64,000 nucleotides of DNA, from assembly GCA_029260495.1 (NCBI GenBank), contig JAJDDD010000012.1:1-64000 (forward strand), written 5' to 3'. The position numbers and the translations under genes were made by a program. This document shows positions 1 through 64,000 of the stretch, piece by piece. Source of the DNA: Phycisphaerales bacterium. Lineage in GTDB: Bacteria > Planctomycetota > Phycisphaerae > Phycisphaerales > UBA1924. The notes beneath the pieces were generated by a model that searched no databases, was not told the DNA's origin, and saw only the letters and a program-made list of their open reading frames with translations. Every line of letters starts with the position of its first letter. The first letter of the stretch is position 1.

Positions 1-226
1 GTGGCCGATCGAAGCGCTGGCGATGGAGCGTGTGAATCCTGATCCCAACGGCAACGGGCTGGATGGGTCATTTGTGATGCCGGACTGGAATGACCCGGGC
101 TTTGGTTGGGAAGATGATGATGGCGGCATTTTCGATGACGACGATGACGACAGCAGTCATTACAACCAGACTCCGGGTGGTTTTGTCGCACTCGAACTCG
201 AAGCCTTGCCGCCGCCGCCGAAGTAA
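1..226 (+). CDS. C-terminal end of an unidentified acidic protein (partial)
   Basis: The frame is open from the first bases of the window and ends at TAA 224-226, so this is the 3' end of a gene that starts outside. About 74 residues are visible. A run of Asp and Glu (WEDDDGGIFDDDDDD) is followed by a tail ending LPPPPK. No domain is recognisable. The low-complexity acidic and proline-rich tail suggests a surface or secreted protein, but that is only a guess. Confidence 0.6.
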   Translation, partial: WPIEALAMERVNPDPNGNGLDGSFVMPDWNDPGFGWEDDDGGIFDDDDDDSSHYNQTPGGFVALELEALPPPPK

Positions 227-789
227 CCAGAAGCCGAACGTCATTTGTTCTTTGCCCTGTCCAAGTCGTCCCTGATCCAGTCCCAGATTATCGACTGAGC
301 CAGGCCGGATTATGACGGGCGCGCCAGCATATTATGGACGGAAACAGTTGGCCAGTGGATAAGAACAAAGATACCCATTTTCACTTAGTGACTTGTTCCC
401 GCCCTTTCAGGAGGCGAGCGTTTCGCCCGGAGAAACTACCTCCTCAAGACAGGTTGGCCATCCTTGGGTGTAAGGCTGACCCCTTCGCGTAGTGCGCTAT
501 GAATCTCGATGCGCTGTTCAGCGCTGAGCGCAATAGGACACACATCCAACCAACTGGCCCGCTCTTGCGCATGTGGTGCTCGCTTGCCTGAAATCAGCGT
601 TTGAGCGTCATCAGACGCGCCCTGCGCCCGACACATAATCGGTGTTGCCCTCGGATCGAATCCGAGCGGGGCTATTGCGCAAGGCAGCGAATCGGAGTGT
701 AAGACAGGGTGAAATCTACCGTCCTCTTTTGGGTACACTCGCCATAAAGAATGCTATATTAAAGGCTGCTTTTCCAATATGGGTGAAAA
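227..789. other. Gene-poor stretch, 563 bases
   Basis: No convincing gene is seen. A 100-codon minus-strand frame (436-738) has no recognisable motif and no clear ribosome binding site; it may be a relic or chance. The stretch holds a 7-bp inverted repeat, CTCGGAT/ATCCGAG with a 3-base loop, at 650-666 with no T-run, and the likely promoter of the downstream kinase near its right end. Confidence 0.4.
732..760 (+). promoter_or_regulatory. Possible extended -10 promoter of the kinase gene
   Basis: TGC followed by TATATT (752-760) fits an extended -10 element. Seventeen bases upstream, GGTACA (732-737) is only a partial -35 match, as is usual when the -10 is extended. Transcription would start about 23 bases before the ATG at 790. 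Seen by eye only. Confidence 0.35.
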
Positions 790-3015
790 ATGAACCGACC
801 AAGCACACTCAAATCAGGATCCACACTTGGTCGATATGAAATCGTCGGCCTTCTCGGAGTCGGCGGCATGGGCGAGGTTTACCGCGCCCTTGACAATCGC
901 CTGGAGCGTGAAGTCGCGATCAAGGTCTTGCCTCGGAAGTTTGCGGAAGATGCAGCAGCGCTCGCTCGCTTCCGCCGCGAAAGCCGCGCTGTCGCCGCAC
1001 TCTCCCATCCGAACATCCGCTCCATATACGACATCGATGTTGACAGCGACACATCCTTCGCGGTCATGGAACTGCTCGAAGGTCAGACCATTGATGCCGA
1101 AATCGCTCACCAGCCAATGCCGTGGCAGCGCGCCGTCGGTGTTGCGCTTGATGTCGCAGAAGGCCTTGCTGCGGCGCATGCCAAGGGCATTATCCACCGC
1201 GACATCAAACCTCAAAACATCTTCCTGACAAACGATGGCGCCGCCAAGATTCTTGACTTCGGTCTCGCGCGTCTCGACTCTCCCAACTCGGGCTCCGACG
1301 AAGGCCTCACAGCGACCATCACATTCGCCACCCAGGCCGGCACAATCATGGGCACCGTCCAGTACATGTCGCCAGAACAGGTCCGAGGCCAACCAGCAGA
1401 TGCACGCAGCGACATTTTCTCGTTCGGGTGTGTTCTCTATGAGATGATTACGCGCAAGCGCCTCTTCTCGCGCAATTCGCAGCCCGAAACCATGGCCGCA
1501 ATCCTCCACGAGCCTCCGCCGAAAGCTGCAGACGAAGGCATCACAGTTCCACTGGAGCTCCAGCGCATTATCGACCACTGCCTTGAGAAGAATCCGCAGC
1601 AGCGCTTCCAATCCGCGCGCGACCTTCCCTTTGCCCTGAGGGGTCTTCTTTCAGGGGCTGACGAAGCGCTCCCCGCCGAAGAGTTGCGCACGCCCTTGTC
1701 CGGAACGTTTCCCCCAGTGTCTGACGAACAAGACTCCCGCTCTATCGCGGTGCTTCCGTTTGTTAACATGAGCTCAGATGAGGAAAACGAGTTCTTCTCT
1801 GATGGCCTCGCGGAAGAGCTCATTAACGCCCTCTCCAAAATCGAGGGCCTGAAAGTCACCTCTCGAACATCTGCTTTCGCGTTTAAGTCGAAAAAGCAGG
1901 ACATCCGTGAGATTGGCAGTCATCTTAATGTGCAGACTGTGCTTGAAGGCAGCGTCCGCAAGTCCGGCAGCCGGCTACGGATTCGTTCGCAGCTTGTCAA
2001 TGTCTCAGATGGCTATCACCTTTGGTCTGAAACGTTCGATCGCCAGATGGAAGATGTCTTCGCCGTCCAGGACGAGATCGCCGAAAATATCGCCAAGGCG
2101 CTCCGTGTGGTCCTTACTGACAAAGCCAAACGCGCGCTCGCCAAGGTTCCAACCGACAACATCGAGGCCTACGAGTATTACCTCCGCGGTCGCCAATCCT
2201 ATTACCAGGTCAACCGCCGGGGGCTTGAGCGCGCCCGCAAACTCTTCGGCCGCGCTGTCGAGCTCGACCCAAGCTACGCCGCCGCATTCGCCGGCATCGC
2301 AGACTGCTGCGCCATCCTCTTCATGTGGTTCGGCGCCGCCGAAATTCACAAAAAGGAAGCGCAAGACGCCAGCCGCGAAGCCGTCGAGCTTGATCCCGAA
2401 CTCGCAGAAGCCCATGTCTCACGCGGCAACGCCCTCGTGATCGATAAAAAATTCGATCGTGCAGAAAAAGAATTCCAGGAAGCCATCAAACTCGGCCCCG
2501 AAAGTTTCGAGGCCCACTATTTCTACGGCCGCGCCTGTTTCGGCCAAGGTCTCTTCGAGCAAGCCGCAGATCTCTTCGAAACCGCCGCACGCATTCGCCC
2601 GGATGATTACGCTTCACCAAACCTTCTCGCCAATGCCTACGAAGGACTTGGCAGAACCGATGAAGCCATCCGCAGCTATCAACTCAGCTACGAAGCCGCC
2701 CAAAAACACCTCGAGTTCTTCCCCGATGACGGCCGCGCCCTCTACTTCGGCGCCATGGCGTTAATCGAGCTCGGCCAAAACGACAAAGGCCTCGAGTGGG
2801 TCGAACGCGCCATCAAAGCCGAGCCCGAGGAACCCGTCGTGCTCTACAACGTCGGCTGTGTCTATTCCAAACTCGGCAGGCACGACCGAGCCTTCTCTTG
2901 CCTCGACGATGCCGTCACCTTCGGCATCGGTCAGAAAGAATGGTTCGTCCACGACCCAGACCTTGACCCGCTGCGAGAAGACCCACGCTTTGAAAAACTC
3001 ATCGAGCGACTCTAA
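790..3015 (+). CDS. Ser/Thr protein kinase with TolB-like and TPR regions
   Basis: A 741-residue protein in three parts. Residues about 15-285 are a Hanks-type kinase: Gly loop GVGGMG, ATP-binding Lys45, catalytic HRD 136-138, DFG 156-158 and MSPEQ in the activation segment. Residues about 318-440 match the TolB/FlgO-like N-terminal domain found in fused kinases and adenylate cyclases (IAVLPFVNMS...FSDGLAEEL...VLEGSVRKSG). Residues about 455-735 are TPR-type helical repeats. No membrane span separates kinase and sensor parts, unlike PknB-type kinases, so the protein is probably cytoplasmic. Such fusions are common in Planctomycetota and Acidobacteriota; the TPR part likely selects partners. 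All catalytic residues are present. No substrate is indicated by the neighbours. Confidence 0.9.
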   Translation: MNRPSTLKSGSTLGRYEIVGLLGVGGMGEVYRALDNRLEREVAIKVLPRKFAEDAAALARFRRESRAVAALSHPNIRSIYDIDVDSDTSFAVMELLEGQTIDAEIAHQPMPWQRAVGVALDVAEGLAAAHAKGIIHRDIKPQNIFLTNDGAAKILDFGLARLDSPNSGSDEGLTATITFATQAGTIMGTVQYMSPEQVRGQPADARSDIFSFGCVLYEMITRKRLFSRNSQPETMAAILHEPPPKAADEGITVPLELQRIIDHCLEKNPQQRFQSARDLPFALRGLLSGADEALPAEELRTPLSGTFPPVSDEQDSRSIAVLPFVNMSSDEENEFFSDGLAEELINALSKIEGLKVTSRTSAFAFKSKKQDIREIGSHLNVQTVLEGSVRKSGSRLRIRSQLVNVSDGYHLWSETFDRQMEDVFAVQDEIAENIAKALRVVLTDKAKRALAKVPTDNIEAYEYYLRGRQSYYQVNRRGLERARKLFGRAVELDPSYAAAFAGIADCCAILFMWFGAAEIHKKEAQDASREAVELDPELAEAHVSRGNALVIDKKFDRAEKEFQEAIKLGPESFEAHYFYGRACFGQGLFEQAADLFETAARIRPDDYASPNLLANAYEGLGRTDEAIRSYQLSYEAAQKHLEFFPDDGRALYFGAMALIELGQNDKGLEWVERAIKAEPEEPVVLYNVGCVYSKLGRHDRAFSCLDDAVTFGIGQKEWFVHDPDLDPLREDPRFEKLIERL

Positions 3016-3062
3016 GCATCGCGGTTCATTTACACGCAGCGCAGATCACAGCGCCAACCGGC

Positions 3063-4715
3063 TTACGTCTGCAAAACCCCTGTCCGAAACGCCTGCCCTT
3101 TCGGCCAATCCCGCGCCATCGCCAGCGCTTCGGTCAGCTCCTTTCGCGTCTCGTGCGGCTGAATAATCCGATCAACCCACCCCCGCGCCGCCGCATGCCG
3201 AATGTCCTGCTGCTCCGTATACGAAGCTTCGACCGCAGCCAAAATTTCCTCGTGCGCCTGCTCGTCAATTTGTTCGCCCTTCTTCTTCCGACTCCCCTCT
3301 TCAATCATCGCAAGCACTTCCGTCGCCTGCTTCGCACCCATCACCGAGCATCGCGAAGACGGCCACGCATATGTCAGAAACGGATCAAACGCCCGCCCGC
3401 ACATCGCGTAATTCCCCGCTCCAAAGCTCCCGCCGACCATCAGCGCAATCTTCGGCACAACACAGTTGCTCATCGCGTTCACAAGCTTCGCCCCCGCTCG
3501 AATAATCCCGCCCTGCTCCGAATCGCGCCCCACCATAAACCCCGTCGTATCGTGAACAAATACAATCGGCGTCCCTCGCTGATTGCAATCCATAATGAAC
3601 CGCGCCGCCTTCTCTGCTGAGTCATCATAAATTACGCCGGGCATGTTCACCGCGACGCTCGGCCCCACCTTCCCGCCAGGCATCTTCTTCTCAGTGAGCT
3701 TCCGCTGATTCGCGACGATTCCGCACGGATATCCCCCAATCCTCGCATACACACACACAAGCGACCGCCCATACTCTGCCTTGTATTCATCAAACGCGCC
3801 CGCATCCACAATGCACTTGAGCAGCTCCAGCGCGTCGTACTGCTGCATCGGCGAATCACGAAACACTTCATACACGTCGTCAGCGTCCCGCTCCGGATCC
3901 ACTGCCACATAAGGCGGCGAGCTCGCAACCTCCACCCGCATCTCGCCCTCCATGAGCGAGCGCAATCGCTTCAAACACGCTTCATCATCCGCCTCACGAA
4001 AATCAATCGTCCCTGAAATCTCCGCGTGCATCTGCGCCCCGCCGAGTTCTTCACTATTTACCTCTTGCCCAATCGCAGCCTTCACCAGCGCCGGACCCGC
4101 CAGGTACAACCCCGACCCCTCTGTCATCAAGAGTGTGTCGCACAGCACCGGTAGGTACCCACCACCCGCAACGCAGTACCCCATGATCGCCGCCAACTGT
4201 GGAATCCCCGCCGCGCTCAGCACCGCATTGTTCCGAAAGATCCGACCGAAGTCATCCGTATCCGGAAAAACATCTTCCTGCAAAGGCAAAAACACACCCG
4301 CTGAATCCACCAGGTAAAGAAGCGGCAGTCGGCCCATCTCCGCAACCGTCTGGGCGCGAATAATCTTCTTGCACGTCATCGGAAAAAAGGCGCCCGCCTT
4401 CACCGTCGCATCATTCGCAATAATCATCGCCCGCCGACCCGACACCTGCCCAACGCCCGTCACAACTCCCGCCGCCGGCGCCCCGCCATATTCCATATAC
4501 ATGTTGTGAGCTGTCCAGGCGCCAAACTCCGTAAACATCTCGCCCGGATCAATCAGCTTCTCGATGCGCTCGCGCGCCGTCAGCCGCCCCTTGCTGTGCT
4601 GCCGATCAATCGCCTTAACCCCGCCGCCAAGCCGAATCTGCCGCTCCGTCTGCTGAAGCGTTTCATTCAACTCTCGCAATGGATGAATCGCTGTCTTTGT
4701 CGTGCCCGCTGACAT
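3063..4715 (-). CDS. Acyl-CoA carboxylase carboxyltransferase (beta) subunit
   Basis: A 550-residue biotin-dependent carboxyltransferase of the propionyl-/methylcrotonyl-CoA carboxylase beta family. It has the two crotonase-like halves expected (about 30-280 and 290-530) with oxyanion-hole glycines (YCVAGGGYLP; GGSFGAGNYAM). The segment LQEDVFPDTDDFGRIF resembles the methylcrotonyl-CoA type, which points to leucine or isoprenoid breakdown, but substrate cannot be fixed from sequence alone. The C-terminal MGAKQATEVLAMIEE is typical. The partner biotin carboxylase/biotin carrier subunit is not in this window. It is followed downstream by the kinase gene end (convergent) and preceded by a 102-base gap to the histidine kinase gene. 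Confidence 0.9.
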   Translation of the reverse strand: MSAGTTKTAIHPLRELNETLQQTERQIRLGGGVKAIDRQHSKGRLTARERIEKLIDPGEMFTEFGAWTAHNMYMEYGGAPAAGVVTGVGQVSGRRAMIIANDATVKAGAFFPMTCKKIIRAQTVAEMGRLPLLYLVDSAGVFLPLQEDVFPDTDDFGRIFRNNAVLSAAGIPQLAAIMGYCVAGGGYLPVLCDTLLMTEGSGLYLAGPALVKAAIGQEVNSEELGGAQMHAEISGTIDFREADDEACLKRLRSLMEGEMRVEVASSPPYVAVDPERDADDVYEVFRDSPMQQYDALELLKCIVDAGAFDEYKAEYGRSLVCVYARIGGYPCGIVANQRKLTEKKMPGGKVGPSVAVNMPGVIYDDSAEKAARFIMDCNQRGTPIVFVHDTTGFMVGRDSEQGGIIRAGAKLVNAMSNCVVPKIALMVGGSFGAGNYAMCGRAFDPFLTYAWPSSRCSVMGAKQATEVLAMIEEGSRKKKGEQIDEQAHEEILAAVEASYTEQQDIRHAAARGWVDRIIQPHETRKELTEALAMARDWPKGQAFRTGVLQT

Positions 4716-4817
4716 TCGTGCCTTTCAAAAAAGAAGCTCAGCGCTTCAGGCGCTGTGGGGAGTGACCTGATCCAAACTGCAACTGTGAGCAAATCCAAGT
4801 CTACCTATATCCACTCC

Positions 4818-6521
4818 CTAGTTCCCCTCGGACAACGTCGGTTCGTCAATCGCTTGAACATCTTGTTCAGCTGGCACAGGCCCGCTCATCCCCTCCAGCC
4901 GATGCGACAGCCGTTCAAGTCGCGCCCGATCAAGTTTCACCGGCACAATCAGAGAAAACATCGATCCCCGCCCAGCGTCGCTCACCAACTGAATGTCACC
5001 CTGAATCATCCCCGCCAGTTCCTTACAGATCGCAAGCCCCAGCCCCGTCCCCTCATGCTCGCGCGTATGCCCCGATTCAACCTGCGTGAACTTCTCAAAA
5101 ATACGCTCCTGATTCTCCGCCGTAATCCCGGGCCCCGTGTCCAGCACACTCACCCGTACGCTCGGCGAGCCGATCCCTGAATACAACCGTTCTGCCCGCA
5201 ACGTCACGCGCCCGCCTTCAGGAGTGAACTTCACCGCGTTGGAAAGAAAGTTAAAAACAATCTGCTGGAATTTTCTGGGATCAGTTTCAATCCACAGTCC
5301 GCGATCGGTGGAATCATCATTCGATTCTGTCGCGTCCAGCGCCGAAGAGTGCGCATCCAAAAGCAGCTTGATCTTTTTCTTCTCCGCCTGCGGACGAATC
5401 AGCGCCATCAATCCATCACACGCCGCTCCCAGATTCATATCTTCGATATGCAGTTCAACCTTCCCCGCCTCAAGTTTCGCCATCTCTAGAAGATCCGTAA
5501 TCATCTCAAGTAGCGACCGTCCTGCCGAAACAATGTTCTCTAAATACCGCGTCCGCTTCCGATACTGCGCCGCCAGCTCCTCGTCAGACCCGCCCGGCGC
5601 CTCGTCATCTGCAATCGCGGACAAAAGCTCTGCAAACCCAATGATTGAGTTCAAGGGCGTGCGCAGCTCATGGCTCATGTTCGCCAAAAACTCCCCCTTC
5701 AACTGCGCTGCTTCATGCAGCTCAAGATTGCTCTCCTCAAGCTGAGTCACCTTCAAATCCAGCGACCGATTGATCCCTTTCAACTGATCCTGAGTCGTCT
5801 CCAGCTTCTCCAGCATTTGATTAAACGACTCGCCCAACTGCTCAAACTCATCACCAGTCTCAATATCCGATCGCACGCCCACCGCCCCGCGACCGATCCG
5901 CTCCGCCGTCCATCGCAGCTCTCGCACCGGCGCCAAAATCAACCGCGTCGTGATCAAATAAAACACAAGGATCGCCAGCCCGCCTGCAAACATCCCCGCG
6001 CTCAGCAGGTACAGCCGATTCACAAACAATCGCGACGCAGCCCGCGGCGCCACATGCTCCGTCACGACCGCGCGCACGAGTTTCCCATCCTCATCACGTA
6101 TTGACTTCGCAAACCGGTACACATGATGCGATCCCACCCGCACCATCTCATGATGCTCCATCGCCTTGGGATCATCGCGAAATCTTCGCGCCGCACCGCC
6201 CGCAAACGTGTCGCTCTCTGCAATATGCTCCAGGTTCTCTGCTGAAAATGAACGCATCTTGAATGGCAGAGTCATCCCGGGAGACAACCCCCTCAGATCA
6301 TCCGCACTCAGCGCCGCCGCCGCATCTTCCGCAGTCACAATCTCTTCACTCAGAACCGTCGACCACAACTCCGTATGCTGCCGCGCATTGTCCCACTCAC
6401 TCTGGTGCGTCAGCGACGCCATCAAAATCCACGGCACCACCAGCGTCATCGCAACAATCGCAATCACCGCTGCCCCAAACAGCAGATGACACTTATTCGC
6501 AAGCGAGAGCCCGACAACCAT
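4818..6521 (-). CDS. Membrane sensor histidine kinase
   Basis: A 567-residue two-component kinase. Membrane spans at about 12-35 and 169-192 flank an extracytoplasmic domain (36-168) whose ending resembles DUF3365-type sensor domains; no CxxCH haem motif is seen. A HAMP-like linker (192-245) and coiled coil (to about 275) lead to the HisKA box NMSHELRTPLNSIIGF with phospho-acceptor His284. The ATP-binding domain has an N box (FLSNAVKFTPEGG), G1 (DTGPGI) and G2 (GTGLGLAI). No receiver domain is fused and no response regulator gene is adjacent, so its partner lies elsewhere. It starts four bases after the GNAT gene ends, suggesting co-transcription. Confidence 0.9.
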   Translation of the reverse strand: MVVGLSLANKCHLLFGAAVIAIVAMTLVVPWILMASLTHQSEWDNARQHTELWSTVLSEEIVTAEDAAAALSADDLRGLSPGMTLPFKMRSFSAENLEHIAESDTFAGGAARRFRDDPKAMEHHEMVRVGSHHVYRFAKSIRDEDGKLVRAVVTEHVAPRAASRLFVNRLYLLSAGMFAGGLAILVFYLITTRLILAPVRELRWTAERIGRGAVGVRSDIETGDEFEQLGESFNQMLEKLETTQDQLKGINRSLDLKVTQLEESNLELHEAAQLKGEFLANMSHELRTPLNSIIGFAELLSAIADDEAPGGSDEELAAQYRKRTRYLENIVSAGRSLLEMITDLLEMAKLEAGKVELHIEDMNLGAACDGLMALIRPQAEKKKIKLLLDAHSSALDATESNDDSTDRGLWIETDPRKFQQIVFNFLSNAVKFTPEGGRVTLRAERLYSGIGSPSVRVSVLDTGPGITAENQERIFEKFTQVESGHTREHEGTGLGLAICKELAGMIQGDIQLVSDAGRGSMFSLIVPVKLDRARLERLSHRLEGMSGPVPAEQDVQAIDEPTLSEGN

Positions 6522-6525
6522 ACTC

Positions 6526-7062
6526 TTAGTTTACGCCCTCTCCCGCGCCGCCGCCGTTCCCCCCAAGAACCGCCTCCATCAAACACACATCAAGCACCCG
6601 CCCAAACTTTTCCCCCACGCCGTGCATCACGCCAACCTCGACAAAACCAACCGACCGATGCAAACGCAAGCTCGCCTCCTGCGTCGTTGCGATCCGCGCA
6701 AGCAACACGCCCACTCCTCCCGCGCGCCCGCGCTCAACCAGTCCCTCCAGCAGAGCCTTTCCTGCGCCAACCCCCCGCGCATCCTCCCGCACATACACAC
6801 TCACCTCCCCCGCCCGCGCATAGCAACACCTCGTCGACCAATCCGAAACCGAACCCCACCCAATCACTTCCCCATCCCGCTCCGCGACAATCGCCGGCCG
6901 ATCCCCGCGCCCATGCTCAGTAAGCCACGCCCGTTGCTCATCCTCATTCTCGATCGGAGCTAAATCAAAAATCGCAAAACTCGTCCGAATCTCATGATTC
7001 AGAATCCCAAAGATCGCTCCCAAATCCCCTTCCCGCGCTTCGCGCACCGTCACGTTTGACAT
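6526..7062 (-). CDS. GNAT-family N-acetyltransferase, phosphinothricin/YncA-like
   Basis: A 178-residue acetyltransferase. The start (VTVREAREGDLGAIFGILNHEI) and the acetyl-CoA loop region (VSVYVREDARGVGAGKALL) match the phosphinothricin/methionine-sulfoximine acetyltransferase group, and the C-terminal half (LHRSVGFVEVGVMHGVGEKFGR) is typical of that group. Members acetylate small amino-acid-like amines in the cytoplasm. It lies between the MATE gene (18-base gap) and the histidine kinase (4-base gap) on one strand. The co-location with an efflux pump hints at detoxification, which is inference. Confidence 0.85.
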   Translation of the reverse strand: MSNVTVREAREGDLGAIFGILNHEIRTSFAIFDLAPIENEDEQRAWLTEHGRGDRPAIVAERDGEVIGWGSVSDWSTRCCYARAGEVSVYVREDARGVGAGKALLEGLVERGRAGGVGVLLARIATTQEASLRLHRSVGFVEVGVMHGVGEKFGRVLDVCLMEAVLGGNGGGAGEGVN

Positions 7063-7080
7063 CGCAAACTCCCCTCCGAC

Positions 7081-8679
7081 TCACACACTCACCTTCATCC
7101 ATCCGCCATGTAAAAACCTCGCCGTGAATAACAACGACCGAATCACAAGCTCCCCGCACAACCCGAACCACAACCCCACAAGCCCATACGACCACGGACT
7201 CGGATTCAAAATCACACCGCCCCCGACCCACTCCGGCAAATAAATATCCACGCCCGACAACACATACGCCAAAGGCAGCCGAATCGCATACGTCGCAACC
7301 CAGGTGATCATCATCATCATCCGCGTATCCCCCGCCCCGCGCATCCCCGTCCGCAACACCATCATCACACCAAACGGAATCTGTATCGCTCCCGCAATCT
7401 GAATCAGTTTCGGCGCCATCTCAAGATGCACCGGCTGCTCACTAAACCAGCCCACAATCGTCGTCGGAATCAGCAAAAACACTGCGCCCAGCAAACCCAT
7501 CAACCCGCACGCAATCAATGTGCAACGCAGCATCGCCGTCTTCGCAAGTCCCGGCGCCCCGGCCCCCAAATACTGCCCCGCAAGTGTCGACGCCGCCAGC
7601 CCCATCGCAAACCCAGGCATAAAGCTGAACGCCTCAATCCGCACCGCCACAATGTGCGTCCCCAAATACCCCGGCACGCTCATCCACCCCACCATCAAAA
7701 TCACAACAAAATTTCCAAACCACATCCCAAACGTCTCAACAAAATTCGGCGTCCCCACCCCAATCAACCGTCCCATCGTCACACGGTGCGGCCGCAACCG
7801 CCTCCGCGTCACCTTCACCCCGCACGTTCCCCGAAATAGCCACCACCCAATTATCAATCCCCCCGAAAGCCACGCCGCCAGCGTCCCCAGCGCGATCCCC
7901 TCAATTCCAAGATCAAACGGCGAAGGATTCCGCAACAGCGTTTGCACAACTGCCTCGCCCGACTCATCAATTCGCGCCCGCGTCAGGTCTACCCCCGACA
8001 GAAACCAACTCACAAAAATATTCACAACATTCACGATCGCGACTGTCGCCAACGGCCGCTTCGCATCCCCCGCCCCCCGGCAGCACGCAGAACCCGCCAC
8101 CATCACACCCAGCGCCGGAACTCCAACCGCGCAAATCCGAAGGTACGTCACCAACCCCTCCGATGCCTCCTCCGTCATCTGCAGCATCCGCCCGATCTCA
8201 GGCGCCATTGCAAATACCAATGACGCAACCGCAGCCCCTGCAGCCGCAGCGAGCAACACCGCCTGCGACGTCGCCGCATTTGCAACCGCCTGCCTTCCCT
8301 TCCCAATCGATCGACTCACAATCGCCGTCGCACCGACACCAACCGCCATCCCGATCAGCGAAAGGAACCAAAGAAAATACGCCGCCCCCCCAATCGAATC
8401 TGTCGCCGACTCGCTCAGACTCGTCGCCAGCTTCGTGTCAACAAGCCCCACCAGCGATTGCAAAAAAGACTCAACCAAAATCGGCCACGCCAGAACAAAA
8501 ATCGCTCCCCACATCGAAAGCCCTGCAAGCTTCCCCGATATCAGCCGGCCGTCCCCGTCCACTCCACCCAGCGCGGGCTTCGTCCCAATCGCCACACCGC
8601 CGATCGCTTCAATCGCCTCAACCTGCTCGGGCCCCTCCCCCCCAGCATTTCCCGGTATGTCCTCGCGTTCACGTGTCAT
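7081..8679 (-). CDS. MATE-family efflux transporter
   Basis: A 532-residue polytopic membrane protein with about 12 hydrophobic spans in two homologous halves. After a hydrophilic head of about 50 residues, the first span has AIFVLAWPILVESFLQSLVG, as in MATE proteins, and GAGDTRMMMMI and CCRGAGDAKRPL are the paired mid-loop GAGD motifs of the family. Members export cationic drugs or metabolites using Na+ or H+ gradients. The head is longer than usual; a later start, such as the Met in LAGLSMWGAIF, is possible. It is the first gene of the minus-strand run and diverges from the dehydrogenase gene at 8799. Confidence 0.9.
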   Translation of the reverse strand: MTREREDIPGNAGGEGPEQVEAIEAIGGVAIGTKPALGGVDGDGRLISGKLAGLSMWGAIFVLAWPILVESFLQSLVGLVDTKLATSLSESATDSIGGAAYFLWFLSLIGMAVGVGATAIVSRSIGKGRQAVANAATSQAVLLAAAAGAAVASLVFAMAPEIGRMLQMTEEASEGLVTYLRICAVGVPALGVMVAGSACCRGAGDAKRPLATVAIVNVVNIFVSWFLSGVDLTRARIDESGEAVVQTLLRNPSPFDLGIEGIALGTLAAWLSGGLIIGWWLFRGTCGVKVTRRRLRPHRVTMGRLIGVGTPNFVETFGMWFGNFVVILMVGWMSVPGYLGTHIVAVRIEAFSFMPGFAMGLAASTLAGQYLGAGAPGLAKTAMLRCTLIACGLMGLLGAVFLLIPTTIVGWFSEQPVHLEMAPKLIQIAGAIQIPFGVMMVLRTGMRGAGDTRMMMMITWVATYAIRLPLAYVLSGVDIYLPEWVGGGVILNPSPWSYGLVGLWFGLCGELVIRSLLFTARFLHGGWMKVSV

Positions 8680-8798
8680 CCGTTGAACAATGCCTTCCGC
8701 TCAGTCTCTTTACGCCAACATTTCCTAAACGCCTCGCACCAAATCGCAGGCCTCCATCCTAGGCCCAGCCCCATCCCTGCGATGGCTACCATAGCCCA

Positions 8799-11700
8799 AT
8801 GCCCCGCCTCCCCGTCCTCGACGCGCCGCCCTCTTCAACCCTCCAACACGCCCTCGCCCAGCTCGCTGCATCAATCGAGGGTGAAGTTCGCCTTTCGCAT
8901 CACGACCGCATGCTCTACGCGACCGATGCCTCTCTCTATCAGGTCGAGCCCCTCGCCGTCGTCATCCCCGCCTCGATCGCTGACGCCCGCCGCGCCCTTG
9001 CGCTCTGCGCTGCCCATCGCCTTCCCATTCTCCCTCGCGGCGCCGGCACAAGTCTCGCTGGTCAAACCACAAATCACGCAGTCATCATCGACTTCTCCGT
9101 CGCTTGTCGCGCGATTGGCCCTGTCGATGAGGCGAATCATTCCATTCATGTCGAGCCAGGCGTTGTCCTCGATGAACTCAATGAAGAACTCGCAGCCCGC
9201 AACGCTCATCTCTTCTTCGCCCCAGATGTCGCGACTTCACGCCACGCCAACATCGCCGGCATGATCGGCAACAACTCCGCTGGCGCCCATTCCATCCTCT
9301 ACGGCAGAACCTCAGAGCACATCCGCGCCATCGACGCCCTCATCGTAAGCGCCGACGCCGTCGCCCACACACTCCATTTGGCGCCCGCCGCCGCGCTGCA
9401 CGACGCGCGCGTCCGCGCCATCACCGAGTCAGTCATCAAAGTCGTGCGCGAGAACGCTCGCCACATCCGTCAGCGCTTCCCCACCACCCTCCGCCATGTC
9501 GATGGCTACAACCTCGACATCATCCTCAACCAGATCGAAGCCGCCGACCGCGCCGGCCATGATCCCCTCGAACACCTCAACCTCGCCAAACTCCTCGTCG
9601 GCTCCGAGGGAACCCTCGCCGTCACGCTCGGCGCCGAGCTCAACCTCGAGCCCGCTCCCGTCGCCAAAGGCCTCGCCATCCTCAGCTATGCCTCTCTCGA
9701 CCAGGCGATCGACGCCGTCAGCGCGATTCTTGAAACCAAACCCGCCGCCGTCGAGTTGCTCGATGACATGATCCTCGATCTCGCCCGCGCCAACTCCGAA
9801 TATCGCAGTTACGCCGATCTTGTCCCGATGTTGGATGGCAATACACCCGCCGCCGTCCTCTATGTCGAATACTTCGCCATCGAAGATCGCGCTGAGCTCG
9901 ATGACCGCTTCTCCGCCCTACGCGCCGCTCAGCCCGAAGTCCCCATCCTGATCTATACCGATCCCAAACAAATGACCGCTGCGTGGAAACTCCGCAAGGC
10001 CGGCGAACCACTCCTGCACGGCCTTCCAGGAATACGCAAGCCCATCACGTTCGTGGAAGACACCGCCGTCGCCCCAGAACGCCTCCCCGCCTTCGTCCGC
10101 GCTTTCCGCGCCATCGTTGAAAACAACGGCACGCGCGCTGCCTACTTCGCCCATGCCTCCGTCGGATGCCTCCACATCCGCCCCCTTCTCGACATGCGCG
10201 ACTCGCAGGATCAACAAGCCATGCTCGCCATCGCCCGCGAGGTTGCAGCCCTCGTCAAAGATCACGCCGGCGCCCTCTCCGGTGAGCACGGCGACGGACG
10301 CGTGCGAACGCCTCTCCTCGCAGAATATTTCGGCTCCGAACTCATGCGCGCCTTCCGCGAAATCAAGCGCATCTTCGATCCTCTCAACCTTCTCAACACC
10401 GGCAATATCGTCGCACCCGCATCTCTGGAGTCCATCGCCCAGCGCACCCGCATCCAGCCCACCGTCGCAACTGAAAAACAGACTCGCTTTCCGAATGTGG
10501 ACACCTACTTCAACTACTCGGATCAGCATGGCTTCGCCGGAGCCGTCGAAATGTGCAACGGCGCCGGCGTATGTAGAAAAAAAACCGGCGCCACCATGTG
10601 CCCCTCATACATGGCGTCCCTCGATGAACGCCTCTCCACACGCGGCCGCGGCAACGCCCTCCGCCTCGCAATCACCGGCCAACTAAGAAACAACAGCGGC
10701 GATTCCGTCTGGAACGACTCCGAAACAATAAAGACTCTCGACACCTGCCTTTCTTGCAAAGCGTGCAAAACCGAGTGTCCGAGCAATGTGGATATCGCCC
10801 GTCTCAAGGCTGAGTACACAGCCCAGCGCTTTCGTGAACGCGGCGGACCGCCGATCAGCGTGCGGCTGCTCGCAAATGTGCGCACACTTAACCAACTCGC
10901 CGCGCGCGCACCGGGCTTGTTCAACCGCGCGCAGCGTGTACATCTGTCGAGATTCTGTGCGCACAAACTCTTCGGAATCGCGCACGAACGCAGTCTCCCC
11001 GAGTTCGGCGAATCTCTCGCCAAATGGATGCTTCGCCGCGCGCAAATGCAGGATGTAAACAACCACAAACCTCGCGCAGCCCTGTTTCAGGACTGTTTCA
11101 CAGGATTTGGCGAATCCCACATCGGGCGCGCCACGGTGCGCACACTGGAACAGGCCAATTACAAGGTGTTCATCCCGCAAACAGGTTGCTGTGGCAGACC
11201 CGCCCTTTCACTCGGCGCCCTCGACATCGCGCGCCAGCAGATCGAAAAAACCGCCGCCCAGCTTGCCCCAGTCGCCGACGACGCCGCAGCCATTCTCTTC
11301 TGTGAACCATCCTGCCTCTCTGCGATCAAGGACGACTGGCTGCAACTGCAAGTAAAGACGCCTCGAAAAACACTAGAGCAAATCGCTGCAAAAGCATGCC
11401 TGGCCGAGGATTACCTCGCGCGCGAGCACAGTGACTGGCTTCGGCAGGTCGGCAGTTCCACTGAGAGGCGCCAGGGAAAAATCATTCTGCACACACATTG
11501 CCATCAAAAATCGCTGTGGGGTGATGACACCAGCGCAACGGCGCTCCGCTGCGCATTCGGCGACGAGCACATCCGCGTGCTCGACTCCGGCTGCTGCGGC
11601 ATGGCGGGATCGTTCGGCATGATGGAGGAGCGAGTCGAGTTATCGCGCGCGATCGGCGAACTCACGCTGCTGCCGGAAGTTCGGCAGGCGGAAGCGCGCG

Positions 11701-11819
11701 ACGTCATCGCGGCGCCGGGAACATCGTGTCGGCATCAGATACGGGATTTCACGGACCGGCGCGCGCTGCACCCGATCGAACTGATCGCGGGTATGTTGGA
11801 TGGTGAGGATACTTTGTGA
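8799..11819 (+). CDS. FAD/Fe-S dehydrogenase of the YdiJ type (D-2-hydroxyacid oxidation)
   Basis: A 1006-residue fusion of a GlcD-like flavoprotein and a GlcF-like iron-sulfur protein, close to the length of E. coli YdiJ. Residues about 45-220 are the FAD-binding domain (LPILPRGAGTSLAGQT; NIAGMIGNNSAGAHS) and about 260-545 the FAD oxidase C domain (SGEHGDGRVRTPLLAEYFG). Two 4Fe-4S-type Cys clusters follow (CNGAGVCRK...MCPSYM; CLSCKACKTECPSNVDIA). The C-terminal part carries two CCG domains (TGCCGRPA; SGCCGMAGSF). Family members oxidise D-lactate or D-2-hydroxyglutarate and pass electrons on. The plus strand changes from C-rich to G-rich within its last third, yet the reading frame is intact. 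TGA overlaps the next ATG by one base. Confidence 0.9.
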   Translation: MPRLPVLDAPPSSTLQHALAQLAASIEGEVRLSHHDRMLYATDASLYQVEPLAVVIPASIADARRALALCAAHRLPILPRGAGTSLAGQTTNHAVIIDFSVACRAIGPVDEANHSIHVEPGVVLDELNEELAARNAHLFFAPDVATSRHANIAGMIGNNSAGAHSILYGRTSEHIRAIDALIVSADAVAHTLHLAPAAALHDARVRAITESVIKVVRENARHIRQRFPTTLRHVDGYNLDIILNQIEAADRAGHDPLEHLNLAKLLVGSEGTLAVTLGAELNLEPAPVAKGLAILSYASLDQAIDAVSAILETKPAAVELLDDMILDLARANSEYRSYADLVPMLDGNTPAAVLYVEYFAIEDRAELDDRFSALRAAQPEVPILIYTDPKQMTAAWKLRKAGEPLLHGLPGIRKPITFVEDTAVAPERLPAFVRAFRAIVENNGTRAAYFAHASVGCLHIRPLLDMRDSQDQQAMLAIAREVAALVKDHAGALSGEHGDGRVRTPLLAEYFGSELMRAFREIKRIFDPLNLLNTGNIVAPASLESIAQRTRIQPTVATEKQTRFPNVDTYFNYSDQHGFAGAVEMCNGAGVCRKKTGATMCPSYMASLDERLSTRGRGNALRLAITGQLRNNSGDSVWNDSETIKTLDTCLSCKACKTECPSNVDIARLKAEYTAQRFRERGGPPISVRLLANVRTLNQLAARAPGLFNRAQRVHLSRFCAHKLFGIAHERSLPEFGESLAKWMLRRAQMQDVNNHKPRAALFQDCFTGFGESHIGRATVRTLEQANYKVFIPQTGCCGRPALSLGALDIARQQIEKTAAQLAPVADDAAAILFCEPSCLSAIKDDWLQLQVKTPRKTLEQIAAKACLAEDYLAREHSDWLRQVGSSTERRQGKIILHTHCHQKSLWGDDTSATALRCAFGDEHIRVLDSGCCGMAGSFGMMEERVELSRAIGELTLLPEVRQAEARDVIAAPGTSCRHQIRDFTDRRALHPIELIAGMLDGEDTL

Positions 11820-12970
11820 TGAGCGATCGAGTTGTCATTCTCGCCGGCGTTCCAAGTGTGAATCCCTGGGTGTACCGGCGGACGCGGTTTCTGGCGCATG
11901 ACACGATGGTTTTTATTGAGATGCCGGGCGAGGGTTCGTTTTTGATGTTGCGCGACATTGAAATCGAGCGGGCGCGGAAAGTGAGTCCGGTGGATCATTT
12001 TCATTCGCCGGGCGATTTTGCTCCGGCGGGCGGGCTTTCGGGCGATCGGGAGACGGCGACGGCACAGGCGTCGGCGGAGCTCTTGCGAAGGCACGGCGTG
12101 AAGGAAGCGTGGACGGATCGTTCGTTGCCGATGATATTTGCGCATTTTTTGAGTGAGGCTGGAATCACAGTGCGATGTGATCCGGAGATGGGCGTGCTGG
12201 AGCGGCGGGCGAAGGATGCGCATGAGGTGGAGCAGCTTCGGGCGGCGCAGGCGGGGACGGAGCGCGCGATGCGGATGGCGTGCGAGCTGATTGCGAATGC
12301 GAAGGCTGAGTCCGGCGGCGTGTTGCAGCATGATGGGGAAGCGCTGACAAGTGAGCGTGTGCGTTCGGAGATCAGCGTGTTTTTGCTGCGGGCGGGGTTT
12401 GATCCATGTGAGGCGATCGTGGCGGGGGGGCCGGTTGGGGCGGACTGCCATGATGTTGGACACGGAGAGCTTCGCACGGGGACGCCTGTCATTGTTGATA
12501 TTTTCCCGAGACACGCGGCGACGCGCTATTGCGGAGATTGCACTCGGACGGTTGTGCATGGGCCGGCGGCGGAGATACCGGAAGCGGTGCGGAAGATGCA
12601 CGCTGCGGTGGTTGAGGCGAAGGGGGCGGCGGAGCGCGCGGCGCGAGCGGGCGTGACGGGGGGGGCGGTGCACAAGGCGGCGTGCGATGTGATTCGCCAG
12701 CACGGGTATGAGATTGGTGTTGACGCTGATGCGGATGAATCGCGGTCGGCGATGGTGCATGGGACGGGCCATGGGATCGGGCTTGATGTGCATGAGCCGC
12801 CGCTATTGGATACCGGCGGGCCTGAGTTGGTGGTGGGGGATGCGCTGACGATTGAGCCGGGGGTGTACTGCAAGCAGGTGGGGGGCGTGCGTGTGGAGGA
12901 CATGGTGATTGTGGGCGCGGATGGGTGTACAAATCTCAATAGCCTGCCTGAGGGGCTGACCTGGAAATAA
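11819..12970 (+). CDS. M24-family metallopeptidase (Xaa-Pro aminopeptidase-like)
   Basis: About 383 residues with the pita-bread fold metal ligands visible: VIVDIFPRHAATRYCGDCTRTV (two Asp), GTGHGIGLDVHEPP (His), IEPGVY (Glu) and GGVRVEDMVIV (Glu). The N-terminal creatinase-like domain covers about 1-140. The family removes N-terminal residues before proline from peptides, but dimetal proteases and creatinase-like enzymes share these motifs. The ATG at 11819 overlaps the stop of the upstream dehydrogenase (TGATG), indicating translational coupling; a GTG one codon earlier is less likely. Downstream lies an 83-base purine-rich leader before murE. Confidence 0.88.
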   Translation: MSDRVVILAGVPSVNPWVYRRTRFLAHDTMVFIEMPGEGSFLMLRDIEIERARKVSPVDHFHSPGDFAPAGGLSGDRETATAQASAELLRRHGVKEAWTDRSLPMIFAHFLSEAGITVRCDPEMGVLERRAKDAHEVEQLRAAQAGTERAMRMACELIANAKAESGGVLQHDGEALTSERVRSEISVFLLRAGFDPCEAIVAGGPVGADCHDVGHGELRTGTPVIVDIFPRHAATRYCGDCTRTVVHGPAAEIPEAVRKMHAAVVEAKGAAERAARAGVTGGAVHKAACDVIRQHGYEIGVDADADESRSAMVHGTGHGIGLDVHEPPLLDTGGPELVVGDALTIEPGVYCKQVGGVRVEDMVIVGADGCTNLNSLPEGLTWK

Positions 12971-13053
12971 GGAGGAGAAGAGAGAAGCGGGGAGCGGTAA
13001 GGAGACGAAAGAAGAGATGGCGTTTGTGCGTTGATGGGCGAGCACAGTGCTGA

Positions 13054-14676
13054 ATGGAGGCAGGCTGGGTCGTGCGACTTTCAGAGTTGATTGCGGGGAT
13101 GGATGTCGAGGTTGCATCGTCGGGCAGCGGCGCCGTGGCTGATTGTGCGCGAGTTGAGATTACGGACATAACGGAGGACAGCAGGGGGGTGCAGAATGGT
13201 TCGTTGTTTGTCGCCCGGCGGGGGATTGCTGCGGACGGCAGGGTATTCATAGAGGATGCGATTGTGCGCGGGGCGCGGGCTGTTTTGGTGGAGGAGGCGG
13301 GGGATATGGTGGGGCGCGACCTTGGGGGCGCGGTGGGGCTCAGCTGCGCGAACATCCGGCGGGTGATGGCGCTGCTGGCGGAGCGGTTCTTTGGGGCGCC
13401 ATCTGATCGTCTTTTTGTGATCGCTGCGACAGGTTCAAATGGGAAGACGACGACGGCGTCATTTGCGCAGCAGCTTTTGAAGGCAGCGGGGGTTGGCTGT
13501 GGATTGGTAAGCACAGTTGAGATAGATGATGGTCTGGATGTTTGCGCGGCGCGGCTGACGACGCCGGGCGCGATTGAGATGGGCCGGTTGATGAGGCAGA
13601 TGGTTGAGAATGGTCTGCGCGCGGCAGCGCTGGAGGCTTCGAGTCAGGGCCTGGATCAGGAGCGGCTTGCGGGAACACGTGTTGACGCAGCGATTTTTAC
13701 GAATCTGTCGGGCGAGCATTTGGATTATCACGGGGATGTTGAAGCGTATGCGCGGGCGAAGCGGCGGCTGTTTGAAATGTTGGATGTGGATGGTGTGGCG
13801 ATTGTAAATGGTGAGGATGCGTGGTCGGAGCGGATGCTGGAGGGATGTATCGCCGGGCGCGTCATGCGGTGTTTTGTTGGCGGAGCGCAGGAAGAGGCAA
13901 TGGAGGAGCGCGAGGGGTCGTGCTGGATTGATGAGGTTGGTCGTGATGGCGAGGCGCTGATGATTCGGGCGGCGGGACCCTGGGGTGTGATTGAAGCGAA
14001 GACGGGTTTGTTTGGGAAACATAACTTGATGAATCTGCTGGAGGCATTGTGCGCGGCGCATGCGCAGGGCGTGAGCGCGGATGTGATGGGGAGCGCTGTT
14101 GAGGGGCTGCGTTTGCCGGCGGGGCGGATGGAGCGTGTTTGGATTGATGGGGTTGCGGCTGAGTTTGAGGTGTTTGTGGATTATGCGCATACGGATGATG
14201 CGCTGGAAAAGGCATTGGTCGCGGCGCGGGGGCGCGTGCGCGAGGGCGGGCGGCTTGTCGTTGTGTTTGGGTGCGGCGGGGAGCGGGATCGAACCAAGCG
14301 GGCGCGGATGGGGGCGGCAGCGAGCCGGCTTGCGGATCGGACCATTGTGACAAGTGATAATCCGCGGGGGGAATCGGCTGAGCGGATTCTTGATGATGTG
14401 ATGAGTGGGATTGATGCGGGTTTGCGCGCGGGTGCGGTGCGTGAGGTGAACCGGGCGCGGGCGATTGGGCTTGCGATTGAAGAGGCGGGAACAGGAGATG
14501 TTGTTTTGATTGCGGGGAAGGGGCATGAGGATTATCAGATTGTGGCAGACGGAAGTGGGGGGACGGAGCGGCGGCATTTTGATGATCGTGAGGAGGCGCG
14601 GAAGTTTCTAAGAGCGCGGTTTGGGTTGGGAGTGGAAGAGAAAACACGAGTTGGGCTTGCTGGAGGCGCAGGATGA
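13054..14676 (+). CDS. murE: MurE, UDP-MurNAc-L-Ala-D-Glu:meso-diaminopimelate ligase
   Basis: A 540-residue cytoplasmic Mur ligase that adds the third stem-peptide residue. The ATP loop is ATGSNGKTTT (about residues 128-137). The substrate region TTPGAIEMGRLMRQMVENG, the carbamylated-Lys region and the linker DYAHTDDALEKAL are in order. The DNPR motif (TSDNPRGES) near the C-terminus is the signature for meso-diaminopimelate rather than lysine. The stop overlaps the ATG of murF (ATGA), so the two are coupled. The ATG at 13054 gives a slightly long N-terminus; a GTG a few codons later is possible. The presence of murE, murF and mraY supports classical peptidoglycan. Confidence 0.95.
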   Translation: MEAGWVVRLSELIAGMDVEVASSGSGAVADCARVEITDITEDSRGVQNGSLFVARRGIAADGRVFIEDAIVRGARAVLVEEAGDMVGRDLGGAVGLSCANIRRVMALLAERFFGAPSDRLFVIAATGSNGKTTTASFAQQLLKAAGVGCGLVSTVEIDDGLDVCAARLTTPGAIEMGRLMRQMVENGLRAAALEASSQGLDQERLAGTRVDAAIFTNLSGEHLDYHGDVEAYARAKRRLFEMLDVDGVAIVNGEDAWSERMLEGCIAGRVMRCFVGGAQEEAMEEREGSCWIDEVGRDGEALMIRAAGPWGVIEAKTGLFGKHNLMNLLEALCAAHAQGVSADVMGSAVEGLRLPAGRMERVWIDGVAAEFEVFVDYAHTDDALEKALVAARGRVREGGRLVVVFGCGGERDRTKRARMGAAASRLADRTIVTSDNPRGESAERILDDVMSGIDAGLRAGAVREVNRARAIGLAIEEAGTGDVVLIAGKGHEDYQIVADGSGGTERRHFDDREEARKFLRARFGLGVEEKTRVGLAGGAG

Positions 14677-16133
14677 AGGGGTTTTGGACAGCGGAGAATC
14701 TGGCGCAGGCGACGGGGGGCGCGTGGGTCCGTTCACTTGCAGAGGGAGACGTTGACGCGGGGCGGGCTGTGAGCACGGATTCGCGCAGCGTGGGGCGCGG
14801 GCAGGTGTTCTTTGCGCTGCGCGGCGAGCGGTTTGATGGACATGAGTTTGTGCGTGAAGCGCTGGCGGAGGGGGCGGCGGCGGTTGTTGTTGAAGATGGA
14901 GAGCTTGCGCGCGCGGCGGAGGGGGCGGCGCTGGTTGTGAGTGATGCGCGGCGGGCGCTGGGGGATATTGCGCAGGCGTATCGGCGGAGGCTGACGGGGA
15001 CGCGGGTGATCGCGGTGACGGGATCAAATGGGAAGACGACGACGGCGCGGATGATTGGAATATTGTTGAGTTCGAAGTTTCGGGGGCGTGTGAGTGAGAA
15101 GAGTTTTAATAATGATGTTGGGGCGCCGCTGACTCTATTGGGGGCGCAGCTGGAGGATGAGTTTTTGGTGTGCGAGGTTGGGGCGAATGCGCCGGGTGAG
15201 ATTGCGAGGCTGGGGGAGATTGTAGCGCCTGACGTTGCGGTGATTACGAGTGTGGGGCGGGCGCATTTGGAGGGGTTTGGAGATGTGGTCGGAGTGGCGC
15301 GGGAGAAGGCGCGGCTGTTTGATTTTGTGCGCGACGGAGGACTGCGGGTGGCGACGGGGGATTCGATTGAGCTGCGCGCTGTGATGGGTGATGGCGCGGT
15401 GTTGGTTGGGGAGGGCGCCGATGCGGATGTGCGTGTGAGCAACGTTCGGCATGAGGTTGCGGGGGAGTTGGGCTTGGGGATCGTGTTTGATGTAGAGGGG
15501 ATTGGGGAAATGCGGGCGCCGGTTGTGGGGAGGCATAATGCGGTGAACCTGGCGATGGCGGCAGCAGTTGGGGAGCGGCTGGGGTTGAGCGCGGGTGAGA
15601 TTGTTGATGCGGCGCGGGGGATTGAGATGCCGGAAATGCGGATGAGTTGGGAGCGTGTTGGGGGGGTGTGGGTGCTGAACGATGGGTACAACGCGAATCC
15701 GGATTCGATGCGAGCGGCGATTGAGACGTTTGGTGAGGTTGCGGGGCTGATGTGCGGGGGGAAGGTTGGGCGTGGTGTGGCGGTGATTGGAGACATGCTT
15801 GAGGGGGGACGGGAATCTGCTGAGGCGCATCGGGAGGTGGGGAGGTTGATTGGGGAGAGCGGGGTGTTTGATCGGTTGGTTGCGGTCGGGAAGTTCGCGG
15901 GCGATGTGGCGCGGGGGGCGGCGGAGGTGAACCGTGGGATGGCGTGTGTTGAGATTGAAGATGTTGCGGGGGAAAAGGCGGCGCGGGCTGCGGGGGTGAT
16001 TGCTGCGGGGGATATAGCGCTGGTGAAGGGATCGCGTTCGGTGGGGCTGGAGCGGGTGGTGGCGCAGCTGGGAGAGGGAAGGGATGCGGGTGCGGGTGAT
16101 CAATGTGTGTCTGAAGCGGTGAGCAGCCGATGA
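14673..16133 (+). CDS. murF: MurF, UDP-MurNAc-tripeptide:D-Ala-D-Ala ligase
   Basis: A 486-residue Mur ligase completing the pentapeptide. Visible are the N-terminal substrate domain (STDSRSVGRGQVFFALRGER), the ATP loop VTGSNGKTTTARM (about residues 114-126), the MurF-type KSFNNDVGAPLTLL segment, EVGANAPGEI, and WVLNDGYNANPDSM in the C-terminal domain. All are characteristic of MurF rather than other Mur ligases. It overlaps murE by four bases and is followed by mraY after 11 bases, so the three form one transcription unit. Confidence 0.95.
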   Translation: MKGFWTAENLAQATGGAWVRSLAEGDVDAGRAVSTDSRSVGRGQVFFALRGERFDGHEFVREALAEGAAAVVVEDGELARAAEGAALVVSDARRALGDIAQAYRRRLTGTRVIAVTGSNGKTTTARMIGILLSSKFRGRVSEKSFNNDVGAPLTLLGAQLEDEFLVCEVGANAPGEIARLGEIVAPDVAVITSVGRAHLEGFGDVVGVAREKARLFDFVRDGGLRVATGDSIELRAVMGDGAVLVGEGADADVRVSNVRHEVAGELGLGIVFDVEGIGEMRAPVVGRHNAVNLAMAAAVGERLGLSAGEIVDAARGIEMPEMRMSWERVGGVWVLNDGYNANPDSMRAAIETFGEVAGLMCGGKVGRGVAVIGDMLEGGRESAEAHREVGRLIGESGVFDRLVAVGKFAGDVARGAAEVNRGMACVEIEDVAGEKAARAAGVIAAGDIALVKGSRSVGLERVVAQLGEGRDAGAGDQCVSEAVSSR

Positions 16134-16144
16134 GGTGAGTTGGG

Positions 16145-17326
16145 ATGTTGTATTATCTGCTGAACATATTGCGCGACTGGTTGGTGGAGGTTGAGCTGTA
16201 CCGGTATGTGCAGGTGCTGGACCGGATTAGTTTTCGCGCGTTTGCAGCGGGTGTGTTTTCATTGGTGGTGGTTGTGTGGCTGGGGAAGCCGGTGATTCGG
16301 TGGCTGACGGCGAAGCGGATTGGGGATACGGGGACGTTTGATGTTGCGGCGCTTGAGCAGGCGATGGCGTCGAAGGTGAATACGCCAACGATGGGGGGGT
16401 TGCTGATTGCGGCGGCGATCGGCGGGGCGACGCTGCTGTTTGCGGATGTGACGAATCATTATGTGCGGATGGGTTTGATTGTTTTGTTGTGGATGGCGGC
16501 GCTGGGCGGAGTGGATGACTGGTTGAAGCTGACGAGCGCGAGTCGGGGGGACCAGGGGAGGCAGGGGCTTCGGGCGTGGGAGAAGCTGGTTTTTCAGCTT
16601 GGGATTGGAATTTTGATTGGTGTGTCGGCGTACAGCTATGGGGATTCGCCTCCGAATTTGGCGCATGTGTTGAACCTGCCTTTTCAGAAGACGTTTGAGG
16701 CGGGGGGGCATGAGGTAGCGGAAGGGTTGGTTTTTGTTGGGCGCGTTGGGTTTGTCGTGATCATGACAATGATGATTGCGGGGATGTCCAACGCGGTGAA
16801 CATGACGGACGGCATGGATGGGTTGGCGTCGGGGATTACGGGGGCGGTGTCGATGGGGCTGTTCGTGTTGTGTTTGATTGCGGGATGGGAGGCGGCGTCG
16901 CAGTACTTGCTGGTGCCTTATGTGCAATACAGCGATGAGCTTGCGGTGATGGCGGGGGCGATGGCGGGGGCGTGTCTGGGATTTTTATGGTGGAACTGCG
17001 CGCCGGCGAGTGTGTTTATGGGGGACACGGGATCGTTGTGTCTGGGCGGTTTGTTGGGGTATATCGCGGTGGTGATTCGGCAGGAGTTTTTGATTTTGGT
17101 GATGAGCGGGGTGATGCTGCTAGAACTTGGGAGCGTTGCGGCGCAGGTGGGGTGGTTCAAGACAAGCGCGCGGATGTACGGGGAGGGGCAGCGGATTTTT
17201 CGGTGCGCGCCGTATCACTGGCATCTGCACATGGGGGGCTGGAGCGAGCAGAAAATTGTGGCGCGGCTTTGGATTGTGACGGTGGCGCTTTGCGCAGCGG
17301 CGCTGGCGTCTATTAAAGTGCGTTGA
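16145..17326 (+). CDS. mraY: MraY, phospho-MurNAc-pentapeptide transferase
   Basis: A 393-residue membrane enzyme that moves phospho-MurNAc-pentapeptide onto undecaprenyl phosphate, making lipid I. About ten hydrophobic spans. Motifs in order: NTPTMGGLL, LGGVDDWLKL with the metal-binding Asp pair, NMTDGMDGLASG, FMGDTGSLCLGG. The late cytoplasmic loop reads PYHWHLHMGGW at about residue 354, where most MraY proteins have PIHHHFELKGW, so the histidine triad is altered. No murD, ftsW or murG follows, so this part of the usual dcw cluster stops here; the next gene converges on it. Confidence 0.95.
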   Translation: MLYYLLNILRDWLVEVELYRYVQVLDRISFRAFAAGVFSLVVVVWLGKPVIRWLTAKRIGDTGTFDVAALEQAMASKVNTPTMGGLLIAAAIGGATLLFADVTNHYVRMGLIVLLWMAALGGVDDWLKLTSASRGDQGRQGLRAWEKLVFQLGIGILIGVSAYSYGDSPPNLAHVLNLPFQKTFEAGGHEVAEGLVFVGRVGFVVIMTMMIAGMSNAVNMTDGMDGLASGITGAVSMGLFVLCLIAGWEAASQYLLVPYVQYSDELAVMAGAMAGACLGFLWWNCAPASVFMGDTGSLCLGGLLGYIAVVIRQEFLILVMSGVMLLELGSVAAQVGWFKTSARMYGEGQRIFRCAPYHWHLHMGGWSEQKIVARLWIVTVALCAAALASIKVR

Positions 17327-17377
17327 GGGGAACAGCGGCGCGCACGAAATGGTGCGGTGTCAGATCGAGAAGAAATA

Positions 17378-19006
<1,629 letters not shown>

Positions 19007-19034
19007 GTGCTTGGAGGAATATACGCAGGGTGTT

Positions 19035-19937
19035 TTAGTGTTGGGCGAGTGTGGACAAAGCGCGGGCGAGGGGGGTGAAGGTCATGTTGAGTGTTGATTG
19101 GGCGAGGGAGGTGTTGAGGGAGAGGTCTTTGGGGCGGGGGGCGATGAGTTCGACATCATTGTGGAGTTCTTCGGTGATGAGTGATTCATCGAAGCCGTGG
19201 GCGCGGGCGATGGCGCGGGCGAAATCGGCGCGGGAGAGGCGATCGGGGCCGGCGAGATTGAGGATTGGGGGGAGGGCTTCGATCTCGATGAGGCGCGCGA
19301 CGGCCTGGCAGAAATCTTCGACGTAGAGCGGGGTGCGGAACTCGTCGGCGAAGCGTTTGAGGTGTTGGCCTGCGCGAAGTTGGCCGGCGATTTGTTCGGT
19401 TGGTGAGCGGTCGCCTGATGGGCTTGGGCCGTAGGTGAGCGCGATGCGGAGGGAGGCAGCGTTGGCGCCGGAGTCTGCAATGGCGAGTTCGGCGTTGTGT
19501 TTGGTTTCGGCGTAGGTGTTGATGGGCTGAGCGGGGTCGGATTCCTTCCACCAACTGCGGTCCCCGGCGTAGACCTGATCGGTGGAGAAGAATATGAGGC
19601 GGCGGTTGTTCTCTGCGCAGAAGTATGCGATGCGGGCGGTTGCGTCGGTGTTAAGAAGACGTGCTCGGTCGGGGTTTTGTTGGCAGGAGTTCAGAAAGGG
19701 GTCGGCGGCGGCGTGGATGACGACAGCAGGATCGCTTTGCGCAAGGAGCGCGTCGATGGAGGTGGGGTTATCGAGTTGAAGCTCGGCGTGGTGGAGGTTG
19801 GGGGAGGACGGGGGGAGGCGATCGGCGTTGGCGCCAGCGGCGGCGATGATGGTGTGCGCTGTGGTGGTGGCGAGCGTGCGCACGACGGCGCCGCCGAGAA
19901 AGCCGCTGGCGCCGGTGATGAGAATGCGCGAAGGCAT
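19035..19937 (-). CDS. RmlD-like NAD(P)-dependent sugar reductase/epimerase (extended SDR)
   Basis: About 300 residues from the ATG at 19937, which puts the Rossmann loop ILITGASGFLGGAVVR at the very N-terminus. A start at 20003 would add 22 unlikely residues and overlap the divergent gene. STDQVYAGDRSWW and YAETKHNAE give the catalytic Thr-Tyr-xxx-Lys set of extended short-chain dehydrogenases. Similarity is greatest to dTDP-4-dehydrorhamnose reductases, but no other rhamnose genes are nearby, so the substrate is open. It lies upstream of purH on the same strand. Confidence 0.8.
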   Translation of the reverse strand: MPSRILITGASGFLGGAVVRTLATTTAHTIIAAAGANADRLPPSSPNLHHAELQLDNPTSIDALLAQSDPAVVIHAAADPFLNSCQQNPDRARLLNTDATARIAYFCAENNRRLIFFSTDQVYAGDRSWWKESDPAQPINTYAETKHNAELAIADSGANAASLRIALTYGPSPSGDRSPTEQIAGQLRAGQHLKRFADEFRTPLYVEDFCQAVARLIEIEALPPILNLAGPDRLSRADFARAIARAHGFDESLITEELHNDVELIAPRPKDLSLNTSLAQSTLNMTFTPLARALSTLAQH

Positions 19938-20001
19938 GGGGGGCACTGTAGCGAGGATGGAGGAGGCGCTGGCGTTTGGATGCGAGTAGTCTGCGTGCTG
20001 C

Positions 20002-20754
20002 ATGAATAAAAAGGGGCAGCTATCTGAATCGACGCCGTGCGTTTCGTGCGGGTATGAGCTTGTGGGGCTTGGGCCGGAGGGGGTGTGTCCGGAGTGTGGG
20101 GTTGATATCCGGCGGAGTTTGAATCCTGGGTTGCTGGCGTCGCAGCCGATCGGAGTGCTTTGGCGGGTTCAGGTTGGCGCGATGCTTCTGGCTGGGGCTA
20201 TTGGTTTGGGGCCATTTCTATGTTTGTCGTGGCTCATGGGTGGAGGCCTAGCACAGCGATGGTTTTGGTGGACGATTTCGGCGTGTTGGGTTGGCGTCTT
20301 TGCCGTGGGTGTTTGGTTGATTGCTGTGCGGTGGAGTGCGTTTGGAGCTCGGGCAGGGACAGACGATGGAATGTGGAGCACTGCATTGCGCATATTTGTG
20401 CTGTTTATTCCTACATCGTCTGTGGCGGCATTCTTGGTTGCGATTCTTGTTCCTGTGTTTAGCGCTATGTTTCTTCTTATGATGTTCGGCGTGGTTCTGT
20501 TTGTGATTCTCGTTGTAATTTTTACTCATGTTGAGTTTCTTGCATCGCGTATTCCCAGCAAGAATATTCAAAGCCTGGTGACGATAGCGCGATTTATGAG
20601 TGGGGTTGGCGCGTTGCTGGTTGTTTGTGGCGTCATTTTCCCGCCGATTGCGGTTCTTGGCTTGCTTCTCGCAGTGCCTGGTCTGGTTGTTGGCGCGGTG
20701 GCGATGGGCGAGCTTGCTGTGACGGTCGCGGGGCTGCGTCGCATGCGGGAGTGA
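20002..20754 (+). CDS. Zinc-ribbon multi-pass membrane protein, copy 1
   Basis: A 250-residue protein. Residues about 10-35 form a Cys4 zinc ribbon (CVSCGYELVGL...GVCPECG); the rest is six or seven hydrophobic spans from about residue 50 on. The CxxCGYxLxGL...CPECG head is, to my knowledge, frequent in planctomycete proteins of unknown function. The C-terminus AMGELAVTVAGLRRMRE recurs in a fragment at 21599, and the head recurs in two further copies downstream. Function unknown; the zinc ribbon faces the cytoplasm if the usual topology holds. It diverges from the reductase gene. Confidence 0.75.
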   Translation: MNKKGQLSESTPCVSCGYELVGLGPEGVCPECGVDIRRSLNPGLLASQPIGVLWRVQVGAMLLAGAIGLGPFLCLSWLMGGGLAQRWFWWTISACWVGVFAVGVWLIAVRWSAFGARAGTDDGMWSTALRIFVLFIPTSSVAAFLVAILVPVFSAMFLLMMFGVVLFVILVVIFTHVEFLASRIPSKNIQSLVTIARFMSGVGALLVVCGVIFPPIAVLGLLLAVPGLVVGAVAMGELAVTVAGLRRMRE

Positions 20755-20821
20755 GGATGTTGGAGCGTTTGCTTTGTTTATTGACGGTGTGTGGCCCCGG
20801 AGATTGAGCAGAACGCAGTAG

Positions 20822-21595
20822 ATGATGAACAACGAACTTCACAAGAAGACACCTTGCATATCGTGCGGGTATGACCTGGTGGGGCTGGGGGCGGATGGGG
20901 TGTGTCCGGAGTGTGGGCACTCGATTCGGAAGACGCTGGCGGCGGAACAGTTGGCGTCGCTGCCTGATGGGAAGTTGCGGAGCATTCAGGTTGGGGCAGT
21001 GATTGTCGCTAGCGCTTTGTGCTCTGGTCCGCTTGTCGGTTTGGCGACGTTGTTCGCATTGAGGTTGGCGCCGATGTGGGTGTGGTTGGCGCTGGGTGGA
21101 ATATGGATCGCCGTTCTCACAGTTGGGCTCTGGCTTTTCGCTACTTCCGGGAGGGCGCCTGCTACGCGAACGGATGGCGCTGAAGAAGCATCAGGCCGCC
21201 TGCGCATGCTTGCTTTCGTCATCGCCATCACAGGCGTTGCCACTGTCATTCTGTTTCCGTTGAGTGGCATGGTTGTTCTTGTGCTTCTGGCGTTCCTTGC
21301 AGAGCCGATCTGTCTCATATTGTTGGAGTCGATGCTTGCCCACACTCAGTTTCTTGCTGAGCGAGTTCCGAATACGCGCATTTTAGTGTTGATCCACACT
21401 GCTGAAGTTGTGTGGGTTGTCGGGGTGCTGGTGGCGTTATTGGGATTTGTTTTTTCACCGTTGCACATTGTGGGCATCGTTTTGGTCTACATCGGTTTTG
21501 TTATTGGGGCTGTCGCGCTCCTTAAACTCGGCCATATCATCGCGCAGATTCGGCGCGAGCGTGATGGGGATGAGAGGACGGGGATTTCTCAGTGA
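20822..21595 (+). CDS. Zinc-ribbon multi-pass membrane protein, copy 2
   Basis: A 257-residue paralogue of copy 1 lying 67 bases downstream. The ribbon is CISCGYDLVGLGADGVCPECG, followed by SIRKTLAAEQLASLPDGKLRSIQVGA and about six hydrophobic spans. The head matches copy 3 almost exactly at both DNA and protein level, while the membrane part matches copy 1 less well. The C-terminus (IIAQIRRERDGDERTGISQ) differs from copy 1, which suggests that ends have been exchanged. Two adjacent ATGs (20822, 20825) are possible starts. Confidence 0.75.
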   Translation: MMNNELHKKTPCISCGYDLVGLGADGVCPECGHSIRKTLAAEQLASLPDGKLRSIQVGAVIVASALCSGPLVGLATLFALRLAPMWVWLALGGIWIAVLTVGLWLFATSGRAPATRTDGAEEASGRLRMLAFVIAITGVATVILFPLSGMVVLVLLAFLAEPICLILLESMLAHTQFLAERVPNTRILVLIHTAEVVWVVGVLVALLGFVFSPLHIVGIVLVYIGFVIGAVALLKLGHIIAQIRRERDGDERTGISQ

Positions 21596-21598
21596 TGG

Positions 21599-21667
21599 AT
21601 GAGTGCGATTGCGCTTGGCGAGCTTGCTTTAACTGTCGCGTGTCTTCGTCGGATGCGGGAGTCTTGA
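21599..21667 (+). pseudogene. Severed 3' end of another zinc-ribbon membrane protein copy
   Basis: Reading from 21599 gives SAIALGELALTVACLRRMRES then stop, clearly homologous to the last residues of copy 1 (AVAMGELAVTVAGLRRMRE). No body precedes it: copy 2 ends four bases upstream. It is the tail left after recombination between repeats or a deletion. Confidence 0.7.
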
Positions 21668-21732
21668 TGTAGCGCATGCGCGTGTTTTTTCAATGGCGAC
21701 TGAGGTTGGGGGTTGAAGAGAATCAATACACG

Positions 21733-21951
21733 ATGACTACTGAACTCCTCAAGAAGACGCTTTGTATTTCGTGCGAGTATGACCTGGTGGGACTGAGCGC
21801 GGATGGGGTGTGTCCGGAGTGTGGGCACTCGATTCGGAAAACGCTGGCGGCGGAGCAGTTGGCGTCGCTGCCTGACGTGTTTCTGGAATTTATGCAGAGC
21901 TGGTACAGCACTTGGGGCTGCAGGGGTTTGGTCGTTTGGGTTTTGCACTAA
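21733..21951 (+). pseudogene. Truncated zinc-ribbon membrane protein, copy 3
   Basis: From the ATG at 21733 about 49 residues match copy 2 (CISCEYDLVGL...CPECGHSIRKTLAAEQLASLPD), including all four zinc cysteines. Homology ends abruptly after SLPD; about 23 unrelated residues run to a stop. No membrane spans remain. A free soluble zinc ribbon could still be made, but a broken copy is the simpler reading. Its start context resembles that of copy 2. Confidence 0.7.
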
Positions 21952-22480
21952 CGGGTGTTCCACGGCTTACCCGTCCGAAAAGTACAGTCTGGGCAAATAG
22001 AAAAATAGCCGCATTACTGTGGTCGCCGATTGGATAAGTCGATGGACAGGCGAGTGGAGCAGACCAGAGAACCAGCCCGTGTCCCAATAGAACATCAGGT
22101 ATGTCAAGAAAACCGGCGGAAAGCTCCCTTGGTTTTTCATGTTAACCCGATGGTTTGGCTGCTTACGGATCGTCACGACAAGCTCTTCGTAAATCCGCGT
22201 AAAGCGCTCTTCGTCTGCGCCCCTGTATTAGCAATAACCCTTGCCACTGGATGGTTGATGGAGCAACACGATGCACCTCCAGGATGGTGGTGGTTTCCAA
22301 TTGCTGCGCTGCTACTCTTATCAGGGGTTGCGACATTACAGTCTGTAGTGCAGCTGCTTTCATTCGATTAACGCTCACATGCAAAAGTAGAGCCTTATTG
22401 GGATGCCACGGTTGGATGTGGATAGATAGCATACTTGCCAGCTTACACAGCACATAACAGAGCTATTACGCAAAGTGTTG
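21952..22480. other. Low-GC stretch after the broken zinc-ribbon copies
   Basis: About 530 bases of visibly lower GC than the flanks. Apart from the small hydrophobic frame at 22150-22371, I see no RNA gene, repeat or convincing promoter here. With the truncated copies beside it, this looks like a patch of decay or insertion. Confidence 0.4.
22150..22371 (+). CDS. Possible small two-span membrane protein
   Basis: From the ATG at 22150, 73 residues with two hydrophobic stretches (ALFVCAPVLAITLATGWLM and WFPIAALLLLSGVATLQSVV) joined by a short polar loop, preceded by a charged head (TDRHDKLFVNPRK). The frame is open further upstream to 22030, but that part looks non-coding. No ribosome binding site is evident. 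It may be a real small inner-membrane protein or the remains of a larger gene. Confidence 0.35.
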   Translation: MVWLLTDRHDKLFVNPRKALFVCAPVLAITLATGWLMEQHDAPPGWWWFPIAALLLLSGVATLQSVVQLLSFD

Positions 22481-24634
22481 TCAACTATGAATGAGTGCAA
22501 CGGTGCGGAGAAGTTCTGCGACGCTCCAAGCCTGGGCGGGGCAGCCGGCGGCGCGTTGGGGAGAGTTTGGGGCATCGGTTGCGTCGTAGACCTCTGCGAT
22601 TTGCCCGACGCATTCAGTATTGAGTGAGTTGAGCAGGGGCTGGAGTGTGCGCATTGCTTCGGCGCGGGATTCGGGGGAGAAGGATTCGGCGCGGAGTGAG
22701 GCTTCGATGAAGGGGCCCATGAGCCAGGGCCAGGCGGTTCCGTTGTGGTAGGCGCGGTCGCGGTCGAACATGTTGCCTTCGTAGCGGGGATGGAAGTCGG
22801 GGTCGGTTGGCGCGAGTGTGCGCAGGCCGAAGGGGGTGAGCAGATGGTCGCGCACGGTGTTGACGACGGCGCGCTGTTGGTTGGGTGTGAGAGCGGAGTG
22901 GGGGAGGCTGACAGCGAAGATCTGGTTGGGGCGGATTTGTGCGCTGGGGCGCCAGGAATCGCCGTCGGGGTAGAGGCAATCGAAGAGGCAGTTGCCTTCG
23001 TCGTTCCAGAAGGCGGCGCGGAAGGAGGTGGCGACTTTTTCCGCGAGGGCTGCGAGGTTGGATGATCGGCGCGGGTCGGTTGTTGCGACGGCTTGGGCGA
23101 GCGCGCAGAGGTCGTGGCGCCAGAGGGCGTTGATTTCGACAGCTTTGCCGTGGCGGGGCGTGAAGACGACGCCGCTATTTTTGGCGTCCATCCATGTGAG
23201 TTGGGTGTCGGGGGCGCCGGCGGCGATGAGGCCGTCGCGCTCGTCCATGTGGATGTTGAAGTCTGTGCCTGCGCGGAACCAGTCGATGATTTCATAGCAG
23301 GCGGGTTTGAGTGTTTGTTCGAAGCCGGCGCGGTCGTTGGTGACGTTGAGGTATTGGCAGGCGGCGCTGATGAACCAGAGGGAGGCGTCGAGGCTGTTGT
23401 AGTGGGGCTCGCCGCCGTAATCGTCGAAGCGGTTGGGCACGAGGCCGCGCCGGACGGCGCGGGCGAATGTTTCAAGCGTTTGGCGTGCTTCGGCGTAGCG
23501 GCCTGTTGTGAGAAGGAGGCCGGGGAGGGCGATCATGGTGTCGCGACCCCAGTCGGCGAACCAGGGGTAGCCGGCGAGGATGGTTGTTGATGGCTTGCTG
23601 TCGATGAGGCGTGTGGTGACGAAGGCGTCGGCGGCGTCGGCGAGGGCGGGGAGTTCGGGGAGCGACGCGAGATTGGGATTGGCGGCGGTGATCTGATTGA
23701 GTGTGTTGGTGAGGCGGAGTTGTTGTTGGGTAAGGGCGTGATCGCGCGTGGGGATGGGGATGGGGACATTGGGGGTTTGGTTTGATTCACTGGCTGCGCG
23801 CTGGAGGCGGGCATGGATGGAGAAGCGGGCGCCCTGGAGGCCGGGGGGGATGTTGAAGAGAAAAGAGCCGGGCGCGAGGAGAGATTCGGTGTGATCCTGG
23901 CCGCGCTCGCGGTCGCGTTCATAGAGGAAGTTGCGCCATGTTTCGCGGTTGTATGTGAAGGCGCCGGCGTCGGCGGTGAGATCGAGGGCGAGATCGTCGC
24001 GTGTGATGCGCACAGCGGGGGCTGCGTTTGGGGCGGGGGTGACGTTGAGATGGGCGATGTGCTCATCGGTGCAGAGGCTGTGGAAGTCGCGCAGCGCGAC
24101 GAGCGGGCGGACGGTGAGTTGGGCGGGGGCGCCGTTGGTCGTGATGAACCATGTGAGGATGGCGCCGGCGCCGTCGGGGAGAAGCGCGAGTTCGCGGATG
24201 ACTTCGACGCCGTCGTGGAGTGTGTAGACCCAGCGGACGGCGTGATCCTTTTCAAAGCGCGTGAGGAAGTCGGCGCCGCATGGGTGGGTAGTGTCGCCGG
24301 GGAAGCGGTGGGAGGAGAGGGGGGCGTGTTGTTCGATGTGGGCGCCGGGATTGGTGGTGAGTTCGTCGACGACGCTGGCGAGGCTGACGATGCGCTCGAC
24401 CGGGGGACGGAGGGATGAGACGAGGAGGGCGTGGTAGCGGCGGGCGGAGGCGCCGAGGGCTGTGCCCATTGAGTAGGCGCCGGCGCGATCGGTGAGGAGC
24501 CATTCTGCGGCGAGGAGTTCTTCGTGCGAAGCTCCGGCGGCGTTGCAGATGAACTGAGCGTGTTCGCGGCGGACGTCCATGCGCAGATTGTGCGCGATTG
24601 TGGGCTCAGGGGCATGGTGGGTGGCGGTGGTCAT
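22481..24634 (-). CDS. Glycogen debranching enzyme (amylo-alpha-1,6-glucosidase type)
   Basis: A 717-residue enzyme of the archaeal/bacterial GDE family. The N-terminal domain (about 30-270) begins EWLLTDRAGAYSMGTALGASARRYHALL, the typical opening. The C-terminal (alpha/alpha)6 catalytic domain (about 330-710) has AGYPWFADWGRDTMIALPGLLL, TWMDAK, RPNQIFAVSLP and YHNGTAWPWLMGPF. It removes alpha-1,6 branches from glycogen or maltodextrin. No glycogen synthase or branching enzyme is adjacent. The start at 24634 is supported by the conserved distance to EWLLTDR. Confidence 0.92.
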   Translation of the reverse strand: MTTATHHAPEPTIAHNLRMDVRREHAQFICNAAGASHEELLAAEWLLTDRAGAYSMGTALGASARRYHALLVSSLRPPVERIVSLASVVDELTTNPGAHIEQHAPLSSHRFPGDTTHPCGADFLTRFEKDHAVRWVYTLHDGVEVIRELALLPDGAGAILTWFITTNGAPAQLTVRPLVALRDFHSLCTDEHIAHLNVTPAPNAAPAVRITRDDLALDLTADAGAFTYNRETWRNFLYERDRERGQDHTESLLAPGSFLFNIPPGLQGARFSIHARLQRAASESNQTPNVPIPIPTRDHALTQQQLRLTNTLNQITAANPNLASLPELPALADAADAFVTTRLIDSKPSTTILAGYPWFADWGRDTMIALPGLLLTTGRYAEARQTLETFARAVRRGLVPNRFDDYGGEPHYNSLDASLWFISAACQYLNVTNDRAGFEQTLKPACYEIIDWFRAGTDFNIHMDERDGLIAAGAPDTQLTWMDAKNSGVVFTPRHGKAVEINALWRHDLCALAQAVATTDPRRSSNLAALAEKVATSFRAAFWNDEGNCLFDCLYPDGDSWRPSAQIRPNQIFAVSLPHSALTPNQQRAVVNTVRDHLLTPFGLRTLAPTDPDFHPRYEGNMFDRDRAYHNGTAWPWLMGPFIEASLRAESFSPESRAEAMRTLQPLLNSLNTECVGQIAEVYDATDAPNSPQRAAGCPAQAWSVAELLRTVALIHS

Positions 24635-24645
24635 GGCTGATCTCC

Positions 24646-24661
24646 TGGCGCCAGGTTTGCG
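24646..24661 (+). promoter_or_regulatory. Possible sigma-54 (-24/-12) promoter of the flagellar cap locus
   Basis: TGGCGCCAGGTTTGCG has GG and GC ten bases apart and fits the TGGCAC-N5-TTGC pattern with two mismatches. It lies about 245 bases upstream of the first flagellar-locus gene and just outside the debranching enzyme gene. Sigma-54 often drives flagellar genes; no enhancer site was identified. Confidence 0.35.
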
Positions 24662-24904
24662 GACCTACATCTGCGCTGGCGGTCCGATGGCGGGCTTTTC
24701 ATCGACCAGTTGGGCGGTGAGCGTCAGTGGAGCTGTTCATGGAGAGAGACTCAGTGTGTGGAAAATCGGCGTGGTAATGAAAGTCGGACCTGAAATGGGT
24801 CGATGCGGAGATGGGGCTGACTGGCCTCAAATCGAGCAATACGTCGCTTTGGGCTGATGAGGGTTGGTCTGAGGCGCCCAGATTCAGGCAGAAGGAGACA
24901 GGCC

Positions 24905-25084
24905 GTGCAGGAGTTTATCGCGACGGTTGAAGGCGAAGCAGCGCGGAGTGAGATGCGGCGGATGTTTCATCAAACATTGAGCGCCTGGGCGATGGATGTG
25001 CTGGAGTTGAAGCGGCGGGAGCTGGATCGGCCTGGCGTTCGCATTGCGGAACAGCCGGCGGCGCCCTGGAAGCAGGCGGCGTAA
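24905..25084 (+). CDS. Small conserved-looking protein upstream of fliD
   Basis: GTG at 24905 is chosen because AAGGAGA (24892-24898) lies six bases upstream, an excellent Shine-Dalgarno site; the longer ATG frame from 24857 lacks one. The 59-residue product is charged and helical (VQEFIATVEGEAARSEMRRM, LELKRRELDRP). No domain is recognised. It ends 90 bases before fliD on the same strand and is probably the first gene of that operon, so an accessory flagellar role is possible. Confidence 0.55.
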   Translation: MQEFIATVEGEAARSEMRRMFHQTLSAWAMDVLELKRRELDRPGVRIAEQPAAPWKQAA

Positions 25085-25174
25085 GACAAGAGACGTCGGA
25101 GACGCTCGAACAACATGAAGACTTGGCGTCTGTGCGCGGTTGTGAAGCGCGCGGCGCGGTTGGAGGGCGCAGGA

Positions 25175-28093
25175 ATGGGCGGGATTACTTCAGGCATTGG
25201 TATTTTCAGCGGCATCGACACGCGGTCGCTGATTGATCAGTTAATTTCAATTGAAGCGCGGCCTCGCATATTGGCGCAGCAGCGGATTATCGAGCTGAAG
25301 GGTCAGCAGGCGGCGTTCTTTGACATTAACTCCTCGCTCCTGGCGCTACGAACGGCGGCGGGATCATTCAACACGCTGAAGACGTTTGATTCCGCAAAGG
25401 CGACTTCGAGCGATGAGGATGTGCTTTCGGCGACGGCGTCGACCGGGGCGGCGGCGGGGATTTTCAAGCTGACGGTTGATCGACTGGTGACGACGCACCA
25501 GAATATTTCGCGCGGGTTTGCGGATCAGGATGTTTCGGGGGTTGGCGCGAGTTCGTTTTCGTTTGAGTCGGCGGATGCGCGGCTGGACAGTGAAACGACA
25601 CTCGGGGAGCTTCACGGGACGGCGGGAGTTGAGCGCGGGAAGTTTCGGATTACTGATTCTGCTGGGGGGACTGCTGTCATCGACGTCTCCAAGGCGGTGA
25701 CGGTTGATGATGTGCTTGAGGCGATTAACTCTGCTTCGGGCATTGATGTGACGGCGACGATTAACGATACGGGCGATGGGCTCAAGATTATCGACAACAC
25801 GGGCACAGGGGGATTGGTTGTTGAGGATGAGTTTGGCTTCAACACAGCGACGAGTCTGGGGATTGCGGGCTCGGGCGTGCCGGTGAGCCGGGCTGAGATT
25901 ACGGATCAGATTAATGGCAGCAGTTTGGTGTTTCTCTCGAACGCGACGCCGCTTTCGATTCTGAATGATGGGAATGGTGTTTCGGCGCGGGCGGGTGGCT
26001 CTGCGGCGCCGAAGGATTTTGAGATTGTGCTTGAGGCGACGCTTCCGCTCGATACGACGGAGTCCTTTGACATTGTTCTTGGTCAGCTTGGGGAAAATGT
26101 TCCGGGAGAAGAGGAAGGAGAAACCGAGTTCGTTGTGACGGAGGGGGCGGTGTCGACGATCGGCGGGTTGATTGCGCGCATTGAGAGCCAGACAGAAGGG
26201 AAGGTTACCGCGGAGATCAGCGCCGATGGGCGCGGGATTACGCTGCGCGACGCAACAACGGGACAGGCGCGCGATTTGAAAGTGATTGAAGGGGATCGGA
26301 GTACGGCGGCGGATATTGGACTCATCGGTGGTACGACGAGCGGGGCGCCGGGTTCGCAGACTGTTGCGAGTCGGCGGCTGATTGCCGGGCTGAACACGAA
26401 GCTTTCGAACAACCTGCGCGGCGGGCAGGGAGTTGGGGCGGGGACATTTGATGTGACGAGCCGGGACGGGACAGATATTTTTTCTGTGACGGTCGGCGCC
26501 GACGACACGGTCGGGGACATTATCGCGAAGATTAATCAGGGCTCGGGCGGGGCGATTACGGCGAGCTTGAATAAGGCGGGCAATGGGATTCGGATTGTTG
26601 ACGCCTCGACCGGAGGCGATCTGGTGATCGCTGACAGCGCCGGGACAGTTGCTGCGGATTTGAATATCGCGACGGCGGGGGAGGCGAACGGGAAGGTTGA
26701 CTCCGGGAATTTGCAGTTCAAGCATATTTCAGGGGGAACGCTGCTTGCGGATCTGAACGCCGGCGAAGGAATTGGGACGGGTTCATTCAAGATTACTGAT
26801 TCGAACGGCAATACCGCGACGATCAATGTGAATAGCTCGATTCGCACGGTGGACGATCTGCTTGCGCAGATTGACGGGGCGGCGCTGGTTGATGTTTCGG
26901 CGACTCTGAATCAGAACGGCGACGGGATTTTGATTCAAGACAACGCTGGCGGGCCGACTGCGCTGAAGATTGCGAATAGTTCAGGTTTGGTTGGGTCGCG
27001 GCTGAAAATTGTTGGTGAGTCCAGCGACGTGACGCCGGGATCGAATCAGATTGATGGATCATTCGAGCAGGTTGTGGAGTTTAAGACGGCAGACAAGCTT
27101 GAGGATGTTGTCGACAAGATCAACTCTGCGAATGTTGGCGTGCGCGCTACGATTGTGAACACGGGGGCGGTTTCCAATCCGTTCCAGGTGATTCTCACAT
27201 CGGATGCAACGGGTCAAGATGGCCGGTTCATCATCGACACCGGGGGTTTTGACCTGGGTTTATCGACGTTAAACAAGGGTGAGGATGCGGTTGCATTTTT
27301 CGGCGACGCGAATCCTGCGAAGGCGGTGTTGTTGACGAGTTCAACGAACACGCTCTCTGGCGTGGTGCAGGGAGTGACGCTTGATCTCAACGGGACGAGC
27401 GACGAGGCCGTTGAGGTCAATGTGACGCGGGATTTCGAGGCAATTGAGGGAGCGATTGAAGATTTTGTTGAGGCATTCAACAACGTGCTGGCGCGGATTG
27501 ACAATCACGATCGGTTTAACGCTGAGACGGAGCAGCGCGGCGCACTACTTGGTGATTCAACTCTGGCGAACTTGCGTTCGAATTTGTTGAATGTTGTGCA
27601 AGGGAATCCGACTGGCGTGTCGGGGACTTTCACGTCGCTTATTCAAGTGGGCGTGAGGTTTGGTCAAGACGGGCTGGAGTTTGATCGAGAGGATTTCCGC
27701 GAGGCATTTGACGAGGACTCTGAGGGTATCGCAGAGTTGTTTGCAGCATCGAAGATCACGGAGAGCGGTCCAACGGTGCTGGCGACGGACAGCGAGGGGA
27801 ACCCGCTGATTACGACGCCGAACACGGAGACGAGCTTTGAGGCGCAGGGCGTTGCGGAGTTAATTGAATCTTTGGCTGAGCGGTTTACGGATTCGATTGA
27901 CGGGTTGCTGACGAACCGGACGAATACGCTCGACACGCAGATTGAGTTGCAGGAAGATCGGATTGATGGAATCAATGGGCAGCTCGAGCGGAAGCGAGCG
28001 AGGCTTGAAGCGCAGTTTCTTGCGATGGAGCTGGCGCTTGCTTCGATTCAGTCGCAGTCGCAGTCACTCGGGTCTATTCAGAGCATTGGCTGA
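25175..28093 (+). CDS. fliD: FliD, flagellar hook-associated protein 2 (filament cap), unusually large
   Basis: 972 residues from the ATG at 25175, chosen because GGAGGG lies eight bases upstream and the protein then opens MGGITSGIGIFSGIDTRSLI, as FliD proteins do; the frame runs back to 25115. FliD_N covers about 10-110. The middle holds several flagellin-IN-like repeats with the pattern G-x-F-x-I-T-D...V.DVL..IN...V.A..N..G.GI.I.D (starting near 168, 438 and 548). FliD_C covers about 720-965 and ends in a coiled coil. E. coli FliD is 468 residues, so the extra length is in the surface-exposed middle. It caps the growing filament and is exported through the flagellar type III system. fliS follows 85 bases downstream. 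Confidence 0.92.
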   Translation: MGGITSGIGIFSGIDTRSLIDQLISIEARPRILAQQRIIELKGQQAAFFDINSSLLALRTAAGSFNTLKTFDSAKATSSDEDVLSATASTGAAAGIFKLTVDRLVTTHQNISRGFADQDVSGVGASSFSFESADARLDSETTLGELHGTAGVERGKFRITDSAGGTAVIDVSKAVTVDDVLEAINSASGIDVTATINDTGDGLKIIDNTGTGGLVVEDEFGFNTATSLGIAGSGVPVSRAEITDQINGSSLVFLSNATPLSILNDGNGVSARAGGSAAPKDFEIVLEATLPLDTTESFDIVLGQLGENVPGEEEGETEFVVTEGAVSTIGGLIARIESQTEGKVTAEISADGRGITLRDATTGQARDLKVIEGDRSTAADIGLIGGTTSGAPGSQTVASRRLIAGLNTKLSNNLRGGQGVGAGTFDVTSRDGTDIFSVTVGADDTVGDIIAKINQGSGGAITASLNKAGNGIRIVDASTGGDLVIADSAGTVAADLNIATAGEANGKVDSGNLQFKHISGGTLLADLNAGEGIGTGSFKITDSNGNTATINVNSSIRTVDDLLAQIDGAALVDVSATLNQNGDGILIQDNAGGPTALKIANSSGLVGSRLKIVGESSDVTPGSNQIDGSFEQVVEFKTADKLEDVVDKINSANVGVRATIVNTGAVSNPFQVILTSDATGQDGRFIIDTGGFDLGLSTLNKGEDAVAFFGDANPAKAVLLTSSTNTLSGVVQGVTLDLNGTSDEAVEVNVTRDFEAIEGAIEDFVEAFNNVLARIDNHDRFNAETEQRGALLGDSTLANLRSNLLNVVQGNPTGVSGTFTSLIQVGVRFGQDGLEFDREDFREAFDEDSEGIAELFAASKITESGPTVLATDSEGNPLITTPNTETSFEAQGVAELIESLAERFTDSIDGLLTNRTNTLDTQIELQEDRIDGINGQLERKRARLEAQFLAMELALASIQSQSQSLGSIQSIG

Positions 28094-28178
28094 TTGAAGG
28101 GCTGTATAAGTCGTGGCGGACCATCGTTCTTTGGCGGTGCCGTTAAGTCACGGTCGATAACGTCCGATTCCTACACCT

Positions 28179-28682
28179 ATGTCAACTGCCACAGCCAACG
28201 AGTATTTACGAACAAAGGTGATGACCGCCAGTCCGGCGGAGTTGCGTTTGATGCTCATCGAGGGCGCGATCAAGTTTGCCCGGCAGGGGCGGGACGGGTT
28301 GGTCGCTAACGATTCGGAGCGCATGTACAACGGGCTTTCACAGGCCAAGGCTATAGTGATGGAGCTGATCAGCTCACTGCGTCCGGAAGTGGATGCTGAG
28401 CTGTGTACAAAGGTGAGTTCGCTGTACACCTATATGTATCGGCGGCTCCTGGATGCGAATCTGGAGAAGTCGGCAGGGCCTGTGGATGAGGTGATCCAGC
28501 TGCTTGAGTATGAGCGGGAGACGTGGGAGATGCTGATGCAGCGTCTGACGTCCGAGGCTCGCGAGTTTGAGGCGATGGGCGGAGGGGCTCAGACGCCGGA
28601 AGTGATGGGCATGCTGGGCATCGCGGGCACGAGCGATGGTGAGGCGGAAGGGCCGACATCGTCGTTAAGCATCGAGGGATAA
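28179..28682 (+). CDS. fliS: FliS, flagellin export chaperone
   Basis: A 167-residue helical protein with the FliS hallmarks NEYLRTKVMTASPAELRLML near the N-terminus, ARQGRDGL, and SSLYTYMYRRLLDANLEKS in the third helix. FliS binds the flagellin C-terminus and keeps it unpolymerised until export. It carries about 40 extra residues at the C-terminus (GGGAQTPEVMGMLGIAGTSDG...) compared with typical FliS. It is located just after fliD, the usual order. Confidence 0.93.
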   Translation: MSTATANEYLRTKVMTASPAELRLMLIEGAIKFARQGRDGLVANDSERMYNGLSQAKAIVMELISSLRPEVDAELCTKVSSLYTYMYRRLLDANLEKSAGPVDEVIQLLEYERETWEMLMQRLTSEAREFEAMGGGAQTPEVMGMLGIAGTSDGEAEGPTSSLSIEG

Positions 28683-28791
28683 GCGGGCTGTGAGGTTTCT
28701 GACCCTCGTTTTCAGGGCCTGAAATGAGGTTGAAGACGCGGGGACAGGTTGCGCTTGAGGGTTGGGCGACCTCGCGCCGATATTTCCTTTA

Positions 28792-29073
28792 ATGGATCCA
28801 GTCGGGCAATCAATCGCGAGTTCAGTCGCTGGCGTGGAGCAGGCAGAGCGGAACGTCTCGAAAGAGGCGAAGCGGAAGGAGCGCGCGCCGTCGCTGAGCG
28901 ATGTGAAACGGCGCGGGGACGAGGTGGAGCTTGCTGACGCCGTGGATGCGTCGCGCGATCCGAAGGGGAACGATCAGGAAGAGGCGCACGAGGATCGACA
29001 GGAGAGTGGGCATTACGATGCGCACGGGAGGGTCAGGCCGGGCGGTGGACCTGAGCTTGACGTGGCGGGTTGA
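28792..29073 (+). CDS. Small charged protein downstream of fliS
   Basis: ATG 28792 gives 93 residues: MDPVGQSIASSVAGVEQAER, a basic middle (KEAKRKERAPSLSDVKRRGD), then an acidic end containing NDQEEAHEDRQESGHYDAHG and LDVAG. It is very hydrophilic, without membrane spans or a known domain. It follows fliS by 109 bases on the same strand and converges with the next gene. I believe similar small proteins occur beside planctomycete flagellar genes, but I cannot confirm this from the sequence. Confidence 0.5.
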   Translation: MDPVGQSIASSVAGVEQAERNVSKEAKRKERAPSLSDVKRRGDEVELADAVDASRDPKGNDQEEAHEDRQESGHYDAHGRVRPGGGPELDVAG

Positions 29074-29080
29074 GGGCGGG

Positions 29081-31729
29081 TCAGCGGCGCGAACGATTGT
29101 TCAGTTGCCGGCGGTAGTCGATCGCGAATGGGTTTTGGGGGTCCAAGCGGTTGAGTTTTTCAAGCATCGCAGGCAGGCGCGGGTCGGTTGAGTTTTTCTT
29201 GGCGATGCGCACGATTTCAAGCACAAGTGGTTTGGATTCAAAGATGGCGTCTGCGCGCGCACGGAACTGATCTGCGCCAGCGGGCAGATCGTTGACGAAA
29301 AAATCAGCAGGATTTTGGCGAAGGTCTATCAAGCCCGATGCGACATCGAGAGAAACATCCTGAATCAGCTCCCGCGGGAGCTGGGCTTCGAGAAGGTTGA
29401 GATCATCGGTGCTGATGCGGGCGCCCTCCATGAGGGGCGCGAGGGCGTCGGCGTTGGCGATGAAGAGGCCGGTGAGATCGGCGGGTTGGAGAATGTTCAG
29501 CCGGCGGAGCTCTGCGCGCACGGGAGGGGGGGACATGGAGGCTTGGATTGAAGAGAGCGTCGGTGGGGTTTCGTTGTAGCCGACGAGGTAGTAGTCGCCA
29601 CTTGCGCGGGCGGGGCTGTCCCAGAGCTGCATGTTCGGGAAGACGTCGTGGAAGGTGGCGATGAGCGTGCGCACGTTTGCGAGCGAAACAGAGTAGCCCT
29701 CGAACCAGATGCAGACGACGCCGCCGGGCTTGAGGCGATCGCGCATTTGGATGAAGGCATCGCGTGTGAAGAGCGCAGAGGCGCCGACCATCCAGGGGTT
29801 GCTGGGCTGGGAGATGATGACGTCGTAGCTTTTGTCTGAGAGGGCAAGGTGGAGGCGGCCGTCGCCGATGATCATGTTGGTGCGCGGATTGTCGAGGGCT
29901 GGCGCGAGGTTGAAGAACTTGCGGGCAGCATCGCGGACAGCGGTGGATATTTCGACAACGTCCAGGCTTTGAATCGCTGAGTGTGAGAGCGCGGAGGTGA
30001 GTGTGTTGCCGGCGCCGAGCCCGATGATGAGCACGTCGTCGGGGGCGTTGTGCATGAGCAGGGGGATGTGGGCGAGCATGGACTGTGTGGGGGAGAAGGC
30101 GGAGGCTTCGGTCTTGCCGCCGACGTGGAGCGTGCGTTTGGCGCCCTGATCGACGACGGTGACAGTGGTTGCGATGCCTTCTTCGTAATGGATGGGTTTG
30201 TTGAACTGCTCGAGATAATCGTTGAGTGTGACGCCGCGCTGGTCAGCGTATTCAAGCAGTTTCGGACCAGTGAGATAGGGGGCGCTGGTTGTGTGGGCGG
30301 TGTTCCAACTGGGAATGGTGAATGCGATAGCTGTAGGCATCGCGATGGTGATAAGCGCTGCAAGCGCACGGACGGGTTGGATGGTCCAGCGTGAAAAGAG
30401 GATGAAGGCGCCCGCGACGAGGGCGTTGAGCGCGACGGCGTAGGCGATGGCTCCCTGCATGCCGACAGCGGGGACGAGAAGGAAGCCTGCGACGAAGGCG
30501 CCGGCGATCGTGCCGACGGTGTTTGAGGCGTAGGCGCGACCAACGATGGCGCCGACGTGCCCGCGCGTTGAAGCGGCGAGTTGTTTGCAGACAAGCGGAA
30601 GCATGCCGCCCATGAGGAAAGTTGGCGCCAGGATGAGGACGAAGATGGCGCCGAACTCAGCAAACTGGAGACGGGCGAAGGATGTGTGGTTTTCAGCGAC
30701 AATAGAGGCGACGCGAAGAGGCATGGCGCCGAGCGCGGGGATGATGATGGCGCTGATGAGGGCGATGCCGAACTGGGACGCGATGAGGAGTGGGAGAGTG
30801 AGGCCGCGCCGATCGCCGAGGCGGCCGAGCACGGCGGCGCCGAGCGCGAGGCCGAGTATGAAGGCGCCGACGATGATGGTGAAGGCGTATGTGGCTGATC
30901 CGATGGAGAGGGAGAAGATGCGCGTCCAGGCGACTTGATAGATCATCGCTGCGAAACCGCTGATGCCGAAGCCGAACAGAAGAACAGCGGGGGGGATGGC
31001 GGCGGGCTTGGTGAGTGCGGCGCTTTGTGGTTTTGCTTCGGGCGTGTCGGCGCTTTGCGCGATGTGGGTGCGTTTCGCTGTGCGCGAGAGCGCGATGCCG
31101 CCGACGCCGGTGGCGAGACTGATGGTGACAGCGATGAGATTTGTTGTCGAGACGCCGAGCGTTGGGAGGAAGGCGAGGCCGGCGATCATGCAGCCTGTGA
31201 ACGCGCCGATGGTGTTGACGCCGTACGCCACGCCGACCATTCGTGAAACATTGGAGCGGCGGCGGGTGAGATACTCAGCGACGATCGGGAGGGTTGCGCC
31301 CATGAGTGTGACGGGGACGATGAGCACAGCGCCGGCGATGAGGAACTGGAAGATGCTGAAGGTCCAGAGTGAACCCATGTTCGAGCGGTAGACAGCCGCC
31401 ATGATGGGTTGGATGGCGTCGATGAGGAAGGGGACAGCGAGGCAGTAAAGACCGATGATGATTTCGAGGACGCCGTAGGTGAGCACATGGTTCTTGATGC
31501 GCCCCGCGAAGCGGCCGCCGACATAGCTGCCGAGCGCGAGCCCGCCCATGAAGACAGTGAGGATGGTGGCGAGTGAGTAGGCGGTGTTGCCCATCTGGAG
31601 GACGAGGAGCCTGTTCCAGAGAACTTCGTACATGAGGCCGGCGAGGCCGGAGAAGAAGAAGAGTGCGCAGAGGATGACGGGCTCAAAGCGCGGGCTGGCA
31701 GGGAGCGGGTTGGAACTTTGGCTCGTCAT
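29081..31729 (-). CDS. MFS-like membrane protein fused to a spermidine synthase-like domain
   Basis: 882 residues from ATG 31729; an upstream start would add 36 residues of poor quality. Residues about 15-490 form about 14 hydrophobic spans in two related halves (FFSGLAGLMYEVLWNRLLVL and FGISGFAAMIYQVAWTRIFS). Residues about 530-770 form a Rossmann methyltransferase-like domain with DVLIIGLGAGNTL, VVEISTAV, IIGDGRLHL and SQPSNPWMVGASALFT. This architecture is widespread as fused MFS/spermidine synthase. The SQPSNPW form, in place of the D-x-x-D of true polyamine synthases, suggests that putrescine is not the substrate. The C-terminal 110 residues are helical. Confidence 0.88.
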   Translation of the reverse strand: MTSQSSNPLPASPRFEPVILCALFFFSGLAGLMYEVLWNRLLVLQMGNTAYSLATILTVFMGGLALGSYVGGRFAGRIKNHVLTYGVLEIIIGLYCLAVPFLIDAIQPIMAAVYRSNMGSLWTFSIFQFLIAGAVLIVPVTLMGATLPIVAEYLTRRRSNVSRMVGVAYGVNTIGAFTGCMIAGLAFLPTLGVSTTNLIAVTISLATGVGGIALSRTAKRTHIAQSADTPEAKPQSAALTKPAAIPPAVLLFGFGISGFAAMIYQVAWTRIFSLSIGSATYAFTIIVGAFILGLALGAAVLGRLGDRRGLTLPLLIASQFGIALISAIIIPALGAMPLRVASIVAENHTSFARLQFAEFGAIFVLILAPTFLMGGMLPLVCKQLAASTRGHVGAIVGRAYASNTVGTIAGAFVAGFLLVPAVGMQGAIAYAVALNALVAGAFILFSRWTIQPVRALAALITIAMPTAIAFTIPSWNTAHTTSAPYLTGPKLLEYADQRGVTLNDYLEQFNKPIHYEEGIATTVTVVDQGAKRTLHVGGKTEASAFSPTQSMLAHIPLLMHNAPDDVLIIGLGAGNTLTSALSHSAIQSLDVVEISTAVRDAARKFFNLAPALDNPRTNMIIGDGRLHLALSDKSYDVIISQPSNPWMVGASALFTRDAFIQMRDRLKPGGVVCIWFEGYSVSLANVRTLIATFHDVFPNMQLWDSPARASGDYYLVGYNETPPTLSSIQASMSPPPVRAELRRLNILQPADLTGLFIANADALAPLMEGARISTDDLNLLEAQLPRELIQDVSLDVASGLIDLRQNPADFFVNDLPAGADQFRARADAIFESKPLVLEIVRIAKKNSTDPRLPAMLEKLNRLDPQNPFAIDYRRQLNNRSRR

Positions 31730-31823
31730 TGGTGGGATGGTAGCGAGGGCGCCGCAGTGTGTGCGATTGAGCGAGGGGGGTGGTGTCACGGAGCCTTGGA
31801 AAATAGTGAGAAAAGAGGACAAA

Positions 31824-32246
31824 TCAGCAGTGCGCAAAAAACTTGCCGTTAGCGTAGATCAGGCCGTGATCGGTGAACGGCCACCATCGACCGCGTGAGT
31901 ACTGCGGAGTGTTTGCGTTGAAGGCCTCATGGTAAAACACGAAGTCTTCCAAGCCGAACCAGAGTTCGAATGCAATGATGGGGAGGATGATCCACAGCGC
32001 CCAGATGGCGTAGGGGATGAGCCGATACTGTCGATCAATATGTTGTGTCGTAAGCCATGCGACGAGCAGCACTGGGAGCAATGTGAGGAAAAGATACAAC
32101 CAGGACAGAGGGTCCGGGCCGAATGACTGCGCTCGCCCGAGAGTCGCACCGAAGCTGAATAGACACCCCGGAATTGAAGCATATATGCCGAAGAGGATGA
32201 GCCAAACAGCGGATCGATTCTTGATGATCGCTCTGTAATCAAACAT
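31824..32246 (-). CDS. Small membrane protein of unknown function
   Basis: 140 residues with three hydrophobic spans (about 13-33, 47-66, 79-99) and a C-terminal soluble tail (FNANTPQYSRGRWWPFTDHG). GC content is lower than in the flanking genes, which may indicate later acquisition. It lies between the 6PGL-like gene and the MFS fusion on the same strand. No family recognised. Confidence 0.55.
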   Translation of the reverse strand: MFDYRAIIKNRSAVWLILFGIYASIPGCLFSFGATLGRAQSFGPDPLSWLYLFLTLLPVLLVAWLTTQHIDRQYRLIPYAIWALWIILPIIAFELWFGLEDFVFYHEAFNANTPQYSRGRWWPFTDHGLIYANGKFFAHC

Positions 32247-32255
32247 CGTGAAACT

Positions 32256-33077
32256 TTAATCTCTTGTGGACGGGCAGGCGTTTTGGTCGATGCGCCAGTG
32301 GGCTTCGCCGGCGTTGGGTTTTATTTGGGCGGCGGGGAGTTGACTGGTTGTGTGTTGGTTGTTCGAGGCGTCTTCGATTTGTCGGACAGCGTCGCGCAGT
32401 CGCTCGCCCACAGCGAGGATGATGATGAGCCGGGCGGCATTGAATGTGGAGATGCTTAAGGAGACGGTTCGCTCGTTGGGGTCGGCGGCGTTGTGAAGAC
32501 TGACGAGGGTGTTTGGGTCGGTGTTTTTTTGCGATGCGAGTGTGTTGGGCAGGCCGCCGAGACTGGCGTCTTCATTGAGCGCGACGATGATGCAGTCGGG
32601 GCGATCGTGGCCTTTTTCGCGCCACGCGAGGGCTTCGCGCATTTCATTGGTGTAGATGCGGGCGATGTTGGGATCGTCGATGGGCATGGGGTGGGTTTGC
32701 GTTTCGGGGATGCCGGAATGTTCGACGATGGTTTCGTGGATGCCATCGAAGAGGCGATCGTTTGACCCCGGGCGGATGTGTTCGTGCGCTTGCCAGAGGT
32801 GGGTGCGGGTCCAGGGGATGGCGCGGTAGGTGGGGTCATACATGAGGCGCATGTAGAGCGGGGAGAGGATGGGGCCCGCGCCGAGCGCGAGGTGGAAGTC
32901 CCCGAGCGCACGGACGCAGTTGATGGAGTGGGTGAGGAGGAGTGTCGCGGCTTCATCGATGACTTCATCAGCGGACTCGGAGACGATGACGGCGCCGGGG
33001 AGGTTCGGTGTGCGCGGTGATGGTGCGAGGTTGTAGCTGGATTTCGAGTCGTTGTGTTCTTGTGGTGATCCGGGCAC
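32256..33077 (-). CDS. Divergent 6-phosphogluconolactonase/NagB-like protein
   Basis: 273 residues with the overall pattern of the SOL/DevB family: an N-terminal helix (VSESADEVIDEAATLLLTHS), IPWTRTHLWQAHEHIRPGSNDRL at the place of the usual W..V..FW.DER.VP...SN, IARIYTNEMREAL, and a C-terminal R-T-V-S-L-S..T.NAARLIIILAVGERLRDAV. However, the GGSTP loop and the GEDGHTASLFP loop are replaced (LALGAGPILSP; NEDASLGGLPNT). It may therefore be a related lactonase of altered specificity or an inactive relative. Adjacent to a Dus gene by 20 bases. Confidence 0.65.
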   Translation of the reverse strand: MPGSPQEHNDSKSSYNLAPSPRTPNLPGAVIVSESADEVIDEAATLLLTHSINCVRALGDFHLALGAGPILSPLYMRLMYDPTYRAIPWTRTHLWQAHEHIRPGSNDRLFDGIHETIVEHSGIPETQTHPMPIDDPNIARIYTNEMREALAWREKGHDRPDCIIVALNEDASLGGLPNTLASQKNTDPNTLVSLHNAADPNERTVSLSISTFNAARLIIILAVGERLRDAVRQIEDASNNQHTTSQLPAAQIKPNAGEAHWRIDQNACPSTRD

Positions 33078-33097
33078 GCGGATTCCTGTATTCGTCG

Positions 33098-34135
33098 CTA
33101 GGCCGCGGTCGAAGCGAAGGCGGCGGCGGTGTGATCTTCAGCGAGATAACGATCGAGCGCAGCGTAAACATCTGCCGGAGTTTGCGCCAGGCGGACGGTT
33201 TCTTTAAAAGGCTTGCATGGGCCAAGGCGTTTGGCGAACCAGGAAATGCGGCGGCGGATGTGCGTCATGGCGTAGTGCTCGTTGCGATATTCGAGCATGA
33301 GATCAAAATAGCGTCGGATGATTTTAATTTTTTCAAGGTGTGTTGGTTCAGCCGGGGCAGGGGCGTCGGATTGGGCGGCCCAGCAGTCGCGGAAGATCCA
33401 TGGGGCAGCGAAGGCGCCGCGTCCGATCATGACGCCGTCGCAGCCCGTCTCGCGGAGCATGTTCATGCAGGCGGCGGGGGAGGTGACATCGCCGTTGCCG
33501 ATGATGGGGATGCGCTCGACGGACTCAACAACACGGGCGATGCCGTCAAGACGGACGTCGCCTTTGAATCGCTGCTCGGTTGTTCTGCCGTGAACAGTGA
33601 TCGCTGCGACGCCGATTTGCTCAAGATCACGGGCGAGGCCGGGGGCGATGATTCGGCTGTCATCCCAGCCGAGGCGCAGCTTTGCTGTGACCGGGACGCG
33701 ACCGAGTGACGCGCGATCGACAGCAGCGACAACGCGCTCGGTGAGGCGTACGGTCTTCAGCGCGTCGCAGAGCAGGAGTGAGCCGCCGTTCTTTTTGGCG
33801 ACCTTGTCAACGGGGCAGCCCATGTTGATGTCGATGACATCGGCGCCATGATCGACGGCCCATTGAGCGCCGGCGGAGAGGATGTCGGGGTCGCAGCCGT
33901 AAAGCTGCATGCAGATGGGGGAGTCGAGCTCGTTGGTCTGGGCGAGGTCGATGCTGCGCGCTGTTTCCTTGAGCAAGCCGTGGGGGCTGAGGAGGTCTGT
34001 ACACGCGAGGCCCACGCCGCCGAGCGAGCGTGTGACGATGCGGAAGGCGAGATCGCAGTAGTTGGCGACGGGCGCGAGGAGGAGGTTGGTGTCCAGCTCA
34101 ACGGGTCCGATTGTGAGGGGGGAAGCGATCATCAC
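33098..34135 (-). CDS. tRNA-dihydrouridine synthase (Dus family)
   Basis: A 345-residue FMN enzyme that reduces uridine to dihydrouridine in tRNA D-loops. The opening LLLAPVANYCDLAFRIVTR corresponds to the usual LAPM.G.TD..FR; INMGCPVDKVAKKNGGS holds the catalytic Cys; VTAKLRLGWDDS, ITVHGRTTEQRFKGDV, IPIIGNGDVTSP and DGVMIGRGAFAAPWIF are all in order. Closest to the DusB type by eye. It ends 20 bases before the 6PGL-like gene and starts nine bases after rlmE ends, so the three may be co-transcribed. Confidence 0.92.
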   Translation of the reverse strand: MMIASPLTIGPVELDTNLLLAPVANYCDLAFRIVTRSLGGVGLACTDLLSPHGLLKETARSIDLAQTNELDSPICMQLYGCDPDILSAGAQWAVDHGADVIDINMGCPVDKVAKKNGGSLLLCDALKTVRLTERVVAAVDRASLGRVPVTAKLRLGWDDSRIIAPGLARDLEQIGVAAITVHGRTTEQRFKGDVRLDGIARVVESVERIPIIGNGDVTSPAACMNMLRETGCDGVMIGRGAFAAPWIFRDCWAAQSDAPAPAEPTHLEKIKIIRRYFDLMLEYRNEHYAMTHIRRRISWFAKRLGPCKPFKETVRLAQTPADVYAALDRYLAEDHTAAAFASTAA

Positions 34136-34144
34136 AGGTTGATT

Positions 34145-34783
34145 CTATGAGGCGTTCGCGGGGGGCGGCAGGTAGGTGTGGGCGACGATGTAGATTTCGC
34201 GCGACGAGTCCCGGCTGGCTTTGGGCTTGAAGCCTTTGGTGCGTTTGAAGAGGGCCGCTGTCTGTTTGAGGAGGTCGGGGTAGGCTTCGCCCTCGAAGAC
34301 CTTCATCGTGAGGTGGCCGCCGGGGCGGAGGAGGGCGGGGGCGATTTTCAGGATGGCATGGCAGAGTTCGATGGAGTTGAAGTGATCCGCCAAGCCGCCG
34401 GCGTCGCCGCTGGTTTTGGGCGCCATGTCGGAGAGGATGCAATCGAAAAGTTTGGGGGGCGTTTCGGGGGCGGGCGAGGCGGCGTCGAGGAGGTCGGCGG
34501 GGTCAGTGTGGCGGATATCGCCTTCGAGGACGGTGACATTCGGACTGAAGGCAGGCCGGACGCGTTCGAGATCAATCCCAACCACCCGGCCTGAGGGGGT
34601 GACGATTTCAGCAGCGACCTGGAGCCAGGAACCGGGGGCGCAGCCGAGATCGAGGACGCGATCACCCTTGCGGATCAGACGTTTGGCGTCGTTGATCTCC
34701 TTGAGTTTGTAGGCGGAGCGGGCGAGATAGCCCTCAGATTTGGCTTGCTTGAAGTAGTGATCGTGGAGTTGCCTGCGGGCCAT
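34145..34783 (-). CDS. rlmE: RlmE/FtsJ 23S rRNA 2'-O-methyltransferase
   Basis: 212 residues. FtsJ family members use a K-D-K-E tetrad, and the candidates are visible: YLARSAYKLKEI (Lys), LSDMAPKTSGD (Asp), LTMKVFEGEAY (Lys) and the Glu near the C-terminus. The SAM loop is DLGCAPGSWLQVA. The enzyme methylates U2552 of 23S rRNA late in large-subunit assembly. It heads the minus-strand run that continues with the Dus enzyme. Confidence 0.93.
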   Translation of the reverse strand: MARRQLHDHYFKQAKSEGYLARSAYKLKEINDAKRLIRKGDRVLDLGCAPGSWLQVAAEIVTPSGRVVGIDLERVRPAFSPNVTVLEGDIRHTDPADLLDAASPAPETPPKLFDCILSDMAPKTSGDAGGLADHFNSIELCHAILKIAPALLRPGGHLTMKVFEGEAYPDLLKQTAALFKRTKGFKPKASRDSSREIYIVAHTYLPPPANAS

Positions 34784-34927
34784 GGGGTGATCTTATGGCG
34801 GGAGCGAGGGAGCTGGGGAGGTGTTCCGGCATCTGCCGGTCGAGGCAGGCGAGTCGGGAGGACGGGGGAAGAGGTGTTTGCATGGCCCAGGCGCCGGGCT
34901 TGACCCGCAGCCGGCATGCGGTAGCCT

Positions 34928-34954
34928 TTGAGATCGGTCGTTCGGCGGTAGACT
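34928..34954 (+). promoter_or_regulatory. Possible promoter of tRNA-Ala
   Basis: TTGAGA (34928-34933) and TAGACT (34949-34954) resemble -35 and -10 hexamers and lie about 20 bases before the mature tRNA start. The 15-base spacer is shorter than ideal. Confidence 0.3.
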
Positions 34955-34981
34955 GCGAATGATTGAGAGAGAAGGAAAAAT

Positions 34982-35054
<73 letters not shown>

Positions 35055-35162
35055 CTTTGTGACTTGAGATTTTTCAAGGACATACGGCATTGTTAGTCTT
35101 TGGAAATAGCCATGCAAAGGATGCTGTTTCACCCGCTTTCGCGGAGAGAGGCTGCCGTCAGC

Positions 35163-35485
35163 ATGGCTCGCAAAAACAACTCGATACCCATTCTCAGACA
35201 TCACAAGGCGCGCAACGCCGCACATGTGCGCGTCGAAGGCACAGAAATACACTTCGGCCCCTGGGACGATCCTGAAACCAAACGAGCCTACGAATTGTGG
35301 CTCTCTCGATATCTCGCTTGCGGACGCCGCATCAGCTCCGGCACGCCTTCGCGACGCAATACACCGACGAGACGACGGTGGAGAAGGCTCGCATCCAGCT
35401 CGGCCACAGCCAGCTCAAAACAACCCAGGGCTATCTCTCACCGGAGCTCTGGCGATTGATTCCAGATGCAGCGGAGAGATTTTGA
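35163..35485 (+). pseudogene. Collapsed tyrosine recombinase (phage/ICE-type integrase)
   Basis: The first part (from ATG 35163, frame of 35100) reads MARKNNSIPILRHHKARNAA and then FGPWDDPETKRAYELWLSRYLA, like the N-terminus of planctomycete integrases. After about 55 residues the frame is lost. The second part (frame of 35297) reads TPHQLRHAFATQY...QLGHSQLKTTQGYLSPEL: the HxxR, LGH and catalytic Tyr of the recombinase C-terminus. About 250 residues between, including the first catalytic Arg, are gone. It is inactive and marks an old integration beside tRNA-Ala. Confidence 0.8.
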
Positions 35486-35536
35486 TTGATTCCAGATTTG
35501 TTTGGTTTATGATCGGGTCTGGAGGAGAGCCGATCA

Positions 35537-36769
35537 GTGTCATTAACCACGCTTTGGGTGGACATGGACGCCTATTTTGCGTCCGCAGAGCAGCATTTAC
35601 AGCCGGCGCTGAGAGGGCGCCCCGTGGGTGTGGTTCCGGTCTACACCAGCGCGGGGAAGCCTGCGGCGACTTCCTGCTGCATCGCTTTTTCCTATGAGGC
35701 TCGGCCGTTTGGCGTGAAGACGGGCACGGTTGTCGCCAAGGCCCGGCAGCTCTGTCCATCCATCCGTTTTGTTCACGCTCGGCCCGCGGAGTATGTGCGC
35801 CTGCACCATGCCATCCTCGACGCGACCGACACGGTGATCCCTGTCGATCAGGTCTACTCGATTGATGAGTTTGCATGCCGCCTCATGGGGCGCGAGAAAG
35901 ACCCCGTGCATGCTGCCCAGCTCGGCCTCACCATCAAGAAGGTGATGCGCGAGCAATTCAGCGATGCGCTCACCTGCTCGATCGGCATTGCGCCCAACCG
36001 GCTGCTCGCCAAGGTCGCCGGCGATCAGCGCAAGCCCGACGGGCTGAATGTGATTGAGTCCAACATGCTGCCTGAGTGCCTCTTTGATCTCGCGCTCGAT
36101 GACTGGCCGGGGATCAGTCGGGGCATGTCAGCGCGCTTTGCCCGTCACGGCGTGACGACGACCGAGCAGATGTACGGCCTCTCTGAATCTGAGATGAGCG
36201 ATGTGTTTGAGTCTGTTGATGGTTCGCGTTGGTGGATGCTGATCCGCGGCTTTGACCTGCCGGACAAGAAGACGGTGCGGCGCACGCTCGGGCATCAGCA
36301 TGTGCTGCCGCCGGTGAAACGATCGCCGGAGGAGGCGCGGCGCGTTGTTGTACGATTGCTCGCCAAGGCGGCGCAGCGACTGCGGCGCGAGGGGTATCGC
36401 GCCAGTGAACTCATCTGCAGCGCAACCCTCTTTCCCGAGGGAAAATGGGCCAGGCGCTCGATCCTGCCACCGACGAACTCGACGCGCGTCTTTCTGATGG
36501 CGATGGCCGAGCAGTGGCGCACCGCCCCGGATGCAAGATTCTTCATCGTCTCTGTCACGCTTCAGCGGCTGACACCGCTTTCCTTTGCGCCGGAGCCGCT
36601 CTTTGCCGGCGAGAAGGCGGAGGAACGGCTCGACCGCGCCATCGATCGCATCAATGGGCGATTCGGCTATGCGGCCATTCACCCGGCCTCAGCGGACACC
36701 GCCTCAGCCCCCATGCGTATTGCGTTTTCGAGCATCCCTGATCTCGAAGCCCCAGACCTACACGCTTGA
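35537..36769 (+). CDS. Y-family DNA polymerase (DinB/Pol IV-like)
   Basis: 410 residues from GTG 35537, with GGAGGAGA eight bases upstream. The catalytic acids are in VDMDAYFASAEQ (about residues 8-19) and YSIDEFACRL (about 106-115). LTCSIGIAPNRLLAKVAGDQRKPDG is the family's palm/thumb sequence, where Pol IV usually has S.GIA.NK..AK.AS...KP. DDWPGISRGMSARFARHGV is the helix-hairpin-helix. It copies across damaged DNA. No beta-clamp QLSLF-type end is obvious; the C-terminus reads IPDLEAPDLHA. It lies 16 bases before the SRAP gene, forming a damage-tolerance pair. Confidence 0.9.
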   Translation: MSLTTLWVDMDAYFASAEQHLQPALRGRPVGVVPVYTSAGKPAATSCCIAFSYEARPFGVKTGTVVAKARQLCPSIRFVHARPAEYVRLHHAILDATDTVIPVDQVYSIDEFACRLMGREKDPVHAAQLGLTIKKVMREQFSDALTCSIGIAPNRLLAKVAGDQRKPDGLNVIESNMLPECLFDLALDDWPGISRGMSARFARHGVTTTEQMYGLSESEMSDVFESVDGSRWWMLIRGFDLPDKKTVRRTLGHQHVLPPVKRSPEEARRVVVRLLAKAAQRLRREGYRASELICSATLFPEGKWARRSILPPTNSTRVFLMAMAEQWRTAPDARFFIVSVTLQRLTPLSFAPEPLFAGEKAEERLDRAIDRINGRFGYAAIHPASADTASAPMRIAFSSIPDLEAPDLHA

Positions 36770-36785
36770 CGGATAGACTGAAACC

Positions 36786-37484
36786 ATGTGCGGACGCTTC
36801 ACACACAAATACACCTGGCGGGAGGTCTATGAGTTTCACGAGGGAATCTCACATCGCTTTCCTGATGAAGACCCGGCGCCCAACTACAACGCGCCTCCGA
36901 TGGCGCATGTCCCTGTGCTCTGTTTCGATGAGAGCGGGCCGTATGGAACGATGATGCGCTGGTCGCTGGTGCCCGGCTGGTCGAAGACGCCTGATACCAA
37001 ATACTCCACGTTCAACGCGCGAAGCGAAGACGCTGCGACGAAGCCGACGTTTCGTTCAGCGTTCAAGCGGCGCCGCTGCATTATTCCGGCGAGCGGGTTC
37101 TATGAGTGGAAGAAGCTGAAGGACGGCTCGAAGCAGCCCTACTACATCACCCGAGCAGATGACGATCTACTCTACTTCGCCGGCCTCTGGGAGTGCTGGC
37201 AGGATGAGCTGATCACCTGCACGATTCTCACCACCACACCCAACGCTGAGATGACCGCGCTGCATCATCGGATGCCGTGCATTCTGGAGCGCGAGCAGGC
37301 GGAGGCATGGTGCGACCCGGAGCTCAACGATGTTGAGCGGATTCAGGAGTTTCTCAAACCGGCGGCAGACGGACTACTAACGATGCATGTAGTCGAAAAG
37401 CGAATTGGGAACGTTCAGAATAACGACGCGAGACTAATCGAAATGTGTCACCCTGCAATCACAAGATCGACCGATCAAGACTAG
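36786..37484 (+). CDS. SRAP-family abasic-site DNA-protein crosslinking protein (YedK/HMCES-like)
   Basis: 232 residues beginning MCGRFTH: Cys2 is the residue that bonds covalently with abasic sites in single-stranded DNA once Met is removed. FNARSEDAATKPTFRSAFKRRRCIIPASGFYEWKK contains the conserved Asn and the catalytic Glu; HHRMPCILE holds the active-site His. This family protects abasic sites at stalled forks. Its location just after a Y-family polymerase gene fits a shared role in tolerating DNA damage. Its C-terminal end overlaps the convergent nuclease-like gene by four bases. Confidence 0.93.
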   Translation: MCGRFTHKYTWREVYEFHEGISHRFPDEDPAPNYNAPPMAHVPVLCFDESGPYGTMMRWSLVPGWSKTPDTKYSTFNARSEDAATKPTFRSAFKRRRCIIPASGFYEWKKLKDGSKQPYYITRADDDLLYFAGLWECWQDELITCTILTTTPNAEMTALHHRMPCILEREQAEAWCDPELNDVERIQEFLKPAADGLLTMHVVEKRIGNVQNNDARLIEMCHPAITRSTDQD

Positions 37485-38428
37485 CTCTGGCTTGCGAGCC
37501 CCTGGCGCTGGATTTCGTCGATCGGAAACCACGAATTGTTGCGAAACAAAACTTCGTTCATAAGCTCTTCTAATCCGGACAGAGTCACAAACTCGATGTG
37601 CGACAGCGTAGCGCTCATGCTTCCCATGTTGTTGTAGCCGCAGGCACACCCAACAAAATAACTACATCGCTTAACCTGCCTGGGCTCGGAAACCTTTTCT
37701 CCGCTGGCTTCATAATTGACCTGCCAAAGCAATCCATCTGGAACCACTAAGACAGGAAGCACCAGAGACAAAAACGGACGTCCATGCCGTTTTCCTTCAA
37801 TCGCAGCGGAATCAATCAAATCTGCTGCAGAGGAGAGCGCCTGAGCCCACTTTCCATACACATCGCTATCACTCCCAGATATGGAGTCATCCTTCTTCTT
37901 AAAGACCTGGACGCAACTTTTACCGACTAGCTGCGCTGTGCCGTACTCGGTGAACGGAGGGCCAACTCGGTAGGCATGAGCATTACTCGAATCAAGGAAG
38001 TCCAACATCTTTGTTGGGTCCATGACACCCATGCCAGAATCCACAGGATCAGGATCAACAGAGAGAATCAATTCGTGATAACTCTCGTCGCAGGATCGCG
38101 GAACACACATGACCAACAGTGGGTGAGTTTCGGAAATCTGCTTGCATTCAATTGCGCATTTGACACCAATGGCTCCGTGTTCCTTCTGTGCGCGAATGTC
38201 AAACTCGCGGTTTTTCTTCGTCAGTGGATCAGTATAAGAACCACCGTGCTGACACAAGAATCCAAGCTTATTCATTCTCTCAAGACAGCGAAGCTCGAAT
38301 GCAAAATCGGATACATCATCAAGGTACTCCGATAGCTCCGCAACGCCGATTTGGCTTTCATTATTATCTGCCAATGCAACTCCCTCTTGAAAATTCAAGA
38401 TGCCTACCCTACTAAACAATAAGTACAT
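37481..38428 (-). CDS. PD-(D/E)XK nuclease-like protein of unknown function
   Basis: ATG 38428 gives 315 residues; the longer frame to 38584 would overlap the upstream gene. FELRCLERMNKLGFLCQHGGSY, KNREFDIRA (Asp77) and CAIECKQ (Glu94-x-Lys96) together fit the PD-(D/E)XK core: Glu on the first helix, REFD, then ECK about 17 residues on. The rest (PVLVVPDGLLWQV, FVGCACGYNNMG) matches nothing I know. GC is near 45 per cent in part of the gene, far below its neighbours, suggesting horizontal transfer. Neighbours are damage-tolerance genes and an integrase relic. It could be a defence nuclease or part of a restriction system; there is no partner methylase. Confidence 0.6.
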   Translation of the reverse strand: MYLLFSRVGILNFQEGVALADNNESQIGVAELSEYLDDVSDFAFELRCLERMNKLGFLCQHGGSYTDPLTKKNREFDIRAQKEHGAIGVKCAIECKQISETHPLLVMCVPRSCDESYHELILSVDPDPVDSGMGVMDPTKMLDFLDSSNAHAYRVGPPFTEYGTAQLVGKSCVQVFKKKDDSISGSDSDVYGKWAQALSSAADLIDSAAIEGKRHGRPFLSLVLPVLVVPDGLLWQVNYEASGEKVSEPRQVKRCSYFVGCACGYNNMGSMSATLSHIEFVTLSGLEELMNEVLFRNNSWFPIDEIQRQGLASQS

Positions 38429-38451
38429 ACTCAAATGATCGATCGCTGCAA

Positions 38452-38853
38452 TTATCCCGTCACGACGCTCGTGAAGCTGCGCAGTGATGCCAGGTATGGA
38501 GACCTCGCCCGCGTCATGCGCACGCGCCACTGATATTCGCGCGTGTTGACGATGTGCTCGCCGAACGCAGGAACTTCGATCCACGGCCCAAGGTTGCCCT
38601 GCCCGATCAGCTCGCCCGCGGGAGTCGTGCGAATCTCATAGACACGCCGCACAGCGTTATAGATTGTAAACTTGCCGTCGCGCGACGCATACGTCGCCAA
38701 TTTCCCATTCGTGGAAAATTGCCGATCGTGTGGTGAGCAGCAGGACATTCGTTTTACTACAGCTAGCCAATAGAATGCGCTCATCAAAACGAGCAGCACA
38801 ACACTCGTAGTTGCCAGAGTTCTCACAAGGCGGTTGCCATGAGGATGCGTCAT
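38452..38853 (-). CDS. Small single-span membrane protein of unknown function
   Basis: 133 residues with one N-terminal span (TLATTSVVLLVLMSAFYWLAVV, about 12-33) followed by a soluble domain with beta-like segments (NGKLATYASRDGKFTIYNAV, RVYEIRTTPAGEL). It lies 23 bases upstream of the nuclease-like gene on the same strand, so they may be co-transcribed. No family recognised. Confidence 0.5.
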   Translation of the reverse strand: MTHPHGNRLVRTLATTSVVLLVLMSAFYWLAVVKRMSCCSPHDRQFSTNGKLATYASRDGKFTIYNAVRRVYEIRTTPAGELIGQGNLGPWIEVPAFGEHIVNTREYQWRVRMTRARSPYLASLRSFTSVVTG

Positions 38854-38939
38854 CTTTGATGACCGCGAATCGCACTGCGTTTATTGCCGTCGCTTTTCGC
38901 GCGGTTTACTTATCGCTCGATCCGCTGACGCTGTCTTTA

Positions 38940-40322
38940 TTACCCAACTTCGCGTTTCTGAAACATGATGACGCTGAGCGCGAGCAGGCCGGTCACCTGG
39001 ACGCCGGTGTAGAGGGCTGCGAGGCCGACGTATTCGCCGGGGATTGGGTGGTTTTGTGTGATGGCGTCGACGAGCCAGTAGAACTGAATGTTGGGCACCA
39101 CTGTCCATACGGCCCACGCGACCGGGTTGACCTCGGTCGGCGTGAAGAAGACGTATTCGCCGGCGGTTGGCGGGCGTTTGGGCGTGTAGTTGGCGATGTT
39201 CACGATCACACATTCGCGGTCTTCGGATGAATAACTCTTCACAACAAGCGCGGGGTCGATGTCGGGATCAAAGGGCGCGTCGGGATTGGCGACATCGCCT
39301 AAGAAGGTTTCCTGTGCGGGTGTCGCCATCCGAAGTCCATCGGGTGTGACGGCGTAATAGATCGGCGCGCCGGGATCGATCAGCTCGCTGGCGCGTGTGT
39401 CGAAGGTGAGTTTCCATTCGTCGCCGGCGTCTGAAAGATCACCATCGACATCACGGATGATCTCCGTCGTCTCAATCTGGGCGACCATCTGGTTGTGGAA
39501 GGCGCGCTGGCCGAAAAAATGGTTTGAGAGCAAGCCGAGCATAAATGCTCCGGCGCAGACCGCGATGGTCATGACCTGTCCGAGGCGCGTTGAAGCGGTG
39601 ACAGCGATGGCCGAGAGCAGCGGGACCGCCATCAGCAGGCAGATCGATGCGAGCATGATCTGCGGTTTGAGGCGCTCCACGAAGGTCTCGGCGCCCTCTT
39701 CCGTTCCGATCTGAAGAAGCTCCCAGTTCTTGCCGACCAGCAGCAGCCCGAGCCAGGCGAGAACCACGGCCGGGGCGAGGATGGTGACGGCTGTCGATGA
39801 AAAAACCCATCCGTAGAAAAAGTTGCCCCAGATGCCGACGCCGATTGAGAGCAGGACGGCGAGCCCAGCGAAGAGGAGGACGGGGAAATCGATGTGATCC
39901 CGAGAGGTCGAAAGCACCTGGTGGCGGAGCGCGAACTGGAGGAAGGCGAGGAGGACGATCGTCGCGATGACCATCGCCGCGGTGACGCCGACGTACTTGC
40001 CGAGAATGAAAATTGGACGGCTGACGGGCTTGGCGATGACTGTGAGGGCGGTTTTGTCCTCGATCTCCCTGGCGAGGACAGCGGTCGCGATGAAGGCGGC
40101 GAGGAGCGTCGCGACGACGAAGACGGTCGCCATTCCGACATCGAGGAGCAGCTTGTTGTCGCCGGTCACTTCGGACGAATCAGAGTACCCCAGCGAGTAG
40201 GTCGCCAGGAGCGTGTTGAAGATCTGCAGGATCGCTCCTGCCATCAGCAGCACGAAGAAGATCGGCTGGCGGATGCTTTCCAGAAAGGTATTGCGGGCGA
40301 TGGCGATGGTCTGACCAAACAT
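38940..40322 (-). CDS. ABC-2 type transporter permease
   Basis: 460 residues from ATG 40322, which gives MFGQTIAIARNTFLESIRQPI, the normal ABC-2 opening. About six spans in the first 280 residues, with the family motif AREIEDKTALTVIAKPVSRPIFILGKYVG after the second. An extracytoplasmic domain (about 290-420) precedes a last span. No ATPase gene is next to it on this strand. The divergent operon at 40667 encodes both an ABC ATPase and another permease sharing the TxIAKPV...IGKxxGV signature, so the two permeases may use the same ATPase. Confidence 0.82.
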   Translation of the reverse strand: MFGQTIAIARNTFLESIRQPIFFVLLMAGAILQIFNTLLATYSLGYSDSSEVTGDNKLLLDVGMATVFVVATLLAAFIATAVLAREIEDKTALTVIAKPVSRPIFILGKYVGVTAAMVIATIVLLAFLQFALRHQVLSTSRDHIDFPVLLFAGLAVLLSIGVGIWGNFFYGWVFSSTAVTILAPAVVLAWLGLLLVGKNWELLQIGTEEGAETFVERLKPQIMLASICLLMAVPLLSAIAVTASTRLGQVMTIAVCAGAFMLGLLSNHFFGQRAFHNQMVAQIETTEIIRDVDGDLSDAGDEWKLTFDTRASELIDPGAPIYYAVTPDGLRMATPAQETFLGDVANPDAPFDPDIDPALVVKSYSSEDRECVIVNIANYTPKRPPTAGEYVFFTPTEVNPVAWAVWTVVPNIQFYWLVDAITQNHPIPGEYVGLAALYTGVQVTGLLALSVIMFQKREVG

Positions 40323-40666
40323 GGAGGCCCTTACTGTACGCCCGCGGAGACGGGTCGGCATGGCGGTGAGGCGGCGCAGAGTGGCTTTTTATTAATTGAC
40401 GGACGGCGGGCGCCTCGTCAAATCGGATTGTGCAAAAACTTACGCCCTCGCGCGAACCCCCGCTTGCCGGCGGCGTATCACGGCGGGGTCGGGATGCGCG
40501 CAGGCAGGCTTTTGAGATATGGATTCTGCCCTCGCTGCATCGTGATCCCGCAGATTGACCCCCCGCGCCGGTGGACATCGGGACGCCCACAGCGACAATA
40601 CGATCTTCCCTCACCGCTCCGGGCTCACCGGGCCACTCCTCGACTTTCCTGAACCTGCGAGATGCG
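40323..40666. promoter_or_regulatory. Divergent intergenic region between permease and SPFH operon
   Basis: 344 bases with starts on both sides. TTGACG (40396-40401) and CGTCAA (40416-40421) form a perfect 6-bp inverted repeat with 14 bases between. They could be facing -35 hexamers for the two directions or an operator. On the minus strand, ATTAAT about 19 bases after TTGACG is a weak -10. No coding frame is convincing here. Confidence 0.35.
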
Positions 40667-42694
40667 ATGAAAGCAGATCCCCAAGCCTACCGCAGCGCCG
40701 TGGTCACCAGCTTCGCCGGATTCCTGGTGCAGCTGACGCTGGCGATTGTCATTCTCATCTACGCAGCGATCGCCAAGGATGAAGTCGCTGAAACCATCTT
40801 CTACTTCTTGCTCGCGGGCCTGCCGATCTGGGTGAGCCTGATGCTGGTCTTTCATCAGCACCGTCTTGAGCGGCGTGAGGCGATCGAGGCGGAGATGTAC
40901 GCTGAATCCAGCGCGGCGCAGGCGTCGGTCTTCGAGGGGATTGACAACGATCTCCGGGTCGCCGCCAAACGTCTGGCGTGGATGCACAAGGCGCTGTTGC
41001 CTTTCGTAAGCGTGCTTGTCGGAGGCCTGCTGATTGGCATCGGCCTGTGGCGCTTTGAGTACCTCGCTCCGGCGGACTTCGACAATTTTCAGCCGCGCAC
41101 GGGGTGGGCGGTTTCGATCGGGCTGACGCTCGCGGTCGTCGGATTTATCTTTGCGCGATTCATCGCCGGCATGGGCAAGCAGGAGATCTGGTCGCACTTG
41201 CGGGCAGGGGCAGCTTCGATGGCGGGGACTTCCCTCGTCGGGCTTGCATTGGCGCTGGCGCACGGCGCGTGGTATGTAGACAAGCCGGGGCTGTTTCGCA
41301 TTCTTCATGCCGTGATTCCGGCCATTATGATTGTGCTTGGCGCTGAGGTTTTCCTCAACTTCGTGCTGAATGCGTACCGCCCACGTCATCTCGGCGAATC
41401 CCCTCGGCCGGCCTTTGAGTCGCGCATTCTCGGATTTATGGCGGCCCCTGATCGCATTGTCGAGTCCATAAATGACGCAATCAACTATCAACTCGGCTTT
41501 GATGTCACATCCACATGGTTCTACCAGCTTCTGCAAAAACGCCTGATCGGCTTGGCGGCGCTGGGCGTGCTGCTGCTGTATCTGCTGACATGCGTCGCGG
41601 TGGTGCGACCGACTGAGCGCGCGCTTGTGCTGCAATCTGGCCGGCTGGTGCGTGAGGTGGATTCGGGGATCGTCTTTAAGGCGCCGTGGCCGTTCCAGAC
41701 TGTCGAGAAGCATCCCGCACGCGCTGTCCGCCAGATTCAGGTCGGCGAGATGCTTTCCCAGAATACAGATGAAGCGATTCTCTGGACCAATCGGCACGCG
41801 ACGCGCGAGATGTTCCTGCTGGTTCAACCAACCCCGACGGGGCGCACGACCGAAGCAGCTGTGACCAACGATATGGCGCTCCTCGCGGTCGAGCTGGTGG
41901 TTCAGTTCGCGGTGGCGGATCTTTCCAAGTTCCAAATGCTCGCCGCTGACGGCGTCGCCTGGCGCGATGAGATGCGCCTTGACTTGCTGCGCACGGTGGC
42001 GTCGCGCGAGTTGATGTTAAGCGCCGCGACAATGACAGTCGATGACATTCTCGGTAGTTCGCGCGGCGAACTGTCAGAGCTGCTTGCAGGATCAATCCGC
42101 GATGCTTTCAATCGACTTGACGCCGGCGTCGATGTCCTCTTCGTCGGTGTCGCCGGCGCTCATCCGCCTCAGCAGGAATCGGTCGCCCTCAGCTTTGAGC
42201 AGGTCGTCGCCGCGGAGCAGCGCCGCGAGTCATACATCGAACTTGCCGAAGCTGTGGCGCTGCGCACGCTCGCCAATGCCGCGGGGGATGTTGAACTTGC
42301 GCGCAGCATTGTTGTCGAGCTCGATCAGTACGAATCTCTCAAAGACACCGGCGCTAGTGAAGACGAGATCATTCAGCAGGAGCTCGCGATCGAATCTCTC
42401 CTCGCTCAGGCAGGTGGGGATGCTGGGGCGATCATCATGGAAGCCCGCGCTGAACGCTGGAGTCGACATATGGGCGCTCGGGCCCGCTCGCTGCGTCACC
42501 TTGGGCAGGCCGCGATGTTCCGGGCCGCCCCCGAAGTGTATATGGCCCAGCGTTATATCGACACGCTGATCGAGTCTGTGGAGCGTTCACGACTCGTTAT
42601 TTCAGCTTTCAAGGATCCCTACATCATCTGGGACGTGACAGATAGCCAGTCCAGCTTCAACGCCTTTGAAGCCACGACCAATACTCAGGAGTAA
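40667..42694 (+). CDS. Multi-span membrane protein with SPFH (band 7) domain
   Basis: 675 residues from ATG 40667 (MKADPQAYRSAVV); the frame runs back to 40571 but that part looks non-coding. Unlike ordinary SPFH proteins with one N-terminal span, this has about six or seven: near residues 10-36, 42-65, 108-130, 142-165, 175-200, 205-235 and 290-312. The SPFH domain follows (VVRPTERALVLQSGRLVREVD...GIVFKAPWPFQTVEKHPAR), then a helical tail rich in Ala, Glu and Arg, as in HflK/prohibitins. SPFH proteins build ring-like scaffolds at membranes and control proteases such as FtsH. First gene of a six-gene operon; the next gene's GTG follows four bases after its stop. Confidence 0.85.
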   Translation: MKADPQAYRSAVVTSFAGFLVQLTLAIVILIYAAIAKDEVAETIFYFLLAGLPIWVSLMLVFHQHRLERREAIEAEMYAESSAAQASVFEGIDNDLRVAAKRLAWMHKALLPFVSVLVGGLLIGIGLWRFEYLAPADFDNFQPRTGWAVSIGLTLAVVGFIFARFIAGMGKQEIWSHLRAGAASMAGTSLVGLALALAHGAWYVDKPGLFRILHAVIPAIMIVLGAEVFLNFVLNAYRPRHLGESPRPAFESRILGFMAAPDRIVESINDAINYQLGFDVTSTWFYQLLQKRLIGLAALGVLLLYLLTCVAVVRPTERALVLQSGRLVREVDSGIVFKAPWPFQTVEKHPARAVRQIQVGEMLSQNTDEAILWTNRHATREMFLLVQPTPTGRTTEAAVTNDMALLAVELVVQFAVADLSKFQMLAADGVAWRDEMRLDLLRTVASRELMLSAATMTVDDILGSSRGELSELLAGSIRDAFNRLDAGVDVLFVGVAGAHPPQQESVALSFEQVVAAEQRRESYIELAEAVALRTLANAAGDVELARSIVVELDQYESLKDTGASEDEIIQQELAIESLLAQAGGDAGAIIMEARAERWSRHMGARARSLRHLGQAAMFRAAPEVYMAQRYIDTLIESVERSRLVISAFKDPYIIWDVTDSQSSFNAFEATTNTQE

Positions 42695-42698
42695 TCCA

Positions 42699-43760
42699 GT
42701 GCGACGTGTCTTATTGCTCTTTGTCGCTGTTGTTATTTTCATAGTCTTCGTGCTCTTTTCTGTGACGTATACGGTGCGATTCACGGAAGAGGCTGTCTTG
42801 TCTACGTTCGGCAAAGCTTCTGCGGAGAGCGTGCAAAGCGAACCGGGACTCAAATGGCGCTGGCCAGCGCCGATCCAGTCCGTCACCAGCTACGACACGC
42901 GCACCCGCCTGCTGAAGACCCCCAGCGAGACTCAACAGACGGCGGACAACCAGCAGATCATTATCGAAGCCTTCATCACATGGCGCGTCGCTGACCCGCT
43001 TGTCTTCTATCAAAGGTTCAGTGGGGAAGGCTCCGAAGCGCGTCGGCATTACGCCGCCGCCGAAGGCGCTCTGCGCTCTCAGCTTCGCAGCGCGCTCTCG
43101 GAAGTCTCACGTTTCCGCGTCGGTGAGTTGCTTTCATCGGCGTCCGGTGGCTCCCGCCTTGCTGAGCTTGAGAAAGCAGTGCTCGATCGGATGATTAGTC
43201 AATCAGCAGACAACGCCGGCAGTTTGGTGAGCGAGTGGGGGGTCAAGGTTGAGTTGGCGGGGATTGGCCGGATTGTCCTGCCCGAGGAAACCACGAAAGA
43301 TGTATTTGCTCGCATGAAAGCCACGCGCGAGCGTCTGGCAGCCGCCGCTGAAGGACAGGGTGAAGCTGTCGCCAGCACGATCATGACGAAGGCGCGGACC
43401 GATTCCAACCGAATCCTTGACTTCGCGGAGCAGCGTGCGGAGCGAATTCGCAATCGAGGCGAGAGGGAGGCTGCCCAGTACATCGCGACGCTCAACACTG
43501 ACCCGGACCTTGCGATTTTCAACTCGCAGATAGATCTGCTTCGCAACCTGTGGACCAAGAACACCACCCTGATTCTTTCCACCGATATGAGAGGTCTGAC
43601 CGTCTTCAATCCCAATCTTCTTGACACTCTTGATCCGGAAACGGGCCTCCCGCCCTTCTCCGGTGATGGTGGTGTGGAAAGTAATGACGACGATGACTCC
43701 CGCGCCGCTGCTTCAGATGAAAAGCGTGATCGCCGGGCGCTTGGCGGAGGGCGCCCATGA
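42699..43760 (+). CDS. HflC-like SPFH (band 7) membrane protein
   Basis: 353 residues from GTG 42699, chosen because AGGAG (42687-42691) lies seven bases upstream; an ATG at 42666 overlaps the previous gene. One N-terminal span (VLLLFVAVVIFIVFVLFSVTYTV), then VRFTEEAVLSTFGKAS, GLKWRWPAPIQSVTSYDTRTRLL, a pattern close to HflC, and ending EQRAERIRNRGEREAAQYIATL with FNSQIDLLRNLW. The acidic C-terminal tail (SNDDDDSRAAASDEKRD) is not usual. HflC works with HflK around FtsH; an FtsH gene is not present here. Stop overlaps the next ATG by four bases. Confidence 0.88.
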   Translation: MRRVLLLFVAVVIFIVFVLFSVTYTVRFTEEAVLSTFGKASAESVQSEPGLKWRWPAPIQSVTSYDTRTRLLKTPSETQQTADNQQIIIEAFITWRVADPLVFYQRFSGEGSEARRHYAAAEGALRSQLRSALSEVSRFRVGELLSSASGGSRLAELEKAVLDRMISQSADNAGSLVSEWGVKVELAGIGRIVLPEETTKDVFARMKATRERLAAAAEGQGEAVASTIMTKARTDSNRILDFAEQRAERIRNRGEREAAQYIATLNTDPDLAIFNSQIDLLRNLWTKNTTLILSTDMRGLTVFNPNLLDTLDPETGLPPFSGDGGVESNDDDDSRAAASDEKRDRRALGGGRP

Positions 43761-45166
43761 GCGATCCATTCAAGGAAGAGACTTCGACGTCCGCGTTCTC
43801 GGGCAGCTCCCCGGGGTATGAGAGTGAAGAGACGCTGATGGATCCTGCCCATCAGTCGTTGGCGGAGGCGTTGAACATCACGTTCAAGCTTCTCGTTGTC
43901 GTCATGCTTGTGCTCGTGGCGCTTTTCGTCATGAGCGGCTTTCGTCAGGTCAAGGAATCACAGCGCGGCATCAAAGTCACGCTTGGTCGAGTGGTGGAAA
44001 GCGACGTCGCGCCGGGGTGGACGTTCGTGGCGCCGTTTCCCGTCGGTGAACTCCTCCTCATCGAAACCGGCACGAAACAGATCGAGCTTAAAGAAGAGTT
44101 CGGCCCCGCGGCGGTGTCCGGCCAAGGCATTGAAAATGCTACAAAATCCATGCATACGCTCAACCCGGAGGATGCGAGCTCCGTCGTCACCGCCGACCTC
44201 AACCTCGCTCACACCTGGTGGGGCGTCGTGTGGACACGCAATGACGTTGAAGCCAACAGGCAGAATATTCACGAGGAGTTTGAAGATGAGATCGTTCGCA
44301 CCGCAGTTGAGCGCGGCGTTGTGCATGCGATGGCGAACATCACCATCGATCAGCTTCTCAAGCAGGGAGTCGCGGGAGCCACCGGCGGAGGCGAAAGTTC
44401 AATTACGGTCAATGTGCGAAATCTCGCTCAGGAAACGCTCGACGCTTTAGAAGCTGGAATACGCATTGAATCTATTAGCTTGATTGGTAAGTCTCCTCCC
44501 GGGAGGCTTAAGGAGGACTTTGCCCGCGTCACCAAGGCAGAAGCAGGCGCGGCAAAATCTCTTGAAGACGCGCAAAAGGAGGCGCGGACGCAGCTAAACG
44601 CCACCGCCGGCGACGCCCACGCCGCTCTGCTCACCCTAATCGATGAATACGGGCAGGCGATTGAGCTTGAAGATGAAGCTCGCGCCGAGCAGTTGCTCGA
44701 CACCATCGACACCGTGCTTGAAGGTGAGCCGTACGAGTTTGAGGGCAGAACTGTCGTTGTCGCAGGATGGGTCACCGATGTGATCGAATCAGCAAAGTCC
44801 TATCGCACCAACGTCGTCGCCTCGGCGCGGGCTCGCGAGCAGAGCTTTCTTACGAAACTCGCTCAGTTCAGAGCGCTCGACCCTGCAGTCTATGTTGCTC
44901 GCGAATGGAGCCCCGCCTTCCAGGATTTTCGTCTCAATGGAGGTGTTGAGGTTGTGCTTGTTCCGAGCGGAACGGATCCCGTGGAGATCATCCTCAGCTC
45001 TGATCCGGATATCGGCAAGGAGAAGGAGCAGGCTCGCAACAGGGGAGAAATTTCTAAGAGCATGGAGCGATCATACGGCGCTGTCGATGACGCCTACCGC
45101 GATCGTAAGGGCATCGAACGCGAGCGCGAGCGCGAGAAGCGCCGACGTCAAAATAGCGGCGGCTGA
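43757..45166 (+). CDS. HflK-like SPFH (band 7) membrane protein
   Basis: 469 residues: a hydrophilic head, one span (about 42-62, LLVVVMLVLVALFVMSGF), then KESQRGIKVTLGRVVESDVAPGWTFVAPFPV and the SPFH domain to about 260. A long region between about 265 and 400 is rich in Ala, Glu and Gln and probably coiled (KAEAGAAKSLEDAQKEARTQ). The tail is strongly charged (KGIEREREREKRRRQ). The order here is multi-span SPFH, HflC-like, HflK-like, whereas classical operons run hflK-hflC. Translation is coupled to the previous gene. Confidence 0.85.
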   Translation: MSDPFKEETSTSAFSGSSPGYESEETLMDPAHQSLAEALNITFKLLVVVMLVLVALFVMSGFRQVKESQRGIKVTLGRVVESDVAPGWTFVAPFPVGELLLIETGTKQIELKEEFGPAAVSGQGIENATKSMHTLNPEDASSVVTADLNLAHTWWGVVWTRNDVEANRQNIHEEFEDEIVRTAVERGVVHAMANITIDQLLKQGVAGATGGGESSITVNVRNLAQETLDALEAGIRIESISLIGKSPPGRLKEDFARVTKAEAGAAKSLEDAQKEARTQLNATAGDAHAALLTLIDEYGQAIELEDEARAEQLLDTIDTVLEGEPYEFEGRTVVVAGWVTDVIESAKSYRTNVVASARAREQSFLTKLAQFRALDPAVYVAREWSPAFQDFRLNGGVEVVLVPSGTDPVEIILSSDPDIGKEKEQARNRGEISKSMERSYGAVDDAYRDRKGIEREREREKRRRQNSGG

Positions 45167-45205
45167 TCATTCGCTGTCACCAACTTATTCGGAGAGCAAC
45201 TACGC

Positions 45206-46480
45206 ATGGCCGAGTCTTCTGCGCAACGCATCACCAGCGCCGTCCCCGTCGTTGCGGCTCAGGGGCTGACCAAGGTCTTCCGCGACTTCTGGATGCGCCC
45301 CCATGTGCGCGCCGTCGACGGGCTCGACTTGCAGATCGAGAACGGCGAGATCTTCGGCCTGCTCGGGCCGAACGGATCGGGAAAGTCCACCACAATCAAG
45401 CTCATGCTTGGGTTGCTTCACAAGACAGGCGGCCGCCTTGCTGTCTTCGGCAAGGATCCAACCGATGTCGGCATCAAACGTCGCCTTGGCGTTTTGCCCG
45501 AAGAGTCCTACCTGTACCCATTTCTGAATGCGACCGAGACGCTCGACTATTACGGGAAGCTTTTTCAGCTTGATTATAAGATCCGTCGCCGGCGCATCAC
45601 GGAGCTGCTCGATATGGTCGGCCTCACTGCGGTGCAGCATAGGCAGATCAAGGAATACTCCAAGGGAATGCAGCGGCGCATTGGCATTGCTCAGGCGCTC
45701 ATCAACGATCCTGAGTTTCTCATTCTCGATGAGCCAACCACGGGTCTCGACCCGATCGGCTCACGTCAGATTAAAGACCTCATCATCAGCCTCGGTCGGC
45801 GGGGCAAGACGATTCTGCTCTCCAGCCATCAACTTTCCGATGTTGAAGATTGCGTCGATCGGATGGCGATTCTCTACGGCGGCAAAAAACGCGCCGAGGG
45901 CACATGTGATGACTTGCTCACCGCGCGATCGCGCATGACTATCGAAACCGGCGCACTCGACGAAGAGACCATCAGCCAGATCGATCGCCTCATTCAGCAG
46001 CGCACCGGAGGCGCGATTGCGCGCGTCTCGAAACCGCGCCAGCGCCTTGAAGACCTCTTTGTTGACATCGTCGCCGACGCACAGAAGGATCGCTTGCAAA
46101 CAGGCGGCGCGACCCACGGAGGCGCCACCGCGGCCTTCCTGCTTGGAACTGGCGACGGAGCAGCGACCAAAGCTGAGGGTGAAGAACTGATCGATCAGCT
46201 CATGTCCTCCGCAGCGTTGGAGCACGCTGACGGAGACACGACACACCATGAGGCCGCCACCCGCTCTGCCGCCGACTCAAGCTCCTTTGAGCCCACCGGC
46301 CCCGATGAATCAGTTATTGATCTGCTTGTCACCGAAGACCCGGAGCCAGTGCGCCCGGCTCCAGTCGCCAAGGCGCCGAGCACAGATTCTGCGCGTCCCA
46401 AGCCAAGAGCCGCCGATGTTGATCAGTCGATGATCGACTCGCTCTTGGGCGACGGCGCTAAAGAGAGTGACAAGTCGTGA
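45206..46480 (+). CDS. ABC transporter ATP-binding protein
   Basis: 424 residues. Residues about 15-250 are the nucleotide-binding domain: Walker A GPNGSGKSTT (Lys60), Q loop, signature YSKGMQRRIGIAQAL (a variant of LSGGQ), Walker B FLILDEPTTGLDP and switch His in SSHQL. Residues about 290-424 are a low-complexity Ala/Asp/Pro-rich tail (ATRSAADSSSFEPTGPDES), much longer than usual and of unknown role. It overlaps the next permease gene by GTGA. It likely powers that permease and perhaps the divergent one at 38940. Confidence 0.92.
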   Translation: MAESSAQRITSAVPVVAAQGLTKVFRDFWMRPHVRAVDGLDLQIENGEIFGLLGPNGSGKSTTIKLMLGLLHKTGGRLAVFGKDPTDVGIKRRLGVLPEESYLYPFLNATETLDYYGKLFQLDYKIRRRRITELLDMVGLTAVQHRQIKEYSKGMQRRIGIAQALINDPEFLILDEPTTGLDPIGSRQIKDLIISLGRRGKTILLSSHQLSDVEDCVDRMAILYGGKKRAEGTCDDLLTARSRMTIETGALDEETISQIDRLIQQRTGGAIARVSKPRQRLEDLFVDIVADAQKDRLQTGGATHGGATAAFLLGTGDGAATKAEGEELIDQLMSSAALEHADGDTTHHEAATRSAADSSSFEPTGPDESVIDLLVTEDPEPVRPAPVAKAPSTDSARPKPRAADVDQSMIDSLLGDGAKESDKS

Positions 46481-48465
46481 GCCTGCGCGATCTGCCTCGG
46501 CGTCTTGATCGCGCGCAGCGCAGTTCGCAGTTCAAAGCGATCGCTATCGGTTTGATTCTGATTGTCGCTGCGTTTGTCATTGGAGCCACCGTTGTTCAAC
46601 ACTTCGCCAGCCCGGGCCCCGAGCCGGCCGGTCAGGTGATTGACCAGTCCGCCGGGGCTGATCGTGCGCCAGCCGATGCGAATGGTTCTCTTGAAACTGA
46701 ACTTTCTGCTCCAACCGCGCGCGACGCAGAGCGCGTCGATCCACTTTCCGTGTCTTCGCTTGGGCGCGAACTCGGCTTCCGCGATCGCACACTCGCCATC
46801 TCCGTCGGCACGCTGGTCATTGCCGGGCTGGCGATTCTCGTCGTCTCACTGGGGCTCGGGCTCACCTATCTCGGGCTGATGTTGTCCGCCGTCACAATTG
46901 CGGCGCCGCTGTGGTACTTCGATCAAACCCGTTCAATGGGCCAGATCGTCGCCGCCGTCCTCACGCTCACCGCGAGTTTCACCATTTTGGGCAGAGCGAT
47001 GCACGTTGTGCTCTCCGGCTCCAACGCCATCTTGGCAATCGCCAGGAATGTTCTGCACGAAGCGGTGCGCATGAAGATCAGCCTTGTCTTCATTGTCATC
47101 CTCATTCTCCTGCTCGCGATCCTTCCCGGCATTCTCGACGCCGACCAGCCGCTCCGTTATCGCATCCAATCGTTCCTTCAGTACGGTGTCAGCGGCGCGT
47201 TTTGGACGCTCGCGATCATGACGCTCTTTTTCTCCGCTGCAACAGTCGCTTTCGAGCAGCGCGACCGGGTGATCTGGCAAACTATCGCCAAACCCGTTCG
47301 TCACCATGACTATCTCATAGGCAAGTGGATCGGCGTGATGGCGCTCAATGCTGTCCTTCTCGCCGTCTGCGGCTCCGGCCTCTTCCTCTTCACTGAATAT
47401 CTTCGCAGCACCCCCGCCCAGGGCGAAGTCCGCGCGCTCGTCAATCAGGACGGCTCGGGGAATCCAACCAATGATCGACTCCTTCTTCACTCCCAGGTGC
47501 TCGTCGCCCGCGCTGCTCGAGCGCCGGAGCCCCCCGATTGGGATATGGAGGCGATCGCCAAGTCCGTCGACGCCCAACTTGACGACTTCATCCGCGAGCA
47601 CGGGGGCATCTCCAGAGAAAACCCCGAGGCCCGCGAAGCCTTCTCAGCTTTTATGACACAGGAATTAGAACGTCTTGATAAAGCCTGGCGCTCTGCTCCT
47701 CCGGGTCAGGGCAGCATGCCCTATGTCTTTACCGGGCTCGGTGACGCGAAGCGCGCCGGACGCCCCGTCACCATCCGCTACAAGTTCCACGCCGGCGGCG
47801 ACGACCCCACCGCCCTATACAAGACAACTTTCCTCATCAACAACCAGCACGACTTCCTCGAAGAGGTTGCGCTCAACACCATGCTTTCGCTCACACTCAA
47901 AGCTGGCGCTATTCAGGATGACGGCACGATGGTCGTCCAGATTATTAATGGCAACATCTACACCGGGCAAGCCAACCGAATGCAACTCCGCTTTGATCAC
48001 GGTGATCTGGAGGTTCTCTACGTAGTCGGTGGCTATGAGATGAATTTTTTCCGCGTCATGTTTGTGCTCTGGGTGAAGCTCGGGTTTATCGCAGCAGTTT
48101 CCATCGCTGCCGCAACGTTCTTGAGCTTTCCTGTCGCGTGCTTCCTGGCGATGCTGGCGCTCTTTGCTGGCGAAACCGCCGGCTATCTCATGCGCGCGCT
48201 CGACGACAGCTACCGACTTTATGATGGTGAGGGAAACTTTGACCTCGTCGCGCTGATCTTCCGTATTACCGCATTTCCGATCGCCTGGACCTTCCAAACC
48301 TACTCGGAGTTGAAGCCCGCTGCCGATCTCGTTGATGGGCGTCTGGTCAGTTGGGCGAGCGTCGGGAAGGCGCTGCTCGTTGTTGGCGCCTGGTCAGTCG
48401 CTTTACTTACTGCTGGCTGGTTCATCTTCCGCCGCCGAGAGCTTGCTACCTATTCGGGGCATTAG
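46477..48465 (+). CDS. ABC-2 type permease with large extracytoplasmic insert
   Basis: 662 residues starting at GTG 46477, overlapping the ATPase stop. An early span (about 22-45), spans near 110-165 and 175-200, and then ABC-2-like spans (about 200-325) with the motif RDRVIWQTIAKPVRHHDYLIGKWIGVMA. A large soluble insert (about 330-510) is followed by three or four more spans ending WFIFRRRELATYSGH, as in ABC-2 permeases. Substrate unknown. Coupled tightly to the ATPase gene, so the pair is a transporter. Confidence 0.82.
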   Translation: MSLRDLPRRLDRAQRSSQFKAIAIGLILIVAAFVIGATVVQHFASPGPEPAGQVIDQSAGADRAPADANGSLETELSAPTARDAERVDPLSVSSLGRELGFRDRTLAISVGTLVIAGLAILVVSLGLGLTYLGLMLSAVTIAAPLWYFDQTRSMGQIVAAVLTLTASFTILGRAMHVVLSGSNAILAIARNVLHEAVRMKISLVFIVILILLLAILPGILDADQPLRYRIQSFLQYGVSGAFWTLAIMTLFFSAATVAFEQRDRVIWQTIAKPVRHHDYLIGKWIGVMALNAVLLAVCGSGLFLFTEYLRSTPAQGEVRALVNQDGSGNPTNDRLLLHSQVLVARAARAPEPPDWDMEAIAKSVDAQLDDFIREHGGISRENPEAREAFSAFMTQELERLDKAWRSAPPGQGSMPYVFTGLGDAKRAGRPVTIRYKFHAGGDDPTALYKTTFLINNQHDFLEEVALNTMLSLTLKAGAIQDDGTMVVQIINGNIYTGQANRMQLRFDHGDLEVLYVVGGYEMNFFRVMFVLWVKLGFIAAVSIAAATFLSFPVACFLAMLALFAGETAGYLMRALDDSYRLYDGEGNFDLVALIFRITAFPIAWTFQTYSELKPAADLVDGRLVSWASVGKALLVVGAWSVALLTAGWFIFRRRELATYSGH

Positions 48466-48469
48466 AATC

Positions 48470-50437
48470 ATGCGCACAGACACACGCATCCAACTTGTTG
48501 CTGGCGCCCTTCTAGCCGGGTGTCTCGTCGCGAGCGCCATGCTCACACCCGCTGTCTCCGCCGTCGCTGGCAGGGCAGAGCTTGGCTACGCTGACCGCGC
48601 CGAAGAGAGCGATCCACCGGAGGTCGCCGTCGGCATCGCGCTGGGCGCTTTCCGCGGACTCTTCGTCAATATCCTTTGGGTTCGCGCCCAGGATCTCAAA
48701 CGAGAAGGAAAGTTTTACGAATCCATCGAACTCTCTCGCACGATCACGCGCCTCCAGCCTCGTTTTCCGCGCGTGTGGGGTTTTCATGCCTGGAATATGG
48801 CGTACAACATCTCCGTCGCGACAAAAACACCACAAGAGCGTTGGCAGTGGGTGAAAGCCGGCATTGATCTTCTCGCCACCGAAGGCATTCCCAAGAATCC
48901 AAATGACATGCTCCTCCACAAAGAGCTTGGTTGGATATTCATACACAAAATCCAGGGTCAGTCCGACGACTCCAATCACTACTACAAAGAACAGTTCTCG
49001 CGCGAATGGACATTTTTGCTGGGCCCGCCTGCTCCGCGCGCTGGCACAGTTGAAGAATCCACCCGTCGCGCTGGCGCCCACCTTCGTCGCATCGCCGCCG
49101 CTCCGGACACCGAAGCTAAGCTTCTCCGTCGATTCCCGCGCGCAGAAGAGGTCGTTCAGCGTCTGCGCCAAGAAGTAGGCCTTGAACTTGACATGAGCCT
49201 GCTGGAACGCCACGAAATGGAGAATGCTCTTCGCATCACTCGCGCTCGCGAAGGCATCCAGATCGAGCTCGCCGAGGACCGACGCAGCCTTGGCTTTGAT
49301 CGGCTCATCGAGGACTTCCAGACCGATCAGGAGCTCCTTCGGACGTACATCATGGTTCTTGATTTCGTACGCAAGCGCCAGATCACCAAGGAACGGGGCA
49401 TGGATCTCGGCCTCATGATCGCCTACACCGAAGATCGCTACAAACGCCCGCTCGACTGGCGCCATCCCGCCACGCACGGGCTGTATTGGGCGACTCGCGG
49501 CGTCGATCGCGGCATGGGCCGCATTAACACTGACGACTTCGATGTCACCAACACCGATCGCCTCATCACACACGGCATTCAGGAAATATTCCGCTGGGGG
49601 ACCATCTACCACGATCTCATCAACGGCACATACATTCAGACCATGGACCTCGATATGGCCGATGTCTACGAGGAACAGTTCAGAATCCTCGTTGAGCGCG
49701 CTCAGGAGCGAGGAGACGAGTTCGAAGCAAATACACGACCCTTCAAGCTTTTCAGCGCCGGCTATGAGAACTTTCTTACCGACCTCATTCGTATCTTCTA
49801 CCGAATGGGCGATTTCGAACGCGCTCAGAGCTATTACTCCAAGCTGCGCAATCTGGAATTCCGGAATATCAACGAAGGTAGCTATACCGAGGAGCGGCTG
49901 AGCAAGCCTCTTGCTGAGTTTGTCCAGCTTGAGTTTGAAGAGCGCATCACCTCGCCGGACTATGCCGCTGGCGAGCTCTATGGCTCCCTCCAGGACGCAT
50001 ATCGTCGCGGCCTGCTCATGGGAGACATGGATGTCTTCAAGCAAAGCTTTGAGTACGCCCAGAAGGTTCACAGACATTACACCAGCGAGCAACTGCGCCG
50101 AACAGTCGCAGCCGGCGGGGCTGGCTGGCGCATGGAGTTCATCCCGCGCCGCTTTGTCGATGCCGCCGCCCAGGCGATGGTTGAGCTTTTCCTGTCTCCA
50201 CAGGTCGGCCTGTGGCAGAAGAGCCGCATGTTTCGCATGTTCTCAGCCGGCGCCAGCGCTGACTTTGGACGCGAGGTGTATCGTCGCTTGCTCACCGCGG
50301 TCAAGCCCAGTGTGCCCGACTTCGATCAGTGGTTCCCAATGCCCGCCGGATATGAGGATTATCTGATGCGCCGCGCCGCGATCGACGCTCAGGATGCTAC
50401 AGAACGCGACAAAAACGTCAAGGTTCAACAGCAGTAA
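48470..50437 (+). CDS. Large exported or membrane-anchored helical (TPR-like) protein
   Basis: 655 residues from ATG 48470, five bases after the permease stop. An N-terminal hydrophobic stretch (IQLVAGALLAGCLVASAML) could be a signal peptide with a lipobox-like LAGC, or an anchor. Residues about 45-200 read ALGAFRGLFVNILWVRAQDLKREGKFYESIEL...WGFHAWNMAYNISVATKTPQERWQWVKAG, a repeat-like pattern I associate with conserved planctomycete/verrucomicrobial proteins next to ABC exporters. The remainder is helical and charged with TPR-like units (RMGDFERAQSYYSKLRNLE). It may work with the transporter outside the membrane. Last gene of the SPFH/ABC operon. Confidence 0.75.
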   Translation: MRTDTRIQLVAGALLAGCLVASAMLTPAVSAVAGRAELGYADRAEESDPPEVAVGIALGAFRGLFVNILWVRAQDLKREGKFYESIELSRTITRLQPRFPRVWGFHAWNMAYNISVATKTPQERWQWVKAGIDLLATEGIPKNPNDMLLHKELGWIFIHKIQGQSDDSNHYYKEQFSREWTFLLGPPAPRAGTVEESTRRAGAHLRRIAAAPDTEAKLLRRFPRAEEVVQRLRQEVGLELDMSLLERHEMENALRITRAREGIQIELAEDRRSLGFDRLIEDFQTDQELLRTYIMVLDFVRKRQITKERGMDLGLMIAYTEDRYKRPLDWRHPATHGLYWATRGVDRGMGRINTDDFDVTNTDRLITHGIQEIFRWGTIYHDLINGTYIQTMDLDMADVYEEQFRILVERAQERGDEFEANTRPFKLFSAGYENFLTDLIRIFYRMGDFERAQSYYSKLRNLEFRNINEGSYTEERLSKPLAEFVQLEFEERITSPDYAAGELYGSLQDAYRRGLLMGDMDVFKQSFEYAQKVHRHYTSEQLRRTVAAGGAGWRMEFIPRRFVDAAAQAMVELFLSPQVGLWQKSRMFRMFSAGASADFGREVYRRLLTAVKPSVPDFDQWFPMPAGYEDYLMRRAAIDAQDATERDKNVKVQQQ

Positions 50438-50455
50438 AGCCATGCAGGCTACATT

Positions 50456-52708
50456 GTGTTCGATGTCTTCCCCCTCCTCTCGGGCGCGCTATCGCGGCGT
50501 CGTCACCCACATGGAGATCGATCCGCCTTGACCACACTTCAAACCCAAACGCACCGAACCTCTCCCGGCCTTGCTACCCAGCTTGATTTGCGTGCCCGGG
50601 TGCAGGACTCGCTCGATCGCGCCGTCGACGCTCTCTTTTCCAAACAGCACGATGACGGACACTGGTGCGCTGAGCTTGAAGGGGACTCGATCCTCTCCAG
50701 CGAATATCTGCTCATGAAGGCGATACTTGGCCAGCGCACGCAAAGCGACGCAGAGTGGACAAATGCTCCATGCGACAGCTCCGCGCGATACGAAAAAATA
50801 TGCGCCTACCTCCGCGCTCTTCAGCGCGCCGACGGAACCTGGGGCCAGTATCCCGGGTCAGGCCCCGACATCAGCGCCACTGTAAAGGCCTACTTCGCCC
50901 TAAAGATTTTCGGCGACGACCCGGACGCACCGCACATGCGCGCCGCCCGCGAAGCCTCCCTCCGCCTCGGAGGCGCCGAACGGATCAACACCTTTTCGAT
51001 GTTCTATCTCGCGTGCCTGGGGCAGGTTTCGTGGCGAGCGTGTCCAGCGATTCCGCCGGAAGTCGTCCTGCTTCCTCGTTGGTCGCCCTTCCATTTGGAC
51101 AAGGTCGCCGCGTGGACACGGACGATGATTTTGCCGCTCGCGATTTGCACAGCGCTCAAGCCCGTGCGCACACTGCCGAAAGATCTGCATATCGACGAGC
51201 TTTTTGTAGATGAACGTGCGCGCCACGAGCTGACCTCCGCTGATGCGCGCGACAGTGATCCGGTTTCATGGAAGAGTTTTTTCCTCTTTATTGATCGCGC
51301 GGTCAAAGCGATCGACAAACTGGGGCTTATGCCCCTGCGCGAGATTGCGCTCGAGCGGTCCCGTGATTGGCTCGTCGATCGAATGCGATCTGAAACCACC
51401 GACGGGCTCGGCGCGATCTTTCCTCCCATGGTCTACATCCAGGTCGCTTTGCAGGCGATGGGCTCATCTCGGGATGATGACATTCGTGTGACGGCGGAGC
51501 GCGAGCTCGACCGTTTTCTTATTGAAAAAGAAGACCATATCCGCATCCAGCCTTGCTTTTCGCCTGTCTGGGACACGGGAATCGCGCTTTATGCGCTGAC
51601 GGAAGCTGGGCGCACAGCAGAACGCGATGAACGCATCACGCGCGCATGCGAGTGGCTCATCGAGAAGGAAGTGAATCTTGTCGGCGACTGGGTCCGCAAT
51701 CTCCGTGCGCGCGATCGCGAGCGCTTCCAGCGCGATCCCGGGGCCTGGGCTGCGTGGGCATTTGAGCACAAAAACGATTGGTACCCCGATGTTGATGACA
51801 CCGCGATGGTCGCGAAGGCGATGCACCGGGCGACGCCGACGGCGCCGGACTCGCATCCGATCAAGGACGCTGCTCTGCGCGCACAAGTCTGGATTCGCGC
51901 CATGCAGAACGACGACGGCGGCTGGGCTGCATTCGATCGAACGCAACATCGAGAATGGATGGAGGCGGTTCCCTTTGCGGACCACAACGCGATGCAGGAT
52001 CCGAGTTGCCCGGACATTACAGGCAGGACGATTGAATCGCTCATCACATGCGGCGTGTCGCGCGACGACCCGATGATCCGCAAGGCGATCGACTATCTTC
52101 AGCGAACGCAGTTTGATGATGGAAGCTGGCCCGGGCGGTGGGGCGTCAACCGGGTGTATGGCGCGTGGCAGGCAGTGGGGGGGTTGTTTTTTGCCGGTGA
52201 GAATATGCAGCAAGGTCTTTTGCGCAAGACGCTGCGCTGGCTGCGCTCGATTCAGAACACTGACGGCGGGTTCGGCGAGACGGCGGATTCATATGAAGAT
52301 GACGCCCATGTCGGGATCGGACCTTCGACAGCCTCGCAGACCGCGTGGGGCGCGATGACGTTGATGTTCCTGACGAAGCATGATGATCCCGCGGTTGTGC
52401 GCGCGATTGAGTGGCTGATGCGCGATCAGCTCGATGAAGAGATGGCGCCGGAAGGCGTGCATGAGGTTGATGCGGCTTTGATAGGGCCGATGGAGGGCTG
52501 GCGCGCGGCGCCCAGCGCCGACGGCGCGCCGCCGATCATCGCGAGCCACCCGGTCGCAGAGCCTGCGGGCTCATGGCGCGAGGCGTGGTTCACAGGAACG
52601 GGCTTTCCGAAGGTCTTTTACCTGCGGTACCACCTGTATCGGCACTACTTCCCGGTGATGGCGCTGGCGCGATGGGTGAACCGGTGGGCGGATGAGGTGG
52701 GGACGTGA
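50456..52708 (+). CDS. shc: Squalene-hopene cyclase
   Basis: About 750 residues. The acid motif DVDDTAM (DxDD, near residue 445) is the catalytic proton donor of squalene-hopene cyclases. QW repeats are visible: QRADGTWGQY, QNDDGGWAAF, QFDDGSWPGRW, QNTDGGFGE. The order LEGDSILSSEYLLMKAI, FPPMVYIQVALQAMG, CFSPVWDTGIALYAL matches the family. It folds squalene into hopene, the first step to hopanoids. The GTG start at 50456 adds about 24 atypical residues; TTG at 50528 is an alternative. It begins 18 bases after the SPFH/ABC operon on the same strand and may be co-transcribed. No squalene synthase genes are in view. Confidence 0.95.
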   Translation: MFDVFPLLSGALSRRRHPHGDRSALTTLQTQTHRTSPGLATQLDLRARVQDSLDRAVDALFSKQHDDGHWCAELEGDSILSSEYLLMKAILGQRTQSDAEWTNAPCDSSARYEKICAYLRALQRADGTWGQYPGSGPDISATVKAYFALKIFGDDPDAPHMRAAREASLRLGGAERINTFSMFYLACLGQVSWRACPAIPPEVVLLPRWSPFHLDKVAAWTRTMILPLAICTALKPVRTLPKDLHIDELFVDERARHELTSADARDSDPVSWKSFFLFIDRAVKAIDKLGLMPLREIALERSRDWLVDRMRSETTDGLGAIFPPMVYIQVALQAMGSSRDDDIRVTAERELDRFLIEKEDHIRIQPCFSPVWDTGIALYALTEAGRTAERDERITRACEWLIEKEVNLVGDWVRNLRARDRERFQRDPGAWAAWAFEHKNDWYPDVDDTAMVAKAMHRATPTAPDSHPIKDAALRAQVWIRAMQNDDGGWAAFDRTQHREWMEAVPFADHNAMQDPSCPDITGRTIESLITCGVSRDDPMIRKAIDYLQRTQFDDGSWPGRWGVNRVYGAWQAVGGLFFAGENMQQGLLRKTLRWLRSIQNTDGGFGETADSYEDDAHVGIGPSTASQTAWGAMTLMFLTKHDDPAVVRAIEWLMRDQLDEEMAPEGVHEVDAALIGPMEGWRAAPSADGAPPIIASHPVAEPAGSWREAWFTGTGFPKVFYLRYHLYRHYFPVMALARWVNRWADEVGT

Positions 52709-52836
52709 CTCCCAGTGGGGATATAACAACCTGCCCTGATGAAGTCCGTCGGCTTATCGCGAGGTTTCGGGATCACCGTGACCACTACAAAGGGGCTGGC
52801 TGCATCTTCGATCTGCTTGTCAAACGTCACCATTAA
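52705..52836 (+). pseudogene. Possible relic of an Eco57I-type restriction-modification gene
   Basis: A 43-codon frame (GTG at 52705 overlaps the cyclase stop) reads DEVRRLIARFRDHRDHYKGA, similar to the opening of type IIG restriction-modification proteins (xVRxLVERFxxNRxxYxxxxYNExxLRxEFI). Similarity stops after that and the frame ends soon afterwards. It is too short to work; a chance match cannot be excluded. Confidence 0.3.
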
Positions 52837-52924
52837 GCCGGCCACAGTCAAACATCGTTTCGGATGAGGCCGTCTTTGTAAAAGACTGCGCCATTAGGCT
52901 CGATGGTGTCTCTGAACCAGCCGC

Positions 52925-53878
52925 TCACACAACCGCCGAAAGCGGGCGCACATGCTTAGCTACATCGTTCGGCTTGGGCGGGTCGTCCAGATGGATGGGC
53001 AGGACCACGCCGTGCTCGTGGTCGCTGTTGAGCACAATCGCATTGGGTTCGAGCAGGCGCCAGCCGGTTTCCGCGTGTTCATGTCCAAGAACAAAGAGTT
53101 CGACGCTCCAGCGTTCCGCGAGTTCTGCAAGCTGCTCGGGTGTGTGCCGACGCCCCCAGACCATGAGATGGGCAGAGCCCCTGCGCGGGATGTAGTCGTC
53201 CTCCGTCAGGTCGCGCTCGAGCACGCCGGGATCGAACCGGTCCATCATCTCCGGCCCGGGCAGGCTGTGAGCGCACAAAACGCCGCCCGCGTGTCCCTTC
53301 GCCTGCTCTGCATAGAGCGCAAGAGGCATGGAGCGAACAAACCTAGCGATCGCCTCGATCACCATCGGGGCGTCGTCGCTGAAAACGTAGTCCACGCCGT
53401 CGTTGAAAGTCTCCGCCACGCGCACGCCGTCCTTCACAATCCCCGCGCCCACAATTTGTGAAAGCTCGTGATTGGCGAGCAGCGTGTGGACTTCTTCCGG
53501 GTCTTTCACTTTGAGGGCTGCGACGCGAAGAAGCGCGCGATGGCTGAGGTCCACGCCGCCGACAAGTTGGTCAGCGTGTATGACCTCATGCAGCGTGACA
53601 TGGTGCGGGTCACGATCATCTGTTCCCGGAAGCCCCGCGAGCGCGACGACGCGGGCGAAATGCACGGGGTTGTCGTGTAAGTCTCCAGTCGCCAGCAGCA
53701 ACCCGTTGGCGCCAATCCGGTCGATCGAGCCATCCCGGCAATTGGCATCCCGATTCGCAGCGCAGGCGTCATCAAAAACACGCGCCACCTCCGCTGCGTT
53801 GCGCGTGTCAAACTCTGAGAGCGGATCAGTCCATTCAGATTTCGATTCAAAGGGGCGCGGGCGTTGGGCGCTGTTCAT
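52925..53878 (-). CDS. Calcineurin-like metallophosphoesterase
   Basis: 317 residues with metallophosphoesterase motifs LLATGDLHDNPVHF (GD-xH), LLANHEL (in place of GNHD), and VLGHEHAETGW (GH-xH). The usual first Asp motif is not obvious, and the Ala in ANHEL replaces the common Gly. The gene lies 26 bases after the Ser/Thr kinase gene and is transcribed with it, so it could reverse that kinase's phosphorylations; this is inference, since the family also includes nucleotide and lipid phosphoesterases. Confidence 0.72.
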   Translation of the reverse strand: MNSAQRPRPFESKSEWTDPLSEFDTRNAAEVARVFDDACAANRDANCRDGSIDRIGANGLLLATGDLHDNPVHFARVVALAGLPGTDDRDPHHVTLHEVIHADQLVGGVDLSHRALLRVAALKVKDPEEVHTLLANHELSQIVGAGIVKDGVRVAETFNDGVDYVFSDDAPMVIEAIARFVRSMPLALYAEQAKGHAGGVLCAHSLPGPEMMDRFDPGVLERDLTEDDYIPRRGSAHLMVWGRRHTPEQLAELAERWSVELFVLGHEHAETGWRLLEPNAIVLNSDHEHGVVLPIHLDDPPKPNDVAKHVRPLSAVV

Positions 53879-53904
53879 GGCTCACTCCAGCGTCGCGTCG
53901 CTGC

Positions 53905-54804
53905 CTAGTCGTCTTCTTCATCAAGTTCCGACGCTACGTTCGCCGGCGCCTGCTGCTCCGCGAGAAGTTTGGCGTGAAGAAGATCAAGCGTCTCCGCTAC
54001 TTTCTCCATGCTCGCCGGCCTCTTCTCGGGATCCACCTCAACACACTGCATGATGAGATCGTTCAGCCTCTGCGACGTGCGCGCGTTGATTTCGATCACA
54101 GGTTTCGGTTTCTCGATGAACTCATCATCAAGACTCGAAACCAGTGTGTCCCCCTTCGGCAGCGCCGTGGGGATATGCCTGCTCGTCAGCACCCAGTACA
54201 TCGTCGCGCCAAGGTTGTATGTGTCTGTCTTCTCGGTGATCGCCCGACGATGCACCTGTTCCGGCGCGATGTAGTCAGGCGTGCCCTGAATCCGCTCCTT
54301 CACTGTCCCCACGGGGCAGGATTGGCCCAGATCAATAATCTTCACTTGCCCTTCATCTGTGATGACGATGTTGTTGGGCTTCATGTCCGCGTGGACAAAC
54401 CCGCGATGGTGCATATGCGCCAGCCCGCGCGCTACCTGCCGAAAAATATCGAGCGCTTCATCGAAGGACTTCGGCGGGTGCTGCTCCAGGCTGATCCCGT
54501 CCACATACTCCATGACGAGGAAGATGTCTTTGACCGCCATCAGCTTGCGGCCCTTGATCAGCCGAATGAGCTTTCGGATGGACGGATGGTCCAGCTTCGT
54601 CGCGACGCCATACTCGCGCTCTGTCTGATCGAGGAAGCGCTGGTCCTTGGGCTTTTCCTTGTAGACATGCTTCAGAGCCCAGATCTGCTTGGTCTTGGGA
54701 TCCTGGACCAGGTAAATGATCGAGGCAGCCCCGCGCCCAAGCTCCGTCATCACGTTGAAGCCCGCGACCTTTGCCCCCGGTTTGAATGGATCGCGCTTGT
54801 TCAC
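53905..54804 (-). CDS. Ser/Thr protein kinase with HAD/DLG catalytic variants
   Basis: 299 residues, a kinase domain from about 15 to 285 with no membrane span. Gly loop GRGAAS, Lys45 in IWALKHV, the catalytic loop as HADMKPNN (Arg of HRD replaced by Ala, residues 138-140), IDLG in place of DFG (158-160), and GTPDYIAPEQ. Catalytic Asp140, Lys142 and Asn145 are kept, so activity is likely. Loss of the Arg suggests a non-RD kinase that does not need activation-loop phosphorylation. C-terminus acidic (SELDEEDD). Paired with the phosphoesterase immediately downstream. Confidence 0.88.
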   Translation of the reverse strand: MNKRDPFKPGAKVAGFNVMTELGRGAASIIYLVQDPKTKQIWALKHVYKEKPKDQRFLDQTEREYGVATKLDHPSIRKLIRLIKGRKLMAVKDIFLVMEYVDGISLEQHPPKSFDEALDIFRQVARGLAHMHHRGFVHADMKPNNIVITDEGQVKIIDLGQSCPVGTVKERIQGTPDYIAPEQVHRRAITEKTDTYNLGATMYWVLTSRHIPTALPKGDTLVSSLDDEFIEKPKPVIEINARTSQRLNDLIMQCVEVDPEKRPASMEKVAETLDLLHAKLLAEQQAPANVASELDEEDD

Positions 54805-55021
54805 CGTCTTGAATCGATTCCTGTTTCTTGGTCGCAGCCCGGCCCGGTTCCTTCGGGACGCCTGGCTGGGGTCCAGCTGACTCGCTCACTTCACCCCGGA
54901 CCACTCGCCCGAAGCGGGGAAAGTATCCACGGTGCTCGGCGAAACTTCAACGTCGCCTCAATTTCGGTGATCTGTCCTGAGCTGTGAAGCGGAATCATTA
55001 TCCAGCGCGGCCATCTGGTTT

Positions 55022-55735
55022 TCAGTCTGCCCCGGGGTCATCGAGGCGGACTTCTGCGACCACGTCGGCCCGCGGAGCAACCTTCCCACGCAGCCACACC
55101 TCGGGAAACAGCCGGCCCGGGCTGCTCGTCTGGGCGACATCTCGATGCAAGAGCACCTGGTCCGCAGGAATATCCAGCTCCCGTGTCAGCGCTTCGATCA
55201 ACTGGCCCAGCCTCCGAAGCTGCCCATCGGTGAATGATCGCCGATCCCCGTCGCCGATCAGGCACACGCCCACATAGCGCCGGTTGAAGACGTCCTCGTT
55301 CGGTCCGCCGGTATGCGCCCCAGGAAGCTGATCCAGCCAGCGATACCCAACGTGCAGCTCGCCGTCATCAGCTCCATTTCCATTGCCGATGACAAAATGA
55401 TGCCCGAGCCCGTGGAAGCTCCGGCTTTGGTGTTCGGCTGCGATTGAGGCAGGCGACCCATACTGAGAGCCGGAATGATGGATGATAACGCCATCCCAGC
55501 GTCCTCTCTCAAGGTCCGCCCGAGTATCGAAGATGGCCTGAATATTCGTCGGCCCCAGAGAGTCCACATCAGAGACAAGCGCCAGCCCATCCATTCGCGG
55601 CGTCGGGCCGTCATCAAGCCCCATCAGCGCTGCTGCAACCACCGTCATCGACAATAGCAACGAACCCCACACGATCTGCGTGCGTCGGGTCAGCTTCGCC
55701 AATACTTGTGAAGGTCGGCTTGGGGCGGGACTCAT
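55022..55735 (-). CDS. N-acetylmuramoyl-L-alanine amidase (Amidase_2/PGRP-like), membrane-anchored
   Basis: 237 residues: an N-terminal anchor (about 21-40, IVWGSLLLSMTVVAAALMGL) then an amidase_2/PGRP domain (about 75-215). DGVIIHHSGS holds His86/87, GAHTGG lies midway, and LLHRDVAQTSSPGRLFP contains His197. Where most zinc amidases have Cys (T.CPG), residue 205 is Ser, so the third zinc ligand is altered. Amidases of this family cut the lactyl-Ala bond of peptidoglycan outside the inner membrane. If the metal is not bound, the protein may only bind peptidoglycan. Confidence 0.8.
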   Translation of the reverse strand: MSPAPSRPSQVLAKLTRRTQIVWGSLLLSMTVVAAALMGLDDGPTPRMDGLALVSDVDSLGPTNIQAIFDTRADLERGRWDGVIIHHSGSQYGSPASIAAEHQSRSFHGLGHHFVIGNGNGADDGELHVGYRWLDQLPGAHTGGPNEDVFNRRYVGVCLIGDGDRRSFTDGQLRRLGQLIEALTRELDIPADQVLLHRDVAQTSSPGRLFPEVWLRGKVAPRADVVAEVRLDDPGAD

Positions 55736-55881
55736 CGGGCCTTACTCATCCTCTCGTGTGTTCTTCCCTGAGATACAACAAGAATCGGACGGACCGGCCC
55801 TCGGACTTTCCAAAACTCCGCAAACTGTTTCATGTCTGCTCCCAGCTCTGGTTGGCATGAACTCTCGGACCTTGCACAGGC

Positions 55882-56157
55882 TCACTTCTTTGGCGTCAAA
55901 CGTCCGCGAAGATTCGGCACACGCCGGCCAAACTCATCTTCCACATACTGCGGCGAGTGCTGATTACGCACAGCGTCATATCGGTCGTATTGCGTGCGTG
56001 GCGCCTGGTTGGGAAAGAGAGGCTTGACACATCCATTCAGGCTGAATAACCCAATCACCGCGACGCCTATAACTGAACATCGAACCCCGCGCGCGAATCG
56101 AAGATGAGTTCTGCCTCTGATGTGGTTTTGAGCCTTCTCTCCGACGCCTCGTCTCAT
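55882..56157 (-). CDS. Small putative lipoprotein
   Basis: ATG 56157 gives 91 residues: a basic head (RRGVGEKAQNHIRGRTHLRFARGVR), a hydrophobic stretch SVIGVAVIGLFSLNGC ending in a lipobox (LNGC), and a short mature part (VKPLFPNQAPRTQYDRYDAV...VPNLRGRLTPKK). The mature part is only about 48 residues long. No family recognised. A longer frame from 56220 would add 21 residues. A hairpin at 56244-56273 separates it from the next gene upstream. Confidence 0.5.
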   Translation of the reverse strand: MRRGVGEKAQNHIRGRTHLRFARGVRCSVIGVAVIGLFSLNGCVKPLFPNQAPRTQYDRYDAVRNQHSPQYVEDEFGRRVPNLRGRLTPKK

Positions 56158-56243
56158 GCATGCCTCCCGCAGCTTCCAAAGACGACGCCCGGGCTTCGTC
56201 GCCAGCGCTCCATCGCTCAACGCCCGAGAACATTAAAAGGTAA

Positions 56244-56273
56244 CGCCTCGGCGAGGGAAAGTCTGCCGAGGCG
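56244..56273 (-). terminator. Hairpin, possible minus-strand terminator
   Basis: CGCCTCGGC (56244-56252) and GCCGAGGCG (56265-56273) form a perfect 9-bp stem with a 12-base loop. On the minus strand it is followed by TTACCTTTTAAT, a broken T-run. It lies 105 bases beyond the lipoprotein gene ending at 56379 and before the small lipoprotein gene. Confidence 0.45.
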
Positions 56274-56378
56274 ACACTTGGAGAAGGAGAGGATTCAGGT
56301 CTCGCCTTTCGTACGACCTCCCCGAGCAGTTGGTTCGCGCCTCGGAGAAATAAATTCAGCGACGCCATCGCAGCCAAA

Positions 56379-57116
56379 TTATCGTGGCTCCGCAGCCATT
56401 CGGCCCGGCCTATTCCGCAGCGGAATTACACGCTCTGCCCGCCGCCACACGCCGGTCAGGCCGTCAAGAAATTCCACCCGAACCAGCACATCCCCGGAAA
56501 GCGGCTCGTTTGGCGTGGGAAGACTCACCTGCACGCTGTACCGCTGGCCGATCAGATCCGCCCTGTATGCCTCACGCACCTCCGTCGGGGACAACCCCAC
56601 CCGCCCCAGAATCTGTCCGCCCGGACCGCCTGGGTCAGCCTGCACGGCCTCCTCAAGCCCCGGGAGCAGTCGGGCTTCCACAATCAACCGGCCCGTGACC
56701 TGCACGAAGCGATTTCGGCCGTCATAGGGTGAGATATAGACATCCAGAACGTCCCAGCCCGGGATCGAATCCGCGTCCCGAAGCCCTGACAGCCGCCCAA
56801 TGCGCACGCCAGCAACACGCGGCAGCGCTTCCAGAATCTCAGGGTCGAGCCTGTCGCTGGATTGCTCTCCAAGCTCGATCAGCTTGGATTCCAGCTCTCC
56901 GACCTGGGCGCGGAGCACCGTAATTTCGGCGTCCTGCTTTAGCGCCGCCCGCCGCAGGCGATCGTTCTCATTGAGAAAATTCTTTTTGCCGCACCCGCCC
57001 AGCAGCGCCGGCAGCAGACTCATCGCCGCGATCGCGCCGATCACAACAGGCCCGCCGCGCACAGGACGCACCGACACATTCACACAGTCACAGCCGGTCG
57101 CGCCGGCGTGAGTCAC
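56379..57116 (-). CDS. Putative lipoprotein with coiled coil
   Basis: 245 residues starting at GTG 57116, overlapping the stop of the clpP gene. After a hydrophilic head, the signal [20 protein letters not shown] ends in a lipobox (LGGC). A coiled coil follows (about 48-88: [20 protein letters not shown]). The C-terminal 150 residues form a beta-rich domain ([30 protein letters not shown]). It is probably attached to a membrane and translated with clpP. A true start nearer the signal is possible. No named family. Confidence 0.65.
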
Positions 57117-57730
57117 GCCTCGCTGTCCGTTTTCAGCACCGGCATCGTTGTCAGCACCTTGTCGATCAGGCCGTACTCAAGCATTTCTACGTCATCCAGC
57201 CACTTGTTCCGGTCGCAATCCTGCTCGATCCGGTCTGTCGTTTGGCCTGTCATCGCCGCATACACGCGATACAAACGCTCGCGCAGCCTCAACATCTCTC
57301 GAGCCTCGATCTCTAGATCCGTCGCCTGCCCCTCCATCACACCCGAGAGCAGCGGCTGATGCATCAGATTTCGTGCGTTGACCAATGAATACCGTTTGCC
57401 CTTCGCGCCCGAACACGCCAACACCGATCCCATGCTCGCGGCCTGTCCGATGATGTATGTGCACACATCTGGCGCGATGAAGTTCATCGTGTCCAGAATC
57501 CCCAGCCCCGCAGTCACCGATCCGCCCGGGGAGTTGATGTAGAAATGCACATCCGTCTTGGCGTCCTCGTTCGCAAGAAACAGCAGCTGCGCAACAACCA
57601 GGTTCGCCGTCTCATCATCAACAGGCCCGCCAAGAAAGATAATCCGATCTTTCAGCAGCCTGGAATAAATGTCGTACGCGCGCTCGCCCCGACCGGACGA
57701 CTCAATCACCATGGGCACGAGGTATGACAT
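57113..57730 (-). CDS. clpP: ClpP, ATP-dependent Clp protease proteolytic subunit (copy A)
   Basis: 205 residues from ATG 57730 ([20 protein letters not shown]); the frame is open further back but that part overlaps the other clpP. Catalytic triad visible: Ser99 in [11 protein letters not shown], His124 in NLMHQPL and Asp in [16 protein letters not shown] is the handle motif. ClpP forms tetradecamers fed by ClpX or ClpA; neither is in this window. The end of the other clpP is 79 bases upstream. Confidence 0.95.
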
Positions 57731-57809
57731 AAGATGCTGGCTTCCCTTCGTTTTCGCGTCTGAAACACTCACCGCTGCTGTTCTCCCCGGCCTCTCTCGG
57801 CCGGCCTGC

Positions 57810-58397
57810 CTACTTCTTCTTTTTGTCTTCAGGGTCTTCGATGACTTCATCCACCAACCCGTATTCCTTCGCCTCAAGAGCAGTGAAATACCGGTCTCGC
57901 TCTGAATCTCGCTGCACGTTCTCGACGGGCTGACCGCAGTGCTTGGAGATGATCGCCGTCAGCGTCGCCTTGGCCTTAATAATCTGTTCCGCTTGAATGC
58001 GGATGTCCTCAGCCTGTCCGGTGACTCCGCCATATGGCTGGTGGATCATCACCTTCGCGTGGGGCAGCGCGAACCGCTTGCCCTTTGACCCCGCCGTCAG
58101 CAACACAGCCGCGCCCGAGTACGCCCGGCCCATGCAGTACGTCGCCACCTCCGACGAGAGAAACCGCATCGTGTCATAAATCGCCAGCGTGTCGTCAACC
58201 GATCCGCCCGGGGAGTTGATGTAGAGATTGATCGGCTGTCCGCGCTTCTGATTCTCCAGATAGAGCATCTGCATCATCACTCGCGCCGATGATCCCTGGT
58301 TGATCTCCCCAATAAGGAAGATCACCCGGTTTTCGAGCAGCAGCTCGTCGATCGACATCTCTCTCGTGCGCTGGTAGCTGATCGGCGCTGCGGGCAT
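57810..58397 (-). CDS. clpP: ClpP paralogue (copy B)
   Basis: 195 residues from ATG 58397 ([20 protein letters not shown]). Ser94 sits in [11 protein letters not shown], in place of the usual GQAASMGAFLL; His119 in MIHQPYGG and the ERDRYF region complete the triad. The N-terminal segment differs from copy A, suggesting the two form a mixed or separate ring with different ATPase partners. Two adjacent ClpP genes occur in several phyla with ClpP1P2 pairs. The basic end EDKKKK is an odd feature. Confidence 0.93.
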
Positions 58398-58684
58398 GAA
58401 AGTATCCTTGTGCGTCTTTCGGGTGCGGAATATCAACGATGAAATGAAAGCTTCATTCCAACCAACCTGATCATACGCCGCTGTCGGCATCGCGTCACAA
58501 CGCACTATCGGCCGCCTTCACAGCCTTCTGAAGAACCCGCCCGGCCCGAGTTCGCGTCCGCCTCCTGATATCTGCCCTCACTCCAGCGCCAGCCTTCCGC
58601 CCAGCCCCACCGCGTTGATCGTCCCCGGGCCCCTCCGTACCATGGCCGATTCGTCCTATTTTCAGCCCCCGAGGCAAACCCCCC

Positions 58685-59464
58685 GTGACTCCCACCGCTG
58701 TCATCTCGGATATCCACGCAAACGCCGAGGCGCTCCGCACCGTCCTCGCCGACATCGAGTCGCGTGGCATCAAGCGAATTGTCAATCTCGGCGACATCAT
58801 CGGCTATGGCCCTGATCCCCTCGAATGTGTCGATCTCGTCGCTGAAAAATGCGCATGGTCGCTCATCGGCAACCATGATTTCGCTGTCCTCTACGAGCCC
58901 ACCAACTTCAATCCCGGCGCCGAGCAGGCTGCCTTTTGGACGCGCGATCAGTTCAACGCTGACCCTGACGAAAAAGCCCGCCGGATTCGTTACGAGTTTC
59001 TCGGCCAGCTTCGCGTGCGCGTCGTCGAGACATTCCCGGAAAGCGAGTTGCCCGTCCTCGCTGTCCACGGCTCTCCCCGCCGACCAATCAACGAATACAT
59101 CTTCCCTGATGATGTCATGACCGCCACCGACAAAATGAAGCAGATTTTCGAACGCATCGAGAATCTCGCCATCGTCGGCCACACCCACGTTCCCGGCGTC
59201 TTTACCGACGAACCTGATTTTTATCCCCCGGAAGAGCTCGGGAGCATGACCTACTCCTTCGAGAAAGACGAAAAAGCCATCATCAACGTCGGCTCTGTCG
59301 GCCAGCCCCGCGATCACGACCCCCGCGCCAGCTACGCCATCTTCCATCCCGATCGCGTCGAGTTCATACGCGTCGAATACGACATCGCCAAGACCGCCGA
59401 CCGCATCCACGCCATCGAAAACCTCAATGATTGGCTCGGCGACCGCCTCTACGAAGGCCGATGA
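58685..59464 (+). CDS. YfcE/calcineurin-like metallophosphoesterase
   Basis: 259 residues from GTG 58685. Metal motifs: TAVISDIHANAEAL (DxH), VNLGDIIGYGPDP (GD), LIGNHDFAVL (GNHD), LAVHGSPR, and IVGHTHVPGVF (GHxH). All are in the order of predicted phosphodiesterases. Such enzymes cut phosphodiester bonds in nucleotides or small molecules; the substrate is unknown. It diverges from the clpP pair, and 58398-58684 is intergenic with nothing identified. Confidence 0.9.
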   Translation: MTPTAVISDIHANAEALRTVLADIESRGIKRIVNLGDIIGYGPDPLECVDLVAEKCAWSLIGNHDFAVLYEPTNFNPGAEQAAFWTRDQFNADPDEKARRIRYEFLGQLRVRVVETFPESELPVLAVHGSPRRPINEYIFPDDVMTATDKMKQIFERIENLAIVGHTHVPGVFTDEPDFYPPEELGSMTYSFEKDEKAIINVGSVGQPRDHDPRASYAIFHPDRVEFIRVEYDIAKTADRIHAIENLNDWLGDRLYEGR

Positions 59465-59604
59465 AAATTCTTCTCTGTAAACCGATCGAGAGGGTATGGA
59501 GGCGCCTCCCGCGTGCCCGCTCTGCGCCGGGCATCGCCCCCCCTGTTATCGTGTCCCGCCCATCTCACCGCCACCCATCTTCCTTCGAGTGATCCCGCCT
59601 CCCC

Positions 59605-61896
59605 ATGCCTCGCGAGAAAAACAAGACACTGCGCATCCTTGTTCCGCTGATCGCCATCCTCGCCGGGATTGGTCTCGGCTGGGCCGTGCTGGTCTCGTCG
59701 ACGCGCTCCACCACCACCGCGCCATCGCAGCAACAGCAGGCTGTCGAAGAGCAATCGCCCGCGCCTACACCCGCGCCCACACCCGCGCCGGGCCCGGTCG
59801 CCGCCACCAATGGCGCCGGTCACCCCACGGGCGAGGAATCGTCGCCACGTGCGCAATCAGAGAGAGAACTCGCCCAGGCAACCAGCGACGAAGCCACAGC
59901 TCCAACTGACACATCCCCAGCCCCGGCCGTGATACCGGCAGAGCCAAACGCATTCGCCGGCATTTACGCCCTTCCTGCGCCCGCACCCACCTTCCCTGCC
60001 CCGATCGGCGCCATCGATCCTGATTCAGAACTATTTATGGAGGTTCGCTTCTCTCCATTCGGCGCCGGCATCGAAGCCATCACACTTGCGAACCACTACG
60101 AAACCGTCGTGCACAAGGTCCATTACAAACTGCAGGAGCGCGCGGAATATGAAACCCCCTCTGGCGCCAAAGTCTCCGTCAGTTCCCTGGCGGCTCGCGC
60201 GATTGTCGTCAACGGCGTCTTTGTTGATCTTTACTCATCATTCATACAGGGGCGCGCTATTCCCATCTGGCGCGAAATTCGCCCCGGCGCCTTTGAAGCG
60301 ACCATAGTCAACGCCGACGGCGACAAAGTTCTCCAACTCCGAAAACGCTACACGCTTACGCCCAACTCCTACGAACTCGCCATCGAGCAGATCGTTGAGA
60401 ATGTCTCCGGAACTCCGCTCTCCATCCAATGGGTCCAGTACGGCCCCGTCGATCTTCCCAATCGTGATTCCGGCTACGGCGGTGACAAACGCCGCCTGCG
60501 CTTTGGTTTTCTGCACAACTCGCGAATAGATCCCTCGCGCCAGATCGTCAACGCCGATCAAACTCTTCGCGCTCGCTCCAAGGTCGTCAGTCAGATAGAT
60601 AAAGCCGGCGCTCCCGTCGTCGTCTGGCCCTACGCCGCTTCAATTAAGAACAGCTTCGAGTTGGTCTGGGTCGCGATGACCAATCGCTACTTCGCCTTCG
60701 CTGTCTATCCCGACATCGCCCACGCTGATCCATCCAACGCCGCTCCTGCGAAAAACTTCTCCGCAGTTGAAAAAATCTACGCCTCACTTCTTGGCGCCAG
60801 GTCAGCTGCCGGATCCGACGATCGCGCCCTCATCCTCCAGCTCAACTCCCCAGCTCTTGACATCGCGCCCGGCGCTTCCCTCGATCTCTCACTCCGCGCC
60901 TACGCCGGTCCGGAACAGCCCGACGTCATCGCTGCTGAAAAAGGCGCCCTCGCGGTTGGCCTGGATAAAATCGTCGTCTACAACTTCGGCGGACCTTGCG
61001 CTTTCTGTACGTTCCCTTTTCTCACCAACATCCTTCTCGGATTCCTCGGCCTTGTTCATGATTACGTCACCCGCGACTGGGCCCTCGCCATCCTGATTCT
61101 CGTCGTCTGCGTGCGCACCATTCTTCACCCCGTCACCAAACGCTCGCAGATCGGCATCCAGCGCTTCAGCAAACAAATGCAGGCAGTCCAGCCCAAGGTC
61201 AAGAAGATCCAGGAGCGCTACGCCAACGATCCCCAAAAACTCAAAACAGAAACCATGCGCCTCTACAAAGAGGAAAACATCCGCTTTACAGGCATGCTCG
61301 GATGCCTGCCCATGTTCCTCCAGTCTCCCATCTGGATCGCGCTCTACGCATCTCTCTTCTTCTCATTCTCACTGCGCCAGGAGCCAGCCTTCTACGGCGT
61401 CTTCCAGGCGCTCATCCCCAACTGGGCCTTCCTCGCGGACCTCTCCGCTCCCGATAGCTTTATCAAGTTCGCCTCCGGCCCCAATGTGCCGCTTATGGGC
61501 GAACTCAACGCAATCAATATCCTTCCGCTCTTCCTGGGCGTCGTTTTCTACCTCCAGCAAAAATATCTCACCCCGCCCCCCAGCGCCAGCGCCACGCCCG
61601 AGCAGCAGCAACAACAGAAGATCATGAAGGTCATGTTCGTCTTCATGTTCCCGCTCATCATGTACAACGCCCCCTCCGGCCTCACCATCTACTTCATAAC
61701 CAACTCTTCGCTGGGCATACTCGAAAGCCGCTATATCCGTGCCCACATCGACAAGCTCGATCTCGAAGGGCCCCCCAAGAAAAAGCCATCGCCCGATCAA
61801 GCAGGACGCAAACGCGTCGACAACACAGCCAAGAACCCCTTTGGAAAATTGCGCGAGCGCCAAGGCACCGGCTACAAGCAACGCAAAAAAGGCTGA
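59605..61896 (+). CDS. yidC: YidC/Oxa1-family membrane protein insertase
   Basis: 763 residues. An N-terminal span (about 11-32), then a long Pro/Ala/Gln/Thr-rich linker (about 35-125; runs such as [12 protein letters not shown]), the periplasmic YidC domain (about 140-430), and the conserved 60KD_IMP core (about 450-720) with [40 protein letters not shown] and [17 protein letters not shown]. The C-terminus is basic (KQRKKG). YidC inserts and folds membrane proteins, alone or with Sec. mnmE follows after five bases, preserving the common yidC-mnmE neighbourhood; rpmH and rnpA are not found before it. Confidence 0.95.
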
Positions 61897-61901
61897 CGGC
61901 C

Positions 61902-63314
61902 ATGGCGCCCACACCAAGCGCCGATGCTCCCTGCGCTGCTTCATCCGACAATGACACCATCTGCGCCGTCGCCTCCCCGCCCGGCCGCTCCGCCTACGCC
62001 CTCATCCGCCTCTCAGGCCCGCTTGCTGCCCAAACGCTCCAGCGCATCGCGCCCACTACCCCCCTCGATCCCTGGCGCCGCGCCATCACGCGCATTCGCA
62101 TCGCCCTTGCGCATGACGTCGAACTCCCCGCGCTGCTCATCTCTTTCGTGGCGCCCGCCTCATACACCGGCGAACATGTCGCAGAGATCATCACCCCCGG
62201 CGCCCCCGCGCTTCTTGATCGAATCCTCGCTCTGCTTTGTGCGCACAAAAACATCCGCATCGCCAACCCCGGCGAGTTCACCGCCCGCGCCTTCCTCAAT
62301 GAAAAAATGACCATCGAACAGGCAGAAGGTGTCGCCCTCTCGGTCGCTGCTGAAAACAATGCCCAGCTTCTCGCTGCCAAAGAGCTGCTCTCAGGCAGAA
62401 CCGGCGCCAAACATCGCGCCCTGGCTGACCAGCTCGCCGGCGCTCTCGCCCTCGTCGAAGCCGGCGTCGACTTCACCGATCAGGAAGATGTCGTTCCCAT
62501 CACGCCTGCCGATCTTTTTGCGCAGCTGGGGGCTATCTGCGCCGACATCCAAACAATCCTCTCAGTTGACCAGGGCGCCATCGCCCCATCGCACACGCCG
62601 CGCGTCGTGCTCGTTGGCGCCCCGAACGCTGGCAAATCAACCCTTTTCAATGCGCTCCTCCGCCGCACCCGCGCCGCCGTCTCCGATGAGCCGGGCGCTA
62701 CCCGCGACGCCATCGTCGAAGACCTCGATCTCTCCATCGACATGCCCGCTCCTTTCACCCGCAGAATCGTTCAGCTCATCGACCTCCCCGGTCTTGATGA
62801 ACCTTTCGCCGCCAGTTCAAGTGCGCGAGCTCAGGCCCAACGCGCCGCCCGCAACGCCATCAAACACGCCGACGTTCTCATCATCTGCGACCCTGTCGGC
62901 GATTGTGCCCCGCCCGCGTTCGCTCCCAAAGATGCAGCCGTTCTTCGCGTGCGCACAAAAGCTGATCTCGTGCGCGCAGAGGCTAGCACAACCGCGCTCC
63001 CGATCTGCGCCCTCGATGGCTGGAATCTTCCCGCCCTCCGCCGCTCGATCGCCGACGCCGCGACAACCGCGCGGGCCAGTTCGCTCGCCGTTCTTGCGCC
63101 GCGCCACGCCCAGGCTCTCACCGTCGCGCGCGATGCGCTCACAGAAGCAGTTTCCATGATCGACACAGGCCCATCAGCCCGCGCCCTTCCGGCGCCAGAG
63201 CTCCTCGCTTGTCCCATGCGCGCCGCCCTGAACGCGCTCGGTGAAATTTCAGGCGCCATCCATCCCGATGACATTATCGGCAGAGTCTTCGCAACTTTTT
63301 GTGTCGGAAAATAG
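61902..63314 (+). CDS. mnmE: MnmE, tRNA 5-carboxymethylaminomethyluridine GTPase
   Basis: 470 residues. N-terminal tetrahydrofolate-binding domain ([48 protein letters not shown]), helical domain, and an inserted G domain with GAPNAGKST (G1), [10 protein letters not shown] (G2), IDLPGLDEP (G3; usually DTAGI) and RTKADL (G4). The C-terminal CVGK is the conserved CxGK that ends all MnmE proteins. With MnmG it modifies the wobble uridine of several tRNAs. G3 is altered by Leu-Pro in place of Thr-Ala; the catalytic region otherwise looks complete. Its end overlaps the convergent gene by 66 bases. Confidence 0.94.
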
Positions 63315-64000
63315 TCGCCCCGCAAGCTTCGACAATTGTTCAATACGCTCTGCGCTCTCGAATAAAGCCCTTTCGGAAAGATCGCCTGTCTTTACAGCTT
63401 CTCGAATCGCAACGGCTATTTCCTTCGCCGGACAGGGGCGCTCCGCGGCGACAGCATTATTGCAATCAAGAACAAGATCAGCCCCAGCCTGCAGCGCTCG
63501 CACCGCCGCCTGCGCAGGTGACATGTGTGCACAAATCGCGCCCATATCAAGGGAGTCAGTCACGATCACGCCATCAAACCCAAGCTCTGTGCGCAAGAGA
63601 CCCGTTGTCATTGTGCGCGACAGCGACGCCGGCTGACCCGACGCGTCAAACCCACGATGCCGCAGGTGCCCCGTCATCACCATTGTCAGCGCAGCATGCT
63701 CAGTCTTCAGAGCCAGGAGTTCACGGTAGGGCGCCAGCTCGGTCACGCTGTCAAATGTCTCCGTGATATCAGGCATATTTTGATGTGAATCAATCGTTGT
63801 CGAGCCGTGCCCGGGAAAGTGTTTCAAGCATGTTGCAACTCCAAGCCGCACATGCTCTTCGATGAAGGTGCGAGCACACGCAATTACCTGCGTCGGATCG
63901 TCAGAAAACGCACGCCCAAGCCTGCCAATAATCGGGTTCTTCGGCGTCACGTTGACATCAACACACGGCGCGAAGTTGAGATTGATCCCGCATTGGCCAA
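63249..64000 (-). CDS. NagZ-like glycoside hydrolase family 3 protein (partial)
   Basis: The frame is open to the right edge, so the N-terminal part is missing; about 249 residues are seen. [45 protein letters not shown] (with the His loop of NagZ-type GH3 enzymes), MTGHLRH and [12 protein letters not shown] (catalytic-nucleophile region) are in order. NagZ removes GlcNAc from peptidoglycan fragments during wall recycling. It overlaps the end of mnmE tail to tail by 66 bases. Confidence 0.9.

Follow-up and report, generated by a model that had tools for sequence, protein, structure and literature searches.

What might an unusually AT-rich gene encode when it lies beside an integrase relic, a translesion polymerase and a SRAP gene, and would its product act in defence or in repair? 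The gene is located in a window of 64,000 nucleotides, the whole stretch of DNA analysed here, from a Phycisphaerales bacterium. A preliminary description of this sequence had placed the gene at 37481-38428, discerned in it a PD-(D/E)XK-like nuclease core and suggested an uncharacterised defence or repair nuclease. The frame and the stop codon are borne out, the open frame running from an ATG at 38428 to a stop at 37481-37483 on the minus strand. The start is better placed elsewhere: a TTG at 38374, 18 codons inside this frame, is most likely the actual one, because GAGGGAG lies 5 nt upstream of it and because, in the alignment, the resulting N-terminus lines up with those of the relatives, which begin M(A)KLK..PIG..DL.EYL. 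In the numbering from this TTG, used throughout, E27, D59, E76 and K78 are the residues previously called the helix Glu, Asp77, Glu94 and Lys96, positions that are correct when reading from the ATG. The features of the locus are collected in Table 1.

Table 1. Coordinates of the predicted nuclease gene, its motifs and the neighbouring features in the window
Feature	Position	Strand	Basis and remarks
tRNA-Ala(GGC), context	34982..35055	+	next to the relic
Tyrosine recombinase relic, N-terminal, context	35181..35330	+	matches frames in other genomes
Y-family DNA polymerase, context	35537..36769	+	IMS match, E 2.8e-32
SRAP gene, convergent with the nuclease	36786..37484	+	E 1.1e-66; context, probably outside the system
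Predicted PD-(D/E)XK nuclease gene	37481..38374	-	297 codons plus stop, TTG start; frame, relatives, predicted fold
Insertion, codons 79-169	37868..38140	-	between motif III and long helix 170-191; invariant R93, E97, K152, S153, Q156
Motif III, Glu76-Cys77-Lys78	38141..38149	-	end of strand 69-77; alignment and model
Motif II, Asp59	38198..38200	-	opens strand 59-66; alignment and model
First core helix, codons 23-36	38267..38308	-	DSSP of the model; motif I Glu27 at 38294-38296, invariant
Shine-Dalgarno-like GAGGGAG 5' of the TTG start	38380..38386	-	sequence; position counted by hand

Profile matches confirmed the identities proposed earlier for the polymerase and the SRAP protein, the stop codon of the latter gene overlapping that of the nuclease in a shared CTAG (37481-37484). 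The supposed integrase relic likewise proved to be an N-terminal fragment, the 50 residues of which match frames in 7 other genomes among the 31 searched, one of these frames encoding a complete tyrosine recombinase that matches Phage_integrase. A search for a pair of att sites around the tRNA-Ala gene returned short, chance-like repeats only. The right flank, namely, an ABC2-type membrane gene followed by three consecutive Band-7 genes (40571-45166, two of them confirmed as Band_7), is kept in 8 of 8 relatives, and the nuclease, SRAP and polymerase genes, along with the left-flank RlmE and Dus genes, have no match in any of the 8 within the 18-19 kb taken. Synteny is simply broken at this place, and a clean empty site is not apparent in the 8 relatives. 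The nuclease gene is preceded on its strand by a frame of 133 residues with a likely membrane segment (38452-38853), which has no Pfam match and only a PHROG match at E 0.07.

The GC content of the nuclease gene is 49.2%, as against 59.6% for the window, and the low-GC patch pointed out in the preliminary description (27 G+C of 60 positions in 38101-38160) was confirmed by recounting. Equally low values occur in 0.33% of the stretches of the same length in the window, all of which overlap the nuclease gene itself; another low-GC stretch, at 21211-22600, goes down to 51% in 894-base steps. At third codon positions, the nuclease gene has a GC fraction (GC3) of 0.53, compared with 0.70-0.79 in five neighbours, including the SRAP and polymerase genes, and therefore the odd composition is confined to the nuclease gene.

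Membership and distribution of the family

The window protein has no match in Pfam or PADLOC, a single chance-level match in PHROGs (E 0.085), and no sequence match in the PDB. When used as the sole query, it retrieved no relative from either the genome collection or the viral collection. When 392 genomes from the phylum were searched, two real relatives emerged besides the window's own copy (E 1.1e-61 and 1.4e-43); the other 38 of the 41 matching genomes, at E 0.02-0.87 as opposed to 1e-43 or better for the 3 real ones, were dropped as noise. A plasmid search added one relative, from Paracoccus (L031, 37% identity), and a four-sequence alignment used as the query detected 17 loci in the genome collection and 2 viral contigs, some of them identical places. 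An additional member was found in genome G1344 (E 6.1e-66). A scan of the viral collection with a degenerate pattern picked out 3 contigs, none of which is a relative by profile. The known copies comprise 19 intact ones, the window included, and 2 broken or truncated ones (L033:3419-4285 and L047:10016-10381), which indicate that the gene can be lost.

Alignment A2, on which the subsequent analyses are based, consists of 17 rows, the window protein and 16 relatives, after removal of duplicates (L002, L003 and L050, the same places as L034 and L045), of the two broken copies and of the plasmid copy L031; the latter is nevertheless included in the tree and the GC counts, whereas locus L090 enters none of A2, the GC counts and the tree. 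The 17 aligned members produced matches to Pfam, PADLOC and PHROGs in single members only (best E 0.031-0.078), and their best NCBIfam match (E 0.072) is at chance level; against the known anti-phage families of PADLOC, the best E value was 0.031, in 1 of the 17 members, with none for the window protein. The earlier term uncharacterised thus holds for all four libraries, and, judging from these comparisons, the family is previously unlisted in the defence, phage and domain libraries searched. A literature search, including excerpts of PMC1913061, PMC10952713 and PMC10855318, turned up no description of the family in the text covered, and the accession of the plasmid protein does not occur in the papers searched.

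The family is rare and patchy, with named intact copies in five phyla: Planctomycetota, Pseudomonadota, Nitrospirota, Thermodesulfobacteriota and Verrucomicrobiota. Of 163 genomes belonging to the window's taxonomic family, one carries the gene. Searches with A2 around other copies gave similarly sparse results. In the order to which the Paracoccus copy belongs, the search centre itself was the sole match among 390 genomes. Within whole phyla, there were 2 matches in 398 genomes for the Massilia copy (the centre plus a distant relative, E 2.7e-8), 2 in 184 for the Spartobacteria copy (the centre plus G1344), 2 in 188 for the Desulfococcaceae copy (the centre plus a fragment of 61 positions containing two stops), and 3 in 178 for the Nitrospira copy (the centre plus two distant relatives). 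Four of the 15 inner branches of the tree are strongly supported, one of which (100/99) unites copies from Roseateles, Nitrospira and Planctomycetes. The Nitrospira and Planctomycetes copies share 68% identity across phyla, although several hosts are metagenome bins, in which contigs might be misbinned. In all 17 relatives, the GC content of the nuclease gene is below that of the rest of the locus (mean difference, 9.8 points), as it is in 18 of 18 loci with the window, and among genes of 150 codons or more, the nuclease has the lowest GC content in 8 of these 18 loci, compared with 2.0 expected.

Catalytic motif and predicted fold

The rows of A2 are 29% to 68% identical in pairwise comparisons, with a median of 36%; of the 297 columns, 30 are invariant. 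Among these are all four putative catalytic residues, the Asp, Glu and Lys on which the preliminary description had staked the nuclease assignment and, likewise, the helix Glu, each being identical in 17 of 17 rows; H43, D49, R56, R61, C77, R93, E97, K152, S153, Q156, K175 and Q178 are invariant as well. The four residues correspond to superfamily motifs I, II and III according to the definition given in an excerpt of PMC1913061, where the Hjc residues are given as E9, D33, E46 and K48.

A model predicted from the single sequence was useless (pLDDT 32.2, pTM 0.26); with A2 as the input, AlphaFold produced a confident one (pLDDT 85.1, pTM 0.84). Its elements are helix 23-36, strands 40-44, 59-66 and 69-77, the insertion of ~90 residues, helix 170-191 and strand 201-211, which amounts to a predicted alpha-beta-beta-beta core in which each motif residue occupies the element expected for it. 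Foldseek searches of the model against the PDB and BFVD found no match at E 0.001. VIA-align aligned 998 chains, of which 7 reached Z 5 and none reached Z 8, and the top 15 rows span Z 3.8-6.5, a range that, as the tool warns, is common. All 15, namely, Upx, XisH, AF1548, two FokI entries, YdjA-YdiS, four Hjc-type resolvases, Shedu, three R2 endonucleases and MspJI, are proteins that we take to be of the PD-(D/E)XK type. We are less sure of two of these assignments, that is, the presumed nuclease nature of Upx and the identity of YdjA-YdiS (9a5m), presumably a BsuMI restriction component. The first row outside this fold is an acetyl-CoA carboxylase at row 16 (Z 3.7). The assignment of the PD-(D/E)XK fold is made because the fold class of the structural rows agrees with the invariant motif and not from the Z scores alone. 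Taken with the confident model, this agreement makes the predicted PD-(D/E)XK core well supported, and the window protein very likely possesses both the nuclease fold and the motif. Neither of the outcomes named in the preliminary description as refuting its proposal, a fold lacking this core or a failure of the Asp, Glu and Lys to be conserved among homologues, was observed.

Genomic neighbourhoods and probable role

The gene product is probably a stand-alone, metal-dependent PD-(D/E)XK DNA endonuclease representing an undescribed family of ~290-residue proteins. In the predicted mechanism, the metal ions would be coordinated by Glu27, Asp59 and Glu76, and Lys78 would orient the water for attack; recognition of the substrate would fall to the insertion after motif III, the putative substrate-recognition part, and to the C-terminal beta region, each of which contains invariant polar residues. 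The single AT-rich gene appears to travel alone and to settle in defence islands, prophages and plasmids, and the nuclease would most likely cut the DNA of invading phages or plasmids. We lean towards this reading, a mobile DNase predicted to act against foreign DNA, because a mobile single-gene defence nuclease would account for the gene being rare, AT-rich and scattered over several phyla and for its occurrence in defence, phage and plasmid settings.

A gene-by-gene comparison of 18 relative loci and the window revealed no companion common to all loci; beyond the nuclease itself, three pairs only are shared across loci, namely, GajA between L036 and L038, SRAP between the window and L040, and the Y-family polymerase between the window and L031. 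Placement in defence islands, which the preliminary description had put forward as a check, was examined with PADLOC on 19 neighbours picked by eye from 12 of the 21 loci, without a matched random control. Solid matches were obtained in 6 of these 12 loci (L036, L038, L042, L043, L044 and L033), whereas no defence gene was recognised among the 7 scanned neighbours of the window copy. GajA and GajB lie directly beside the nuclease in L036 (divergent, ~82 nt between the likely starts) and in L038 (same strand, ~155 nt downstream), with E values from 1e-247 to 1e-294. The two GajA proteins have different models as their best matches, and the nucleases beside them belong to different supported clades of the tree, which argues for two separate associations with Gabija. 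Searching 10 genomes (8 chosen genomes with relatives, the window's genome and G368) for OLD-type TOPRIM proteins gave 4 matches, 2 of them within 2 kb of the nuclease: in G545 and in G552, the sole such match of the genome lies on the nuclease contig within that distance, and the other two matches are on other contigs. By a rough, after-the-fact estimate, made with both cases known beforehand, ~0.009 such neighbours would be expected by chance within 5 kb on either side, giving P near 4e-5 for two.

Among the remaining solid matches, a TIR protein lies 1.0 kb from the nuclease in L043, the candidate defence family PDC-S31 adjoins it in L044, PDC-S15 (FRG domain) is near the broken copy in L033, and JetC, cut by the contig start, is 1.2 kb away in L042, where the order (L042:3-3386) is Wadjet JetC, two small genes resembling a toxin-antitoxin pair, and then the nuclease. 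A SIR2 match in L039 is weak (E 2.5e-4, and under the Pfam cut-off), and a type III restriction subunit near the nuclease in L090 was identified by visual inspection alone. PADLOC returned nothing for the neighbours tried in L031, L032, L034, L037 and L046, nor for second ones in L042, L043 and L044. Of the two roles originally suggested, defence or repair, the neighbourhoods of the family favour defence.

A nuclease of DNA repair or damage tolerance, working with the SRAP protein and the translesion polymerase, is the role that the window itself would suggest, given the convergence with SRAP and the polymerase nearby. The damage-tolerance neighbours stressed in the preliminary description do recur in part: in L040 (3357-9724), SRAP lies ~250 nt upstream on the same strand, with IMS-type (ImuB-like) and DnaE-type polymerases further off on the other strand, and in L031 a Y-family polymerase is ~1.1 kb from the nuclease. 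We consider this role weaker because SRAP and the polymerase each recur with one other copy and, having normal GC3 in the window, differ from the nuclease in composition; presence in a single genome of the window's family is also unlike a core repair gene. A repair function is accordingly rather improbable, and a solitary mobile anti-phage DNase, its role in defence being our inference, is favoured over a repair enzyme. Somewhat less improbable, but still unlikely, is that the nuclease serves a phage or another mobile element, in junction resolution, packaging, recombination or excision control, with the bacterial copies being remains of prophages or plasmids. Two copies are in phage contigs and L031 is on a plasmid; a T7-type terminase lies beside the nuclease in L045, the copy in L049 is between an integrase and a lysozyme, the window holds the integrase relic, and the structural rows include Hjc-type resolvases and XisH. 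Yet the nuclease has no match in 50,697 phage records and no convincing PHROG, the viral collection contributes two contigs, and most copies have no adjoining recognised phage genes.

In a narrower form of the favoured explanation, the protein would be a type IV-like restriction enzyme that depends on modification, cutting DNA whose bases are modified. MspJI is among the structural rows and the gene is solitary: one neighbour in L041 is a methylase, and the search for the partner methyltransferase of a Type II restriction-modification system found none conserved with the nuclease across the 18 relative loci and the window. Scans of the family, however, detected no known modified-base reader domain, and this form is rather improbable too.

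Distant relatives of 259-274 residues, with a similar pattern of helix Glu, REID and (I/V)E(C/A)K, were also observed (L093:7930-8745, found in L060 too; L091:8408-9184; L092:8686-9507), one of them aligned at probability 97.1; L060 has no Pfam or PADLOC match. The three are single genes among what look by eye like housekeeping genes, which suggests that a wider superfamily of solitary nucleases might exist and, therefore, that this superfamily need not be defensive. As for the family proper, we tentatively propose, at somewhat less than even confidence, that it is either an unrecognised anti-phage system made of one gene or a mobile accessory nuclease added to Gabija and other defence systems, and that the conserved insertion after motif III gives it a distinct mode of recognising foreign DNA.

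Relation to known systems

If the favoured reading is correct, a stand-alone nuclease family would be added that none of the defence, phage and domain libraries searched contains and that is small enough for one-step cloning and testing. Its link to Gabija, seen twice independently, would allow a test of whether add-on nucleases widen the range of Gabija. It would nonetheless be one more family within a very large nuclease superfamily. With the other PD-(D/E)XK enzymes (the FokI cleavage domain, Hjc, MspJI, XisH and AF1548), the nuclease shares the order of core elements, the motif I Glu, the motif II Asp, the motif III ExK and the predicted fold, but it differs in the long insertion that separates motif III from the following helix and in having no significant sequence match to a solved structure or curated family.

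Shedu is a single-gene system. Its nuclease domain (PDB 8ti9), a defence nuclease of the PD-(D/E)XK type, aligns with the model at Z 4.2 over 125 residues (rmsd 5.3, 12% identity), although the family has no PADLOC match. The best structural row, Upx (PDB 9wuf, residues 1123-1272), has a Z score of 6.5, not significant by itself, over 115 residues (rmsd 3.2, 16% identity); its chain has 1212 modelled residues, compared with the 297 of the window protein. In an excerpt of PMC10855318, Upx appears in a list of anti-phage systems that act by degrading nucleic acids. The relation to Gabija is one of neighbourhood. The PADLOC Gabija models have no match among the 17 rows at E 1, where two chance-level matches to other models appeared. 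Most members have no Gabija nearby, whereas two stand directly beside it, and the nuclease, which contains neither TOPRIM nor helicase, is distinct from both GajA, an ATPase joined to TOPRIM, and GajB, a UvrD helicase.
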